A model generated the notes under the pieces. It saw only the letters and a list, made by a program, of their open reading frames with translations, did no database searches and had not been told where the DNA came from. The position numbers and the translations under genes were made by a program. Of a stretch of DNA of 64,000 bases, positions 1 to 64,000 are shown in pieces (within the stretch, counting starts at the first letter, position 1; the number at the start of each line of letters is the position of its first letter). Origin of the DNA: Acinetobacter sp. (GTDB taxonomy: Bacteria > Pseudomonadota > Gammaproteobacteria > Pseudomonadales > Moraxellaceae); assembly GCA_031277915.1 (NCBI GenBank), contig JAITLL010000062.1:1-64000 (forward strand), in the 5' to 3' direction.

Positions 1-1311
1 GCGGGTCTGACTCGTGACCGTAAATATGGTGATGCGACTTATCAAAATAAGTCTTTCATTGTTGTTGATACTGGCGGTATCGGTGAAAGTGAAGGCGGTA
101 TCGATAACTACATGGCCGAACAGTCAAAAACAGCGATCAACGAAGCAGATATTATTATTTTTGTGGTTGATGCGCGTGCTGGATTGTTAGCTTCTGATGA
201 GCAGATTGCCCGTGAACTTCGTACATTAGGCAAGAAAATTTATCTTGTTGCGAACAAAGTAGATGGTGTTCATGCTGAAGCGGCTCTAGTTGAGTTTTAC
301 AAGCTCGGTATGGGTGAACCATTACAAGTTGCAGCGAGCCATGGCCGTGGCGTACAGCAAATGCTGGAAGATGTACTTGCAGAAGTTCCAGAGGATGAAA
401 ACCCAGAAGAGCATGATAGAGATACTGGGTTACGTTTAGCGATTATTGGTCGTCCGAACGTTGGTAAGTCAACATTGGTAAACCGCTTACTGGGTGAAGA
501 CCGTGTCGTAGCGTTTGACCAACCGGGTACAACTCGTGATTCTATTTATATTCCGTTTGAGCGTGAAGGTCGTAAATACACATTAATCGATACAGCAGGT
601 GTGCGTCGTAAAGGTAAAGTCGATGAAATGATTGAGAAGTTCTCAATTGTGAAGACTTTACAAGCAATGAAAGATGCACATGTTGTAGTTGTTGTGGTTG
701 ATGCACGTGAAGGTATTGTTGAGCAAGATTTACATTTAATTGGCTATGCGCTTGAAGCTGGGCGTGCCATGGTTATTGCTATCAATAAATGGGACAACAT
801 GAGCGAATACGACCGCAAGCAATGTAAGCTTGATGTTGAGCGCCGTTTTGACTTTATCCCTTGGGCAAAAATCCATTTAATTTCAGCATTGCATGGAACA
901 GGGGTAGGCGAATTATATCCATCTATCCACCGTGCTTATGACTCATCACATTTAAAAGTTTCACCGGCGAAATTAACCCAAATTTTGAATGATGCGACAG
1001 AAGCTCACCAACCACCAATGATTAGCGGAAAACGTATTAAAATGCGTTATGCGCATATGGGCGGACAAAACCCACCAACAATTGTGATTCATGGTAATAA
1101 GGTTGATAAGACACCAGCTGACTACCGTCGTTACTTAGAGAACGTATTCCGTAAAGTGTATAAACTTGAAGGTACGCCTGTTCGTATTGACTTTAAAACT
1201 TCTGAAAACCCGTTTGAAGGTCGTAAGAGCCAAATTGATGAACGTACTGCTGCACGTCGTCGCCGTTATATTCAGAAATTCAAAAAAGCGGAAAAGAAAT
1301 TTAACCGTTAA
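1..1311 (+). CDS. der: GTPase Der (EngA), 5'-truncated by the window edge
   Basis: Double-GTPase required for maturation of the 50S ribosomal subunit. The frame is open from base 1 ([10 protein letters not shown]...), so the true start lies upstream and only about 30-35 N-terminal residues with the first P-loop are missing. Visible parts are the first-domain G3 (DTGG) and G4 (NKVD), a second G domain with P-loop [13 protein letters not shown] and NKWD, then the C-terminal KH-like domain and a very basic tail ([15 protein letters not shown]). This is the standard Der layout. An intrinsic terminator follows directly. Identification is secure; only the start is unseen. Confidence 0.97.
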
Positions 1312-1326
1312 TTTGTTTAAAGCTAA

Positions 1327-1355
1327 AAGCCCAAAGTATTCTTTGGGCTTTTTAT
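1327..1355 (+). terminator. Intrinsic terminator after der
   Basis: A 10-bp perfect stem (AAGCCCAAAG / CTTTGGGCTT) with a TATT loop is followed by a T-rich tract, 16 bases past the der stop codon. Confidence 0.85.
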
Positions 1356-1425
1356 TGTATGGTTTAATAAATTATCAGTAGTTTTAAATAGTAGCTTTGG
1401 TCCCAAGTGGGTAGGGTTTTAAAAT

Positions 1426-2082
1426 ATGGATAATAAAAGTATCGAGGTCTATATAGGGAAGCTCAATGAGTTTTTAAAACAACAACAAAAAGACTTTCCC
1501 GACTTTCGTACATTTAATCATTATAAAAAACAGCAAATACAAGAAATTAAAAATAAGCTGATAGCTCAAAAACTAGATATAGTCCCAACAGATTTGGTAT
1601 TTGCGAGACATGAGTATGGTAAACCTTATTTGTTAAATCATACTTTGCATTTTAATCATTCACATAGCCAACAATATTATGCTTTAGCACTGAGTGAGTG
1701 GGTTAAAGATATTGGTATAGATGTTGAAGAGCTTGATCGTAAAGTACGTTTAGACAGTTTGGCGCACCATGCCTTTCATCCTGATGAATATGCAGCATGG
1801 CAAAGGCTAGAACAAGATAGAGAATATTGGTTTAAAGTCTGGACCACTAAAGAAGCGGTTTTAAAAGCATCAGGACTTGGTATACGTTTAGATTTAAATA
1901 CTTTAAACACTCAAGCACATCCTACAAATCATGGGGGATTATGTTCGCATGAACTTATCGGGACATTTGCTTATCAAAACTTTGTTATAGGCAATATGAT
2001 GCTAACGGTGGCATGGCGCTCAGAATTATCTTGTCGTGGTTTTCAGTTTCCTTCTATTCAGCTTCATTCACTTGATGCTTAA
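1426..2082 (+). CDS. Sfp-type 4'-phosphopantetheinyl transferase
   Basis: Transfers the phosphopantetheine arm of CoA to carrier-protein serines. The signature motifs of the Sfp/HetI/EntD group are present: FNHSHS at residues 76-81, GIDVE at 97-101 (Mg-binding Asp and Glu) and WTTKEAVLK at 139-147. The 218-residue length suits the two-lobed pseudo-dimeric Sfp type rather than the about 125-residue AcpS. The gene stands alone between two terminators, so its carrier protein (fatty-acid, siderophore or other NRPS) cannot be deduced from context. ATG start with a weak upstream GGGTAGGG. Confidence 0.88.
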   Translation: MDNKSIEVYIGKLNEFLKQQQKDFPDFRTFNHYKKQQIQEIKNKLIAQKLDIVPTDLVFARHEYGKPYLLNHTLHFNHSHSQQYYALALSEWVKDIGIDVEELDRKVRLDSLAHHAFHPDEYAAWQRLEQDREYWFKVWTTKEAVLKASGLGIRLDLNTLNTQAHPTNHGGLCSHELIGTFAYQNFVIGNMMLTVAWRSELSCRGFQFPSIQLHSLDA

Positions 2083-2103
2083 CAAAAATGAAATAGCACA
2101 CAT

Positions 2104-2135
2104 AAAAAAACCGCGAATTACGCGGTTTTTTCGTA
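2104..2135. terminator. Bidirectional terminator between the PPTase gene and secB
   Basis: An A-tract leads into the stem ACCGCG / CGCGGT with loop AATTA and then a T-tract. It is symmetrical and serves both convergent genes. Confidence 0.85.
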
Positions 2136-2152
2136 TAGAGTAAGTTATGAAA

Positions 2153-2605
2153 TTAAGCTTGGCCTTCAACAGCTTGAGCGCGTTCCATATTTGCTTCAAA
2201 CTCTGCATCAAAATTGATTGGAGTAAGAAGTAATTGTGGGAAGCTACCTTTAGTCACTAAATCATTTACAGCTTCACGTAAGAACGGGAACAAAATGTTC
2301 GGGCAATATGCACCCAAAATGTAAGGTAAACGATCTTCTTCGATGTTATCGATTAAGAAAATACCAGACTGGGTTACATCTACAATGAAAGCTGTTTCAT
2401 TTTCATTATTGGCTTGAACCACAACTTTTAAAGATACTTCAAAGTGAGTCGGGTCAATCTTTTCAGCAGCAGAAGAAAGATTGATGTTGAGCTCAGGTTG
2501 CCATTGTTTAGTGAAAACTTGTGCCCCTGGAACCTCAAAAGAAATATCTTTTGTATAAATACGCTCTAAAGCTAATTGTGGTTGAACTTGTTGTTCTTCG
2601 CTCAT
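2153..2605 (-). CDS. secB: Protein-export chaperone SecB
   Basis: Cytoplasmic tetrameric chaperone that keeps preproteins unfolded and hands them to SecA. The 150 residues have the SecB fold signature, including the conserved [16 protein letters not shown] helix segment and an acidic N-terminus. It is last in a rhodanese-grxC-secB minus-strand cluster, the same order as yibN-grxC-secB in E. coli, though no gpsA follows. It shares a bidirectional terminator with the convergent PPTase gene. Confidence 0.97.
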
Positions 2606-2632
2606 TGTTTTTTCCTTAATATGGATGCGATG

Positions 2633-2890
2633 TTAAGCCAATAATTCGTCGAGTTTACCTTCACGCTCTAAAGCATAAAGTTGGTCAAAACCACCGATAA
2701 ACTGATCATTAATAAAAATTTGTGGAACAGTACGGTGGTTTGTACGTTGCATTAATTCAGCACGTACTTCTGGTGCTTCAACAGAAAGATTTACTTCTTT
2801 GTAAGCAACACCTTTACGCTCAAGTAATTGTTTCGCGCGAACGCAATACGGGCATACAGAAGTTGAGTAAACAATGACATTTGCTGCCAT
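2633..2890 (-). CDS. grxC: Glutaredoxin 3
   Basis: Small dithiol glutaredoxin of 85 residues. The CPYC redox centre (about residues 13-16) is intact, followed by the cis-Pro motif TVPQIF and the GGFDQL glutathione-binding turn. It reduces disulfides and protein-glutathione adducts with glutathione. It lies 11 bases after the rhodanese gene and 27 bases before secB, so the three are probably cotranscribed. Confidence 0.96.
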   Translation of the reverse strand: MAANVIVYSTSVCPYCVRAKQLLERKGVAYKEVNLSVEAPEVRAELMQRTNHRTVPQIFINDQFIGGFDQLYALEREGKLDELLA

Positions 2891-2901
2891 AACAATTCTC
2901 C

Positions 2902-3318
2902 TTAAGCTTTTGGTTTGCTTTTAACGAGAGGTAAGCCTTGAGCTTTCCAGTTACTGATACCACCATCAAGGCGATAGCTGTCGTGGTGAGCAACTTTTTG
3001 TAAAGCGCTACCAGCAACTTGCCCTAGGTTGCAAATAAATACCAATGGACGGTCACTTGCTTTTAATTCATCAGCATGACTTGCAATTTGACTATAAGGA
3101 ATATTGCGGCTACCACTAATATGACCTTCGCGGAAGTCTTTGCTATCGCGTAAGTCAATCAAAATCGCATTTTTAGCTTTCACTAAAATACCAAGCGACT
3201 GTGGAGAAATTTTACGACCATTACGTTGACCTTCAAAAATGAAGAACAGTACGATCAAGACTCCGAGTGTACCAAACAAAATGGGGTGATTCCCCATAAA
3301 CTCTAACCAGCGTTCCAC
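2902..3318 (-). CDS. Membrane-anchored rhodanese-like protein (YibN-like)
   Basis: The 138 residues comprise one N-terminal membrane helix (about 11-29) and a single cytoplasmic rhodanese domain containing IDLRDSKDFREGHI. Cys96 occupies the active-site loop (FICNLGQVAG), so sulfurtransferase chemistry is possible. The start is GTG, with AGGTGA just upstream. Alignment by eye with E. coli YibN, which also begins about 11 residues before a conserved HPI motif, supports this start over the ATG seven codons later. First gene of the rhodanese-grxC-secB cluster. The in vivo substrate is not evident. Confidence 0.85.
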   Translation of the reverse strand: MERWLEFMGNHPILFGTLGVLIVLFFIFEGQRNGRKISPQSLGILVKAKNAILIDLRDSKDFREGHISGSRNIPYSQIASHADELKASDRPLVFICNLGQVAGSALQKVAHHDSYRLDGGISNWKAQGLPLVKSKPKA

Positions 3319-3355
3319 AAGTCACCTAAAAAAATTAAAAACAAAATTGACCTAG

Positions 3356-3390
3356 AGTATAGCCTATATAGATGGTGATCAAAATCACCA
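3356..3390 (-). promoter_or_regulatory. Putative promoter and dyad upstream of the rhodanese-grxC-secB cluster
   Basis: On the minus strand a good -10 (TATACT, 3356-3361) lies 38 bases before the GTG start. A perfect 7-bp inverted repeat (TGGTGAT, CAAA, ATCACCA; 3373-3390) covers the -35 region. It lacks a T-tract, so an operator is more likely than an rsgA terminator, but its function is unproven. Confidence 0.4.
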
Positions 3391-3415
3391 CTTCAAGGGC
3401 AAAAGGGGGAGAAAA

Positions 3416-4474
3416 TTAGTTTTTTTGCTGCGCTTCTTGAATCTCATCGATTAAACGTAAGAAGCTATCTAAGCGGCGCGGTAAAATTTCACCTGCTTCT
3501 ACGGCCTGTTTTAAGCCACAGTTCTTTTCATGGGTGTGCGTGCAATTACGGAATTGGCACGAACCTAAATGTGCTTCAATTTCAGGAAAGCCCATACGAA
3601 TTTTATCTAAATCTAGATGCCAGAGTCCGAACTCACGAATTCCAGGTGAATCAATTAAAGCACCACTTTTGCCAAAACGGATTAAGCGCGTAGAGGTCGT
3701 TGTATGTTGCCCAAGTGCAGAGTTTTCAGAAATAATATTGGTTTTCTGCTCGGCATCTGGAATGAGTATATTAATAAGCGTACTTTTTCCAACACCTGAC
3801 TGGCCTACAAAAGCAACCGTCTCTCCATCCAGTCGCTGAGACAAGGCAGAGATGTCACCTTTAGAGTGACAAATCATGATTTCATAACCTAAATCTTCAT
3901 ACTCTTTGAGCATGCTATGAATAGGATCATTTTCAGTGAGTAAGTCTGATTTATTAAGTACTAATAGGGCAGGAATATTTGCATCTGCACATGCCACTAA
4001 ATAACGGTCAATCAAAGTGGGTGCTGGTTCTGGAAGCGGCGCAAAAACAATAACGATTAAACTAATATTGGCTGCTACAGGTTTTACTTTGTGATAGCGA
4101 TCTGGGCGTGTGAGCAGTGAAGTACGTGGATGAATGGCAGTGATAATCCCTAAGCCTGTATTGGGGTCTGCTTGCCATTTTACTCGGTCACCAGTTACCA
4201 GTAGCTCAAGGTTCGTGCGGGTGTGACAACGCCAAACACTATTAAGCTCAATTGGTTTCCAAAACGGTTCTGGTTCGCCTTCGGCAATTTGAGGTTTTTC
4301 TGGGTGATGAGCGGGTACCGAAAGTGCCTGTACTTCAAGTTGACGACCATAGTGCTGTACAACTAATCCGTCTAGATCCTGTGAAGTATCGACTTCTTCT
4401 TGGCGAGTTTTATGCTGTTTTTCAATACGACGTTGCTGTTGTTCAGTTAAACGACGCTTACGAATTAAAGCCAT
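3416..4474 (-). CDS. rsgA: Ribosome biogenesis GTPase RsgA
   Basis: Circularly permuted GTPase that checks late 30S subunit maturation. The 352 residues show an OB-fold region first. The motifs then come in permuted order: NKSD (G4), GQSGVGKST (G1) and DSPGIREF (G3). A C-terminal zinc knuckle (CQFRNCTHTHEKNC) follows. The N-terminus is basic and Arg/Gln rich. Divergent from orn, as is common in gammaproteobacteria. Confidence 0.97.
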   Translation of the reverse strand: MALIRKRRLTEQQQRRIEKQHKTRQEEVDTSQDLDGLVVQHYGRQLEVQALSVPAHHPEKPQIAEGEPEPFWKPIELNSVWRCHTRTNLELLVTGDRVKWQADPNTGLGIITAIHPRTSLLTRPDRYHKVKPVAANISLIVIVFAPLPEPAPTLIDRYLVACADANIPALLVLNKSDLLTENDPIHSMLKEYEDLGYEIMICHSKGDISALSQRLDGETVAFVGQSGVGKSTLINILIPDAEQKTNIISENSALGQHTTTSTRLIRFGKSGALIDSPGIREFGLWHLDLDKIRMGFPEIEAHLGSCQFRNCTHTHEKNCGLKQAVEAGEILPRRLDSFLRLIDEIQEAQQKN

Positions 4475-4599
4475 TCATATCCCAAAAAAACCACTGTTTG
4501 AAGATGGCAAAAATAGCATGAAGCGGCTATAGAATTACAGCACAGATGTAAGAAATTTGCTACTATTGATGTTTTTACGGCATTTTAGAACGTACATAC

Positions 4600-5166
4600 A
4601 TGAGCAGTACTTTAAATACACGATTAATTTGGATTGATCTGGAAATGACCGGTTTAGATACCGATAATGACCAAATTATTGAAATTGCAACAATTATTAC
4701 AGATGATCATTTAAATGTACTTGCCGAAGGTCCAGTTTTGGCTATTCATCAGCCTGATCGTATTTTAAATGCAATGGATGAGTGGAATACTCGTCAGCAC
4801 GGACAATCTGGGTTAATTGAGCGAGTTCGTCGTAGCAAATTAACAGCTCGTGATGCAGAGTTACAAACTTTAGAATTCCTAAAAAAATGGGTCAATCCAA
4901 AAGTTTCACCAATGTGTGGTAACTCGATTTGTCAGGATCGCCGTTTCTTACATCGTTTAATGCCTGAATTAGAGCAGTATTTCCATTATCGTAATCTTGA
5001 TGTATCTACGGTAAAAGAGCTCTCAAAACGCTGGCGCCCTGAAATTATGAGTGGTTTGAAAAAGAATGCATCGCATTTAGCAATGGATGATATTCGTGAC
5101 TCAATTTCTGAACTTAAGTATTACCGTGAATACTTCTTTATTATGAATACTGATGGTAAAGATTAA
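4600..5166 (+). CDS. orn: Oligoribonuclease
   Basis: DEDDh 3'-5' exoribonuclease that degrades 2-5 nt RNAs and pGpG, completing mRNA turnover and c-di-GMP breakdown. The 188 residues carry [10 protein letters not shown] (exo I), a downstream Asp in CQDRRFL, and the C-terminal [11 protein letters not shown], with its His and Asp (exo III). Full length, ATG start, followed by its own terminator. The link to c-di-GMP is relevant because a GGDEF-EAL enzyme is encoded at about 21-23 kb. Confidence 0.97.
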
Positions 5167-5187
5167 TTATATTGTTGGAATGATATG

Positions 5188-5215
5188 AAAGGGGGCAATA
5201 GCCTCCTTTTTTTAT
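5188..5215 (+). terminator. Intrinsic terminator after orn
   Basis: Stem AAAGGGGGC / GCCTCCTTT (one G-T pair) with an AATA loop and a T-tract, beginning 22 bases after the orn stop. Confidence 0.75.
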
Positions 5216-5321
5216 TGTTTAAAGGACATTGTTACAATAATGCCAAGGGCTAATTTGGCTTTCATATTCATTTTGCTTAAAATGATGTTTTAAGTTTATT
5301 TATTATAAAAAGAGAGCATTT

Positions 5322-6053
5322 ATGCAAAGTAATAACCCGATACTGACTCGCGTTGAAACGGTTAGTGACTATAGTCAACCAATGACCGTGCAAGGTGCGA
5401 TTCAAAAATCTGTAATGTTGACCATCATTGCTGCCGCAGTGGGTGTCGCTTTATTTTTCTATGCAGCCTTTACTGCAAATGTTGGTATTGCTTACGCAGC
5501 TTCAATTGTAGGTGCAATTGGTGGCTTGGTTTTAGCTTTAATCACAACGTTTAAACCAACAACTGCACCAACCTTAGCAATTCCTTATGCTTTATTTGAA
5601 GGGGCTTTTTTAGGCGGTATTTCGTTTACTTTCCAGTTGAAGTATCCGGGCGTTCCTCTTCAAGCTTTATTGGCAACATTTGTTACCACCTTGGTGATGT
5701 TTGGTCTATATAAGTTCCAAATTATACGTGCTACTGAAAAGTTCAAATCAGTTGTGATCTCGGCATCTCTAGCGATATTTATTGTATTTATCGTGCAGAT
5801 GATCATGCGTTTAGCATTTGGTTCAAGCGTTCCTTATATTTTTGAAAGTAATTGGTTAGGTATTGGTTTTGCTGCATTTGTAGCAGTCATTGCTTCACTT
5901 AACTTGATTTTAGATTTTGACTTAATTGAAACCAATGCAGCATACCGCGCTCCAAAATTCATGGAATGGTTGTGTGGTATTGCGTTACTAGCAACTTTAG
6001 TCTGGATGTATATCTCTTTCTTACGTTTACTTGGTTTGCTGTCTGACGACTAA
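5322..6053 (+). CDS. Bax inhibitor-1 / YccA family membrane protein
   Basis: Integral inner-membrane protein of 243 residues with about seven hydrophobic segments. It has the family's acidic pocket features near the end of the bundle (LILDFDLIE, about residues 191-199). YccA-type members interact with FtsH or act as pH-dependent ion leaks; which applies here cannot be seen. A clear AGAGAG ribosome binding site precedes the ATG, and the gene is monocistronic with its own terminator. Confidence 0.88.
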   Translation: MQSNNPILTRVETVSDYSQPMTVQGAIQKSVMLTIIAAAVGVALFFYAAFTANVGIAYAASIVGAIGGLVLALITTFKPTTAPTLAIPYALFEGAFLGGISFTFQLKYPGVPLQALLATFVTTLVMFGLYKFQIIRATEKFKSVVISASLAIFIVFIVQMIMRLAFGSSVPYIFESNWLGIGFAAFVAVIASLNLILDFDLIETNAAYRAPKFMEWLCGIALLATLVWMYISFLRLLGLLSDD

Positions 6054-6071
6054 AATGTAGGTGATAAAAAG

Positions 6072-6099
6072 TCGCTCCTGAGTAGGAGCGATTTTTTTT
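6072..6099 (+). terminator. Intrinsic terminator after the BI-1/YccA gene
   Basis: Perfect 8-bp stem TCGCTCCT / AGGAGCGA with loop GAGT and eight T residues. Confidence 0.9.
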
Positions 6100-6189
6100 C
6101 GTGCGATTTTTGAAAAAAGATGCATTATGCAATTTCGAAAAACGTTGAATATTGGCATTATGCTTAAAATTGTTTTGAGTGAGATCGGC

Positions 6190-6993
6190 ATGACACAAGG
6201 ACTTTTAGCAGGTAAGCGCTTTTTGATTGCAGGCGTTGCTAGTAAATTATCAATTGCTTTTGGTATTGCCCAAGCATTACACCGTGAAGGTGCTGAGCTT
6301 GCGTTTACTTATCCAAACGAAAAACTAAAAAAACGTGTAGATGAGTTTGCTGAGCAATTCGGTTCTAAGCTTGTGTTTCCATGTGATGTTGGTGTTGATG
6401 CTGAAATTGATAATGCATTTGTGGAGCTTGCAAAACATTGGGACGGCCTAGACGGTGTTGTGCACTCAATTGGCTTTGCACCTGCACATACACTTGATGG
6501 TGACTTCACTGACGTGACTGACCGTGACGGTTTTAAAATTGCTCATGACATCAGTGCATACAGCTTTGTTGCAATGGCGCGTGCTGCAAAACCTTTATTA
6601 CAAGCTCGCCAAGGTTGTTTATTAACGTTGACTTACCAAGGTTCTGAGCGCGTTATGCCTAACTACAATGTAATGGGTATGGCAAAAGCTTCTTTAGAAG
6701 CTGGTGTTCGTTACTTAGCATCAAGCTTAGGCGTTGATGGTATTCGTGTAAACGCAATTTCTGCGGGCCCAATCCGTACTTTGGCTGCTTCTGGTATTAA
6801 ATCTTTCCGTAAAATGTTAGATGCTAATGAAAAAGTTGCACCATTAAAGCGTAACGTAACGATTGAAGAAGTAGGTAACGCAGCATTATTCCTATGCTCA
6901 CCTTGGGCTTCAGGTATTACTGGTGAAATTCTATATGTAGATGGTGGTTTCAATACTGTAGGTATGAGCCAATCTATGATGGATGATGAATAA
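6190..6993 (+). CDS. fabI: Enoyl-[acyl-carrier-protein] reductase (NADH) FabI
   Basis: Last reductive step of fatty-acid elongation. I start at ATG 6190 ([11 protein letters not shown]..., 267 residues), which matches known FabI N-termini; the frame is open 21 codons further upstream. The SDR-like Rossmann motif [11 protein letters not shown] and the catalytic pair Tyr159 and Lys166 (Y-x6-K) are present, with Tyr149 also conserved. The residue equivalent to E. coli Gly93, where triclosan-resistance changes arise, is wild-type Gly95 (HSIGF). Single gene between two terminators. Confidence 0.97.
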
Positions 6994-7014
6994 GTCCTAA
7001 GATTTATTCAGACA

Positions 7015-7050
7015 TAAAAAAAGCCGTAGTTGAAGGACTACGGCTTTTTT
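7015..7050. terminator. Bidirectional terminator between fabI and the efflux operon
   Basis: A-tract, 9-bp stem AGCCGTAGT / ACTACGGCT, loop TGAAGG, then a T-tract. It serves fabI on plus and the outer membrane factor gene on minus. Confidence 0.9.
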
Positions 7051-7062
7051 ACTGGGCGCAAG

Positions 7063-8469
7063 TTATTGCGGCAGTTCTTTTACTGGTGAACCACCTAAGG
7101 CTTGCATGAGTGTGACATAAGCGTTGTACTGGCTTTGTTTGGTTTCAACAAGGCTCAATCTTGCGGTACGCGTGGTTTGCTGTGCATCAAGAAGTGTTTT
7201 TAATGCAACCGCGCCATAACGGTAACGCACTTCGGTTAAACGTTCAGTTTTTTCTGCAAGTTCAACATTACGTTCTTGGAACTCTACTTGTTTGTCGAGC
7301 TCGGTACGGCTTGATAACGCATTTTCTACATCAGCAAAAGCCTGATAAAGCGTTTGGCGATATTGAATAATCGCTTTTTCATAATCAAGGTTGCTAATGG
7401 CAATATCTTTCTTCATGTCGTTATATTGCAAAAATGGTAAGCTTAAACTCGCACCAAGCGTTAGGGCAGGGTTGCGTAATAACTCAGTTAAAGATGTACT
7501 GCTTGAACCTAAACTACTGGTTAAGCTAATCGATGGATAGTAACTCGCTTTGGTCGCATCTTTAGTTGCTAAAGCTTTTCTTAAACGAAGCTCGGATGCT
7601 TGCAAGTCAGGGCGTCGTGACAAGATATCCGCTGGTAAACCGGCACCAATTACTGGCAATGCCGTACGTGGTAAACGCTGCGGCTCTTGAATGTTTAACT
7701 GTTGCAATGGCTCATGCAATAGCACTGCAATAGCTGTACGTGTTTCAACGAGTTGTTGTTGAATTTGACTTAAACTCGCTTTTTGGCTTTGTACCGACTG
7801 CTCGGCTTGAGTCAGATCTACACCTGAAACTGCACCAGCTTTATACTGAGTTTGAACCAACTGATAAAGCTTTTGTGAAGTGGCTAAGCTTTGCTGTGCA
7901 GTTGCGTAACGTTCATTTAAATAGCCGAGTTGCCAGTAGAGTTTAGCGGTGGTGGCAATAAGGCTTTGACCAGTCGCTTGTAAGTCTTGTTCTGTCGCCA
8001 AGGCTTCCCATTTACTTGCTTCTGTTTGACGAGCAAGTTTGCCAAACAAGTCAAGTTCATAGCTTACCCCAGCACTCATTGATAAGCCCTTAGAGCTGTC
8101 ATCGCCTGAATGTAAGTTGAAAGTATGACCTGTAGAAACATTTGAGCTGGTACGTAAGCCTTGTTGATTTGCTGTTAAATCTGCTTGCAAGCGGGCTTGT
8201 TTCAAGGTGATACCTGCAACAGCTAAATCACTATTACGTTGTAATACATTGTTTACCAGCTGGTTGAGCTGTGTATCACCAAAAAGTGTCCACCAGCGGT
8301 CAGAATATTGCTCAACTGATGCTGTTTTCGTTTTGGTTGTATCGTATTGGAAGCTACCTGGAACCTGTACAGATGGCGCTTGGTAAGGTGTTTTAACCAT
8401 TGCTGCACATCCCACAAGGGAGCTGGTGAGGAGAAGTGCTGCGCTAAGTTTAGTCATTGAAAAAGACAT
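7063..8469 (-). CDS. TolC/NodT-family outer membrane efflux lipoprotein of the MacAB system
   Basis: Outer-membrane channel for a tripartite pump. I start at MSFSMTKL (ATG 8469), which has AAGGA seven bases upstream; the frame extends 29 codons further without supporting signals. A lipoprotein signal ends at LVGC (Cys about residue 21). The rest is two OEP repeats with long Gln/Ala-rich coiled coils and the ILSRRPDLQASELRLRKA segment typical of the family. Third gene of the macA-macB operon, 10 bases after macB. The lipid anchor distinguishes it from classical E. coli TolC. Confidence 0.9.
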   Translation of the reverse strand: MSFSMTKLSAALLLTSSLVGCAAMVKTPYQAPSVQVPGSFQYDTTKTKTASVEQYSDRWWTLFGDTQLNQLVNNVLQRNSDLAVAGITLKQARLQADLTANQQGLRTSSNVSTGHTFNLHSGDDSSKGLSMSAGVSYELDLFGKLARQTEASKWEALATEQDLQATGQSLIATTAKLYWQLGYLNERYATAQQSLATSQKLYQLVQTQYKAGAVSGVDLTQAEQSVQSQKASLSQIQQQLVETRTAIAVLLHEPLQQLNIQEPQRLPRTALPVIGAGLPADILSRRPDLQASELRLRKALATKDATKASYYPSISLTSSLGSSSTSLTELLRNPALTLGASLSLPFLQYNDMKKDIAISNLDYEKAIIQYRQTLYQAFADVENALSSRTELDKQVEFQERNVELAEKTERLTEVRYRYGAVALKTLLDAQQTTRTARLSLVETKQSQYNAYVTLMQALGGSPVKELPQ

Positions 8470-8479
8470 GCAATTTTCC

Positions 8480-10474
8480 TTATTCTCGTGATAGTGCTGC
8501 AACAGGATCGAGTTTTGCGGCATTTTTGGCAGGCAAGAACCCGAATACAACCCCAATCAGTGTTGAGCAAACGAATGCTGCCACAATCGAAGTCGTCGAA
8601 TATGCTACTGCGAAATTACCTGCGGCCACTTTATTAATAAGTTGTCCTAGGCCAAGCGAAAGTAATACGCCGAGTACACCACCAATTAAACACACTAAAA
8701 TTGCTTCAATCAGGAATTGCTGCAAAATATCACTTTGTCGAGCGCCTACAGCCATACGTACACCAATTTCTTGCGTACGTTCAGTCACCGAAACCAACAT
8801 AATATTCATTACACCGATACCACCAACCACCAGAGAAATGACAGCAATTGCTGAGACCAGAAGCGTCATGGTGCTGGTTGTTTTCTCAATGGTCTGACGA
8901 ATACTGTCACTGTTCATAGTGAAAATATCTTGTGCACCATGGCGTTGTGTTAATAAATTAACGATGGCATTTTCAGCAGCGCTAGTCGAATATTTATCGT
9001 TAATACGCACAACAATATTACGGACATTGGCTTGCCCTAACATACGGCTCATGACTGTGGTATAAGGCATATACACATTGAGTGTGTCATCAGAACCCAT
9101 ACCGCTGGTTTGAGGTTCAACAATACCGATAATACGAGCTGGTACACTACCAAGTAACACCACTTGTCCAATCGGGTTAGTACCATCACTAAAGAACTGC
9201 TTTTGTGTGTTGGTATCAATCACTACATCTTGTGAACGATCTCGTACACTACGTTGGTCAAATGTTTGTCCATCTTTAAAGACAAGTCCCTTTACGTCAA
9301 AGAAATCGTTGCTTACACCATTAATGGTCGCGTTCGCTTCATTTTGCTGATAACGCATTGTTTTAGATGTGCTGACCACTGGGCTGACAGCACTTACATA
9401 AGGCTGTGTCATTAATGCATCAGCATCGGCAGGAACTAGAGTTTTAAAACTGGCTGTTTTAGAGTTATCACCAAAACCTTTACCCTGAAAAACTGTAATG
9501 GTATTGGTACCGAGACCGCTAATATTTTCCAAAATCTGCTTTTGTGAGCCATTACCAAGCGCGACAACCGTTACCACAGAAGCAATCCCGATAATAATAC
9601 CTAACATGGTTAGGAAGGTACGCATACGGTGGGCATTCATAGACAGTAAAGCCATTTGAAAAGCTTCAGATAAGCGGTCTAAAGTTGAACGCCAAGCCGA
9701 AATACTTTTGCCTTTTTTCTGTTTGTTTTGTAGAGCCGGGGCTGCATCTGGATCAGATTTAACTTCTTCTGGAGATTGCTCTGGAACATTAGGACGGTCA
9801 TTAATAATTTCGCCGTCACTAATTTCGATAATACGTGTTGCATTCTTTGCAACTTGCATATCGTGCGTGACTAAAATAATCGTGTGACCAGCTGCATTAA
9901 GTTCACGCAAAATTCGCATGACCTCAACACCACTGTGTGAGTCAAGCGCACCTGTTGGTTCATCGGCCAAGATCACGTCACCACCATTCATGAGGGCACG
10001 TGCAATCGAAACACGTTGCTGTTGACCACCTGAAAGCTGGCTTGGTCTATTTTGTGTTTTAGTGCCTAAACCTAACTCGGTGAGTAGAGCTGTTGCACGT
10101 TGTTTACGGTCCGAAGGTGTAACACCTGCATAAACGGCTGGAACTTCAACGTTACCTTCGGCAGATAAGTCACCAAGTAAATGATAGCGTTGGAAAATAA
10201 AGCCAAAATATTCACGGCGTAACTGTGCTAACTGGTCGGGTTCTAGTTTCCCCGTTTCTTGACCACTAACCTTATAACTACCACTCGTTGGGCGGTCTAG
10301 ACAGCCTAGAATATTCATGAGCGTTGATTTACCAGAGCCGGATTGACCGACAATAGCAACCAGTTCACCTTCATAGATAGTTAGGTCAATGCCTTTTAAA
10401 ATTTGTATCGTGCTTTCGCCAGCAGGGAATTCTCGAACCAGATTGCTGACTTCAAGCAAAGCTTGTTTTGTCAT
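8480..10474 (-). CDS. macB: MacB-type ABC transporter, fused ATPase and permease
   Basis: Inner-membrane mechanotransmission ABC protein of 664 residues. The ATPase (about 1-240) has Walker [10 protein letters not shown], signature LSGGQQQRVS and Walker B VILADEPTGA. One membrane helix lies near 285-305, followed by a large periplasmic domain. Three helices occur in the last 130 residues, ending with the FtsX-like GVRMAVGARQ loop. Known substrates of the family are macrolides, peptides and heme precursors. The start lies two bases after the macA stop, implying translational coupling. Confidence 0.95.
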   Translation of the reverse strand: MTKQALLEVSNLVREFPAGESTIQILKGIDLTIYEGELVAIVGQSGSGKSTLMNILGCLDRPTSGSYKVSGQETGKLEPDQLAQLRREYFGFIFQRYHLLGDLSAEGNVEVPAVYAGVTPSDRKQRATALLTELGLGTKTQNRPSQLSGGQQQRVSIARALMNGGDVILADEPTGALDSHSGVEVMRILRELNAAGHTIILVTHDMQVAKNATRIIEISDGEIINDRPNVPEQSPEEVKSDPDAAPALQNKQKKGKSISAWRSTLDRLSEAFQMALLSMNAHRMRTFLTMLGIIIGIASVVTVVALGNGSQKQILENISGLGTNTITVFQGKGFGDNSKTASFKTLVPADADALMTQPYVSAVSPVVSTSKTMRYQQNEANATINGVSNDFFDVKGLVFKDGQTFDQRSVRDRSQDVVIDTNTQKQFFSDGTNPIGQVVLLGSVPARIIGIVEPQTSGMGSDDTLNVYMPYTTVMSRMLGQANVRNIVVRINDKYSTSAAENAIVNLLTQRHGAQDIFTMNSDSIRQTIEKTTSTMTLLVSAIAVISLVVGGIGVMNIMLVSVTERTQEIGVRMAVGARQSDILQQFLIEAILVCLIGGVLGVLLSLGLGQLINKVAAGNFAVAYSTTSIVAAFVCSTLIGVVFGFLPAKNAAKLDPVAALSRE

Positions 10475-10476
10475 GC

Positions 10477-11814
10477 TTACATTCCCATTGGGCCGCGGCG
10501 GCGATTATTACCACTATTTGCAGAAGCAGCAGAAGTATCTGAACTGTCCGCAATCACCACTTGGTCACCTTGTTTTAATCCGGCAAGTACTTGTGCATTT
10601 ACACGGTTATTAATACCCACCAAAATTTGAGTCGGTTTAGTTGTTCCATCTGCTTGTAAAATACGTACTACACTGAGAGTTGCTTTACCTTGTTCAACCA
10701 GTTGTTTTTGTTCAGTAGTTAAATTTAAACGTTCTAGACGAGCACCATTACCTGTCTGTTTTCTTTCGGCACTTGGAGTTGAAGCGGCTTTATTTGTAGA
10801 TTGACCTGATTTTTTCTGACCGGAAAATTGTTTGCTGCTTAAAGCAGAAGATGGAACCAATAAAGCATTTTTTGCTGAATCTAATACGATAAAAACTTGT
10901 GCTGTCATATCAATACGCAATTTGCCGTCGGTGTTTGGAACGTCAAATAAAGCGTTGTAATAAACAGCTGAACTTGTAGTTGAACTTGTAGTGCTGGTTG
11001 ATTCACTAGAAATTGAATCTGGAGCTGGTTCAATCTGACGTAATGTCGCATAACGTTTAGTCTCATCACCTAAAGTCGTGAAGTAGACTTGTTGGCCTTT
11101 TTCTACCTTCATAATGTCGGCTTCACTGACCTGTGCTTTAATTGTCATGTTTTGTAATTTTGCAATTTTAACGATAGTCGGAGCACTTTGGTTGGCATTT
11201 ACCGTTTGGCCTTCTTCGGTCACAATTGCGACAACCGTACCATCAGTTGGTGCAACAATACGCGTATAACCAATATTGGTTTGTGCTGTTGATCGAGTTA
11301 CTTTTGCAGACTCAATTTGTGCATCTAATGCTTTGATTTGTGCCTGAGCTGTTTTATAACTTGCTTCAGCCGATTCTAAGTCTGCACGAGGTGTTGCATC
11401 TTGAGCATACATTTGTTGCTGACGACGATATTCAAGTTGCTTTTCATTCAAAGAAGCCACTTGTTGAAGACGCTGTGCTTCTAAGTTTTTAATATTGGCG
11501 TCGGATGTTTTTAAACTGTTTTCTTGAGTAGTCGAGTCAATTTGTGCAATCAGTTGGCCTTGTTTTACTTGATCACCAAGTTGCACATACATCTTTTTAA
11601 CCTGACCAGAAACCTGAGCACCAACACTAATCAGTTTGGTTGCATCAAGTGTACCTGTTGCAAGTACATTATTTTCTAGATCTCCGCGAGTTACCTCAGC
11701 TGTAATATATTGAGGCTGCTGTTGTTTAGGTTTTAAAAATTTCCAAGCTAATGCAGCAATAATTGCTATACAGACGACAATAATAACAAGTTTAACTGGC
11801 TTTATTTTTGGCAT
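10477..11814 (-). CDS. macA: MacA-type periplasmic adaptor (membrane fusion protein)
   Basis: Links MacB to the outer membrane channel and stimulates its ATPase. The 445 residues have an N-terminal membrane anchor (about 7-25), a lipoyl half-motif, a long alpha-helical hairpin (about 95-180, Gln/Ala-rich), the second lipoyl half with GYTRIVAPTDGTV, and beta-barrel and membrane-proximal domains. Unusual low-complexity Ser/Thr stretches and a C-terminal RRRGPMGM tail suggest a flexible end. First gene of the operon, downstream of a dyad-overlapped promoter. Confidence 0.93.
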   Translation of the reverse strand: MPKIKPVKLVIIVVCIAIIAALAWKFLKPKQQQPQYITAEVTRGDLENNVLATGTLDATKLISVGAQVSGQVKKMYVQLGDQVKQGQLIAQIDSTTQENSLKTSDANIKNLEAQRLQQVASLNEKQLEYRRQQQMYAQDATPRADLESAEASYKTAQAQIKALDAQIESAKVTRSTAQTNIGYTRIVAPTDGTVVAIVTEEGQTVNANQSAPTIVKIAKLQNMTIKAQVSEADIMKVEKGQQVYFTTLGDETKRYATLRQIEPAPDSISSESTSTTSSTTSSAVYYNALFDVPNTDGKLRIDMTAQVFIVLDSAKNALLVPSSALSSKQFSGQKKSGQSTNKAASTPSAERKQTGNGARLERLNLTTEQKQLVEQGKATLSVVRILQADGTTKPTQILVGINNRVNAQVLAGLKQGDQVVIADSSDTSAASANSGNNRRRGPMGM

Positions 11815-11837
11815 AGTGAGAGGTCAAAAAGTCTAAA

Positions 11838-11862
11838 ATTTGACTTAGTATAAGAGTCAAAT
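11838..11862 (-). promoter_or_regulatory. Operator-like dyad over the putative macA -10
   Basis: Perfect 8-bp arms ATTTGACT / AGTCAAAT are separated by 9 bases. The spacer contains TATACT on the minus strand, a good -10, 24 bases or more upstream of the macA ATG. No good -35 sits at 17 bases, which suggests activator dependence or repression at this site. Confidence 0.5.
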
Positions 11863-11921
11863 GAGGATAAAACGTGAATTTTTATGATATTTCAACAATG
11901 CAGGCAAAGGATTTGACCGCT

Positions 11922-12911
11922 CTACTGTATAAATAATGTTTTACCGCACAACTCGGCAATCGCCTGTTGCATTAAGTGTTCGGCATTTTCATTAGACATG
12001 CCTTTGATTGCTGCATCAATTTGCAAGAGTAGGGTTGGCCACGCCAAAAACTGCTGCGGATTGAGTCTTCTCAAGGCTTGTTGATATAAGCTGACTTTTG
12101 TTTTCCAGATACCCAATTGTAGTGCATTATGCGGTTGTTCAAACAACTGCATTAACAAGCGCATTTCTTTGCTGAGTGTCCATAAAATCAGACTTTCAGG
12201 TTCACCTGCTCCAATTAAATACTGAAAAATTTTAATAGACTGGGCCAAATTACCTTCTAGCAAGGCATCGCTTAAATCATAAGTGGTGTAGCGAGATTGA
12301 TCTTGTAAACAAGCATATAATTGCTCAATCTGAATTAGCTTCTGATCTGGGAAGGTATCTCTTACCCGCATTAAGCTATTTTTAGCAGCGAGTAAGTTAT
12401 GCTCATGATGTTGCATTAGCCATTGCCAAGCATCATTGTCGAGTTGAATTTCGAGCTTCTCTGCCTCTGCCGTTAAAATGCGTTGACGATCTTGTGGATA
12501 GTTTGCAGCTAGAGCAACAACAACGCCGTTTGCTTCGATGACTTGGAAAAAAGCAGATTTTAAGCTGCTACTGTCTTGTTTAGGTAAAACAATTAACAAC
12601 AGGTTGCTTTCATTATGTTGAATATAACTTTTAAGCTGTTTTAAACCATTTGCATCGGGTTTTATATTGCCATGAACTTCAATGGCAAGTTGCTGTGAAA
12701 ATAAAGATAAGCTATTGAGAGCATTAAAAACATTTTTCCAGTCACTGACACTACTAATGTCATAGCGCTGTCTTTCAATGTCTTGTTGTTGCCAGCTTTT
12801 GCGAAAAGTATCTAATAAGTTTTGTTCTAATAACGGTTCCTGTCCATGCAGAATCCACGCACCCCGAGCTTCCGGAATGCGTTTAAGAGCTTGTAAATAG
12901 TCAAGTTTCAT
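11922..12911 (-). CDS. holA: DNA polymerase III subunit delta
   Basis: Clamp-loader wrench subunit that opens the beta clamp. At 329 residues it is normal length. The N-terminal AAA+-like fold lacks a functional P-loop. It contains the ILHGQEPLL entry motif, the central RYDISSVSDW region typical of HolA, and a helical collar domain at the C-terminus. It is third in leuS-lptE-holA, the conserved gammaproteobacterial order, starting 20 bases after lptE. Confidence 0.95.
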   Translation of the reverse strand: MKLDYLQALKRIPEARGAWILHGQEPLLEQNLLDTFRKSWQQQDIERQRYDISSVSDWKNVFNALNSLSLFSQQLAIEVHGNIKPDANGLKQLKSYIQHNESNLLLIVLPKQDSSSLKSAFFQVIEANGVVVALAANYPQDRQRILTAEAEKLEIQLDNDAWQWLMQHHEHNLLAAKNSLMRVRDTFPDQKLIQIEQLYACLQDQSRYTTYDLSDALLEGNLAQSIKIFQYLIGAGEPESLILWTLSKEMRLLMQLFEQPHNALQLGIWKTKVSLYQQALRRLNPQQFLAWPTLLLQIDAAIKGMSNENAEHLMQQAIAELCGKTLFIQ

Positions 12912-12931
12912 TACGTAAGAACAAATAAATC

Positions 12932-13441
12932 TTATGGTTGAGCTTTGGGTAAGCGGTTTGCTGAAATTTGACGAGTAATTTGCTGTGCAATGTCATCAAT
13001 CACAATACGTTGCAAATAACCTTCTTGCTGGTTCTCAGTGTTGACAGTTGCCAGGTCGTATTGATAACTACGAGATGCAGTTAAAGTACGTGGCTCAGTA
13101 ATTTTATTACCTTGATGGTCTTCAATTTGGAAAGTCACAGTCAGACGTAATAATACTTCTGTAAGTTTACCATTTAGAAGTTGACGACGAGGTGTGTATT
13201 CTAAAACACGAAGGACATAGGCATCGTTGCTATTGCTAAGCTGAACGCCATTTGCTGCCAAATACACTTTTAACTGTGTTTCTAAGTCATCGGTTTTTGC
13301 CGGTAACTCAAGGCTTAACTTTTTATAAACAAGTGGAGTCGCAGTCGGGTTAGTTCCTTTTAAATGGAAACCACACCCGACTAAGCCTGCACTAAGGCCT
13401 AAGGTTAAAACAACAGCGGCTAAACGTTGGGCTAAGTGCAT
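12932..13441 (-). CDS. lptE: LPS-assembly lipoprotein LptE
   Basis: Plug lipoprotein of the LptD translocon that inserts LPS (here probably lipooligosaccharide) into the outer leaflet. I start at MHLAQRL (13441) because AGAGGA sits six bases upstream; the longer frame begins inside that ribosome binding site. The signal peptide ends in the lipobox LVGC, followed by GFHLKG, the usual mature N-terminus of LptE. Lies between leuS and holA as in E. coli. Confidence 0.93.
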   Translation of the reverse strand: MHLAQRLAAVVLTLGLSAGLVGCGFHLKGTNPTATPLVYKKLSLELPAKTDDLETQLKVYLAANGVQLSNSNDAYVLRVLEYTPRRQLLNGKLTEVLLRLTVTFQIEDHQGNKITEPRTLTASRSYQYDLATVNTENQQEGYLQRIVIDDIAQQITRQISANRLPKAQP

Positions 13442-13468
13442 GCTTGATCCTCTCATTAATACCTGTAA

Positions 13469-16102
<2,634 letters not shown>

Positions 16103-16138
16103 CTATACAACGAAAATTGAAATGAAAGATTGCTGCAC

Positions 16139-16168
16139 AGCATAGCGCAAAATCGACAAAAATGTCAG
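16139..16168 (-). promoter_or_regulatory. Putative leuS promoter
   Basis: On the minus strand CTGACA (16163-16168) and TATGCT (16139-16144) are separated by 18 bases. The -10 lies about 45 bases before the leuS ATG. Recognised by eye only. The remainder of the 309-base gap holds only the hairpin at 16366-16397. Confidence 0.4.
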
Positions 16169-16365
16169 TTTTTAGATCAGGATTTTATCTTTTAATAAGA
16201 GTGCTCAAAATTTCGCAAAATATTTATTTATTCAGCCGTATTTTTAAGCTCATTCATTTCTCTTTCTGTAGATAGGCTAATTCGAGTGAAGTACTCAGAT
16301 CTTTTTACGAGCCTATTCAATATAACTAAAAATGGGTGCTTTTACCTTCTTATATTTTAAATCAT

Positions 16366-16397
16366 AGAGAAGTGGTGAAAATATCCACCACTTCTCT
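16366..16397 (-). terminator. Hairpin downstream of the DUF4124 gene, probable terminator
   Basis: A perfect 12-bp inverted repeat AGAGAAGTGGTG / CACCACTTCTCT with an 8-base loop begins 6 bases past the stop codon. No long T-tract follows on the minus strand (ATGATTT), so termination efficiency is uncertain. Confidence 0.55.
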
Positions 16398-16402
16398 TTC
16401 GC

Positions 16403-16741
16403 TTATCGTGGTGCTGACGCAGATGGGGCAGGTGGAACTGCTACAGCAGGCGCAGCCTTTTCTTGTGTGACGTTAGCTGTTTCAGGCACTACTTTCTCTG
16501 TTTTATCCTGAGGTTGTTGTTCTTGGCTTGATGTGGAAGTTTTTGGAATTATTTGGCTGCCATAAGTCGAAACTTTGTTCAAATGCTTTGCGCCTTTAGG
16601 TGGTGGTGTCGTGGTGTAATGTGTTGAGCCACTTTTATCCATCCATTTATAATATTGCTGAGCATAACTTTGGCTTGAGCCCAGTAAAATTGCAGTTGTG
16701 ACTGCTGTATATAAGGTTGTTTTTAAATAAGATAAGTTCAT
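16403..16741 (-). CDS. Small exported DUF4124-domain protein
   Basis: The 112 residues start from ATG 16741, which has GGGGAAG upstream; the frame is open further but with atypical composition. An N-terminal signal peptide ends near SQSYA/QQYY. A short DUF4124 motif follows (YYKWMDKSGSTHYTTTPPP), then a Pro/Ala/Thr-rich low-complexity tail. The domain occurs in many small periplasmic proteins and its function is unknown. Monocistronic. Confidence 0.8.
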   Translation of the reverse strand: MNLSYLKTTLYTAVTTAILLGSSQSYAQQYYKWMDKSGSTHYTTTPPPKGAKHLNKVSTYGSQIIPKTSTSSQEQQPQDKTEKVVPETANVTQEKAAPAVAVPPAPSASAPR

Positions 16742-17243
16742 ATTAGTTCTTCCCCAAAGAATGCTGTCTATATTTAAATAAAGTTCATAAATAAGCAATT
16801 TACAAAGTATGTTTTTATATAAAAATAATGAATTTTTAGTAAATAACGGGATGGAATAACTAAATTTACGGTTCAAGAGTAGCTTAAAAAAACAACAGCT
16901 AAGATTTTTTATGGAAAAACTATTTCTTTATTCTTGACTTTGTATATAGAAACAACAAAAATGCTTTCTCTAGTTTTATATGCATTTACTCGATCACCCT
17001 TCGAATAAGTGTCATGTTTTGTAATAGACATTCTCTCTAGCCGAGAGATTGATTTTACTAAAGTATGTATATCCAGACATGCTTTATTAATGTTAAAACA
17101 GCTTATACGGCTGAAAAACAGAAATTTTTCTATTGCGACGAAAACTAGACAATATGTGTGCTATAACAGTGCAGACAATTCAATGAATGAAACACTATTT
17201 GTGCCTTCCATAAATAGTGATAAAAATTTTAGGGTGAATCACG

Positions 17244-18968
17244 TTGGAACTTTTATCTGGTGGTGAAATGCTCGTTCGTGCTCTTGCGGACGAAGGCGTT
17301 GAACATGTTTTTGGTTATCCAGGCGGCGCTGTATTACATATTTATGATGCGCTATTTCAACAAGACAAAATCAATCATTACCTCGTGCGTCATGAGCAAG
17401 CTGCTGGTCATATGGCAGATGCATATTCGCGTGCTACAGGTAAGACTGGCGTAGTACTGGTCACTTCTGGCCCAGGCGCAACCAATACAGTAACTCCAAT
17501 TGCAACAGCTTATATGGACTCAATCCCAATGGTGATTTTGTCTGGCCAGGTTGCATCACATCTTATTGGTGAAGACGCTTTCCAGGAAACTGATATGGTG
17601 GGTATTTCACGTCCTATCGTGAAACACAGCTTTCAGGTCCGTCACGCAAGTGAAATCCCTGCAATTATCAAAAAAGCATTCTATATCGCATCAAGTGGGC
17701 GCCCTGGTCCGGTTGTCGTCGATATTCCTAAAGATGCGACTAATCCTGCTGAAAAGTTTGCATACGAATATCCTGAAAAAGTGAAAATGCGTTCTTATCA
17801 GCCGCCTTCACGTGGTCACTCTGGTCAAATTCGTAAAGCGATTGATGAACTTCTAAGTGCAAAACGCCCTGTAATTTATACAGGTGGTGGGGTTGTTCAA
17901 GGTAATGCATCAGCATTATTGACTGAGCTCGCTCATTTGTTGGGCTATCCGGTAACCAATACGCTTATGGGTCTTGGTGGCTTCCCTGGCGATGATCCAC
18001 AGTTCGTGGGCATGTTAGGTATGCATGGTACTTATGAAGCAAATATGGCGATGCATAATGCTGACGTTATTCTTGCGATCGGTGCCCGTTTTGATGACCG
18101 AGTAACCAATAATCCGGCAAAATTCTGTGTAAATGCCAAAGTGATTCATATTGATATTGATCCGGCGAGCATTTCAAAAACAATCATGGCGCACATTCCA
18201 ATTGTAGGGGCCGTTGAACCTGTACTTCAGGAAATGTTGACGCAGTTGAAGCAATTGGATGTATCTAAGCCAAACCCTGAAGCAATTGCTGCATGGTGGG
18301 ATCAAATTAATGGATGGCGTAAAGTCCATGGTTTGAAGTTTGAGACACTGACCGATGGCACAATGAAGCCACAGCAAGTTGTCGAAGCTTTATATAAAGC
18401 GACTAATGGTGAAGCCATCATTACTTCTGACGTAGGTCAACACCAAATGTTTGGTGCGTTGTATTACAAGTACAAACGTCCACGTCAATGGATTAACTCA
18501 GGTGGATTAGGCACTATGGGCGTAGGTTTACCTTATGCGATGGCTGCCAAGTTAGCTTTCCCAGATCAACAAGTTGTTTGTATTACGGGTGAAGCTTCAA
18601 TTCAAATGTGTATTCAAGAGCTTTCGACTTGTAAGCAATATGGTATGAATGTGAAGATCTTATGCTTGAATAACCGTGCTTTAGGTATGGTGAAACAGTG
18701 GCAAGATATGAACTATGAAGGCCGTCACTCAAGCTCATATGTTGAATCATTGCCTGATTTTGGCAAGTTGATGGAAGCTTATGGTCATGTGGGTATCCAA
18801 ATTGATCATGCTGATGAATTAGAGTCGAAGCTTGCTGAAGCAATGGCTATTAATGATAAATGTGTATTCATTAATGTCATGGTTGATCGCACAGAACATG
18901 TTTATCCAATGCTGATCGCTGGTCAGTCAATGAAGGATATGTGGTTAGGTAAAGGGGAGCGTACATAA
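17244..18968 (+). CDS. ilvI: Acetolactate synthase large subunit
   Basis: ThDP enzyme for the first common step of valine/isoleucine synthesis. Translation starts at TTG 17244 with AGGGTGA ideally placed; the first in-frame ATG is residue 9, inside a conserved segment. Catalytic Glu is in RHEQAAGH. The ThDP/Mg motif reads TGEASIQM ... CLNN where the canonical form is GDG. The 500 bases upstream are AT-rich with no convincing attenuator. The stop overlaps the ilvH start (TAATG). Confidence 0.95.
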
Positions 18969-19459
18969 TGAGACATATTATTTCTGTACTCGTTGAAAAC
19001 GAAGCAGGTGCGCTTTCTCGTTTGGTAGGGTTGTTCAGTCAACGTAACTACAACATTGAAACGCTTAATGTTGCACCAACCGAAGACCCGACACTATCGC
19101 GTTTAACGTTAACGACTTATGGCGATGACCATAAAATTGAACAAATTACGAAACAGCTCAATAAACTTGTTGAGGTGGTTAAAGTAGTTGATTTATCAGA
19201 AGGTTCGCACATTGAGCGTGAACTTATGCTAATCAAAGTAAAAGCATTAGGTGCTTCACGTGCTGAAATTAAGCGTACGGCAGATATTTTTCGTGCGCAA
19301 ATTGTAGACGTAACACCAACAACCTATACCATTCAAATAGCAGGGACAACTGAAAAATTAGATGGTTTTATCGATGCACTTTCAGAAAACACCATTCTTG
19401 AAGTCGTTCGTTCAGGGGTATCTGGTATCGCCCGTGGCGAAAAAGTTTTAGCCATTTAA
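18968..19459 (+). CDS. ilvH: Acetolactate synthase small (regulatory) subunit
   Basis: Regulatory partner of IlvI that confers valine feedback control. The 163 residues comprise an N-terminal ACT domain (RHIISVLVENEAGALSRLVGLFSQR) and a C-terminal ACT-like domain, the usual length for IlvH/IlvN. The start overlaps the ilvI stop by one base, so the two are translationally coupled. ilvC follows after 32 bases. Confidence 0.96.
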   Translation: MRHIISVLVENEAGALSRLVGLFSQRNYNIETLNVAPTEDPTLSRLTLTTYGDDHKIEQITKQLNKLVEVVKVVDLSEGSHIERELMLIKVKALGASRAEIKRTADIFRAQIVDVTPTTYTIQIAGTTEKLDGFIDALSENTILEVVRSGVSGIARGEKVLAI

Positions 19460-19479
19460 TTTTTTAAAAAGTATTTTAG

Positions 19480-20508
<1,029 letters not shown>

Positions 20509-20528
20509 GATTTCTCTTTAGCTTGAAA

Positions 20529-20581
20529 CGTGCGTTAGCGAAGTAAAACTTCGCTCTTGCACTCGGGCAGAGCGGTGCTCT
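20529..20581 (+). repeat. Hairpin-rich insert between the two ilvC 3' ends
   Basis: Contains stem AGCGAAG-TAAAA-CTTCGCT (20537-20555), extended by GTGC/GCAC, then AGAGC-GGT-GCTCT (20569-20581). No T-tract follows either stem. It looks like a REP-style extragenic palindrome or a fragment of mobile DNA lying inside the duplication. Confidence 0.45.
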
Positions 20582-20595
20582 ACTAGTCCTCGTTC

Positions 20596-20643
20596 ATACC
20601 TTGGATTCAAGCGAATAAAATCGTAGATAAAGAGAAAAACTAA
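20596..20643 (+). pseudogene. Displaced 3'-terminal fragment of a second ilvC allele
   Basis: These 48 bases align without gaps to the last 48 of ilvC (20461-20508) with five differences, all at third codon positions. The fragment still reads [15 protein letters not shown] then TAA. Its downstream flank is the ilvC-type terminator, so this is probably the original chromosomal end of ilvC. It has no start and is not expressed as a protein by itself. Confidence 0.75.
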
Positions 20644-20661
20644 TACTTTTTTTACTACTTT

Positions 20662-20690
20662 AAAAAACCCTGCTGAATGCAGGGTTTTTT
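20662..20690 (+). terminator. Intrinsic terminator of the ilv operon
   Basis: A-tract, stem CCCTGC / GCAGGG, loop TGAAT, T-tract; 12-bp stem counting A-T pairs. Confidence 0.9.
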
Positions 20691-20969
20691 ATTTTAAAGA
20701 CTTTAAAGTGAGCTTAAAAAAACACCATTAAGGTCGGTTGACCTAGAGAAAAGAAATTCTATATTTTTCATATAATTGGCTGCTTAATTTTTGGTTACTT
20801 TATTGATTTATAAAGTAAAAAATACTTGACCAAATATTAGATAATGTTATTGTTTATAACTGACCGAAAAGGTCAAATTTACTAATATTTCTTTAACGTG
20901 TTTAATTGTATTTTGTGCAGTGAATTGAACAAAATAAAAAAAAGTATTGAATAATCATGGAAGTCCAAT

Positions 20970-23024
20970 ATGGGTCATGTTGATTACGACAGCACATTGA
21001 TCATCGGCTCTTTTATTGCGGCTGGCGCTATTTGTTATATCGTGATTTCCATGGAGCAATTAATTTTCAAAAAAATTTATAAAAAGATTGAACCGCTCAT
21101 TTTATTACTCAATGGTTTATTGCTCGCAGCAGCTATTAGTATTGTACATATCGTAGGTATGTATGCTTATCATTTGTTTGAAACAGCTTCTTCTAATATT
21201 CCTTTAATTACAATTTCTTATATTATTAGCGCCGTTCTCTCGTGTATCTCAATTTGGCTAACTTCTCGTTTTTCGCTCCCTATATTTAGACTGATTATCA
21301 GTTCAATTACGATGGGAATTGGTATTTCTGCTTCATATTATGTGAGTATGTTGGGTTGGAATATCGATATTTATAAGAAAGATTACACCTCATTTTTAAT
21401 TTTATTTTCTGTTTTAATTGCCATGAGCGGCTCGGGGCTGGCATTTTTATTGGCTTATAAATTAAAAGATAGTGAACGTCATGGCTTGAGTTTAAAAATA
21501 GCTTTTTCGGTCATGATGACCTTAAGTATTATGGGGATGCACTATACGGCACTCATTGCGACTAATATTACCGATAAATTTGTGAGCCAATATCAGGCTG
21601 AACATGACTTGCTGCTCTTTACGATTATTTTAGTCACTTGTCTGGTACTGGTCGCGAGTTTTATTGTCGCTATGCTCGAACAGCGACTGACCCAGAGAAA
21701 TTTAGAACTACGCAAAGCCAATAAAGAATTAGCCACACTCTCTATTCAAGATAACCTAACTAAGTTACCAAACCGACTTTATTTAGTTGACTACGCCGAA
21801 GTTCTCCTTTCAGACCATCGCTATAAAGAACAAAAAATAGCTTTTCTCTATATAGATTTAGACCGATTTAAGTCGGTAAATGATGCTTTTGGACATCACA
21901 TTGGTGATCAACTCCTTATTCAAATGGCCAATCGGTTACATTGGCAACTTAATGAAAAATGTAAGTTACTTCGAATTGGGGGCGATGAGTTTTTATTAAT
22001 TGCTGAAAATACAGATACTGATGGGGCTATGTATTTAGCGGAAAAAGTATTACAGCTCATTCAAGAAAGTTATCAAATATCGGGTAAAGAAATTAATATT
22101 TCAGCAAGTCTGGGTATCGCAATATTTCCAGAGCATGGGCAAAATGTTCAAGACCTACTCATGAATGCTGATGCCGCCATGCTCATGTCTAAAGAACAGG
22201 GCCGAAATACTTACACCGTCTTTAGTTATTCTACTCATCAGCAAGAAACAAGAAGTCAGTCAAAACTGATCAATGATTTATATAAAGCAGTCGATGAAAA
22301 ACAATTTGTTCTCTATTACCAGCCGAAGTTTAATACCAATCTTGAAATTTGTGGGGTAGAGGCACTCATTCGCTGGAACCACCCATCTTTGGGTATGCTT
22401 ACACCACACATGTTTATTGGTGGGGCAGAAAAGACAGGTTTAATTATTCCAATGGGATATTGGGCGCTTGAGCAAGCTTGTCAGCAAATTCAGGAATGGG
22501 AGCATAGCAATACCCAGTTTTATCCAATAGCAGTAAATTTATCGGCTTTGCAGTTTGAAAATAAAAAGCTCTTTAGTACACTTGAAGGCCTATTAAGAAA
22601 ATATCAAATTCAGCCTCATCACTTAATTGTTGAAATTACTGAATCGACGGCAATGCGGCATATCGACTTAAGTATTCGTGCTTGTGAGCGACTACGAGAT
22701 ATGGGTATTCGAGTGGCGATTGATGACTTTGGGACAGGGCACTCAAGCTTTTTATATTTAAAAGATTTACCAGTAGATGAGCTTAAAATTGACCGTGGTT
22801 TTATTGTAGATTTAAAGCCGGGTTCAAAAGAAGAAGTCATTTTAGAAAGTATTATTCATTTGGCGAAAAAGCTAGGTTTGACCGTAACTGCTGAAGGGGT
22901 CGAAACTCAGCAGCAAGTTGAGATTTTAACACGTTTAGGTTGTCAGCAGTTCCAAGGCTATTTGTTGGGAATGCCTGTAAATGTAGGGCAACTGATACAG
23001 TCACAAGGCGCTCATTTTATTTAA
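20970..23024 (+). CDS. MHYT-sensor GGDEF-EAL cyclic-di-GMP enzyme
   Basis: Inner-membrane signalling protein of 684 residues. Residues about 1-235 form a seven-helix MHYT-type sensor (GMHYTAL motif plus HIVGMYAYH and SYYVSML variants), proposed in the family to bind copper or gas ligands. A GGDEF domain (about 255-415) has an intact RIGGDEF. An EAL domain (about 430-680) has EALIRW, IDDFGTGHS and TAEGVET. Both catalytic motifs look intact, so it could make and degrade c-di-GMP. GGAAG precedes the ATG. Monocistronic. Confidence 0.93.
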   Translation: MGHVDYDSTLIIGSFIAAGAICYIVISMEQLIFKKIYKKIEPLILLLNGLLLAAAISIVHIVGMYAYHLFETASSNIPLITISYIISAVLSCISIWLTSRFSLPIFRLIISSITMGIGISASYYVSMLGWNIDIYKKDYTSFLILFSVLIAMSGSGLAFLLAYKLKDSERHGLSLKIAFSVMMTLSIMGMHYTALIATNITDKFVSQYQAEHDLLLFTIILVTCLVLVASFIVAMLEQRLTQRNLELRKANKELATLSIQDNLTKLPNRLYLVDYAEVLLSDHRYKEQKIAFLYIDLDRFKSVNDAFGHHIGDQLLIQMANRLHWQLNEKCKLLRIGGDEFLLIAENTDTDGAMYLAEKVLQLIQESYQISGKEINISASLGIAIFPEHGQNVQDLLMNADAAMLMSKEQGRNTYTVFSYSTHQQETRSQSKLINDLYKAVDEKQFVLYYQPKFNTNLEICGVEALIRWNHPSLGMLTPHMFIGGAEKTGLIIPMGYWALEQACQQIQEWEHSNTQFYPIAVNLSALQFENKKLFSTLEGLLRKYQIQPHHLIVEITESTAMRHIDLSIRACERLRDMGIRVAIDDFGTGHSSFLYLKDLPVDELKIDRGFIVDLKPGSKEEVILESIIHLAKKLGLTVTAEGVETQQQVEILTRLGCQQFQGYLLGMPVNVGQLIQSQGAHFI

Positions 23025-23173
23025 TCTAGACATTGGGTTAAATTTAAAAATACTGGTTTATATAATATTTAAAACAATAATTTAGTTAATCTAATGAAAT
23101 ACAAAAAGAATTTTAAAAACTTGGCATAAATTCCACATTGACACTTCTAAACTCTCAGATTAAGCTTTGCATG

Positions 23174-23400
23174 CTGGCCTACATTGCCAGGTGGTTTTGA
23201 CAGACCACATACGACCGCATCAGAGTTTTCCCTTCTGAGGGATGATTCTGTGTGTAAGCTCCTCGTCTCCTCCCGTAGCGGTAGGACGGGAGAGGGACAC
23301 CTTCGGGTGTGCTGGCGTCGTACCAGTCTGTCAACCCTCTTTCGTTCTGCCACCATAATTATAAATTAATGCTTTGGCAGAACTCCCAATATAAGGAGTT
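23174..23400 (+). ncRNA. Structured RNA candidate resembling phage C4/CI-type antisense leaders
   Basis: Several compatible stems are visible: CTGGC/GCCAG (23174-23190); a long-range 9-bp pairing TTGACAGAC (23197-23205) with GTCTGTCAA (23326-23334); within it TCAGA/TCTGA, CTCCCGT/ACGGGAG (23270-23292) and a UUCG-capped ACACC/GGTGT (23297-23310). Then TTCTGCCA/TGGCAGAA (23345-23382) and AACTCC/GGAGTT (23381-23400), the last hiding a ribosome binding site. From memory the layout resembles the C4 antisense RNA of phages P1/P7 and P4 CI RNA; that family assignment is inference. Frames across it have odd composition and are probably not coding. Confidence 0.45.
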
Positions 23401-23404
23401 GGCT

Positions 23405-23434
23405 ATGCATACTATTTTTATACCACCAGATTAG
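23405..23434 (+). CDS. Nine-codon reading frame behind a sequestered ribosome binding site
   Basis: ATG 23405 encodes MHTIFIPPD then TAG. AAGGAGTT lies six bases upstream, the best ribosome binding site in this gap, but is paired in the AACTCC/GGAGTT stem. It could be a leader peptide or the surviving start of a decayed gene. Coding status is uncertain. Confidence 0.3.
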   Translation: MHTIFIPPD

Positions 23435-23630
23435 TCTTTAACAGGGTTTGATTACTTTTGAGTTTTCAGACTTTAGTTCGTCACGACTAAAAAATCATAT
23501 CAACTATAAAATTTGAGATGCGTTAGGGCAGTCTTTGGAGCCTTTGCATGCTTTTTTTGCCTAAAGCAAAAGTTGCAGCCGTTTTATCTCATTTAGACAC
23601 AACAACAAATTATTTTATAACGGTACATAT

Positions 23631-24194
23631 ATGCCATATTCAGATCTCTCATTTCGCGCTCTAAGTGCGCTACATAAGTCTCGCTATCTTTTTAGTAAAC
23701 ATGGTTTTCACACCCTTGGTGTAGACCGTATTATAAAAGAAGCCGAGGTGTCAAAAGCCTCGTTTTATAACTATTTCCACTCTAAAGAGCGGCTGATTGA
23801 AATGTGCTTAAACTTTCAAAAAGATGCTCTAAAAGAACAAGTGATCTCGATCATTTACATACAAAAAGATTTGAGTTTACGTGAAAAGCTAAAAGCGCTT
23901 TTCTTTTTACATACTTATTTAGATGGTAACTATTACTTGCTCTTCAGGGCTATTTTTGAAATTGAAAAAATTTATCCTGCTGCCTATGACGTAGTTGTGC
24001 AGTACCGAAACTGGTTCATAAATGAAACTTATCATTTGCTTTTGGCAAGTAATGAAGATGCCATCCAAAAAGATGCCTATATGTTTTTGTTCGTGATGGA
24101 TGGGGTAATTATTCAGCTACTAGATGAAAACAGGGGAGATCAGCGAGAGTTGCTGCTAGAGTATATTTTAAAGGGTATTTTGCTTAATGATTAA
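23631..24194 (+). CDS. TetR-family transcriptional regulator
   Basis: The 187 residues include an N-terminal TetR helix-turn-helix (TLGVDRIIKEAEVSKASFYNYFHSKE, about residues 27-52) and a helical ligand domain without recognisable specificity. Ribosome binding site is weak and the frame is open about 20 codons upstream of the chosen ATG. It follows the structured non-coding region and faces a second TetR gene; no obvious target operon adjoins it, so its ligand is unknown. Confidence 0.85.
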   Translation: MPYSDLSFRALSALHKSRYLFSKHGFHTLGVDRIIKEAEVSKASFYNYFHSKERLIEMCLNFQKDALKEQVISIIYIQKDLSLREKLKALFFLHTYLDGNYYLLFRAIFEIEKIYPAAYDVVVQYRNWFINETYHLLLASNEDAIQKDAYMFLFVMDGVIIQLLDENRGDQRELLLEYILKGILLND

Positions 24195-24344
24195 TTGAAA
24201 TAAATGAGCTTAGGCAACACTATAATTATTATTAATAAATCCTTTAAAGATAGCTGGATTGATATATACCTAAGGCTGTTATGTATGGAGTGCATATCAG
24301 TCTAGTTTTATAAAGCAAAAAGATGAGACAGGTTTTTATAATGT

Positions 24345-24370
24345 AGTGGAGTGATCATTCAAACTCCACT
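24345..24370 (-). repeat. Inverted repeat downstream of the second TetR gene
   Basis: AGTGGAGT / ACTCCACT arms with a 10-base loop, without a T-tract on either strand. It could be a weak terminator for the minus-strand TetR gene. The rest of the 24195-24422 gap shows nothing. Confidence 0.3.
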
Positions 24371-24422
24371 TACATTCAAACAAGATTTGTTGAAACGGTA
24401 CTCTAAAGTATTTAATGTGTTT

Positions 24423-24995
24423 TTAAGCAGCTACACATGCTTGAGTTGTTTCAAGTAAAATCAGTTTGTTTATATAAGACCATGTTTGTTCAGCATTAAT
24501 TTGTGTCTTGTTTGTAGTGCCATCAATAATAAGCCCATCAATAATGTTAAGAAAAAGGCTGCTTAACACTTCAGGACTTTCAATGTCTAGTTCTACAAAT
24601 GTTGATAAAACTAAGCTAAAAACCCATTCACGATATTTATTAATTTGGTTTTTAAGAGAGGGATAAAGTTGTATGACTTCAATGGTCGCTTTTTTAAATA
24701 AACAGCCATTAAAGTCTTCAGTATTAATCCAGTCGATATACCAATTAAAAATATTTTTAAGTTTATTTAATGGGTTATCGATTTTATTAACTTTATCTAA
24801 TAAAGAAGCTTGGACTTCTAAATTCCTTTGATAAAGACATTCCTCAATTAAATTTTCTTTAGAAGAGAAATACTTATAAAAAGTCATTTTTGCAACGTTG
24901 GACTCAGCAATAATTTTATCAACTCCAATAGAGGTGTAACTTTTCTGATTAAAAAGGTTCATTGCTGTTGTTATAATCGTTTCTCTTTTTGACAT
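24423..24995 (-). CDS. TetR-family transcriptional regulator
   Basis: The 190 residues start at MSKRETI; an ATG five codons earlier is possible, but a GGGG lies upstream of the chosen one. The HTH is SIGVDKIIAESNVAKMTFYKYFSSKE. The C-terminal half belongs to the general AcrR/TetR type, with LFKKATIEVIQLYPSLKN. It is divergent from the gene at 25326 across 330 bases of AT-rich DNA that include an imperfect inverted repeat, so control of that gene and of itself is plausible. Confidence 0.85.
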   Translation of the reverse strand: MSKRETIITTAMNLFNQKSYTSIGVDKIIAESNVAKMTFYKYFSSKENLIEECLYQRNLEVQASLLDKVNKIDNPLNKLKNIFNWYIDWINTEDFNGCLFKKATIEVIQLYPSLKNQINKYREWVFSLVLSTFVELDIESPEVLSSLFLNIIDGLIIDGTTNKTQINAEQTWSYINKLILLETTQACVAA

Positions 24996-25188
24996 TGGTT
25001 GCCCCGTCATAGATATTTTTTGATTAACTTCGCTATTGTAAAGTATGAAAGCTTAAATAAAACTTATTTTATGATATTTAAAAAATCATATTTATTCAAT
25101 AGGTTGGTTTATTTTAAAAAGTGTAAAAATGTATATTTTATTGCTAATAGTTTAATTTTTTAAATAATATTAATTAATCCATTGATTT

Positions 25189-25213
25189 GTTGAGATAATA
25201 AACATAATATCAA
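25189..25213. promoter_or_regulatory. Imperfect inverted repeat between TetR and the divergent gene
   Basis: GTTGAGATA ... TATCAAC (one-base bulge) around an AT core, in the 330-base intergenic space. Candidate TetR operator; the remainder of the gap is AT-rich without clear structure. Confidence 0.3.
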
Positions 25214-25325
25214 CTAGTTAAGTATGGGTATACGGAATTTATCCTTTTGGCGATTGAGTTCGGAATGGAAATAGAGGGATGACCTTTAGCTTAACTATAA
25301 GAAAAATTTTTTATTGAGAATGATT

Positions 25326-26189
25326 ATGTCAAAAAAATTTGAAGATTTTGATAATCCAAGACAAAAAGCTTTACAGGGGATGAAAGATAGTATTCCCGCC
25401 CAACAGTGGGAAGAAAACTTAAAGTTTCTGAAACAGTTAAGAAATAAAATCGCGCAATTGCCAGTAAGTACACATCCAGCAATTGAAATATTAAACAACG
25501 GTTATCTTGATAAAGAAACCTTGACACGTATTCATTTAGAGTACCGTCATGCCATTGTACAAATTTTTACTGATGCTTTATTAAAGGCACAGTTCCAAAC
25601 AAAACAGCTTGAACCAAAACTTCACTCTGGGGCTAAAATGTTTCCACGAGTATTATTAAGTTTAAATATACTTGATGAATTTGGCTTTAGACCTGGATTA
25701 GGCAAAGATAATTATTATTTAGGGAATCCTGAATATGCACATTATCCTTTGTATGAAGATTTACTTAATGATTATGGTTTGACTGAAGTGGACCGTCGTA
25801 ATTATAAACCTTCAATAATCGCAGATCAGGTGAGAACATTTTTAGAAGCTTCTTATGAGAGTTATATTAATGTAGTGGCTTTATTGGCTGTGGCCGAAGA
25901 AGAAGTTATTCTTTTTAGTCCACCATTGCGACAAGCAACCAAGTTTGTAAATATTGATGTTGAAGGTGGTGGTTATTACCATGTGCATGGTGTCTCGACC
26001 GATGAAACGGCAGAAGCGGCTGACGATGACCATCAAGATGATCTATGGTTTGCATTGGCTCAAGCCATTACCCAAGCGGACTACGATAACTTAACTCAAC
26101 TCTGTCTTGATTATTGTGCGTTATGGACTGAGTTTTGGGATGCGCAAATTGCCGATGTTCAACTAATTGAAGAAAAGAAACTAGCATAA
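25326..26189 (+). CDS. Unrecognised protein, possible heme-oxygenase-like (HDO) metalloenzyme
   Basis: The 287 residues start from the ATG at 25326 (MSKKFEDF; GAGA upstream), in preference to the TTG four codons earlier. It is soluble and mostly helical, without signal peptide. Helices carry candidate metal ligands: IHLEYRH (about 69-75) and AEEEV, then YYHVHGVSTDETAEAADDDH near 221-240. The last resembles the FxxHxxxDxxH helix of heme-oxygenase-like diiron oxidases and 'iron-containing redox enzymes', but the spacing is stretched. I cannot assign a reaction. Divergent from a TetR gene and followed by its own terminator. Confidence 0.65.
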   Translation: MSKKFEDFDNPRQKALQGMKDSIPAQQWEENLKFLKQLRNKIAQLPVSTHPAIEILNNGYLDKETLTRIHLEYRHAIVQIFTDALLKAQFQTKQLEPKLHSGAKMFPRVLLSLNILDEFGFRPGLGKDNYYLGNPEYAHYPLYEDLLNDYGLTEVDRRNYKPSIIADQVRTFLEASYESYINVVALLAVAEEEVILFSPPLRQATKFVNIDVEGGGYYHVHGVSTDETAEAADDDHQDDLWFALAQAITQADYDNLTQLCLDYCALWTEFWDAQIADVQLIEEKKLA

Positions 26190-26207
26190 ATTATTAAATT
26201 AATTCAT

Positions 26208-26237
26208 AAAAGCCTGTCGATATTGGATAGGCTTTTT
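26208..26237 (+). terminator. Intrinsic terminator after the HDO-like gene
   Basis: Stem AAAAGCCTGTC / GATAGGCTTTT (one G-T pair) with a 7-base loop and a T-tract. Confidence 0.8.
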
Positions 26238-26414
26238 GATTATTAGAGGTATAAAATTTTTAAGGTCTCACTAAACATATTTCAAATATGAAAACACGGT
26301 TAGACAACTCAACAATCTCTAAACAGTACTTATAAATCTGCTACAATTACGCCAATTTTTATTTTGATCGACTTTAGATCTTTGGCACTGCAATCTCCGC
26401 AGTAGGTGTATTTC

Positions 26415-28007
26415 ATGAGTTTTAAAGATGAGTTAGCGGCACAGGTCGCTCAACGACGCACATTTGCTATTATTTCCCACCCCGATGCCGGTAAAACCAC
26501 CATGACAGAAAAACTGTTGTTATGGGGTAAAGCGATTCAGGTTGCAGGGATGGTAAAAAGCCGTAAATCTGACCGTGCTGCTACATCTGACTGGATGGAA
26601 ATGGAAAAAGAACGTGGTATTTCGATCACCACTTCTGTTATGCAGTTTCCATACAAAGGTCACACCATTAATTTACTCGATACACCGGGACATGAAGACT
26701 TCTCGGAAGATACCTATCGTACGCTTACTGCCGTTGACTCAGCACTTATGGTGATCGATGGTGCAAAAGGTGTCGAAGAACGTACCATCAAATTGATGGA
26801 AGTGTGTCGTATGCGTGACACACCCATTATTTCGTTCGTAAACAAAATGGACCGCGAAATTCGTGAGCCACTTGAGTTGTTAGATGAAATTGAAAGCGTC
26901 TTAAAAATTCGTTGTGTACCAATTACATGGCCGCTTGGTATGGGACGTGATTTTGCTGGTGTATACAATATTATTGAAAATAAATTGTATGTGTACAAAG
27001 CAGGTTTCGGTTCAACGATTACCGATATTGAAGTGCGTGATGGCTATGACCATGCCGACATTCGTGAAAAAGTAGGCGATTTGGCTTGGGCTTCTTTTGA
27101 AGAGTCGCTTGAACTTGTGCAAATGGCAAACGAGCCATTAGACCGCGAGCTTTTCTTACAAGGTAAACAAACGCCTGTTCTATTTGGTACAGCATTAGGT
27201 AACTTCGGTGTTGACCATGTTCTTGATGCGTTCATGAACTGGGCACCAGAACCTAAAGCGCATCCAACTCAAGAACGTGTGGTTGAAGCGAAAGAAGAAG
27301 GTTTCTCTGGTTTTGTATTTAAAATTCAAGCCAACATGGACCCGAAACACCGTGACCGTATTGCCTTCATGCGTATTTGTTCAGGTAAATATGAGAAAGG
27401 TCTGAAAATGAATCATGTGCGTATTGGTAAAGAAGTCCGCATTAGTGATGCGTTGACCTTCTTGGCTGGTGAACGTGAGCATTTAGAAGAAGCATGGCCG
27501 GGCGATATTATTGGTTTACACAACCACGGTACGATCCAGATTGGTGATACTTTCACAAGTGGTGAAGATCTTCACTTCACAGGTATTCCTCACTTCGCGC
27601 CAGAAATGTTCCGCCGTGTACGTTTGAGAGATCCATTAAAGTCAAAACAATTGCAAAAAGGTTTGAAAGAGTTGTCTGAAGAAGGTGCAACTCAGGTATT
27701 TATGCCACAAATTAGCAATGATTTGATTGTGGGTGCAGTTGGTGTGCTTCAGTTTGATGTTGTTGCTTATCGTTTGAAAGAAGAATATAAAGTTGACTGT
27801 GTGTACGAGCCAGTAAGTGTAAATACCGTGCGTTGGATTCATTGTGATGATGAGAAGATTCTGAATGAATTTAAGAAAAAAGCACACGACCAACTTTCAA
27901 TTGATGGTGGCGGACACTTAACGTATCTTGCGCCAAGTCGAGTAAACTTGCAGATTATGCAAGAGCGTTGGCCTGATATTCAGTTCCGTAATACACGTGA
28001 ACACTAA
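26415..28007 (+). CDS. prfC: Peptide chain release factor 3
   Basis: Translational GTPase that recycles RF1/RF2. The 530 residues start from ATG 26415 (AGG upstream), three codons inside the longest frame. G1 is [10 protein letters not shown]3 is [15 protein letters not shown], and G4 is NKMDRE. EF-G-like domain 2 and the RF3 C-terminal domain complete it. Monocistronic with a terminator 20 bases after the stop. Confidence 0.97.
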
Positions 28008-28022
28008 TCATGTAAATGTGAC

Positions 28023-28052
28023 AAACAGCTTCGAATAGAAGCTGTTTTGTTT
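28023..28052 (+). terminator. Intrinsic terminator after prfC
   Basis: 10-bp stem AAACAGCTTC / GAAGCTGTTT with loop GAATA, then TTGTTTTG. Confidence 0.8.
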
Positions 28053-28076
28053 TGAAAAATAAGAAAGGATGATGAA

Positions 28077-28919
28077 ATGAATTTGAGTAAAAAGGCAATA
28101 ATTGGGCTTGTAGCTGCAGTCATTGCATTAATTTCTGCTATTTCGGCATTTGTCTGGAAAGGTACTCAGCCCTCATCATCTTCTCAAAAAATTGCAGTTT
28201 CTGCCCAAGAGCATCCTGCTGAAAAGGCAGAGGTTTTACCGTATTTAAATTTGACTGAAACCAAGGCAAGTTATGCAGTGCCGTTTTGTGAAAAGAAAAA
28301 CTGTATTGATGTCGATATTCAAACTATAAAAACTCAAGACACATGGTTAAACAGCTGGATTGAAAAAAGTCAGGCTAAAGTTATTCAGTCTCAAATTGAT
28401 TTGAAAAAAGATTTAAGCTTGCAACAAGCCATAAATGCTTACGTTAAAAAGTCGGATGAATGGCAAGAAAAATATTCTAAAAATCGTGCTTATGAATTAC
28501 ACATACACACACGCATTGCTTCACAGCGTAATCAGTATGTGTTGTTGCAATTGGCTTTGGACAGTAAACAGGAAGAGATTACGATAAAAGATCGTTACTA
28601 TTTTTTTGTGGCTGATCGTAAATTGCATAAAAGCTTAAGCTTGCTTGATATTGTTAAAAAAGACCAACAAACTACAGTCCATCAACTTGTTCAAACTGCT
28701 TATCAAGATTGGTTGAAAAAGCAAACGGATGACATCAAAAAAGATGCGCCAAAAACCTTATATTGGGGCCAAGCCGATTGGTTCTTTGATAGTGAAGGTG
28801 TAGGCCTACACTATCAGGTAAATCAGATTACCAAAGATGCGCCTCAGCTCGATATTTATTTAACAACAGAGCAAACTAAAAAAATATTACAACCTGAGGT
28901 TTATGCACAAATGTTTTAA
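28077..28919 (+). CDS. DUF3298/RsiV-like membrane-anchored protein
   Basis: The 280 residues have an N-terminal membrane helix (about 7-27) and a periplasmic domain. A Cys pair near the start of the domain (FCEKKNC) matches the DCSGKIC of the next gene, and the C-terminal layout (DSEGVGLHYQVNQI) parallels DUF3298 proteins. The GGAHG-type motif of its neighbour is absent, so it is a diverged paralogue. AAGGATG precedes the ATG. Function unknown. Confidence 0.7.
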   Translation: MNLSKKAIIGLVAAVIALISAISAFVWKGTQPSSSSQKIAVSAQEHPAEKAEVLPYLNLTETKASYAVPFCEKKNCIDVDIQTIKTQDTWLNSWIEKSQAKVIQSQIDLKKDLSLQQAINAYVKKSDEWQEKYSKNRAYELHIHTRIASQRNQYVLLQLALDSKQEEITIKDRYYFFVADRKLHKSLSLLDIVKKDQQTTVHQLVQTAYQDWLKKQTDDIKKDAPKTLYWGQADWFFDSEGVGLHYQVNQITKDAPQLDIYLTTEQTKKILQPEVYAQMF

Positions 28920-29003
28920 GTTGGTAGCAGAATTTGCAACCTACATTTAGATGCGCTAACTTCATATGAGTTATGCATAATCTTTTCAGAATAAAGGCAA
29001 AAT

Positions 29004-29951
29004 ATGATGTTAACTGCAAAGGCCTCTCTACGTTTAACGCTACTTGCTTCTGCTATTTTTTTAGTGGCATGTCAGCCTAAAAGTGACCCTAAAAAAGAGT
29101 CGGAAGATCAGCAAAAACCAGCTGTGGTTGAACAAAAGCCTGTAGAGCTGATTCTAAAAGGAGAAACAGTCTCAAGTAAGGTGGCTTTACCTGACTGTAG
29201 TGGTAAAATTTGCCCTGAATTTACAGTAGAGCGCTTGCAAAGTAACTATCCCTTTATTGATAAGATTATTGACCAGCAGGTTTTAAAGGCACTTGGTCAG
29301 ATTCTTGAAATTGCAAAGCCAGATGTAAAAGCAGCAAAAGCTGAGAAAAAGGCAGAAGCTTCGGCAGTTGTTGCAACAGATCAACAAGATAGTTTCGATG
29401 CTCAGGTTCAACGTTATGCAAATTCATTTATTGGTTTAGACAATGAACTCAAAGCGTTAAGTAATAATCATCAGATTAATCTTTTAGTGAAGCCTAAAAT
29501 CATACAGTCGCAAGGTAAAGTGGTGACTGTTGTTGTAAATAGTAGTAGTTATTTGGGTGGGGCACATGGTTCGGCAGCACAGCACTATTATAATTTTGAT
29601 TTAAAAGAACAAAAGCAGGTCAAACTTGAAAACTTGCTACGTCCAGAGAAAAAAGCAGCGCTAGAAAAGTTAGCTCATGAGGCGTTTAAAGCTTGGGTGA
29701 CAGACTCAAAACTTGCCAATAGTGTGAGTGAATATGAACAAGCTTGGCCGTTTAAGCTCACAGAAAACTTCTTGTTAGGTGATCAGGGCTTGATTCTTCA
29801 ATATGGCGAATATGAGATTGGGCCGTATGTAGTCGGGTTGCCTCGTTTAGTGATTCCATACGACCAATTACAAGATGTATTGAAAGAAGAATATTTGCCA
29901 AAGCCTAAGGCTCAAGCTGCTTCGGCACCTGCCGCAAAAAGTGCCAGTTAA
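29004..29951 (+). CDS. DUF3298 (RsiV-family) lipoprotein
   Basis: The 315 residues begin with a lipoprotein signal whose lipobox is LVAC (Cys about residue 23). A low-complexity Lys/Glu/Gln linker and a DUF4163/DUF3298 domain follow, with SSYLGGAHGSA, YYNFDLKE and the EIGPYVVGLPRLVIPY end characteristic of RsiV-like proteins. Family members bind lysozyme in Firmicutes; in Acinetobacter the role is unknown. It ends in an Ala/Ser tail whose stop overlaps the next start (TAATG). Confidence 0.82.
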   Translation: MMLTAKASLRLTLLASAIFLVACQPKSDPKKESEDQQKPAVVEQKPVELILKGETVSSKVALPDCSGKICPEFTVERLQSNYPFIDKIIDQQVLKALGQILEIAKPDVKAAKAEKKAEASAVVATDQQDSFDAQVQRYANSFIGLDNELKALSNNHQINLLVKPKIIQSQGKVVTVVVNSSSYLGGAHGSAAQHYYNFDLKEQKQVKLENLLRPEKKAALEKLAHEAFKAWVTDSKLANSVSEYEQAWPFKLTENFLLGDQGLILQYGEYEIGPYVVGLPRLVIPYDQLQDVLKEEYLPKPKAQAASAPAAKSAS

Positions 29952-30763
29952 TGCATTTGTTTGATACCCATACCCATTTTGATGTTGCTGATTTTGATGA
30001 AGATCGGCAACAGTTAGCACTTGATGCTAAAAAAGTAGGGGTAGATGCACTGGTGTTAATTGGCTTTTTGCAATCACGCTTTGATGAGTTAGTACAAACC
30101 CATCATCAGCTCAAGCAGTGGGACAATGTACCCACATCTTATTTAGCGCCAGGGTTGCATCCGTTTTATATTGAACAGCACAAGCCAGAACATCTTGCTC
30201 ATCTTGAGCAAATTTTGCGGCAAGAAGACTGTGTGGCTGTCGGTGAAATTGGTTTAGATACTTTTTTAAAAGAACATAAACAGCCTGAAATATATGCCAA
30301 GCAAAAACAGTATTTTGCTGACCAGTTAGAATTGGCAACTCAATATCAAAAACCGGTGTTACTTCATATTCGTAAAGCACATGGCGATGTGCTTGGCTTG
30401 TTAAAAGCGCATAAGTTTAAACTTGGCGGCATTGCTCATGCCTTTAGCGGTGGGGTAGAAGAGGCGAAAGGACTAATTAAACTCGGTTTTAAAATTGGTG
30501 TGACGGGGCAAATCACCAATCCAAATGCGAAAAAGCTTCATACCGTTGTGCAGGCGATAGGTGCTGAGCATTTAGTCATTGAAACAGACTGCCCTGATAT
30601 GACACCGCTTTGCTGTCAAACCTCTGCTGAACAGCGTACCCGAAATACGCCTGTGAACTTACCTTTTGTATTAAAAAGTTTGGCCGAAAATTTAAATATA
30701 TCAGAGTCAGATTTGGCCGAAAAACTGTGGAAAAACTCATTATCTGCTTTGAAATTATCGTAA
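29951..30763 (+). CDS. TatD-family metal-dependent hydrolase (YjjV-like)
   Basis: The 270-residue TIM-barrel hydrolase has the family ligands LFDTHTHFD, GEIGLD, HIRKAH, HAFSGG and ETDCPDM. The last usually reads ETDAPY/DM; the Cys is a mild variant. It resembles E. coli YjjV more than TatD in length and motif spacing. Family members are 3'-5' DNases or D-aminoacyl hydrolases, so the substrate is uncertain. Translationally coupled to the upstream DUF3298 gene. Confidence 0.88.
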   Translation: MHLFDTHTHFDVADFDEDRQQLALDAKKVGVDALVLIGFLQSRFDELVQTHHQLKQWDNVPTSYLAPGLHPFYIEQHKPEHLAHLEQILRQEDCVAVGEIGLDTFLKEHKQPEIYAKQKQYFADQLELATQYQKPVLLHIRKAHGDVLGLLKAHKFKLGGIAHAFSGGVEEAKGLIKLGFKIGVTGQITNPNAKKLHTVVQAIGAEHLVIETDCPDMTPLCCQTSAEQRTRNTPVNLPFVLKSLAENLNISESDLAEKLWKNSLSALKLS

Positions 30764-30886
30764 TAAAAATCAAAGATTAGAAATAGTAACTAAAACAAAA
30801 CACAGTGATGAAAAAAGAAGCTTAAAGTAAGAAAACAACTTGTAAAACGTGAAAAATAACATTGCCAGACATGGGAGGATAACCCA

Positions 30887-33643
30887 ATGGCTAAGTATAG
30901 CAATATCAATAGTTTTAATGCTTTACAGACGCTAACAGTAGGTTCCAGCAAATATCAGATTTTTAGCTTAACCCAAGCCGAGAAAAAGCTAGGTGACATT
31001 GCCAAACTACCGAAATCATTAAAAGTATTGTTGGAAAACTTATTACGGTTTGAAGATCAGCATAGTGTTAAAACAGAACACATTCATGCTTTAGCAGAGT
31101 GGTTAAAAACCCGTAGCTCCGATCAGGAAATTCAATATCGACCTGCACGGGTTTTAATGCAGGATTTTACTGGCGTTCCTGCTGTGGTTGACTTGGCTGC
31201 AATGCGTGCAGCAATGGCACAGGCGGGTGGTAACCCTGAAAAAATTAATCCATTATCGCCTGTAGATTTAGTGATTGACCACTCTGTGATGGTTGACCAT
31301 TTTGCCGATGATCAGGCTTTTGAAGAAAATGTTCAAATTGAAATGCAGCGTAATGGCGAGCGATATCAGTTTTTACGTTGGGGACAATCTGCATTTAATA
31401 ACTTTAGTGTGGTGCCACCGGGTACGGGTATTTGTCATCAGGTCAATTTAGAGTATTTAGCTCAAGCGGTGTGGCTAGGTGAAGACAACGGACAAACTTT
31501 TGCTTTCCCTGACACCTTGGTCGGTACAGACTCACATACCACCATGATTAATGGTCTAGGTGTACTGGGTTGGGGTGTGGGAGGGATTGAAGCAGAAGCT
31601 GCCATGTTAGGCCAACCAATCTCTATGCTTATTCCTGAGGTTATCGGTTTTAAACTGACAGGCAAATTACCAGAAGGAATTACGGCGACCGACTTGGTGC
31701 TCACCATTACGCAAATGCTTCGCCAAAAAGGTGTAGTGGGTAAATTTGTAGAATTCTATGGAGATGGCTTAGCCGATTTACCACTTGCTGACCGTGCGAC
31801 TATTGCCAATATGGCACCTGAATACGGTGCGACTTGTGGTTTCTTCCCAATTGATGAAGTGACTTTGGGCTATTTGAAATTAACGGGACGCCAAAGTGAC
31901 CGTATAGAACTGGTTGAAGCGTATAGCAAAGCACAAGGCTTATGGCGTAATGCTGGTGATGAACCTGTTTTCACCGATACTTTAAGTTTAGATATGAGTA
32001 CGGTTCAGGCAAGTTTAGCAGGTCCAAAACGCCCACAAGACCGTGTGCTTTTGTCAGAAGTACCTAAAACGTTTAATGCATTGATGGAGTTAACGCTTAA
32101 ACCAGCCAAAGAAGCTAAAGAGCGTTTGGAAAATGAAGGCGGTGGTGGTACGGCTGTAGAAGCGACCAAAGCCAATATTCAGCATGAAAGCCCATCTTGT
32201 GTGATTGGAGGAGAAGAATATCCGTTAAATCATGGCGATGTCGTAATTTCAGCTATTACTTCATGTACCAATACTTCCAACCCAAGTGTAATGCTAGCAG
32301 CAGGTTTGCTTGCTAAAAAAGCCATTGAAAAAGGCTTGCAGCGTAAACCGTGGGTAAAAAGCTCTCTTGCACCCGGCTCTAAAGTTGTAACGGATTATTT
32401 ATTGGCTGCTGGACTTACGCCGTATTTAGATGAGTTGGGCTATAACTTGGTGGGTTATGGTTGTACCACGTGTATTGGTAACTCGGGGCCTCTACCTGAA
32501 CCTATTGAAGAAGCAATTCAATGCCATGATTTAAACGTGGCATCAGTACTCTCTGGCAACCGTAACTTTGAAGGGCGTGTACATCCATTAGTTAAAACCA
32601 ACTGGCTTGCATCACCACCACTTGTCGTGGCTTATGGTTTGGTTGGGAATATCCGTACCGACTTAACGACGCAACCCATTGGGCAAGGTAAAGACGGGCA
32701 ACCTGTTTACTTAAAAGATATTTGGCCAAGTCAGGCAGAAATTGATGCTGTCTTGCAAAAGGTCAATACAGACATGTTCCACAAAGAATATGCTGCTGTA
32801 TTTGATGGCGATGAAAGTTGGCAAGCGATTCAAATTCCAAAAAGTAAAACTTACGAATGGGCTGATGACTCGACTTATATTCGCCATCCGCCGTTCTTTG
32901 AAGGAATTGGTGAGCCACCAAAACCAATCAAAAATATTGAACAGGCACGTATTTTGGCAGTGCTTGGTGACTCGGTAACAACGGACCATATTTCGCCAGC
33001 AGGTAATATCAAAAAAGACAGTCCGGCAGGCCGATATTTACAAGAGCAAGGTGTTGAGCCAAAAGACTTCAACTCTTATGGTTCACGACGTGGTAATCAT
33101 GAAGTCATGATGAGAGGTACCTTTGCCAACATTCGTATTAAAAACGAAATGCTCGGTGGTGAAGAAGGCGGTAATACCATTCATATTCCAAGTGGTGAGA
33201 AGCTTGCCATTTATGATGCAGCTATGCGTTATCAACAAGAGCATACGCCGCTTGTGATTATTGCTGGTAAAGAATATGGAACAGGTTCTTCACGTGACTG
33301 GGCTGCCAAAGGAACGAACTTGTTGGGTGTGAAAGCCGTGATTGCCGAAAGTTTCGAGCGTATTCATCGTTCAAACTTGGTGGGTATGGGCGTGTTGCCA
33401 CTACAATTTGTTGACGGTCAAACTAGACAGTCTCTCAACTTAACTGGTCATGAGGTCATTTCAATTCGTGGTTTATCAGATGGTATTCAGCCGCATCAAA
33501 TTCTTGAAGTTGATGTAAAAGGGCCAAATGGGGTCGCGAGTCATTTTAATGTGTTGTGTCGAATTGATACGTTAAATGAGGTCGAGTACTTTAAGGCGGG
33601 TGGTATTTTGCATTATGTACTGCGGAATTTGATTGCTTCATAA
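30887..33643 (+). CDS. acnA: Aconitate hydratase A
   Basis: Isomerises citrate and isocitrate in the TCA and glyoxylate cycles. The 918 residues place it in the IRP1/AcnA type. The [4Fe-4S] ligands lie in [11 protein letters not shown] and [11 protein letters not shown]. The C-terminal swivel domain carries [16 protein letters not shown] and the [10 protein letters not shown] active-site loop. A strong GGGAGG ribosome binding site precedes the ATG. No neighbouring prp genes, so it is not AcnD of the methylcitrate cluster by context. Confidence 0.96.
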
Positions 33644-33710
33644 ATTGGCTAAGTTTGCATAGCCTTGTAATGAGGGTGCTTTGGCTAATGTTGACTATAT
33701 AGGCGTATCC

Positions 33711-33803
33711 TTACTTTTTAAGGATAAAAAGTAACAAAAATCCTTTGTCGGGCTGACGGTATATCCTTATAGCGCAGCCCAACTGGGCGGCATCCATGCC
33801 GCC
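33711..33803 (+). repeat. Composite extragenic palindrome downstream of acnA
   Basis: Three stems are in series: TTACTTTTT/AAAAAGTAA (33711-33734), GGGCTG/CAGCCC (33750-33780) and GGCGGCA-TCCA-TGCCGCC (33786-33803). The segment is more GC-rich than its flanks and encodes nothing. Probably a dispersed Acinetobacter repeat; it may also end acnA transcription. No second copy is present in this window. Confidence 0.45.
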
Positions 33804-33940
33804 TGTCACAGTAATAAATGAAGGACTAAATCCTAAATGTTCTTATATATGATGTTATAAAGTTTTCTTTGTTCTGAAATACACTTTCTTCTGAAAAGCA
33901 GTAAAATACTCTCCATGTTTTATATACCCTAAGAGTAGCA

Positions 33941-34702
33941 ATGACCGATCTCCAACAAGATGAATATGACCGCCGTTTTGCAGGTGTAGCCAAAATTTAT
34001 GGTGATTCATCGTTCCAGCACTATGAAAAAAGTCATGTGATGGTGATTGGTATTGGTGGTGTTGGCAGTTGGGCGGTAGAAGCTTTAGCACGCACGGGGA
34101 TTGGTGAGATCACACTAGTTGATATGGATGTGGTTGCCGCCTCAAATGTAAACCGTCAGTTACCTGCAATGACATCAACTCTGGGCTGTGAAAAAGTCGA
34201 AATTATGGCGGAGCGTTGTCGCCAAATTAACCCGCGTATTAAAGTTAATATTATTGATGATTTCTTAACACCTGAAAATGTCGCAGAGCTTTTAAACCCT
34301 GTACCCGATATTATCTTGGACTGTATTGATGACGTTAAAGCAAAATTGGCTTTGATGCTTCATTGTCGTTTTAACAAGATACCTTTGATTGTTTCAGGCG
34401 GAGCAGGTGGTAAGCTCGATCCGCTTAAAATCCGTGTGGCTGATTTATCAAAGACGGAACAAGACCCAATGTTAGCGAAGCTACGTAGTCAGCTTCGTGC
34501 TCGAGGCATCTGTAAAAAGCCGAAAGAAAAATTTGGAATTACTTGTGTTTACTCAATCGATAATCCATTTTCAAGTGCAGATGTTTGTCCATCGGCTGGC
34601 CTACGCTGTGGTGGCTATGGTTCCGCAGTAGTGGTGACTTCAAGCTTTGCCATGATTGCTGTGGCCGAAGTTTTGAAAAAGCTCGATTTAAAGAAAGCCT
34701 GA
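33941..34702 (+). CDS. tcdA: tRNA threonylcarbamoyladenosine dehydratase
   Basis: E1-like ATP-dependent enzyme that cyclises t6A37 in tRNA to ct6A. The 253 residues have the ThiF/MoeB Rossmann motif GIGGVGSWAVEALARTGIG, the Arg finger NVNRQ and DCIDDVKAK. The family-typical ends CKKPKEKFGITCVYS and VCPSAGLRCGGYGS follow. Monocistronic, with a strong terminator. Confidence 0.94.
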   Translation: MTDLQQDEYDRRFAGVAKIYGDSSFQHYEKSHVMVIGIGGVGSWAVEALARTGIGEITLVDMDVVAASNVNRQLPAMTSTLGCEKVEIMAERCRQINPRIKVNIIDDFLTPENVAELLNPVPDIILDCIDDVKAKLALMLHCRFNKIPLIVSGGAGGKLDPLKIRVADLSKTEQDPMLAKLRSQLRARGICKKPKEKFGITCVYSIDNPFSSADVCPSAGLRCGGYGSAVVVTSSFAMIAVAEVLKKLDLKKA

Positions 34703-34713
34703 TTTAAATATTG

Positions 34714-34751
34714 AAAAGGCATGCGCTTATATGAGTGCATGCCTTTTGTTT
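34714..34751. terminator. Bidirectional terminator after tcdA
   Basis: 11-bp stem AAAAGGCATGC / GCATGCCTTTT with a 12-base loop. It also lies just past the small minus-strand frame ending at 34766. Confidence 0.8.
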
Positions 34752-34765
34752 TTGAGAAAAACTAT

Positions 34766-34888
34766 TTAATCATATAGCTCTATAGTGTCGTGTTTGGGCT
34801 GTGTTGGAAGCTGCTGATCGTAAAATTTAAAACACCATAAAAGTAGAACAACGACAGTAAAGATGGTGAAACCTTTAAAATACTTCAT
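34766..34888 (-). CDS. Probable 40-residue single-pass membrane protein
   Basis: Reads MKYFKGFTIFTVVVLLLWCF then KFYDQQLPTQPKHDTIELYD and TAA. A basic N-terminus precedes one strongly hydrophobic helix (about 8-22) and a polar tail, a typical small inner-membrane protein. It is convergent with tcdA behind a shared terminator and divergent from the LysR gene. The ribosome binding site is poor. Too short for confident prediction; no function assigned. Confidence 0.45.
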   Translation of the reverse strand: MKYFKGFTIFTVVVLLLWCFKFYDQQLPTQPKHDTIELYD

Positions 34889-34934
34889 GAATAATTCAAT
34901 CAAGTGAGTGGTCTTGATAAAATTCTAGCGAAGG

Positions 34935-34976
34935 TAATCTATCTAATCTAATATAGAAAATAGACCTAATAATCTA
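34935..34976. promoter_or_regulatory. Three TAATCTA heptamers upstream of the LysR gene
   Basis: TAATCTA occurs at 34935, 34944 and 34970 in the 102-base divergent space, with ATAG inverted motifs between. Candidate LysR autoregulatory site. Confidence 0.3.
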
Positions 34977-34990
34977 ATTTTGAGATAGTA

Positions 34991-35890
34991 ATGCTCACAT
35001 TAAAACAATTCCAATATTTTATAAAAATTGTTGAAGAAGGAAGCTTTACTGCTGCTTCCGAAAAACTGTTTATTGCTCAGTCTGCCTTAAGTCGACAAAT
35101 GAAGCTATTAGAAGAAGAAATTGACTTTCAGTTGTTTGATCGCACAGATAAAAGAGCAAAACTCACGGCAGCGGGAGAGATGTTTTATAAGAAAATAAAA
35201 GATAACTTGAGCTACTTAAATGAAATTATTGATCTATCTAAAAGTGTTTCGGAAGGAAAAAACCGTCAGATTAAAATTGCTCATTCAAGTAGTATTGTTA
35301 TGGATAATAAAAAAGTTCAGATATTAAAAGAAGTTAGTTTAATGCAGCAGATGAGTTTTGAGATTAATACCTTGTCATCAGAGCAGCAAATCTTAGCGTT
35401 AATGAAGGGCGAAATCGATATTGGTCTAATTCGGCCGCCTGTTCGACATACATTAGATGATCTTAATATTCTTAAGTTATATGAAGAACCGTTAATGGTG
35501 GCTGTACATGTTGATCATGTTAGGTTTGCCAAAAATGAAGGCATTTACTTAAAGGATTTAAAAGACCAGTACTTTGTATCAACGCCTTATCCTCAACGAG
35601 GGGGCTTAAGTTTTTTGGTCGCGAATCTGTGTTTGGCCGCAGGATTTACCCCGCAAAAAGCTCCGATTCAATCACGTAAGGTTTCTCAGCTACAATTGGT
35701 CTCTGCAAATTTAGGAATTAGTATTGTTCCTCAAGAGTACCAAAAAATATTACCCAATCAGGTCAAGCTATTACCTTTGGCAGATTATTTGTCACTTTCA
35801 GAAGTTCAGTTGGTCTATAGAAAAGATCATGATGAGATGATTCAGCGCTGTGCCGAACAAATTCATCAAATGTTTTATCTTAAAAATTAA
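34991..35890 (+). CDS. LysR-family transcriptional regulator
   Basis: The 299 residues include an N-terminal winged HTH (LKQFQYFIKIVEEGSFTAASEKL and QSALSRQMKLLEEEI) and a periplasmic-binding-like effector domain. The group is the CatM/BenM-like aromatic type by general look, but the effector is not deducible. GAGATAG precedes the ATG. Its stop codon abuts that of the convergent next gene with no spacer. The divergent neighbour is only the small membrane protein frame. Confidence 0.9.
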   Translation: MLTLKQFQYFIKIVEEGSFTAASEKLFIAQSALSRQMKLLEEEIDFQLFDRTDKRAKLTAAGEMFYKKIKDNLSYLNEIIDLSKSVSEGKNRQIKIAHSSSIVMDNKKVQILKEVSLMQQMSFEINTLSSEQQILALMKGEIDIGLIRPPVRHTLDDLNILKLYEEPLMVAVHVDHVRFAKNEGIYLKDLKDQYFVSTPYPQRGGLSFLVANLCLAAGFTPQKAPIQSRKVSQLQLVSANLGISIVPQEYQKILPNQVKLLPLADYLSLSEVQLVYRKDHDEMIQRCAEQIHQMFYLKN

Positions 35891-36400
35891 TTAGCCTAAT
35901 CTGTAGTAAGTATAAGTAACGCTGTCATCTTTATAGACGTCATAACTGCTTTGTTTAAAGTCAGAAACCCATTCACTGCCTGTGTAACCGGCAATATGTC
36001 CATAAACGTGATTGCGGGTTCTATGAATGATGTAAATGTCGCCTTCTTGTGGCTCATCAAAAGCCGGATCAATTTCTTTATAGCCAATCTTTTTCAGGGT
36101 ATCACCCCAATCAGATGCTGCGATTGGGTGGTTTTCAACATCGGCACCAGCAGATTCAAGTGCGAGACGAATGCTACGTGCACAGCGAGCTTTGCTGCGT
36201 CGAGAGGTAATACTTTCTAGTTTGGCTACGAATTTTTCTACATCGATGGCTGGGGGGGTATTGGGTTCAGTACGGTGACTATTGGGTTTCATGGTGAAGG
36301 GATAAGGAAGGCTTGGTGTGCTGTGTGATACAACAATGGCTGCCTGATTTGAATTCTGATACATATAGTTATCAGCTACTTGTCCGTCATAAATAATCAT
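35891..36400 (-). CDS. NlpC/P60-like cysteine amidase, orphan (possible secreted effector)
   Basis: The 169 residues lack a signal peptide. The N-terminal 50 residues look unstructured and Pro-rich. The C-terminal domain has Cys73 at a helix start (RCARSIRLALESAG), SDWGDTLKKIGY, a GDIYII strand and His135 in HVYGHIAGY. This Cys...His arrangement is that of papain-like peptidoglycan amidases (NlpC/P60, CHAP, Tae effectors). Lack of a signal peptide fits a type VI-delivered effector or a phage-derived lysin, but no VgrG, PAAR or immunity gene is adjacent. The 336-base AT-rich gap upstream contains nothing recognisable. Confidence 0.72.
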   Translation of the reverse strand: MIIYDGQVADNYMYQNSNQAAIVVSHSTPSLPYPFTMKPNSHRTEPNTPPAIDVEKFVAKLESITSRRSKARCARSIRLALESAGADVENHPIAASDWGDTLKKIGYKEIDPAFDEPQEGDIYIIHRTRNHVYGHIAGYTGSEWVSDFKQSSYDVYKDDSVTYTYYRLG

Positions 36401-36736
36401 CGTGAAATCTCTACCCGTACTACCTATATCCGTATTTAGAAAATCACCACCTACCTGTGGCGTTCAGAGATACTAATGGCCCAATCTTAAAAGTTTTGTT
36501 TATGTTATGTAATAACGTATCTTTTTTACAGTTTTTATTCCTGACTGTTAAAAAACAAGTTAACTAAAATAACGTTTAAAAACGTTGAAATTTAAGTATT
36601 TGATAAAACTTAATAAAAATAATTAAACAGAGCTTAAATTTAAATATTTTGAACCAACATTTGTGAATATACTCAAAATCTAAGTCTCTGATTTAAAATG
36701 CCACATTTTCTTACAATTTAAGAAAGCTGAGCAAGC

Positions 36737-37741
36737 TTAGATTTGATGCTCTTTTACATATTCTTCAGTACGAATAAGTGCCGCTTGCATGTTTCGAATC
36801 GCATTCTCGACATCAGCTAAAGTTTTTGCATTTCCACCGCTCAGCGCCTGACGCCATTTACGGGCACCCGGTAAATTTTGGAATAAACCTAAAATATGAC
36901 GCGTAATGATAGAGAGTGGCGCACCCTCAGCCATGCGTTGTTCAATATAAGGCAGCATTTGTTCCATAATATCGAAACGATCTGGTGCTTCTAGGTTCCA
37001 AAGTTGGCCAAGCTCAGCAAGCAAATAAGGGTTGTGATACGCTTCACGGCCAATCATCACGCCGTCCACGTGCTGTAAATGAGCTTGAGTTTCGGCAAAA
37101 GTTTTAATTCCGCCGTTAATTTCGATGGTGAGATGTGGGCGTTCTTGTTTTAAACGGTAGACATCTTCATAACGTAGTGGCGGTACTTCTCGGTTCTCTT
37201 TTGGAGATAGACCTTTCAAAATAGCAATACGCGCATGTACAACGAAATAAGTACAGCCTGTTGCAGCAACAGTATCTACGAAATGTAGCATTTCTTCGTA
37301 GGACTGCATATCATCAATACCAATACGGTGTTTCACTGTTACTGGAATATTCACTGCCTTTTGCATGCTATGAATGCATTCAGCAACCAAGTCTGGCTCT
37401 GCCATTAAACATGCACCGATTTTATTGTTCTGTACACGGTCACTTGGGCAGCCTACATTGAGGTTAACTTCATTATAACCCCAGTCTTCGGCCATTTTTG
37501 TACAGGTGGCAAGCTCTTGAGGGTTTGAGCCACCAAGCTGCAAAACGATCGGGTGTTCTTGAGTGTTATAGTCCAAGTGGCGTTTTGCATCGCCAAATAA
37601 AATCGCGCCTGTAGTCACCATTTCTGTATAAAGCACGACGTTTGGGTTAAACAACCGCGCAAAGAATCGGTAATCCTTCGTTGTCCAGTCCATCATAGGG
37701 GCAACTGAAATACGAGGTTGTAACGATTGAAGTGATTGCAT
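36737..37741 (-). CDS. dusA: tRNA-dihydrouridine synthase A
   Basis: FMN enzyme reducing U20/U20a in tRNA. The 334 residues start from ATG 37741; the longest frame begins at a TTG five codons earlier. Motifs are SVAPMMDWTTKDYRFFARL, NLNVGCPSDRVQ with the catalytic Cys in GACLM, HARIAILKGLSPKENR and GVMIGREAYHNP, all diagnostic of DusA rather than DusB/C. Monocistronic. Confidence 0.95.
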   Translation of the reverse strand: MQSLQSLQPRISVAPMMDWTTKDYRFFARLFNPNVVLYTEMVTTGAILFGDAKRHLDYNTQEHPIVLQLGGSNPQELATCTKMAEDWGYNEVNLNVGCPSDRVQNNKIGACLMAEPDLVAECIHSMQKAVNIPVTVKHRIGIDDMQSYEEMLHFVDTVAATGCTYFVVHARIAILKGLSPKENREVPPLRYEDVYRLKQERPHLTIEINGGIKTFAETQAHLQHVDGVMIGREAYHNPYLLAELGQLWNLEAPDRFDIMEQMLPYIEQRMAEGAPLSIITRHILGLFQNLPGARKWRQALSGGNAKTLADVENAIRNMQAALIRTEEYVKEHQI

Positions 37742-37883
37742 AACCAATAGACCCAAAAGTCGCTAAATTAAAGAAAGGGCAGCATTATACGAGGTTTAGC
37801 TTTGAATCGACAGAGGCATTTAACCGAGTGCTTTATGACCGCCCTTGTGTTGAATATATAGAGATGATTTTTAACAAATTACC

Positions 37884-39074
37884 TTATGATTGAATCATCT
37901 GCTTTTTTTGTAAGAAAGCATCAATCACACTAAATAAAATGCAAAACACAACGAGTCCTACACCTGCCATACATGTCATGATCCATCCACCACGATTCCA
38001 CGCAAAAATCCCTAATGCTGAACCAGCTGCACCACCAATAAAGTAAGTGGTCATATAGATGGCATTAATACGAGACTTAGCATCTGGACGTAAACGGAAA
38101 ATAATACTTTGGTTGCTGGTGTGGACGAGTGCGAGTGCTAATTGAATTAAAGCAAATCCAATAACATAAGCTAAGAGTAGAGTTTGTCCGAAGTAGAAAC
38201 AGATCCAGCTGACTAAAAATAGCCCGCAACCCATCCAAGTGAGTAAGCGTGTGTAGCCTTGATCGGCATATTTGCCGATATAACGTGTAGATAAAGCACC
38301 AAAAATACCGACTAGAGGGACGAGTCCGATAAATAGATCTGGCAAATGGTGTGCCGAGGTGAGTAGCAGTGCGATAGTGGAATACAAAATGCTAACTGCT
38401 GCAAAGGCAAAGGCACCTGTTAGTGCTCTTAATAATAGTCGCTTCTCTTGTTTTAAAAGTTGAGCCATGGAGACAAAGATTTGTCTATAGTTCATTTTCA
38501 TACGCATGACATAAGGCAAGCGACTTTTTAAAGTATATGCCAGTAGTAACATTAATATACCACTTACGACATACACCACTTTCCAATGGAATAAGTTAGA
38601 GAATAAACCCGCCAGACTGGTAGAGAGTAAAATTCCGACCAATAAGCCACTCATTAAAAAGCCAATAATCTCGCCCGTTTTTTCGGGTTTGACTGTCATG
38701 GTCGCAAGTGGAATAAGCACTTGAGCTGCAACAGAAAATAAGCCCGCTAAAATTGTGCCAATCCAGAGCATGGGTAAGTTAACAGCAAAAGCAGACGTAA
38801 ATAGGCCTACTGCACAAAGCACCATTAAAAACGGAATAGCTTTTGCTTTGTTAACAATATCACCCATCGGAACAATAAAGAGTAAACCGAGGGCATAAGA
38901 CACTTGAGCAAATGTTACTGTTAAAGCGGCTTGTGCTTGAGTTACTGCAAACTCCTGTTGAATAGAGTGAATTAGTGGCTGACAGTAATAATTCACACCT
39001 GCACATAAGCCACATGCTGCTGCCATCAACCAAAGTAAAGGTTTATTTTGACTGATATCTTCAGGGGTAGACAT
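37884..39074 (-). CDS. MFS transporter (drug/sugar efflux type)
   Basis: The 396 residues form about 12 membrane helices. An MFS loop-2 signature follows helix 2 (GDIVNKAKAIP) and ends in a Lys/Gln tail. It resembles the YnfM/arabinose-efflux branch. GAGAG lies upstream of the ATG. The gene starts 18 bases after the RidA-family gene, so both are probably transcribed from the SoxR/MerR-type promoter at 39531-39561. Substrate unknown; that promoter would suggest redox-active compounds or metals. Confidence 0.88.
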   Translation of the reverse strand: MSTPEDISQNKPLLWLMAAACGLCAGVNYYCQPLIHSIQQEFAVTQAQAALTVTFAQVSYALGLLFIVPMGDIVNKAKAIPFLMVLCAVGLFTSAFAVNLPMLWIGTILAGLFSVAAQVLIPLATMTVKPEKTGEIIGFLMSGLLVGILLSTSLAGLFSNLFHWKVVYVVSGILMLLLAYTLKSRLPYVMRMKMNYRQIFVSMAQLLKQEKRLLLRALTGAFAFAAVSILYSTIALLLTSAHHLPDLFIGLVPLVGIFGALSTRYIGKYADQGYTRLLTWMGCGLFLVSWICFYFGQTLLLAYVIGFALIQLALALVHTSNQSIIFRLRPDAKSRINAIYMTTYFIGGAAGSALGIFAWNRGGWIMTCMAGVGLVVFCILFSVIDAFLQKKQMIQS

Positions 39075-39092
39075 GATGTTCTCTCAGTTTTA

Positions 39093-39500
39093 TTAGGTGT
39101 ATGCCGTTGCTTCAACTTCAATGAGCATGTGTTCTAATGCAAGGCGTGGCACAGGAATGAGCGTACAGGCTGGAAAAGGATGATTTTTCCATAGATGTTG
39201 CATGATTTTAATTAAAATTTGGTGTTTTTCATCCGAGTGGTCAACAATTAAAACTCTTAAAACAGCGATATCTGTGATTTTTGCATCTGCTGCTGTTAAT
39301 GCATGTTGGATGTTATCAAAAACATGGATGGCTTGTTCTTGAAAATCTGTACTAAGTTCACCCTTTGTATCTTCACCTCCTTGACCCGCAACATGAATGA
39401 TATTTTTAAAATTTTGTACTACAGCAACATGACTATAAGCATTTGGAGTGGGGTTATATAAAGTCGATGGATTTATAATTTTAAAAGCTTCTTTTTTCAT
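39093..39500 (-). CDS. RidA (YjgF/YER057c/UK114) family protein
   Basis: The 135 residues start from ATG 39500; the longer frame begins at a TTG inside the promoter. The compact RidA fold is indicated by VQNFKNIIHVAGQGGEDTKGELS, DFQEQAIHVFDNIQHAL and FPACTLIPVPRLALEHMLIEVEA. RidA proper deaminates reactive enamines using an Arg near the end; here an Arg is present in VPRLA, but the subgroup is not RidA itself. First gene of a two-gene unit with the MFS transporter. Confidence 0.85.
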   Translation of the reverse strand: MKKEAFKIINPSTLYNPTPNAYSHVAVVQNFKNIIHVAGQGGEDTKGELSTDFQEQAIHVFDNIQHALTAADAKITDIAVLRVLIVDHSDEKHQILIKIMQHLWKNHPFPACTLIPVPRLALEHMLIEVEATAYT

Positions 39501-39530
39501 GGAACTCAGCCGTTTATTAAAAGTGAGGTG

Positions 39531-39561
39531 AGTATCCAACCTCAACTTAAGTTGAGGTCAA
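39531..39561 (-). promoter_or_regulatory. SoxR/MerR-type promoter for the RidA-MFS operon
   Basis: On the minus strand -35 TTGACC (39556-39561) and -10 GATACT (39531-39536) are separated by 19 bases, the over-long spacer of MerR-family promoters. The 20-bp perfect palindrome ACCTCAACTTAAGTTGAGGT (39539-39558) fills the spacer and closely resembles SoxR boxes (CCTCAAGTTAACTTGAGG in E. coli soxS). The -10 lies 31 bases from the RidA ATG. No merR-like gene is nearby, consistent with a regulator acting in trans. Confidence 0.75.
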
Positions 39562-39567
39562 GCAGAT

Positions 39568-40494
39568 TTAGTGTTTTAGTCTTTTCTTTCTAAGCGTAAT
39601 CATCATGACACCTACAATATTGAGTAGGCAGCCGACCCATTGCCATATATTCAGATGTTCATTTAAAAAAACAACAGCAAGTAAAATCGTTAAAACTGGT
39701 CCAATCGAGGCAATCATAGCAGATTGTGATGCACCAAGGCGTTCAATGCTTTGTATGAGCATAACGGTGGGTAAGACGGTTACTAAAAAGCCTAAGCCAA
39801 TGCCATACCAAATAACACTTGAGGGGAGTTGTAATATAAGTTGAATAGGGTGAGGGGTACTCAATGTATAGTGCGTTAATGTTCCGATACAAGCTACAGT
39901 TAACGCTAAACCTGTGAAATTCCAAGAACCAAATTTTTTAATGAGTGACGGAGTTAGGAGTAAATAACCTGCAAAAGCCACCGCGCTTGCAAATACAAAA
40001 CTGCTTCCTAACCAAAAGTTGCCCTGAATTGGTGCGTTGTTGTGCTCTTGGAGCATCACTAGTATGGTTCCACCATAACTAAGAAAAATGGCAAACCAAC
40101 TTTTTACATCTAATTTTTGTTTGTAGAGTAGACTCGAAGCGATCACGGTGAGTGTCGGATATAAAAAAAGAATAATTCGCTCTAAAGAGGCACTAATAAA
40201 CATAAGACCCGTGAAATCGAGCCAGCTGGCGAAGTAGTAGCCTAATAGACCAGCAAAAATTAAAATTAGCCAATCCTTCTTTTTTATGCCCTGATTATGA
40301 TGCCTATTGAACCAGCAAATTAATAGAAAGAACGGTAAAGCGCTTAACATACGTAAAGCCATCAGGACTGTACCGTCTACTAATGGAGAAAGGGCATAAG
40401 TCTGTTTAATAAAGATTGCTTTTGTGCTGAATAGAAAAGCAGAGCAAAGCGCAAAAAAAGACCCAATTTGAAACGATGATAAAGAAATTTTCAT
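39568..40494 (-). CDS. EamA/DMT-family transporter
   Basis: The 308 residues form ten membrane helices in two EamA repeats (about 12-145 and 160-300), with the LDFTGLMFISASLERIILFLYPTLTV segment typical of drug/metabolite transporters. Substrate unknown. No Shine-Dalgarno precedes the ATG; instead a palindrome overlaps the start codon. It ends 7 bases before the -35 of the downstream RidA-MFS promoter and is likely a separate unit. Confidence 0.85.
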   Translation of the reverse strand: MKISLSSFQIGSFFALCSAFLFSTKAIFIKQTYALSPLVDGTVLMALRMLSALPFFLLICWFNRHHNQGIKKKDWLILIFAGLLGYYFASWLDFTGLMFISASLERIILFLYPTLTVIASSLLYKQKLDVKSWFAIFLSYGGTILVMLQEHNNAPIQGNFWLGSSFVFASAVAFAGYLLLTPSLIKKFGSWNFTGLALTVACIGTLTHYTLSTPHPIQLILQLPSSVIWYGIGLGFLVTVLPTVMLIQSIERLGASQSAMIASIGPVLTILLAVVFLNEHLNIWQWVGCLLNIVGVMMITLRKKRLKH

Positions 40495-40509
40495 ATACAG
40501 GACTGTATA
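40494..40509. promoter_or_regulatory. Palindrome over the EamA start codon
   Basis: TATACAG-GA-CTGTATA, perfect 7-bp arms, overlapping the ATG of the transporter gene where a ribosome binding site would be expected. Candidate operator. Confidence 0.35.
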
Positions 40510-40677
40510 AGAGAGACTATTGTCTGTAGAAAAAGAAAAATCCTCCTATGTTATACCTCTATTTTAACAACGTGAATCATCAGTTCAAAATATGGGTATT
40601 TATTAAATAAATATTGGGTGGTATTTTCAAAAAGTTCAATTAGAATCCAAATTCTGTACAAAGAATACACATGGGGG

Positions 40678-40702
40678 AAACATTGCAGGTTGCAATGTTT
40701 TT
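40678..40702 (+). terminator. Terminator-like hairpin in the pnt leader
   Basis: Perfect 10-bp stem AAACATTGCA / TGCAATGTTT with loop GGT and five T residues, 30 bases before the pntAA ATG. It could terminate upstream noise or attenuate the pnt operon. Confidence 0.5.
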
Positions 40703-40732
40703 GACAATGAGAAATTAGCTTGAGGAACGCTC

Positions 40733-41860
40733 ATGCAGATCGGAATCCCAACCGAAACTGTCGTCGGTGAAAATCGTGTAGCTGCTACGCCAGAGACAGT
40801 AAAGAAGTTGATTAGCGCTGGTCATAGCGTTGTGATTGAACGTGGTGCTGGTGTAAAGGCTGCGTACATTGATAGTGCTTATGAACAGGTCGGTGCAACC
40901 ATTACGGATGATGCCTATACGGGTAGTCAAATTATTTTGAAAGTTCGTGCGCCGCAAGGCGGGGAAATTCAGAAACTTGCAGCAAATACAGCTGTTGTAG
41001 CAATGTTTGATCCTTATCGTAACACCGAGCTAGATCAATTTGCGACTCAGCAAGTGTCTGCTTTTGCTCTAGAACTGCTTCCTCGTACGCTTTCTCGTGC
41101 ACAAAATATGGATGTGTTGTCTTCTCAGGCAAACCTTTCTGGTTATAAATCAGTTTTGCTTGCTGCTGCTGAATATCAGCGCATGTTCCCAATGCTTATG
41201 ACAGCTGCTGGTACTGTAAAACCTGCTCGTGTTGTGATTATGGGTGTGGGCGTTGCAGGTCTTCAGGCAATCGCAACAGCAAAGCGTTTAGGCGCAATTG
41301 TTGAAGCAACTGATTTACGTCCTACAGCAAAAGATCAGGTTGAATCTTTAGGTGGTAAGTGGTTAGACGTACCAATGTCTGAAGAAGAACAACAACGTGC
41401 AGCAGATGCCGCTAAAAATGGTTATGGATGGATGCCGGGTGAGCAGTACATCAAAGACCAGGCAGCGATTGTGGATAAGGCTGTTTCTAACGCTGACATC
41501 GTGATTACTACTGCGTTGTTACCAGGCCGTGATGCACCACGTCTGATTAAAGCTGAAACTGTTGCCAAGATGAAACCAGGTTCTGTCATTTTAGATATGG
41601 CTGTTGAAACTGGCGGTAACGTTGAAGGCTCTAAAGTGGGCGAGACTGCTTTTACAGAAAATGGCGTGAAAATTTTGGGTGTTCCAAATATTCCGGCAAC
41701 TGTAGCGACAGAAGCTTCTGCACTATATGCACGTAACGTTTTCAATTTCGTAGAGACTTTATTCGACAAAGAGAAAAACTTTGCGATTAATCAGGAAGAC
41801 GAAATCCAAAAAGCCCTATTGGTCACTCATGGCGGTCAAGTACTGCTTAAGCGTGGTTAA
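40733..41860 (+). CDS. pntAA: NAD(P) transhydrogenase subunit alpha part 1
   Basis: NAD(H)-binding domain I of the proton-translocating transhydrogenase, which makes NADPH from NADH using the proton gradient. The 375 residues have the N-terminal alanine-dehydrogenase-like [19 protein letters not shown], the Rossmann motif [21 protein letters not shown] and the mobile-loop region. The membrane part is encoded separately, as in Rhodospirillum and unlike the fused E. coli PntA. GAGGAA precedes the ATG. First of three genes. Confidence 0.95.
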
Positions 41861-41871
41861 GGAGATTTCTC

Positions 41872-42186
41872 ATGGTTGAAACTATTACAATTTTCGTCCT
41901 TGCCATCTTCGTAGGTTATTACGTAGTTTGGGGTGTTACACCAGCTTTACATACGCCACTTATGGCTGTAACCAATGCGTTGTCATCTATTATTGTAGTG
42001 GGTGCGATGTTGCAAACTGTGGGTCTACCTATTTTGGGTGTAGATGCTAACGTTGCATTTCAAAGTGTGAATGTGGTGAGCGTACTTGGTGCGATTGCAG
42101 TATTTTTGGCAAGCATTAATATTTTCGGTGGCTTTGCAGTAACTGCACGCATGCTGGAAATGTTCAAGCCTAAGCAAAAGAAATAA
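41872..42186 (+). CDS. pntAB: NAD(P) transhydrogenase subunit alpha part 2
   Basis: The 104-residue membrane piece of the split alpha subunit, with about three to four helices and a basic C-terminus (KPKQKK). Starts 11 bases after pntAA and ends 12 bases before pntB. A separate subunit of this size is the Rhodospirillum-type arrangement. Confidence 0.94.
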
Positions 42187-42198
42187 GAGGGCTTTGAC

Positions 42199-43653
42199 AT
42201 GGAATTTATTCAAGCAAACGCGAACTGGTTGTACCTTGTTGGTGCAATCCTCTTTATCTTGACGCTTCGTGGTTTGTCTGGCCCTAAAACAGCAATTCAA
42301 GGTAACCGTTACGGTATGATCGCGATGGCGATTGCAGTGGTAACAACCTTCTTTGTTGCGAATAACCCAGTCATCTGGATGATTGTTGGTGCAATGGTGT
42401 TGGGTGCAATCGTAGGTATTGCACGAGCTCGTACTGTACCAATGACACAAATGCCAGAGACTGTTGCACTCATGCACTCTTTAGTTGGTTTGGCTGCTGT
42501 CCTAATTGCAATTGCTGCAATTTTGCATAACAACCAATTAACTGAATTGTTTGCTCAAAATGAGGCGGCTTTAACTGCGGCTGGTGTACAACATGTTCAC
42601 ATGAGCAGTGTTCATTTATTTGAATTGTTCGTGGGTTGTTTTGTTGGTGCGATTACCTTTACTGCATCTGTATTTGCGTATGGTAAATTAGCTGCAAAAA
42701 AATGGGCGAAAACAATTTCTGGTGCATGGGTTAAACCTGTTCAAGCGCTTATCTTTATTGCGATGTTGGCTTGTGGTTTCTACTTCTTCACGACTGGCAA
42801 CATGACTGCTTTCTGGGCAATGACGGCACTTGCACTTGCATTTGGTTGGGTTTGGATTGCACCAGTCGGTGGTGGTGATATGCCTGTGGTGGTATCGCTT
42901 CTTAACTCATTTTCTGGTTGGGCTGCGGCAGGTATTGGTTTTACACTTGAAAACAACATGTTGATTGTAGCGGGTTCGCTTGTGGGTTCATCTGGTGCGA
43001 TTCTGTCGTACATCATGTGTAAAGCAATGAACCGTTCGATCATCAATGTATTGTTTGGTGGTGCAATGGGTGGTGCAGCAGTTGCTACTGCTGCTAAAGG
43101 AGAGCAAGTTCAGCGTAACCATCGTTCTGGTTCTGCCGATGATGCTGGTTTCTTGATGTCAAATGCTGACAGTGTTGTGATCGTACCGGGTTATGGTATG
43201 GCGCAAGGTCGTGCACAAAATGCTGTAAAAGAGTTGTGTGAAATTCTAAAAGAGCAAGGTGTTCGTGTTCGTTTCGCAATCCATCCTGTTGCTGGTCGTA
43301 TGCCAGGTCATATGAACGTATTGCTTGCTGAAGCAGACGTAGCATATGAAGATATCTTGGAAATGGATGAGATTAACTCAGACTTCCCAGCAACAGATGT
43401 CGTGCTTGTAATTGGTGCAAATGACGTAGTAAACCCTGCTGCAAAAGATGATCCAACTTCACCGATTTATGGCATGCCGATTCTTGAAGCACATAAAGCG
43501 CGTACAATCATGGTGATTAAGCGTTCTATGGCTACAGGTTATGCAGGTCTAGACAATGATTTGTTCTACAATGAAAAAACGATGATGATCTTTGGTGATG
43601 CGAAGAAAGTTGTGGAAGATATGACGAAAGCAATCAATGGTGGTGGTCACTAA
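42199..43653 (+). CDS. pntB: NAD(P) transhydrogenase subunit beta
   Basis: The 484 residues comprise membrane domain II with about nine helices (1-290), including the conserved NSFSGWAAAG, and the cytosolic NADP(H)-binding domain III with VPGYGMAQGRAQ, HPVAGRMPGHMNV and VLVIGANDVVNPAA. Completes the pntAA-pntAB-pntB operon, which ends in a strong terminator. Confidence 0.97.
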   Translation: MEFIQANANWLYLVGAILFILTLRGLSGPKTAIQGNRYGMIAMAIAVVTTFFVANNPVIWMIVGAMVLGAIVGIARARTVPMTQMPETVALMHSLVGLAAVLIAIAAILHNNQLTELFAQNEAALTAAGVQHVHMSSVHLFELFVGCFVGAITFTASVFAYGKLAAKKWAKTISGAWVKPVQALIFIAMLACGFYFFTTGNMTAFWAMTALALAFGWVWIAPVGGGDMPVVVSLLNSFSGWAAAGIGFTLENNMLIVAGSLVGSSGAILSYIMCKAMNRSIINVLFGGAMGGAAVATAAKGEQVQRNHRSGSADDAGFLMSNADSVVIVPGYGMAQGRAQNAVKELCEILKEQGVRVRFAIHPVAGRMPGHMNVLLAEADVAYEDILEMDEINSDFPATDVVLVIGANDVVNPAAKDDPTSPIYGMPILEAHKARTIMVIKRSMATGYAGLDNDLFYNEKTMMIFGDAKKVVEDMTKAINGGGH

Positions 43654-43674
43654 TCTGACCTTAATCAGGATTGT

Positions 43675-43701
43675 AAAAGCCACCTGAGGGTGGCTTTTTT
43701 T
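43675..43701. terminator. Bidirectional terminator after pntB
   Basis: A-tract, stem GCCACC / GGTGGC, loop TGAG and T-tract. The convergent SDR gene ends 14 bases away. Confidence 0.85.
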
Positions 43702-43714
43702 ATTTGGCCTTATT

Positions 43715-44536
43715 TTAAAGAAATTTTTCTACGAGGTTTAGAGATTGTTGATAGAGGTCGCGTGCCAGTTGCTGGTTTTTAGCATGTGAAGATCTCCAGT
43801 CTGGCATGTGTGCACTGACATATTCGCCATTACGGTTTTGCCAAGCATCTCCAGTTGCCATTTCTGTAATAAGTTTTGCAGGAACTGAGGTTGGCACTAA
43901 GCCTATTTTCATGGCTGCATAAACTGGTTTTGGTAAATCACGATAAATATCAGAAGCAACACCACCGGGGTGTAATGCATTATTTGTAATTGAGTTTCCA
44001 GCTAGTTGCTCTGCTAATGCGTTGCTGAACAGTAAATTTGCAAGCTTCGATTGCCCATAATAGAACAGGGGGTTATAAAAACCTTCTGCACGAAACTTGT
44101 TGGGTTTAATTGAACCCACCCAGTGAGCAATAGATGCAAGATGGATAATGCGTGCTTTGGGGGATTGTTTTAAAACTGGAAGTAATTTTTGAGTAAGTAA
44201 AAAATGACCTAAATAGTTAACCCCAAATTGTTGCTCAAAGCCTTCATTGGTCAATTGTTTGGTTTTGGCAAATAAGCCTGCATTATTAATAAGTACGTCA
44301 AGGTTGCCATAGCGATCAGCAATTTCATCTGCTGCTTTTCGGGTTAACTCAAGGCTGTTTAAATCGAGGGAAACTAAATCGACTTGACCTTGATTAAGTG
44401 AACTTAATCTGTTTTGTGCCTCTTGTGCTTTTTGAGGATTTCGGCATGCCAAAATTACATGTTGTCCTTGTTTTACAAGTTGTTCTGCTGTGGCAAAGCC
44501 AATCCCTGTGTTGGCACCTGTAATTAGTATCTTCAC
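43715..44536 (-). CDS. SDR-family oxidoreductase (retinol dehydrogenase-like)
   Basis: The 273 residues start at GTG 44536, which has GGAG eight bases upstream and begins directly with KILITGANTGIGFAT; the longer TTG frame adds 14 residues without a binding site. The NAD(P) motif TGANTGIG, NNAGLF and the catalytic Tyr/Lys of YGQSKLANLLF are intact. It resembles WWOX/retinol-dehydrogenase-type SDRs. Substrate unknown. Confidence 0.85.
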   Translation of the reverse strand: MKILITGANTGIGFATAEQLVKQGQHVILACRNPQKAQEAQNRLSSLNQGQVDLVSLDLNSLELTRKAADEIADRYGNLDVLINNAGLFAKTKQLTNEGFEQQFGVNYLGHFLLTQKLLPVLKQSPKARIIHLASIAHWVGSIKPNKFRAEGFYNPLFYYGQSKLANLLFSNALAEQLAGNSITNNALHPGGVASDIYRDLPKPVYAAMKIGLVPTSVPAKLITEMATGDAWQNRNGEYVSAHMPDWRSSHAKNQQLARDLYQQSLNLVEKFL

Positions 44537-44743
44537 TTTCTGTACTCCAGTTATGCTATTTATTGGTGGGAACTTCAAGAATTTGTATAGTGCTGTAATT
44601 CTGACAATTTGTCATGTCAATTTTGTTTGTGGCTGATGATTAAATTTTAATATGTATGAAAGTTTGATAGGGAAGTGAATATTGTTATGGGTGAAATGAG
44701 CTATATGTTTATCGCATTACTGCATAAAAAGAGAGGTATAAAT

Positions 44744-44773
44744 AAAAAAGCGGCTCAAAAGAGCCGCTTTTTT
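44744..44773. terminator. Terminator after rsfS
   Basis: A-tract, 7-bp stem GCGGCTC / GAGCCGC, loop AAAA, T-tract; symmetrical. It lies 14 bases past the rsfS stop. Confidence 0.9.
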
Positions 44774-44786
44774 TAAAAGCAAAGTT

Positions 44787-45188
44787 TTATGCGACTGACT
44801 CTGGGGCAGTACGCCATAAGCTTTCTAAATCATAGAATTTGCGGGCAGTTGGTAGCATCACGTGTACTACAACATAGCCAAGATCAATTAAGATCCATTC
44901 AGCATCTCGTTCGCCTTCAACGCCAATCGGGCGGAAACCAGCTTTTCGAGCTTCTTCTGCAACATTGTCAGCAAGTGCTTTGACGTGACGAGTAGAAGTA
45001 CCACTCGCGATGACAATAGCATCTGCAACATTGCTAATAGAGCTAACATCTAACTGTAGAATATCTTTTGCTTTTACATCAACTAAAGCGTCATGGACGA
45101 CTTTGAGACAAGCTTGTACGTCTTTATTTGAGGTGTTCATTGCGAAATCGTGAGAATTAGACACGCTGGGCGATGGTTCTAAATTCAT
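44787..45188 (-). CDS. rsfS: Ribosomal silencing factor RsfS
   Basis: Binds uL14 and blocks subunit joining in starvation. I start at ATG 45188 (133 residues); a GTG ten codons earlier and an ATG 16 codons later (MNTSNKDVQ) are alternatives, as ribosome binding sites are weak. The core is diagnostic: DILQLDVSSISNVADAIVIASGTSTRHV and VEGERDAEWILIDLGYVVVHVM. The about 25-residue N-terminal extension relative to E. coli is poorly conserved. No nadD neighbour. Confidence 0.93.
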   Translation of the reverse strand: MNLEPSPSVSNSHDFAMNTSNKDVQACLKVVHDALVDVKAKDILQLDVSSISNVADAIVIASGTSTRHVKALADNVAEEARKAGFRPIGVEGERDAEWILIDLGYVVVHVMLPTARKFYDLESLWRTAPESVA

Positions 45189-45269
45189 ATAGGGTATATT
45201 TTCCTGACAATTACTCACTATCTAATATAGTGGTTTTTACTCAGAATTTCAAACTAAACTAGTAACAGT

Positions 45270-46064
45270 TTATATATTTACATCGTCGGAAAAATATTTA
45301 TTTTTCCATGTAAATGATTGATTTGACCCATTTTTAGGCTTGTACTCTGCTGCAATGTAGCCTTGATAAGTGCTTTGTTTAATCCAAGAAAAAATTTGTT
45401 CATAAGGAATTTCAGCTGTATCAGGCTCATGACGGCCCGGACAGTCCGCAAATTGAATGTGTCCAATTAAATTAATATTTTCTTGCAAACCCTCAAGTAC
45501 ATCTTCACCCATCATTGCCATGTGATAGCAGTCATATTGCATTTTTAAAGAAGGGTGATTGACCGCTTCTAGCATTTCTTGTGCCTGCGCAATATTTTGT
45601 ACTAAAAAACGGGGCATATCTGTACCGTTAATCATTTCAAAAACGGGTTCTATATCGTGTTCACTAAGTAAGTTGCAGGCAAGTTTTAAATTAGCTGCTA
45701 AGGTTTTTAAACAAGGAAGTAAGTCAGCATCGAGCGGTTGTTTACCCGCTAAAATATTAACACGAGGAACTTTTAAAGCAGTGGCATAGCTAATGGCTAA
45801 CTCTAATGCTTCACGGAAAGCTATTTCTTGGCCAGGTACGCCTGCTAAACCATTTCCGCCTTGCATAAGATCACCCGCAGGTACATTAATTAGGCAAAGG
45901 CTAAGATTGTAGTGCTCGAGTTGAGTTTGAATATCTGAAATAGCCAATTCATAAGGAAATTGAATTTCTACATATTCAAAGCCCTGTGCATGGGCCAGAG
46001 CAAAGCGTTCGATTAAAGGAACTTCGGTAAAAATCATGGATAAATTGACTGCAAGACGACCCAT
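45270..46064 (-). CDS. hyi: Hydroxypyruvate isomerase family protein
   Basis: TIM-barrel sugar isomerase of 264 residues, starting at ATG 46064 with GGAG seven bases upstream. Features are GFEYVEIQFPY, the metal ligands in PVFEMINGTDMP, MQYDCYHMAMMGED, HIQFADCPGRHEP and IAAEYKP, as in Hyi/OtnI. It would interconvert hydroxypyruvate and tartronate semialdehyde, matching the beta-hydroxyacid dehydrogenase 16 bases upstream. Last gene of a three-gene unit. Confidence 0.88.
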   Translation of the reverse strand: MGRLAVNLSMIFTEVPLIERFALAHAQGFEYVEIQFPYELAISDIQTQLEHYNLSLCLINVPAGDLMQGGNGLAGVPGQEIAFREALELAISYATALKVPRVNILAGKQPLDADLLPCLKTLAANLKLACNLLSEHDIEPVFEMINGTDMPRFLVQNIAQAQEMLEAVNHPSLKMQYDCYHMAMMGEDVLEGLQENINLIGHIQFADCPGRHEPDTAEIPYEQIFSWIKQSTYQGYIAAEYKPKNGSNQSFTWKNKYFSDDVNI

Positions 46065-46080
46065 ACACAAACTCCGTTTA

Positions 46081-46947
46081 TTATTGCTCTACTACTTGAA
46101 TCATAGTAGCTAAATCTTTCTCAGCAAAGCCATTTTTTTGGTGAGTTTGTAGCTGTAATAGAGCTTTTTGTGCAACAGGAATGTCTAAATTAACATTCTT
46201 AGCCAATGTTACTGCGTTGTTAAGATCCTTAGATAATGTTTGAACTTTCCACTGAATAGGCTCGAATGTATGAGTTGCCATGCGTGGCGCAAGTATTTGA
46301 AAAGGCTTTGAGTCAGCAAATCCACCAGCTAGAGCAGGAGCGAGTAATGTTGTGTCTACACCAGCACGGTCTGCTAGTGCTACAGCCTCCGCGATAAGAG
46401 CGCTATTTGCTGCCACAATCAATTGATTGCAAATTTTGGTGGCTTGCCCTGTACCTGTATCCCCCATTCGTGTTACACGCTGGGAAAGCACATTGTAAAC
46501 AGGGTTTAAAGCTTCAATGCTTTGTGCATCTCCACCTGCAAAAATGACAAGTGTACCTTGTTCGGCACCAGCTGTACCGCCCGAAACAGGAGAATCAATC
46601 CATGTCACATGTTGTGAAGCAGCAGCTTGAGCAAGTGCTTTTGTTGCAGCAACAGATAGACTTGAGAAATCTACAATAACCTGACCGGTTTTTAAGTGAG
46701 ACTGGATTTGTTTAAATACAGCTTGCACGGCTTTATCGTCAGCTAAACAAGTTAAAACTACAGGGTGTTGTCCGATGTTTGAAAGGTCGAGAAGGTGTGC
46801 GCCGTTATCGATCAGTTCTTCACAGGCAGATGCTGTTCGATTCCAGACAGCAACTTGAAAACCTGCTTGAATAAGTCGGCTTGCCATACGGCTTCCCATA
46901 AGCCCTATGCCCAAAAAAGCAATAGGTGTATTACGATCAAAATTCAT
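46081..46947 (-). CDS. Beta-hydroxyacid dehydrogenase (tartronate semialdehyde reductase / 3-hydroxyisobutyrate dehydrogenase type)
   Basis: The 288 residues start at ATG 46947. The Rossmann motif is AFLGIGLMGSRMASRL. The family substrate motif is DSPVSGGTAGAEQGTLVIFAGG, and the catalytic Lys lies in KICNQLIVAANSALIAEA. Sequence alone does not separate GlxR from MmsB. The hyi neighbour favours tartronate semialdehyde reductase, while the crotonase upstream would fit valine-type 3-hydroxyisobutyrate metabolism. Confidence 0.85.
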   Translation of the reverse strand: MNFDRNTPIAFLGIGLMGSRMASRLIQAGFQVAVWNRTASACEELIDNGAHLLDLSNIGQHPVVLTCLADDKAVQAVFKQIQSHLKTGQVIVDFSSLSVAATKALAQAAASQHVTWIDSPVSGGTAGAEQGTLVIFAGGDAQSIEALNPVYNVLSQRVTRMGDTGTGQATKICNQLIVAANSALIAEAVALADRAGVDTTLLAPALAGGFADSKPFQILAPRMATHTFEPIQWKVQTLSKDLNNAVTLAKNVNLDIPVAQKALLQLQTHQKNGFAEKDLATMIQVVEQ

Positions 46948-46958
46948 CTTCAAAGCTC

Positions 46959-47747
46959 TTATCTATATTGACGTGGTAAAAATTTAACTTCCGGGTGTTT
47001 ATCTTTTTTACGAGCAAGTTTGCTATTTTTACCAAGTAATAATTTAAGTTGCCAGATTTTTTCTAGACGCAATGATTTTTCTGGTTGATGTTCCATTGCA
47101 TCTAATACGCGTTTTGCGGCAGTCAATGCATCTGGTGAGCGTTGCAACATTTCTGAAGCGATTGCATTCGCTTTTTCTAATGGATTTTCATTTAAGTGAG
47201 TTACAAGGCCGATGTCTTTTGCGTAGTTTCCGTCAAAAACACGGGCTGTTAAGGTCAGTTCTTTTGCAAGATCTACACCAATCAAACCTTTGAGTGAGCG
47301 GGTAAGTCCCATGTCTGGAACCAATCCCCAGCGACTTTCCATAATCGACATTTGGGTTTCTGGGTGAGCAATACGGATATCGGCAGCCAGTGCAAGTTGC
47401 ATCCCCGCACCAAAGCAATAACCTTCAAGTGCGGCAATAACTGGTACAGGCAAGTTCTGCCAAATTAAAAAAGCTTTTTGGAAAAGGCTTTGTCCTGGCT
47501 TTACAAGCTCCCAAAGCGCAAATGCAGAATTTTTAGGATTGTTAAGATCAGACAAATCAATACCAGCACTAAATACTTGTGCTTCACCAGTTAAAATCAC
47601 ACAGCGAATATTCCGATCTTTTTGTATGGCTTTAGCCGTTGAAACGAGTTCTTTGAGTAGAGCAAAACTCATGGCGTTACGCTTATCAGGACGGTTTAAA
47701 TATACCGTTGCAATGCCATTATTCTTTTCTATACGTAAAAGTGCCAT
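46959..47747 (-). CDS. Enoyl-CoA hydratase/isomerase (crotonase) family protein
   Basis: The 262 residues carry the crotonase motifs YLNRPDKRNAMSFALL, VFSAGIDLSDL (oxyanion hole), ALEGYCFGAGMQLALAADIRIA and MSIMESRWGLVPDMG. The Glu positions are compatible with hydratase or isomerase activity. It is the first gene of a unit with the dehydrogenase and hyi, 11 bases upstream of the former. Substrate not evident. Confidence 0.86.
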   Translation of the reverse strand: MALLRIEKNNGIATVYLNRPDKRNAMSFALLKELVSTAKAIQKDRNIRCVILTGEAQVFSAGIDLSDLNNPKNSAFALWELVKPGQSLFQKAFLIWQNLPVPVIAALEGYCFGAGMQLALAADIRIAHPETQMSIMESRWGLVPDMGLTRSLKGLIGVDLAKELTLTARVFDGNYAKDIGLVTHLNENPLEKANAIASEMLQRSPDALTAAKRVLDAMEHQPEKSLRLEKIWQLKLLLGKNSKLARKKDKHPEVKFLPRQYR

Positions 47748-47844
47748 GAAATTCCCGCTTATTTTTTTATCGATAAGCGGAGCATAACATGGCTTGAAAT
47801 TGGAAACATGACAGGTCAGTCATGCCTTTTTTACAGGTTCTTGT

Positions 47845-50652
47845 TTAGTCAGGGATAACTAAAATTTGATGAGCTGCACTCTCCACTTCTTTAATGACGA
47901 GCCCTAGTTCATCGAAACGTTTTGCGACTTCCTCAATAAATCTGTCATCTGCTCGGCGGCGCTCTTTGCGTAAAGTGGAAACAAACTGCTCAAAGTCACC
48001 TGTAACTTGTTGAAGTTTTGGTGTGCCGACATAGCGAGTTGCACCATAGAGGCGGTGTAATACATGTTCAAGCTGAGGAAAGTCTTCAAGTTCAATGAGC
48101 TGCTGCATTTCATCTAGCTCAGTTGGGAAGCTGTCTACTAACATTTGAAGTAAGTCTTGAGCAAGGTCTTCTTTATTTGCTGCCAATTGTAGACTTTGCT
48201 GCCAGTTTAATATTTCTGGGTCTAGTGCCTCAGCAACAACATGATGATCTTTATCTAAAGCTTGCGCGGTGAAATTGTTTTTGGTCCATTGCGTTAAAAT
48301 CTGAATAATTTGCTCCATTTGAATTGGTTTGGTGACATAGTCATTCATACCAACTTTAAGAAGCTTTTGTTTTTCATCGGCAAGGGCATGGGCGGTTAAT
48401 GCAATGATTGGAAGCTGCATTTCACCATCTAGCGTTGATTCTAACGAACGGATCGCACGAGTTGTATCAATGCCTGACATAACTGGCATCTGAATGTCCA
48501 TAAATACCAAATCAAATGGTTTGAGCTTTTGATCAATGCGTTCTTGAATGATATTAAGCGCTTCTTGTCCGCTTAAGGCTTTAGTAGTTTTAACATTTAA
48601 CTCACCTAATAGTGCCTCTAAAACAATTAAGTTCGGTAAGTGGTCATCGACTGCTAAAATATGTAAACCCTGACCATTAAAGTCTTGTTGTTCCTCTTCA
48701 AAAATAGGTTGGTCACTTAATAATTGAATGAGTCCACTACGGCTTAATGGTTGATAAAGTGGGCGAGCACGATATTCGGTGAGCATGTTTGGCTCAAGTG
48801 TCATTTGATAGCCGTAAACTGCTAAGTTGCCTTGATAGCGGCTACGAATTTCTTTGAGTAAAGCTTCTGTATCACCGCTATGATCGACGATAAGCCAAGT
48901 GTTGTCTTTCTGGTCGAGGTGTTTTAAGCGGCTAAATAAGTCTAGAATCGATTGGGTTTCAATGTGTGGAACTTGATAGTTTTCAAGGTAATAACGTAAA
49001 ACACTTGCCGTTGCTGGGTGTGCTAAATAAGACACGACTTGTAAATGTTCAAAGTGTGGATGCTCAATTTCGTGCTCTTCATCTACAGTAAACTGTGCTG
49101 TAAACCAGAATGTTGAACCTTTTTCTGTTGGTGCACGTTCTTGGTTATCTTCAAAACCAATTTGTCCATGCATGAGATGAACCAGTTGTTTTGAGATCGC
49201 GAGTCCTAAACCTGTACCCCCAAATTGACGGGTAACTGATGCATCGCCTTGCGAAAATGACTCAAATAACTTTTTGCGGTCAGTACCACTTAAACCAATA
49301 CCACTATCTTGAACACTAAAGTGCAATAAGCATTGTCCAATATCATCATGTTCCATGCGTACACGAACAATAATTTCGCCATCTGGAGTGAACTTGATGG
49401 CATTGGAAATTAAATTGGTCAAAATTTGTTTGAAACGTAAAGCATCGCCGATGACTTCTTGTGGGATGCTATCTGCATAATAAAATGCCATGGCAATATG
49501 TTTTTGTGCAGCTAGAGGCGATAGCATGTCCATAACATCGAAAATAGCTTCTTCTAAATCAAACGGCGCTGTTTCAAGTTCCAGTTTACCTGCATCAATT
49601 TTTGAAAAATCTAATACATCGTTAATTAATGCTAATAAATGGGCTGAAGATTTTCGAATAGTTTGTAGATAAAGGTTCTGCTCGTTATTTAAGTTTTGTT
49701 GGCGAAGTAGTAAATGAATAAAACCATCAATACTGTTGAGTGGGGTACGAAGTTCATGACTAATATTGGCAAGGAAAACTGACTTGGCTTGGTTTGATGA
49801 AATCGCTTGGTCACGTGCTTGACGGTAAGTAATGTTTTGAACTTCTAGTGTATCTAATGTTCTACGTAAGTCTTCTTCGGTTTGTTCGGTATGTTCTTTA
49901 AGCTCTAAAAAACTAAAATGTAATCTTTTCACCAGACTTGCGATATCACGCTGGAGTAAGCGTAATTCGCCAGTACTGTTAATCACCATATGCTGGTCTA
50001 GGGTATCCGCATTTAAACGTTGTAACTGCATCCGAATTTCGTACATCGGTGCAACCCAGCGGCGAGAGAAGAAATTTAGACAGAGCAAAAGTAATAATAA
50101 AGTCATCAGGCTGGTAATGACTAAAGCAATCAGAATACGATAACGCGCTAATTCTAGTGGTTGATTATCCATTTCAATCACTAGCCAAACAGGGGCTTTC
50201 CCTTTGGTATTGCTAATGCTAACGCCGTAAATATTATTGTGGTTATAAGAGATCGGACCGAAAAAACTACTGTTTTGTGTGAAGTTTGGCCAGTAACGAT
50301 TATCTCGATAACCTACACTTAAGTAAGTCTGGCCATTACTGTCAATTAAAGCAGCACGCTTTAGATTTTTTTCACTGAACATGCTTTGCATAATATTTTG
50401 TGCATGATCATATTCATCAGGTTTTAGCTCTACTAATGTATAGAGATCTTTAGCGATTTGATTATAACGCGCCAAAATAGCCGAAGCGTGATGGAGTTGC
50501 TGTTGTTTTGCAGAATAGGATGTTTCAGTTAAAACCAGAAATGCGCCAACCCCTGTTAAAATCATCATGGGCACAAAAATAAGAGCAATAAGTTGCCCAT
50601 ATGCATGATTCAGACGTAAGCGTTTCGATAAGGTTTTATTGAAATTAGACAT
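47845..50652 (-). CDS. gacS: GacS/BarA-type hybrid sensor histidine kinase
   Basis: The 935 residues hold two N-terminal membrane helices (about 22-45 and 172-195) flanking a periplasmic sensor, then HAMP. HisKA (ANISHELRTPLNSIDG) and HATPase (NLISNAIKFT, GTGLGLAISKQL) are followed by a degenerate receiver-like stretch and a true receiver (AVDDHLPNL, DLVFMDIQMPVMSG). A C-terminal Hpt has LHRLYGATRYVG with the phospho-His. This tripartite His-Asp-His architecture is that of GacS/BarA, whose partner GacA is not in this window. Monocistronic and divergent from cysM. Confidence 0.93.
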   Translation of the reverse strand: MSNFNKTLSKRLRLNHAYGQLIALIFVPMMILTGVGAFLVLTETSYSAKQQQLHHASAILARYNQIAKDLYTLVELKPDEYDHAQNIMQSMFSEKNLKRAALIDSNGQTYLSVGYRDNRYWPNFTQNSSFFGPISYNHNNIYGVSISNTKGKAPVWLVIEMDNQPLELARYRILIALVITSLMTLLLLLLCLNFFSRRWVAPMYEIRMQLQRLNADTLDQHMVINSTGELRLLQRDIASLVKRLHFSFLELKEHTEQTEEDLRRTLDTLEVQNITYRQARDQAISSNQAKSVFLANISHELRTPLNSIDGFIHLLLRQQNLNNEQNLYLQTIRKSSAHLLALINDVLDFSKIDAGKLELETAPFDLEEAIFDVMDMLSPLAAQKHIAMAFYYADSIPQEVIGDALRFKQILTNLISNAIKFTPDGEIIVRVRMEHDDIGQCLLHFSVQDSGIGLSGTDRKKLFESFSQGDASVTRQFGGTGLGLAISKQLVHLMHGQIGFEDNQERAPTEKGSTFWFTAQFTVDEEHEIEHPHFEHLQVVSYLAHPATASVLRYYLENYQVPHIETQSILDLFSRLKHLDQKDNTWLIVDHSGDTEALLKEIRSRYQGNLAVYGYQMTLEPNMLTEYRARPLYQPLSRSGLIQLLSDQPIFEEEQQDFNGQGLHILAVDDHLPNLIVLEALLGELNVKTTKALSGQEALNIIQERIDQKLKPFDLVFMDIQMPVMSGIDTTRAIRSLESTLDGEMQLPIIALTAHALADEKQKLLKVGMNDYVTKPIQMEQIIQILTQWTKNNFTAQALDKDHHVVAEALDPEILNWQQSLQLAANKEDLAQDLLQMLVDSFPTELDEMQQLIELEDFPQLEHVLHRLYGATRYVGTPKLQQVTGDFEQFVSTLRKERRRADDRFIEEVAKRFDELGLVIKEVESAAHQILVIPD

Positions 50653-50824
50653 GGCTACATCGGATTGATCTCTCTGTAGGGCATATTATCACGCTTTATT
50701 TTAAAACAGACGCCATTTTATAACTGACCGTGCTTTAATCACTTTTATTAAAAAGCATAGTGAAATGGGTGCAGTGCCGATCATTTTTTCATACAATAGT
50801 GCCACCCCGATTTAGGTGTTGATC

Positions 50825-51757
50825 ATGAGTAATACACAACCTGATTTTTTAGCCGACGAATTTTTGTTAGATCACTACGTAGGTAAAACACCTCTAGTCC
50901 GTTTGCAGCGCTTGGCTTGTCATACGCAAGCAACGGTTTTAGCAAAATTAGAAGGTAATAATCCAGCAGGTTCTGTAAAAGATCGTCCTGCATATAACAT
51001 GATTATGCAGGCAGAAAAACGTGGTCGAATTAAACCGGGCGATACATTAATTGAAGCAACTAGTGGCAATACAGGTATTGCTTTGGCTATGGTTGCGGCA
51101 ATGCGCGGCTATAAAATGAAACTTATTATGCCAAACAACATGAGCCAAGAGCGTAAAGATGCGATGTTGGCTTATGGTGCAGAGTTGATTGAAGTGACTC
51201 CACAACAAGGTATGGAAGGCGCTCGTGACTTAGCTTTGCAAATGGAAAAAGACGGCAAAGGTTTTGTTTTAAATCAGTTTGGTAATCCGGATAATGTTGA
51301 AGCACATTACCTTACGACAGGGCCAGAAATCTGGAAGCAAACTGGCGGTAAAATTACTCATTTTGTAAGCTCAATGGGTACAACTGGTACCATTATGGGT
51401 GTTTCTAAGTATTTAAAAGAACAAAATCCAGACATTCAGATTGTAGGTTTACAACCAGCAGATGGATCAAGCATTGCAGGTATTCGCCGCTGGCCAAAGG
51501 AATACTTGCCGACAATTTTTGATAGTAGTCGTGTAGACCGAATTATTGATATTCCTCAAATTGGGGCTGAAAAAACCATGCGTAAATTAGCGCGTATGGA
51601 AGGTATTAGTGCGGGTACATCTTCAGGTGGTGCGGTTTGGGCATCAATTAAGATTGCAGAAGAAAATCCGGATGCTGTTATTGTTTGCATTATCTGTGAT
51701 CGTGGCGACCGTTACTTGTCTACAGGTCTGTTCTCAGTACAGGACGATAACTCATAA
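50825..51757 (+). CDS. cysM: Cysteine synthase B
   Basis: PLP enzyme making cysteine from O-acetylserine and sulfide or thiosulfate. The 310 residues start from ATG 50825 (TTAGG upstream), not the GTG three codons earlier. PLP Lys is in NPAGSVKDRPAYNMI, the substrate loop is TSGNTG, and the phosphate loop GTTGT. The CysM-type PADGSSIAGIRRWPKEYLP segment separates it from CysK. Confidence 0.95.
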   Translation: MSNTQPDFLADEFLLDHYVGKTPLVRLQRLACHTQATVLAKLEGNNPAGSVKDRPAYNMIMQAEKRGRIKPGDTLIEATSGNTGIALAMVAAMRGYKMKLIMPNNMSQERKDAMLAYGAELIEVTPQQGMEGARDLALQMEKDGKGFVLNQFGNPDNVEAHYLTTGPEIWKQTGGKITHFVSSMGTTGTIMGVSKYLKEQNPDIQIVGLQPADGSSIAGIRRWPKEYLPTIFDSSRVDRIIDIPQIGAEKTMRKLARMEGISAGTSSGGAVWASIKIAEENPDAVIVCIICDRGDRYLSTGLFSVQDDNS

Positions 51758-51769
51758 TTGAGAGAAAGA

Positions 51770-52588
51770 ATGCGTTTCCCAACTTTGGTTTTTGACATTG
51801 AAACTTTAACTGATTTAAAAGCGGGAGCGCATTTATATCATCTTGATTTACCAGAGCCAGATGTTGAGCAGGCACTCACAAAAATTCGCCGTCAAGAATC
51901 AGGTATGGATTTTCAGCGTTTGCCGTTGCATGAGATCGTATGTATTTCTGGTTTATGGATTGATGAGTCAGGTTTTAGACTATTTTCTTTTAGTCGAGAG
52001 CACTATTCAGAAGCTGAAATTTTACAGAAGTTTTTATCAATTTTTGACAAACGTCATCCGACTTTAGTGAGTTGGAACGGTTCACAATTTGATTTACCAG
52101 TTATTTTGTTCCGAGCTATGTATCATGGTCTTTCTGCACCGGGGCTTTTTGATCAGGGCGAGCTTGATAGTCAGAAACGTTTTAATAATTACCAAAACCG
52201 TTATCACCACCGCCATGTTGATTTAATGGATGTGATGGCAATGTTTAATGGTCGTAATTTTCAAAAGCTTGATGATGTTGCCTGTATTTTAGGTTTACCT
52301 GGTAAACGTGGGGAATCGGGGTATCATGTACCTGAATATGTACGTGCACAGCAATGGTTGAAGTTAATTAGTTATTGTGAAGGTGATGTACTGAATACAT
52401 GGTTTATTTATTTGCGTTGGTTGTTGTTAAAAGGCCAACTCAATGCAGATGAGCATAATCACTGGATTCGTTCGAGTATTGAATATTTACAGACTATACC
52501 GCAGCAGGCCGATTTTCTTGAAGTGTGGCAACGTACCTCGAAGCATACTGAATTTACGTCACATTATTTTAATCCTTTAGATTTTTAG
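51770..52588 (+). CDS. PolB-like DEDDy 3'-5' exonuclease
   Basis: The 272 residues start from ATG 51770, with GAGAG six bases upstream. DnaQ-fold exonuclease motifs are VFDIETL (Exo I), SWNGSQFDLPVI (Exo II), and YCEGDVLNTWFIYLR (Exo III with Tyr), as in the predicted PolB-like exonuclease family often mislabelled polysaccharide biosynthesis. Starts 12 bases after cysM and precedes rlmD by 9 bases, suggesting an operon. Cellular role not established. Confidence 0.85.
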   Translation: MRFPTLVFDIETLTDLKAGAHLYHLDLPEPDVEQALTKIRRQESGMDFQRLPLHEIVCISGLWIDESGFRLFSFSREHYSEAEILQKFLSIFDKRHPTLVSWNGSQFDLPVILFRAMYHGLSAPGLFDQGELDSQKRFNNYQNRYHHRHVDLMDVMAMFNGRNFQKLDDVACILGLPGKRGESGYHVPEYVRAQQWLKLISYCEGDVLNTWFIYLRWLLLKGQLNADEHNHWIRSSIEYLQTIPQQADFLEVWQRTSKHTEFTSHYFNPLDF

Positions 52589-52597
52589 GTTCATTCT

Positions 52598-53989
52598 TTG
52601 AAACAGCACACCAAATCTCGTAAACCTCAGCAACCCGAATATATTTTTCAGGTTGAGACTCTTTCTCATGAGGGGCGAGGAATTGCGCACTATGGTTCTC
52701 ATCCGGATCATCCGGCAGATAAGCATGGTAAAAAGGTGTTTATTCGTTATGCATTACCTGGAGAAACTGTAAAGGCTCAAATTACGCATGAGGCTAAACG
52801 TCTTGAAGAAGCTGAAATGACTGAGCTTTTAGCAGAATCTTCACCAAATCGCGTACAGGCCATTTGCCCTCATTACGGCATTTGCGGTGGTTGTAGCATG
52901 CAGCACATTCACCCAGATGAGCAAATTCGCCTAAAACAAAGTGTACTCCAATCACATTTACAACATTTTGCAGGTATTCAACCTGAACAATGGTTAGAGC
53001 CGATTCGCTCTTTACAAAGTGATTACCGCCGTCGGGCACGTATAGGTGTGCGTTATTTACCAAAACCGGACCGTTTGATTTTGGGATTCCGTGAGCATCA
53101 TAGTAATCGCTTAACTTCTATTCATACATGTAGCGTTTTGGATAAAACGTTATCAGACTGTTTGCCTGAATTGCGCGCGTTACTCCAAAGTCTAAAAGGC
53201 AAAGCACATATTGGTCATGTAGAATTAGCAAAAGGTGATCACGAAACTTCTTTATTGGTTCGTCATGTTGAAAAATTAAACAATGCTGATGTCAACCAAT
53301 TAAGAGAATTCGCGTTACACAAAGGCTGGCAATTGTATATGCAACCTAAAGGTCCTGAAAGCCTTCGTCGTATTGATGAAGAGCACGGAGCTATGCGGTT
53401 ACATTATACTTTAAATGTATTTGAGGTAAATTTTGCTTTTTCGCCATTGGATTTTACACAGGTCAATGCCACAGTAAATGAGCAAATGGTACAATTGGCA
53501 TGTGAATTGCTTCAATTGCAACAGGGTGAAAGAGTATTGGACCTCTTTTGTGGATTAGGCAATTTTTCGCTACCACTTGCACAGTGTGTTGGAGCAAATG
53601 GTCAGGTTGTTGGTGTAGAGGCAAGTGAGGAAATGGTGCAGCGCGCAACAGATAATGCAAAATGCAACAATTTGGTGCAAGCGGTCTTCTTTTCACAAGA
53701 TTTAACAAAAGATTTTTCGCATCATTCTTGGGCAAATCAAGGATTTGATGCATTATTGATTGATCCTCCTCGTGCTGGTGCATATGAAATTATGCAGTAT
53801 GTACCAAATTTTGGAGCAAAAAGAATCGTTTATGTATCATGTGATCCAGCAACCCTAGCCAGGGATGCGGGGGTTTTGGCTCAACATGGGTACCAGTTAA
53901 AAAAAGCAGCGGTTATGGACATGTTTACGCACACAGAACATGTTGAATCAATTGCTTTATTTGAAAAAATTCAAGAGATAAACGATTAA
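52598..53989 (+). CDS. rlmD: 23S rRNA (uracil(1939)-C(5))-methyltransferase RlmD
   Basis: SAM-dependent Fe-S methyltransferase of 463 residues starting at TTG (AGGT upstream). An N-terminal TRAM domain (about 12-80) precedes the [4Fe-4S] Cys cluster [14 protein letters not shown]. The SAM-binding motif is [16 protein letters not shown], and the nucleophilic Cys is in [12 protein letters not shown]. Part of a cysM-exonuclease-rlmD-relA run; rlmD next to relA is the conserved gammaproteobacterial order. Confidence 0.96.
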
Positions 53990-54019
53990 AAACATGAGTT
54001 ACATATCCAGGAGAATGGT

Positions 54020-56326
54020 ATGGTCACAGTACGTGAACAGTTACCTGAACAACTAACTGAGTTGTCAGAGGAAACGACTGTAGAGCATGCCGCCGAAACA
54101 CAAATCGGTTTAGCCTCATGGTTGGATCGGGTTCGTGAAATATTAGATGGGGCAGAGCTTAAACAACTCGAAGAGGTTGCGCATTTAACCCTGCAAAAAG
54201 AGTTAGATTCAACGGTTAATCATCGTTCCAATACTTTTGCTACAGGTGTTGGAATGGCCGATATTCTGGCACATTTACATGTAGATGAAGACACTTTATC
54301 TGCTGCAATGCTTTATCGTAGTGTCCGCGAAGACATTACGGATATAGAAGAAGTAAAGCGCAAGTTTGGTGAACAAGTCTATAACCTTGTCAAAGGCGCT
54401 TTGGCAATGGGTAAGCTTTCAGAACTCATTGAAAAAAATAAACGACTAGAAGACCATTTTAATAACAACCAGCGGGAACATTTAAGCGGCATTTATAAAA
54501 TGCTGATTTCAGTAACTGAAGATGTTCGTGTTGTTTTAATTAAGTTGGCTGAGCGTACTTATTCTTTACGAGAGCTTGCAAACTCATCACGGGAACGTCA
54601 AGAGCGCGTGGCGCGTGAAATTTTAACTATTTATTCGCCATTAGCGCACCGACTTGGTATTGCGCAGCTTAAGTGGGAACTAGAAGATTTAGCTTTTCGC
54701 TATTTGGCACCAGACCGTTATAAAGAGATTGCTTCTTTACTGAATGAAAAGCGTCTTGAGCGCGAACACTATATTCAGTTCGTGATTGATCGCTTAAAAA
54801 ATGAGTTGGCATCTTACGGCATTGAGGCGGAAATTACAGGACGAGCAAAGCACATTTATTCGATTTATCGAAAAATGAAAAGTAAAAACCTGAGTTTCGA
54901 TCAGCTTTATGATATTCGTGCCTTACGGGTATTGGTGAATAGCGTACCTGAGTGTTATCACTCGTTAGGTATTGTTCATCAGATTTGGCGTCATATTCCA
55001 CATCAATTTGATGACTATATTACAAACCCAAAAGCCAATGGTTATCGCTCATTACACACTGCTGTGATTGCTGAAAATAAATCTTTAGAGGTACAAATCC
55101 GTACTCATGAGATGCATGATGAAGCAGAGTTAGGGGTATGTTCGCACTTTAACTATAAAGAAGGTTCAAAAAATACTGACCATTCTTTTAACCATCGTTT
55201 ACATTCGCTGCGTGCTGTTTTGGAACATTACCAAGAACGTAATGAAACAACAGTACACCAAAACGAAGATGAGACAGAAGGCTTTGATCAACTTCAAGAT
55301 TTTGAAGGTTTTGAAAAGATTTATGTCTTTAGTCGTGATGGTGACATTAAAGAATTGCCACGTGGTTCAACTGTTCTAGACTTTGCTTATCATGTCCATA
55401 CCGAGGTTGGGAATAAATGTTATGCGGCGCGGGTGAATCAGCGCTATGTGCCATTAACCTACACACTTAAAACAGGTGAACAGGTTGAGATTTTAACCAA
55501 GAAGGATCGTGAACCAAATCGTGACTGGTTGGTGAACTCTTTAGGTTATATCAAGACATCTCGTGCACGTGACAAGCTACGTCACTGGTTCAGACAGCAA
55601 GATCGTAGCAAGAACCTTGAAGTTGGTCGTGAGTTACTGAACAAAGAATTGTCTCGATTGGCGATTCACCCGAAGAGTATTGATCTTAATGACTACTCAT
55701 CACATTTTAATGTGAAAACAGGTGATGATATTTTGGTTAATCTGGTTAGCGGCGATATAAGCCTACATGCCTTGATTAACCAGATTAATCGCCAAATGCA
55801 TCTGGATCAGGATGAGCCTGAACTGGTACTTAAGCCAACATTAAATCCACGTGCCAGTCATACTTTGTCTGCCCATGGTATTTTGATTGATGGCTTAGAC
55901 AACGTAGAGCTACATATTGCACAGTGCTGCCAACCAGTTCATGGTGAGTCTATTGCTGGGTATATCACGTTAAATCGCGGTGTAAGTATTCATAAAGTCT
56001 TATGTTCAGATTATCTGCGCATGATCAAGCAAGAACCAGAACGTGCTGTTGAAGCGGATTGGGAAATGCAGCCAACACGTGGACAAAGTGTTCAAATTGT
56101 GGTGGAAGCTTATGATCGTCGTGGCTTGCTCAAAGACTTAACTCAAGTAATTTTCTCTGACCAAATTAATATCCGTCAGGTGAATACAATTTCTGAGGCT
56201 GATGGTATTGCCAATATGAAGTTGCTCATTGAGGTGAAAGGTTTGGCTCAACTTTCACGTTTATTGGCTCGTTTAGAGCAGCAACCTGGAATTATTAGTG
56301 CACGACGCATGATTCAAGGTGTTTAA
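54020..56326 (+). CDS. relA: (p)ppGpp synthetase RelA
   Basis: Stringent-response synthetase of 768 residues. The HD hydrolase fold is inactive: the HD pair of SpoT is replaced (AAMLYRSVRED, residues 95-105). The synthetase motif (YDIRALRVLVN, NGYRSLHTAV) is intact. TGS (IYVFSRDGDIKELPRGSTVLDFAY), helical, zinc-finger (AQCCQP) and C-terminal ACT domains follow, which bind ribosomes carrying uncharged tRNA. AGGAG lies seven bases before the ATG, 30 bases after rlmD. Confidence 0.97.
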   Translation: MVTVREQLPEQLTELSEETTVEHAAETQIGLASWLDRVREILDGAELKQLEEVAHLTLQKELDSTVNHRSNTFATGVGMADILAHLHVDEDTLSAAMLYRSVREDITDIEEVKRKFGEQVYNLVKGALAMGKLSELIEKNKRLEDHFNNNQREHLSGIYKMLISVTEDVRVVLIKLAERTYSLRELANSSRERQERVAREILTIYSPLAHRLGIAQLKWELEDLAFRYLAPDRYKEIASLLNEKRLEREHYIQFVIDRLKNELASYGIEAEITGRAKHIYSIYRKMKSKNLSFDQLYDIRALRVLVNSVPECYHSLGIVHQIWRHIPHQFDDYITNPKANGYRSLHTAVIAENKSLEVQIRTHEMHDEAELGVCSHFNYKEGSKNTDHSFNHRLHSLRAVLEHYQERNETTVHQNEDETEGFDQLQDFEGFEKIYVFSRDGDIKELPRGSTVLDFAYHVHTEVGNKCYAARVNQRYVPLTYTLKTGEQVEILTKKDREPNRDWLVNSLGYIKTSRARDKLRHWFRQQDRSKNLEVGRELLNKELSRLAIHPKSIDLNDYSSHFNVKTGDDILVNLVSGDISLHALINQINRQMHLDQDEPELVLKPTLNPRASHTLSAHGILIDGLDNVELHIAQCCQPVHGESIAGYITLNRGVSIHKVLCSDYLRMIKQEPERAVEADWEMQPTRGQSVQIVVEAYDRRGLLKDLTQVIFSDQINIRQVNTISEADGIANMKLLIEVKGLAQLSRLLARLEQQPGIISARRMIQGV

Positions 56327-56337
56327 GTAAATTCAGT

Positions 56338-56367
56338 AAAAAAGGCCATCAAGAGATGGCCTTTTTT
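56338..56367. terminator. Bidirectional terminator after relA
   Basis: A-tract, stem GGCCATC / GATGGCC, loop AAGA, T-tract. Shared with the convergent SDR gene. Confidence 0.9.
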
Positions 56368-56372
56368 ATAAG

Positions 56373-57146
56373 CTACTTTCTTGATAAGTAAATATTAGTC
56401 AAACGATTTAAAAACTGTGGGCTTATTGTTGAGAGTTGATAAAGCAATTTGGTTTTTATACCAACTGGCGTATGAGTAGGTGTCCAGAAATGAGCTTTTT
56501 TCTCAACAAGCGAAATGACCTGTTGAGCAATATCATTTGGAGTTAAATCGACTCCCATATTTTGAATGCTACCTGCATTCATATTATTGACCATCGCAGT
56601 TTGTACAAATAAAGGCATCACATCTAACACGCGAATGCCATATTTTTTCCATTCCACATCTAAACCTTCGGTAATTCCTCGAACTGCAAACTTACTGGCA
56701 GAATAAGAAATGAGGTCAGCTTGTCCATAAATTGCAGAAGCTGACGAGAGGTTAATGACTCGTGCAAAAGAAGCTTGTTTTAAATAGGGGAGTGCAGCAT
56801 GGCAACCATTGATTACGCCATTTACATTAATATTTATTGTCCTTTGATGTAATTTTATATCGATATTTTCAAAGGCCCCAGAATATAAAATTCCTGCGTT
56901 ATTCACTAAAATATTAAGCTCACCAGCCCAGTCGGTAAATTCTTTTAATATCAGTTGCCACTGACTGTAATCACTGACGTCTAAATAGCCAGCGCATGCA
57001 TTGGGCCCTAACTCTGTTGCTAAGCTTTGAGCGAGAGACTCATTAATATCATAAATACCTACTTTATATCCTTGGTTGTAAAATACTCGTGCAATTTCTG
57101 CTCCAATACCTTGAGCTGCACCACTAATTAGAATGCTATGTTTCAT
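56373..57146 (-). CDS. SDR-family oxidoreductase
   Basis: Classical short-chain dehydrogenase of 257 residues. The cofactor motif SGAAQGIGAEIA, NNAGI, catalytic Ser in NLSSASAIYG and YSASKFAVRG are all intact. The C-terminus is long and basic with hydrophobic patches (KTKLLYQLSTISPQFLNRL), hinting at membrane association. Monocistronic between relA and mazG. Substrate unknown. Confidence 0.88.
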   Translation of the reverse strand: MKHSILISGAAQGIGAEIARVFYNQGYKVGIYDINESLAQSLATELGPNACAGYLDVSDYSQWQLILKEFTDWAGELNILVNNAGILYSGAFENIDIKLHQRTININVNGVINGCHAALPYLKQASFARVINLSSASAIYGQADLISYSASKFAVRGITEGLDVEWKKYGIRVLDVMPLFVQTAMVNNMNAGSIQNMGVDLTPNDIAQQVISLVEKKAHFWTPTHTPVGIKTKLLYQLSTISPQFLNRLTNIYLSRK

Positions 57147-57258
57147 CTTTTTTTCTCTTTATCGTTACAATATGGCGAATGATCTGCCGCTTTAATTTTG
57201 ATCATAGCAAATTAAGATTTTAAATTTACTGACCGACTTTTTGAACTTGAGGGTTACC

Positions 57259-58065
57259 ATGGATAAATTGCTTAAAATTATGCAAGAGCTACGTGAAAAA
57301 TGTCCGTGGGATCAAGAGCAAACCCCAATGTCATTAACTAAATATGCAATTGAAGAAGCATATGAAGTTGAAGCTGCTATTCGTCAGGGCGACATTAATG
57401 AAATTCGAAATGAACTGGGTGATCTGTTGCTACAAGTTGTATTTCAATCACAAATGTTTAGTGAGCAAGGTGCCTTTAATTTTCAAGATGTGGTTGAAGC
57501 AATTAGTGAAAAATTGGTGCGACGTCATCCACATGTTTTTCAAGCTGATCAATTTAATAACTTAACCTCAGAACAAGTAAGCGAGTTATGGAAACAAATT
57601 AAACAACAAGAGAAGCAAGGTAAGCCGCAATCAAGATTAGATGAAATTAAACATGGGCCAGCACTTACTCAAGCACAAGAAATTCAAAAAAATGTCGCAA
57701 AAGTCGGGTTCGATTTTGAAACAGTAGAAGATGCTTATACAAAGCTAGAAGAAGAATTAGATGAGTTTAAAGAGGCACTCAAAAATCAAAATATTGATGA
57801 AATTCAAGATGAATTTGGAGACTGCCTGTTTTCATTGGTCAATGTAGGACGTAAACTTGGCATTTCAAGTGAAACTTCACTTTTATCAACCATACATAAA
57901 TTTAGAAGCCGTTTTGCTTTTATTGAAGATCAAGCGATAAAACAGCAAAGAACATTAGATGACATGACATTGTCTGAGATGGATGAATTGTGGAATCAGG
58001 CAAAACTGCAATTACAATCAGGGGAAAAAACACATGCGATACAGCATGAGACTTTGGAAGAATAA
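57259..58065 (+). CDS. mazG: Nucleoside triphosphate pyrophosphohydrolase MazG
   Basis: All-alpha NTP pyrophosphatase; in E. coli it lowers ppGpp and clears aberrant nucleotides. The 268 residues start from ATG 57259 with GAGG seven bases upstream. Tandem MazG domains each carry the ExxE...ExxD metal motif: EEAYEVEAAI with ELGDLLLQ, and EEELDEFKEAL with EFGDCLFS. Closeness to relA is the usual gammaproteobacterial arrangement. Its end overlaps comEA by 32 bases. Confidence 0.96.
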   Translation: MDKLLKIMQELREKCPWDQEQTPMSLTKYAIEEAYEVEAAIRQGDINEIRNELGDLLLQVVFQSQMFSEQGAFNFQDVVEAISEKLVRRHPHVFQADQFNNLTSEQVSELWKQIKQQEKQGKPQSRLDEIKHGPALTQAQEIQKNVAKVGFDFETVEDAYTKLEEELDEFKEALKNQNIDEIQDEFGDCLFSLVNVGRKLGISSETSLLSTIHKFRSRFAFIEDQAIKQQRTLDDMTLSEMDELWNQAKLQLQSGEKTHAIQHETLEE

Positions 58066-58444
58066 GTGCTTTATTTTAATGATGATGTTTTTGGGGGTTA
58101 TTTCACCATTAATTTTTGCTCAATCTTTTGATCAGAACTTTCAGGAGTGGAAGACTAAACAGCACATGTATGATCAAAAATTAAACATACATAAGTCTTC
58201 TCATTCTGATCATTCTAAAATTTCTCAAAGAAATACTTTTAGTGATTCTACGGGGCAAATTAACTTAAATCAGGCCTCTATAAATGAGTTTCGGCAGTTA
58301 AAAGGAGTAGGTGAGAAAAAGGCGCAAGCGATTGTAGAATACAGACAAAAGAATGGAAGTTTTAAAAATATTGACGAAATTAAAAATGTAAAAGGAATCG
58401 GGCCAGCTATTTTTGAAAAAAATAAATCCCGGCTAGTTTTATAA
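58034..58444 (+). CDS. comEA: ComEA-family helix-hairpin-helix DNA-binding protein
   Basis: The 136 residues start from ATG 58034, with GGGGA upstream inside mazG. A signal peptide (about 1-29, ending LIFA/QSF) leads to a Ser/His-rich linker and a C-terminal double helix-hairpin-helix domain: INLNQASINEFRQLKGVGEKKAQAIVEYR and IKNVKGIGPAIFEKN. This is the soluble periplasmic DNA receptor that ratchets incoming DNA during natural transformation. It overlaps mazG by 32 bases in another frame, implying coupled translation. Confidence 0.9.
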   Translation: MRYSMRLWKNKCFILMMMFLGVISPLIFAQSFDQNFQEWKTKQHMYDQKLNIHKSSHSDHSKISQRNTFSDSTGQINLNQASINEFRQLKGVGEKKAQAIVEYRQKNGSFKNIDEIKNVKGIGPAIFEKNKSRLVL

Positions 58445-58569
58445 AAATTCTGTTCTTCGATTATCATTTCCTGCGCAAACTAAAGAGAATCAAATTGCCC
58501 TTTGTGTGTGTTAGAGCTATGATTAGCGACAACTTGTTATTTACGTCCTGACGTAGGAGACAGCGTCTT

Positions 58570-60036
58570 TTGCAAACCTTGCGAGCGTCAAAATGTGGTT
58601 TGTCCACAGCCCAACTTCCTTCTTCGATTTTAGATGTGATCGATAGTCTGACTAAAGCAGGCTATGAAGCTTATATTGTTGGGGGTGGTGTCCGTGATTT
58701 AATGCTAGGACTCAATCCTAAAGATTTCGATGCAGTCACCAATGCTACACCTTCTCAAATTAAAGAAGTTTTCGGTCGACGCTGTCGAATTATTGGTCGT
58801 CGATTTGAATTGGCACATGTCTATTCAGGACGTGAGCTAATCGAAGTTGCGACTTTTCGTGCTCCCCCTAAAAAAGCAGTCACCAGTGCTTCAGGCATGA
58901 TTTTACGTGACAATAATTGGGGAACCATCGAACAAGACTTTGCTCGACGTGATTTTTCTATTAATACCCTGTATTACCAACCTCGTAAGGGTATTGTGCT
59001 TGATTTCTGTAAAGCAATTGATGATGTTAAAAGTAAGACGTTGCGTTTATTGGGTGACCCTACACAACGTTTTGAAGAAGATCCGGTGCGAATGCTGCGT
59101 ACCTTACGTTTTGCAGCTAAGCTAAATTTCAAAATTGATCCTTTGATTCTCGATATTTTTAATGTGGAGATGACCCAATTACTCCGTGATGTTTCTCCAC
59201 ACCGTTTATATGACGAGTCTCAGAAACTTTTCACAATGGGTCATTTAGCACGTGTCTTACCAATGTTAGTTGAGTTTGGTGTATGGGAGCAGCTTTTTGC
59301 CGATATTAGTGCAGACCTCACTCCATTTATTCAACGTGCAGCAAAAAATACGGATCAACGTATCCAGATTGGTAAAACGATTAATCCTGCATTTTTCTAT
59401 GCGGTTTTATTGTGGCAACCATTTTTAGAGCGTTGTGAGTTTTATTTATCAAAAGGCGTTGTGCCAGCTGAAGCACGTGCTCAAGCAGGTTTAGACGTTT
59501 TAAAACGTCAAGCAACCCGTACAGTCATTCCACGCTTTGCTGAAACTTTTATTCGTGAAGTTTGGGAAATGCAAACTCGCTTGCTTAATCCAAAGCCACA
59601 ACAAATTGAAGCATTGGCAAGCCATGCTCGTTTCCGTGCTGGATTTGACTTCTTATTACTTCGTGAAAAGTCAGGTGATGACACAACACAAGGAATGGGA
59701 AGCTGGTGGGATGCTTACCAAGAAATGTCGAATGACGAAAAAGAAGCTGCGATTAGCCAATATAATCGTCAAAAAGCTAAAAGTCGTCGTAAAGTCGCTG
59801 CTGAACCTGTTGAGAAAAATAAAGTCGATACAGAAATTGAGCCTTTGGTGGATGTTCCTGAACCACGTACTCGTCGTGGTAAAAAAGAACGTACACGACA
59901 AGAGCAGTCTATTCATCGCTTTATTGAAAAATCTTCCGCAACAGAAGCGAATGGTGTGATGAGCGATCATCCAATTTTGAAGCGTAAGCGGGTACAGCGT
60001 GATTTAAGCCAAGTTGTTTTTGGGCCGACACAATGA
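58570..60036 (+). CDS. pcnB: Poly(A) polymerase I
   Basis: Adds 3' poly(A) tails that promote RNA decay. The 488 residues begin at TTG 58570; TAGGAG sits about ten bases upstream and no in-frame ATG precedes the conserved core. The nucleotidyltransferase motif is IVGGGVRDLMLGLNPKDFDAVTNA, followed by RRDFSINTLYY and the RRM-like region. A very basic C-terminal tail (RTRRGKKERTRQEQ) is typical of PcnB rather than CCA-adding enzymes. The stop overlaps the folK start (ATGA). Confidence 0.95.
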   Translation: MQTLRASKCGLSTAQLPSSILDVIDSLTKAGYEAYIVGGGVRDLMLGLNPKDFDAVTNATPSQIKEVFGRRCRIIGRRFELAHVYSGRELIEVATFRAPPKKAVTSASGMILRDNNWGTIEQDFARRDFSINTLYYQPRKGIVLDFCKAIDDVKSKTLRLLGDPTQRFEEDPVRMLRTLRFAAKLNFKIDPLILDIFNVEMTQLLRDVSPHRLYDESQKLFTMGHLARVLPMLVEFGVWEQLFADISADLTPFIQRAAKNTDQRIQIGKTINPAFFYAVLLWQPFLERCEFYLSKGVVPAEARAQAGLDVLKRQATRTVIPRFAETFIREVWEMQTRLLNPKPQQIEALASHARFRAGFDFLLLREKSGDDTTQGMGSWWDAYQEMSNDEKEAAISQYNRQKAKSRRKVAAEPVEKNKVDTEIEPLVDVPEPRTRRGKKERTRQEQSIHRFIEKSSATEANGVMSDHPILKRKRVQRDLSQVVFGPTQ

Positions 60037-60515
60037 CAGTAACAACATATATTGGCTTGGGAAGTAACTTAGGCGACTCTCGCCAGATTTTATCTGAAGC
60101 GATAGCCAAGCTTAAATCTATTGGTGAAGTGAAGGTATCCAAACTTTACCAAAGTCTACCTATGGGTCCCCAAGATCAACCCAATTATCTAAATGCAGTG
60201 GCTCAGCTAAAAACTGAGTTACTTCCACTTGACTTACTTGACCAGCTACAGCGTTTTGAGCAGGAAGCGGGGCGGGTGAGACTCCGTCATTGGGGCGAGC
60301 GAACTTTAGATCTTGATCTGCTGATTTATGGCAATGAAAAAATACATAATGAGCGCTTAACTGTGCCACATGCAGGAATCTTGCAACGTGATTTTGTTGT
60401 GATTCCCTTATTGGATTTAGATGCTGATTTGCACATTAATAATCAGCCACTTAAGAATTTGGAACTGATACAGCAGCCTACGCTGACTGTACTTGCTGAT
60501 GAGTCTTGGGTTTAA
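60033..60515 (+). CDS. folK: 2-amino-4-hydroxy-6-hydroxymethyldihydropteridine pyrophosphokinase
   Basis: Folate pathway enzyme of 160 residues. Motifs are YIGLGSNLGDSRQIL, QPNYLNAVAQL, FEQEAGRVRLRHWGERTLDLDLLIYG and HAGILQRDFVVIPL, which form the full HPPK signature with the two Mg-binding Asp. Overlaps pcnB by four bases (ATGA), the same pcnB-folK pairing as in E. coli, and is followed by panB-panC. Confidence 0.96.
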   Translation: MTVTTYIGLGSNLGDSRQILSEAIAKLKSIGEVKVSKLYQSLPMGPQDQPNYLNAVAQLKTELLPLDLLDQLQRFEQEAGRVRLRHWGERTLDLDLLIYGNEKIHNERLTVPHAGILQRDFVVIPLLDLDADLHINNQPLKNLELIQQPTLTVLADESWV

Positions 60516-60560
60516 AGCCTGACTTATTACGTTCTGCAAACTCCTGTAGAGGATACCATC

Positions 60561-61370
60561 ATGATTAGTCTAAGTGACTTAAGAAAATTTAAAGCCGAAG
60601 GACGTAAGTTCTCTTGCCTAACTTGTTACGATGCAAGCATGGCAAAAGCAATGGAACTTGCTGAAATTGATACAATCTTAATTGGTGATTCTCTTGGAAT
60701 GGCAATTCAAGGTCGCGACTCAACTTTACCTGTAACTGTTGAAGATATGGCCTATCATACAGCGGCAGTACGTCGTGGTAACCAGCATGCTTTGATTATG
60801 ACTGATTTACCATTTATGAGTTATGCCACTTTAAATGATGCTTTGCAGAATGCAAAAACAGTGATGCAAGCTGGTGCGCAGATGATCAAAATTGAAGGCG
60901 GCGCATGGTTAAGTGAAACTGTACAAGTGTTAACACGTAATGGTGTGCCTGTATGTGTACATTTAGGTTTAACCCCTCAATCTGTACATGTATTTGGCGG
61001 CTATAAGTTACAAGCTAGAACGCGTGAAGCTGCAGACCAACTTATTGCTGATTGTACGGCAGTGGTTGAAGCGGGCGCGGCAGTATTATTACTTGAATGT
61101 GTTCCAGCACAATTAGGTCACGAAATTGCAGAGTTATTCCCGAATACCCCTGTAATTGGTATTGGGGCGGGTAATGAGACTGATGGTCAGGTACTAGTTG
61201 TTCAGGACATGTTAGGTTTGACCTTTGGCCGAGTTGCACGCTTTGTGCGTAACTTTATGAAAGAACAATCTGGTGAAACAGCAATTTTAGATGCTTTTAA
61301 AGCTTTTCATGCTGCTGTGCAGGATCAGTCATTCCCAGCTAAAGAACATACTTTCCAAGTAGAGCTGTAA
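60561..61370 (+). CDS. panB: 3-methyl-2-oxobutanoate hydroxymethyltransferase
   Basis: First committed step of pantothenate synthesis. The 269 residues have the Mg-binding GDSLGM, TCYDASMAKAMELAEID, MIKIEGG and HLGLTPQSVHVFGGYK motifs. Its substrate, ketoisovalerate, comes from the ilv pathway encoded at about 17-20 kb. It precedes panC by 3 bases. Confidence 0.97.
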   Translation: MISLSDLRKFKAEGRKFSCLTCYDASMAKAMELAEIDTILIGDSLGMAIQGRDSTLPVTVEDMAYHTAAVRRGNQHALIMTDLPFMSYATLNDALQNAKTVMQAGAQMIKIEGGAWLSETVQVLTRNGVPVCVHLGLTPQSVHVFGGYKLQARTREAADQLIADCTAVVEAGAAVLLLECVPAQLGHEIAELFPNTPVIGIGAGNETDGQVLVVQDMLGLTFGRVARFVRNFMKEQSGETAILDAFKAFHAAVQDQSFPAKEHTFQVEL

Positions 61371-61373
61371 TTC

Positions 61374-62222
61374 ATGAAAACAGAAACCACCATACAAGGC
61401 TTAGCTGCTTCTTTAAACCCAGCAAGAGCTGCACGTAAAATTATTGGTTTTGTCCCAACAATGGGAAATCTACATGAAGGCCATCTCACCCTTGTTCGTG
61501 AAGCGAAAAAGTTATGTGATGTTGTGGTTGTAAGTATCTTCGTAAATCCGACTCAATTTGGTCCAGGTGAAGATTTTGACAACTATCCTCGTACTTTAGA
61601 GCAAGACAGCCGTTTACTTGCAGATGTCGGCTGTGACATTATTTTTGCACCTTCAGTTGAGCAAATGTATGGTACACAACCTCGCTTAACTAACATTAGC
61701 GTCACTCAAATTACAGATGATTTGTGCGGTAGTGCACGACCAGGCCATTTCGATGGTGTAGCGCTTGTAGTCACCAAACTATTTAATATGGTGCAACCAA
61801 ATTATGCTTTCTTTGGTCAAAAGGATTACCAACAGTTAGCTGTTATTCGCCAGTTTGTACAAGACTTAAACATTCCGTTAGAAGTTATTGGTGTGCCAAT
61901 TGTTCGTGCGGCAGATGGTTTGGCACTGAGTTCACGTAATGGTTATTTGACTTCTGAACAGCGTCAGGTCGCTCCTGTAATTTATCAAGGTTTAAAGCAA
62001 GCTGAAGAGCAATTACACCAAGGTAAAGATTTACAACAAGTCTTGGCAGATTTAAAAACCCTGTTGACAGACAATGGTTTTGTTGTGGATTATGTGGAAG
62101 CTCGTCAAACGAACTTGTTAGCTATTTCTCAATTTGATCGCGATATTGTATTATTTGTCGCGGCTAAGTTGGGCGGCACACGTTTAATTGATAATCTACA
62201 AGTTGCCTTTACACCTCAATAA
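61374..62222 (+). CDS. panC: Pantothenate synthetase
   Basis: ATP-dependent ligation of pantoate and beta-alanine. The 282 residues have the nucleotidyltransferase motif [28 protein letters not shown], and the KFNMV-type [28 protein letters not shown] stands in place of KMSKS. Follows panB by 3 bases. Confidence 0.97.
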
Positions 62223-62244
62223 TAGATAAAAGGACAGCCATGCC

Positions 62245-63096
62245 ATGAAGCGTATACTTATCGTGACAGGACAGTCTGGTTCAGGAAAATCTTCAGCTCT
62301 TCAAGTATTAGAAGATTTGGGCTATTACTGTATTGATAATTTACCTTTGGCATTGCTGCCTGAAATTGTGGCAAAGCTAGATCATGAAAATAATCTTGAA
62401 CAACTCGCTTTAGGTGTAGATGTCCGAAGTACACGGGCTGATATGCAAGAGTTTGACCATGTTTTTGAGCAATTACAAAAACATGGAACGGTTGATGTGA
62501 TTTACCTTACAACACAAGATCAGGATTTGATTGCACGATTTAGTGCCTCGCGTCGTCCACATCCGTTGGCGAACCGTTTCAAAAGTCTTTTACAATGTAT
62601 TCATGAAGAAAAGCAATTATTGATCCCAATTCAGTTCCGCGCTACCGTTCATATTGATACTACAGATAAAAGTGTTCATGACTTAAAACATATCTTGCTG
62701 TCAAAATTAGGACAGTCAGATAACTTGATTGTTATATTGCAATCATTTGGTTATAAACATGGTATTCCTTTAGATGCTGACTATGTTTTTGACGTACGGC
62801 ATTTACCAAATCCACATTGGGATTTAGAATTACGCCGCTTTTCTGGTTTAGACGAGCCAGTTAAGCAGTTTTTAGAAGCAAGCCCACAAGCAAATGAAAT
62901 GTTCGAGGACATACACCACTTCTTAAAAAAATGGTTGCCTGCATTTGCTGAAGGGCATCGTCACTATATGACGGTTTCTATAGGTTGCACAGGCGGCCAG
63001 CATCGTTCAGTTTATATGGTAGATAGACTAAAACAAGCACTTGAGGCAGAATGGTCTGTTCAGGTCTTACACAGAGAAATGAAGCACTGGTCATGA
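62245..63096 (+). CDS. rapZ: RNase adapter protein RapZ
   Basis: Nucleotide-binding adaptor that in E. coli directs RNase E to the sRNA GlmZ and controls glucosamine-6-P synthase. The 283 residues have Walker A GQSGSGKS (9-16), a Walker B-like segment, SASRRPHPL, and the C-terminal RNA-binding [18 protein letters not shown]. Whether GlmZ-like RNAs exist in this organism is not visible. Stop overlaps the npr start (ATGA). Confidence 0.94.
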
Positions 63097-63362
63097 TAGA
63101 CACAACTGTTGATGTAATTAATAAACTCGGTTTACATGCACGTGCATCAGGAAAACTGATAGAGGTCACTACGAAGTTTCGTTCGTCAATTCAAATTGGT
63201 AAGGGCGATCATTTGGTAGATGCAAAGAATATTATGTCGTTACTGATGTTAGGTGCAGGTAAAGGGACCACTTTACGTTTGGTCATTGATGGCTCTGACG
63301 AAGAACAGGCATTAAACGAAGTACAGGCGTTATTCGCCGCAAAATTTTATGAGGCAGATTAA
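63093..63362 (+). CDS. HPr-family phosphocarrier (NPr)
   Basis: The 89 residues start at ATG 63093, overlapping rapZ; the longest frame begins within rapZ. The phospho-accepting His15 is in [10 protein letters not shown] and a conserved Ser in [17 protein letters not shown]. The link with rapZ identifies it as the nitrogen-PTS carrier NPr (ptsO). EIIA-Ntr and rpoN, usually nearby in Enterobacteria, are absent here. Confidence 0.92.
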
Positions 63363-63364
63363 TC

Positions 63365-63901
63365 GTGGCACGTCGTCCCCAGCGTTATACTGAAGAAGAT
63401 TTTGGATCTTTAGAAGGACGTGCAAGTAAAACCGAACAGAAAAAAGCAGTTCAACGTATGGCTGCTTTAGGTGAGCAGTTAGCACAACTTTCTATCAAGC
63501 AAATTCAAAAACTTCCAGTTGATGAGCGTTTAATTGATGCTCTTTTAGAAGTCCAGAATATTAGTTCGTTTGAAGCACGCCGTCGCCAGTTTCAGCGTGT
63601 TGGTAAACTCTTACGCAATGAAGACGAGACAGTCATTTTATCTTATTTGACTCCTCAACAAGGCGCAAAAAAACAAGCCCAACTTATGCGTTGGGTCGAT
63701 CGTATGATCGAGCAGGGCGATCCTGCGATCAATGAGTTTAGTAAAATCTATAATGCATCAGAACGTCATACTTTACGTCAGCATGTGTTAAGAATTAACC
63801 GTGATAAAAACCAACAAGTTGCAGAAGCTGATATTGAAGCATCTAAAATGAAGTTCATTAACTACGTGCAACAAATTGCTTTATTATCAGATCAAGGTTA
63901 A
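63365..63901 (+). CDS. darP: Ribosome biogenesis factor DarP (YjgA)
   Basis: Late 50S assembly factor of 178 residues starting at GTG, 2 bases after the npr stop. Conserved features are KKAVQRMAALGEQLAQLS, LPVDERLIDALLEVQ, ARRRQFQRVGKLLR and NRDKNQQV at the end. GAGG lies in the npr coding end. Last gene of the panB-panC-rapZ-npr-darP run, followed by a strong terminator. Confidence 0.94.
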   Translation: MARRPQRYTEEDFGSLEGRASKTEQKKAVQRMAALGEQLAQLSIKQIQKLPVDERLIDALLEVQNISSFEARRRQFQRVGKLLRNEDETVILSYLTPQQGAKKQAQLMRWVDRMIEQGDPAINEFSKIYNASERHTLRQHVLRINRDKNQQVAEADIEASKMKFINYVQQIALLSDQG

Positions 63902-63914
63902 TACCTTTTTAAAT

Positions 63915-63947
63915 AAAAAAAGCGACGCTAAATACGTCGCTTTTTTT
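63915..63947. terminator. Bidirectional terminator after darP
   Basis: Seven-A tract, stem GCGACG / CGTCGC, 7-base loop and seven T residues; symmetrical, shared with the convergent frame entering from the right edge. Confidence 0.9.
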
Positions 63948-63961
63948 ATTTCTTGGAATAT

Positions 63962-64000
63962 TTAAACGAGTTCTTTTGCCCATTCACGCAAAATAAATTT
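63962..64000 (-). CDS. C-terminal end of a convergent gene, cut by the window edge
   Basis: The minus-strand frame is open from base 64000 to TAA at 63962-63964 and reads KFILREWAKELV. Its position right after a symmetrical terminator supports a real gene end, but 12 residues do not identify the product. Confidence 0.5.
   Translation of the reverse strand, partial: KFILREWAKELV

Follow-up and report, generated by a model that had tools for sequence, protein, structure and literature searches.

C4-type RNAs are known from phages P1 and P4, and the upstream site of P4 takes part in transcription termination. The c4-icd-ant region of P1 (AF234172) is annotated in the order a1, b1, C4, a2, b2, icd, ant, with a1/b1 as putative target sites, and the C4-type CI RNA of P4 immunity (X51522) is matched by the C4 model with 74.9 bits. 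In A. baumannii AB5075, 21 C4-like Group 1 sRNAs have been described in which the C4 part is far more abundant than the upstream part of the full-length sRNAs; the C4 RNAs, whose processing was inferred from RNA-seq, mostly start at GGW, two transcripts excepted, and the portion of the report available to us draws no link from these sRNAs to TetR leaders, a1b1 sites or a downstream short ORF (Weiss 2016, PMC5320573).

The same bacterium possesses 11 related TetR regulators (TTTRs) and one pseudogene in the context of the VIR-O/translucent switch, and four TTTRs, activated stochastically, singly or combined, drive switching from opaque to translucent (Perez-Varela 2022, PMC9802203). According to the part of that report at hand, there is little cross-regulation among TTTRs, three show no autoregulation by their own protein, and primers were sited between the mapped start site and the ORF; C4 is not mentioned in this part. 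A literature search, with most subscription papers and supplements outside its scope and its sources available in part, returned no paper that puts C4 before TetR genes in Acinetobacter. The RNA class is already known (Weiss 2016); its architecture, its linkage to TetR genes and the self-specific barcodes described here appear to be new.

Results

A C4 RNA in the leader of a TetR gene

The window, by which we mean the whole 64-kb stretch of DNA analysed (contig C26 of a 3.48-Mb genome in 83 contigs), contains one over-threshold Rfam match, a C4 antisense RNA. A first-pass annotation of this DNA had suggested C4-type antisense control and proposed the covariance search that returned this match; it had also held that no intact target gene follows and that the element might be an orphan regulator. 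The C4 type stands, on the covariance match, on compensatory changes among copies and on likeness to P1, but the orphan without a target does not: an intact TetR gene lies at 23631-24194 with the unit as its leader, and the genome contains 25 C4 copies, this one included. As read from the sequence, the unit comprises a promoter-like site, an a1b1 target, the C4 RNA, an SD-sequestered short ORF and the TetR gene, in this order. Its parts are listed below, with names that follow P1 (a, TTGACAG/CTGTCAA; b, the barcode of the hairpin loop).

23138..23166, + strand: probable promoter, TTGACA (23138-23143), 17 nt, TAAGCT (23161-23166), read by inspection
23174..23190, + strand: Region 1 hairpin CTGGC(CTACATT)GCCAG, 97.5% of cells paired in 24 copies
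23191..23208, + strand: hairpin presenting target site a1 (TGACAGAC, 23198-23205), stem GTGGT/ACCAC by eye
23210..23216, + strand: target site b1 (TACGACC), the barcode that the C4 hairpin loop complements
23270..23276, + strand: arm A (CTCCCGT), alternative partner of the C4 5' arm that excludes the C4 fold (permutation test, pair counts)
23274..23357, + strand: C4 antisense RNA (RF01695), 59.2 bits against a gathering score of 45
23316..23322, + strand: C4 hairpin loop b' (CGTCGTA), the barcode (tests of a1b1 pairing with loops)
23326..23333, + strand: C4 joining strand a' (GTCTGTCA) (pairing tests, pair counts)
23376..23386, + strand: arm E (GGCAGAACTCC), partner of the C4 3' arm and of the Shine-Dalgarno sequence (C x E permutation; 98.2% of cells paired)
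23393..23400, + strand: Shine-Dalgarno sequence (SD) of the short ORF, inside a local anti-SD stem
23405..23434, + strand: short upstream ORF of 9 codons (MHTIFIPPD), from sequence and orthologue alignment
23515..23560, + strand: terminator-like region, an imperfect hairpin then a T run (23552-23558), read from sequence and fold
23631..24194, + strand: TetR-family regulator of 187 aa, the gene served by the leader (PF00440, 1.9e-12; paralogue family)

The candidate promoter is absent from the output of a consensus scan; its TTGACA is conserved in orthologues, where TATCCT or TATGCT takes the place of the second hexamer.

The stems noticed in the first pass are present. The predicted fold of the leader (23169-23420) has an energy of -94.6 kcal/mol (z -4.86, 0/200 shuffles as good) and that of the C4 core (23274-23368) -40.7 kcal/mol (z -4.98, 0/200). 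The UUCG-capped hairpin was found at 23297-23310, and the 9-bp long-range pairing corresponds to 23197-23205 with 23326-23334, which includes a1 and its partner strand (23326-23333). Among the 24 copies both sides of this helix changed at 4 of the 7 counted pairs, with 99.4% of cells paired, and one pair shows G-C, C-G and A-U. Counting a1:a' and Region 1, the C4 fold has 38 pairs, with 99.0% of cells paired and 12 pairs changed on both sides; compared with 500 shuffles, the fold gave 0/500 on four of five measures and 165/500 on the fifth (further pair types). The C4 stem, the tetraloop hairpin and the loop hairpin are backed by compensatory change. The loop motif of the Region 1 hairpin also appears in the available part of Weiss 2016 (PMC5320573). 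The GGT at 23280 fits the GGW start of C4-like RNAs, and by analogy the 5' cut by RNase P in the window's C4 would be expected at this GGT (23280-23282).

The arms of the C4 stem take part in a four-arm chain of predicted helices, in which arm A (23270-23276) pairs with the C4 5' arm (B), B with the C4 3' arm (C), and C with arm E (23376-23382). A:B and B:C are mutually exclusive, as are B:C and C:E. Own copies beat permuted ones for each of A:B, B:C and C:E (0/100000 each), whereas the control A:C fails (84598/100000); the differences are small (for A:B, own -20.3 versus -18.5) because the arms vary little. Both sides of the A:B helix changed at 4/7 pairs, with 89.6% of cells paired. As a whole, the alternative fold has 96.3% of its cells paired and two-sided changes at 10 pairs (2/500 shuffles as high), with pair types not above those of shuffles (500/500). 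By reading, A, B and C differ jointly from the window in A. seifertii and A. baumannii.

C4 copies and TetR genes in this and other genomes

This locus shows synteny with A. nosocomialis (85.7% over 3.6 kb) and with A. seifertii, where two pieces, of 2.2 and 1.3 kb, match at 86.7% and 86.8%. Over residues 1-172 the TetR protein shares 77-78% identity with A. baumannii records; judged from sequence similarity, the genome belongs in or near the calcoaceticus-baumannii complex. When its 26 C4 places were aligned, similarity in the part of the alignment listed extended past C4, via the SD-led short ORF and about 190 nt, to the protein start. Seventeen of the 25 over-threshold copies precede TetR genes of ~185 aa, five (L004, L009, L013, L014 and L021) precede a protein of ~94 aa, two lie at contig ends (L001, L019) and one is a tandem extra (L018, upstream of L002); the 26th match, below threshold, is L026, upstream of L005. 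Looked at from the genes, 17/18 full-length TetR paralogues (at least 40% identical to the window's, itself counted) have a same-strand upstream C4, and the distance from C4 end to TetR start is 281-317 nt in paralogues and 273 in the window copy. The C4-less exception, C40:4304, has by reading lost the front of the leader and retained its end, and two further TetR fragments lie at contig ends. The TetR genes that come next in similarity, 29-35% identical along most of the protein, have by coordinates no C4 before them; one of these is a second, less similar TetR gene in the window (24423-25010, - strand), which is convergent to the first.

The ~94-aa proteins form a second class of host genes behind C4 leaders. 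By eye, four of the five have a lipobox-like Cys near the N-terminus, with four invariant cysteines further on, and a Pfam search of two gave no match; a PAAR-like ORF, also seen by eye, comes after L009. The TetR of L007 seems mosaic by eye, its DNA-binding half resembling one subgroup and the rest another. In L002/L018 and L005/L026 a degenerate extra C4 lies just upstream of the leader, and the L026 loop finds its best match among the genome's 24 leaders in the L005 leader (-27.6).

A scan of one genome per species (84,980 species) with the TetR alignment gave 297 relatives, and the best 80, which were retained, are all from Acinetobacter; A. calcoaceticus DSM 30006 is among the carriers of these units. 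Rfam detected a same-strand upstream C4 in 79 of these best 80, at 269-337 nt (median 297) before the start. By reading, the 80th locus, L098, has a truncated C4, with foreign sequence in place of its front that is also found in L046; this insertion-sequence-like end removes the promoter together with a1b1, and the cut falls at nearly the same position in the two species. In a set of 58 genomes, made up of the window's own and others from its genus and order, 37 have C4; three besides the window's own have 20-22 matches and the others 0-8. For genomes reached via four of the 80 loci the counts, at E up to 1, are 23, 20, 24 and 19, the second being that of G059. Since G059 is probably the same genome as G007, given identical coordinates, six genomes (G000, G004, G007/G059, G008, G058 and G060) have 20-26 C4 matches each, and G061 has 19.

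In L058 (687-860), L063 (603-858) and L075 (589-844), Rfam shows two or three C4 units arrayed in tandem, without a1b1, upstream of the TetR leader. Each unit has a different loop, and several loops resemble the main barcodes of other species' orthologues. As candidates for targeting other leaders of the same genome, such arrays gave mostly no convincing match in five genomes; one good array-leader match was seen by eye (L183 with the L179 leader). Among phage records, 30 matched the leader sequence and 24 matched the TetR protein, and we rejected true phage carriers, since among the matches listed (15 each) all are contigs named Acinetobacter phage MD-2021a, which we take to be bacterial DNA. 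The phage-labelled records CAKLQF02 and CAKLQH02 and the plasmid-labelled NZ_CP104448, NZ_CP077849 and NZ_CP064203 (3.7-4.1 Mb) look like bacterial chromosome sequence.

Each leader is matched to its own C4

The segment upstream of each C4 complements two exposed parts of it, the joining strand a' and the hairpin loop b'. For 24 leaders of the genome (L018 and L026 were left out of the 26), own a1b1 x loop pairing averaged -26.6 kcal/mol against -16.0 kcal/mol for others' (0/100000 permutations, which, like all permutations here, ignore relatedness), and the own pairing was best in 21/24 rows. With b1 and the loop alone the values were -10.2 against -4.4 kcal/mol (0/100000), own best in 17/24; the window copy is one of the seven exceptions, since its b1 pairs with its own loop at -7.6 and a better score comes from two other loops. 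The 24 leaders have 23 different loops, and the single pair that shares a loop differs in the joining strand. Among outside loci, 76 of 79 were parsed (without L046, L057 and L074) and gave -26.9 against -17.4 kcal/mol (0/20000), with own best or tied in 56/76 rows and 38 different loops. A blind scan of all segment pairs in 16 leaders ranked a1b1 x loops first by a wide margin. The a1b1 of each leader is predicted to fit the C4 loops of the same copy far better than loops from elsewhere in the set.

Orthologues tell the same story at closer range. The leaders of the window, A. seifertii and A. nosocomialis share 94% mean column identity, yet they have three different barcodes, each best to itself, and two A. 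baumannii records carry the A. seifertii barcode. On this comparison, barcode and partner changed together in the A. seifertii, A. nosocomialis and A. baumannii orthologues.

Two leader designs

Leaders fall into more than one design with respect to what lies downstream of C4. The design test parsed 93 of 100 leaders (without L038, L106, L002, L009, L013, L014 and L021). In 21 of the 93 the short ORF begins MRT, and in this class the C4 loop complements the SD of the short ORF (b2; -15.5 versus -9.8, 0/20000, n=21), while an a2 site (TTTAGCAG or TTTGACAG) in the C:E loop tracks the joining strand (-9.0 versus -8.4, 43/20000). The MRT class has the layout of P1 and, by eye, also that of P4. The b2 pairing was -5.3 versus -5.2 (614/20000) in the HIH class of 53 leaders and -5.1 versus -4.4 (100/20000) in a mixed class of 19, which contains the window and the MRT-like L068. 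The window itself has a b2 energy of -2.5, and a P1-type downstream a2/b2 over its RBS was not found; nor did the segment-pair scan, whose 16 leaders are all of window-like design, or the b2 test reveal any comparable downstream a2b2 target in the window's class. Sites resembling b2 were seen by eye in L002 (AACAAAGGAG) and L098 (ACACACAAGGAG).

The first-pass annotation had placed the AAGGAGTT of the short ORF in an AACTCC/GGAGTT stem. This stem is present, and in a test that used 91 of the 93 parsed leaders, an anti-SD of at least 5 nt adjoins the SD in 69/71 leaders outside the MRT class against 1/20 in the MRT design. In the window's design a2/b2 are gone, with a local anti-SD in their place, and the C4 loops match the upstream a1b1 of the same RNA, not the SD. 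A second candidate anti-SD, AGCTCCT at 23257-23263, had been put forward as pairing with the SD over 7 bp; we dropped it, as it is not conserved (a complement of at least 6 nt near there in 6/71 leaders outside the MRT class and 2/20 inside) and the window copy offers 5 Watson-Crick nt.

In a tree of TetR proteins with 97 rows, the leader label (one label being the mixed group, and those of L002 and L098 assigned by hand) changes 11 times where 3 changes would suffice, and therefore leaders and genes have probably recombined.

The nine-codon frame that had been noted at 23405-23434 is conserved as MHTIFIPPD* in A. seifertii and A. nosocomialis; by reading, two A. baumannii records keep it with two residues changed, one with a GTG start. 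Selection on the peptide was considered and rejected for the 18-codon class (55 distinct), in which variation was lower at third positions than at first and second ones (0.30 versus 0.46 and 0.32 bits), which gives no sign of coding; the 30-codon class weakly resembles coding sequence (0.72, 0.59, 0.85; 17 distinct). An intrinsic terminator is strong in some paralogues and was likewise rejected as a universal part: a strict finder reported it in 19/96 leaders against 1/288 shuffles. The window's terminator is weak (z -0.65 for 23435-23640) and was missed by both terminator scans.

Discussion

Comparison of sequences establishes the leader position of the element, its C4 family, the self-matched a1b1 and the mutually exclusive predicted folds. 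We read the element as a TetR 5' leader built on a P1/P4-type C4 module, in which the self-matched C4 keeps its own regulator OFF, and put the probability of this reading at about 0.6. Gene-specific antisense self-repression is then the likely function, and its sign, repression, would follow that of P1/P4 by analogy. RNase P would free the C4 RNA from the leader, and the freed RNA could pair with a1b1 on other transcripts of its own gene; expression would then halt before TetR, by premature termination or by lost leader translation, leaving the regulator OFF. Should one leader escape its own C4, only that gene would turn ON, and each regulator would be silenced separately because nearly every copy has its own barcode. 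Several findings count against this scheme: the window's class is without a2/b2, therefore the best-known C4 target is gone; the terminator-like hairpin of the window copy is poor, therefore Rho or translation may matter more; own pairing was not best in every row; and one measure of the pair counts was no higher than in shuffles. Azithromycin raised the activity of the ABUW_1645 gene set, as reported in the part of PMC10878099 available to us, an effect that would suit a translation-sensing leader. SrvS, an sRNA that raises TTTR switching, was tried as an antiterminator or sponge pairing with the leaders and rejected, its best shared pairing across 6 leaders (-19.0 kcal/mol) being no better than chance (-22.4 kcal/mol, s.d. 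1.7, for 12 shuffles); in a coarser test 1/10 windows fell more than 3 s.d. below its 12 shuffles.

The covarying, mutually exclusive helices formed by arms A, B, C and E would also be expected of an RNA switch acting in cis only, in which the leader fold is picked by pairing of a1b1 with C4 inside one molecule and no free C4 acts in trans, and the cis fold is indeed the predicted minimum. We nevertheless regard this as unlikely: C4-processed RNAs are abundant in AB5075, as far as the available portion of Weiss 2016 (PMC5320573) tells, in the sister MRT class b2 lies at the SD, which is the P1 arrangement, and some C4 units are without an upstream a1b1. Weiss 2016 (PMC5320573; portion available) deemed trans regulation of bacterial mRNAs potentially the more likely role, and variable loops and high abundance, both taken from that portion, would fit C4-like sRNAs that regulate various host mRNAs in trans and for which the TetR-side location is the birthplace only. 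Such free regulators would have no need of loops that co-vary with the adjacent leader, and we hold this account to be improbable. Homology to P1/P4 and truncated copies or leaders (L018, L026, L027) notwithstanding, it is scarcely credible that these are remnants of prophages, C4 immunity units in decay that no longer serve a function, when pairing is preserved while sequence changes, intact TetR genes lie downstream, and C4 matches are so numerous in all seven genomes named above.

Self-repression of TetR regulators by their own C4 would connect with the TTTRs. From 12 TTTR gene numbers (one a pseudogene), with positions that assume 1.005 kb per gene, the mean distance to a Group 1 sRNA was 12.4 kb against 102 kb at random (0/20000); over seven scales, with positions likewise assumed from gene numbers, six gave values of at most 0.00025 and 1.035 gave 0.024, and two TTTRs have the same nearest sRNA under these assumed positions. 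We infer that the C4-led TetR genes may be the phase-switch TTTRs (Perez-Varela 2022). If so, two unexplained findings in the same bacterium merge, the C4 sRNAs without known targets and the stochastic TetR regulators, the latter being regulators that change colony type and virulence. With C4 as their leader, the OFF state, the gene-by-gene independence and the lack of TTTR cross-regulation would gain a testable RNA mechanism, and a phage immunity RNA would have been captured and multiplied as a host gene switch. A wider scheme, somewhat less probable than even, is a combinatorial bet-hedging system throughout the complex, with ~20 TetR genes each under a private barcoded C4, independent or combined escape, paired exchange of barcodes and tandem arrays that act in trans; trans action of the arrays on other alleles has little support within single genomes.

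Among described systems, the Group 1 sRNAs of AB5075 resemble the window unit in RNA family, in the Region 1 loop and in a GGW at the expected start, and the window's TetR is like the TTTRs in belonging to a related TetR family with the TetR N-terminal domain. P4 has an upstream c4-a1b1 match just under the gathering score (44.1 versus 46.7), unlike the window, which has none at E up to 1; by reading, TTCACAGGAGG, complementary to the loop, stands in P4 shortly before an ATG, and P4 differs in having a single C4 unit in a phage. P1 and the window are alike in their upstream a1/b1, their C4 RNA and a downstream ORF with an RBS, and the a1 core TTGACAG is identical. P1 also pairs its own a1b1 with the loops (-24.8 kcal/mol, 1/200 shuffles as good) and can form the alternative A:B stem (-23.9 versus -14.5 for shuffles, 0/200) and B:C (0/200), its C:E pairing being no better than chance (30/200). 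The window differs from P1 in having a local anti-SD and no a2/b2, in serving, after a 9-codon ORF, a TetR gene and not icd/ant, and in belonging to a genome whose paralogous units, about 20 in number, differ in barcode almost without exception.
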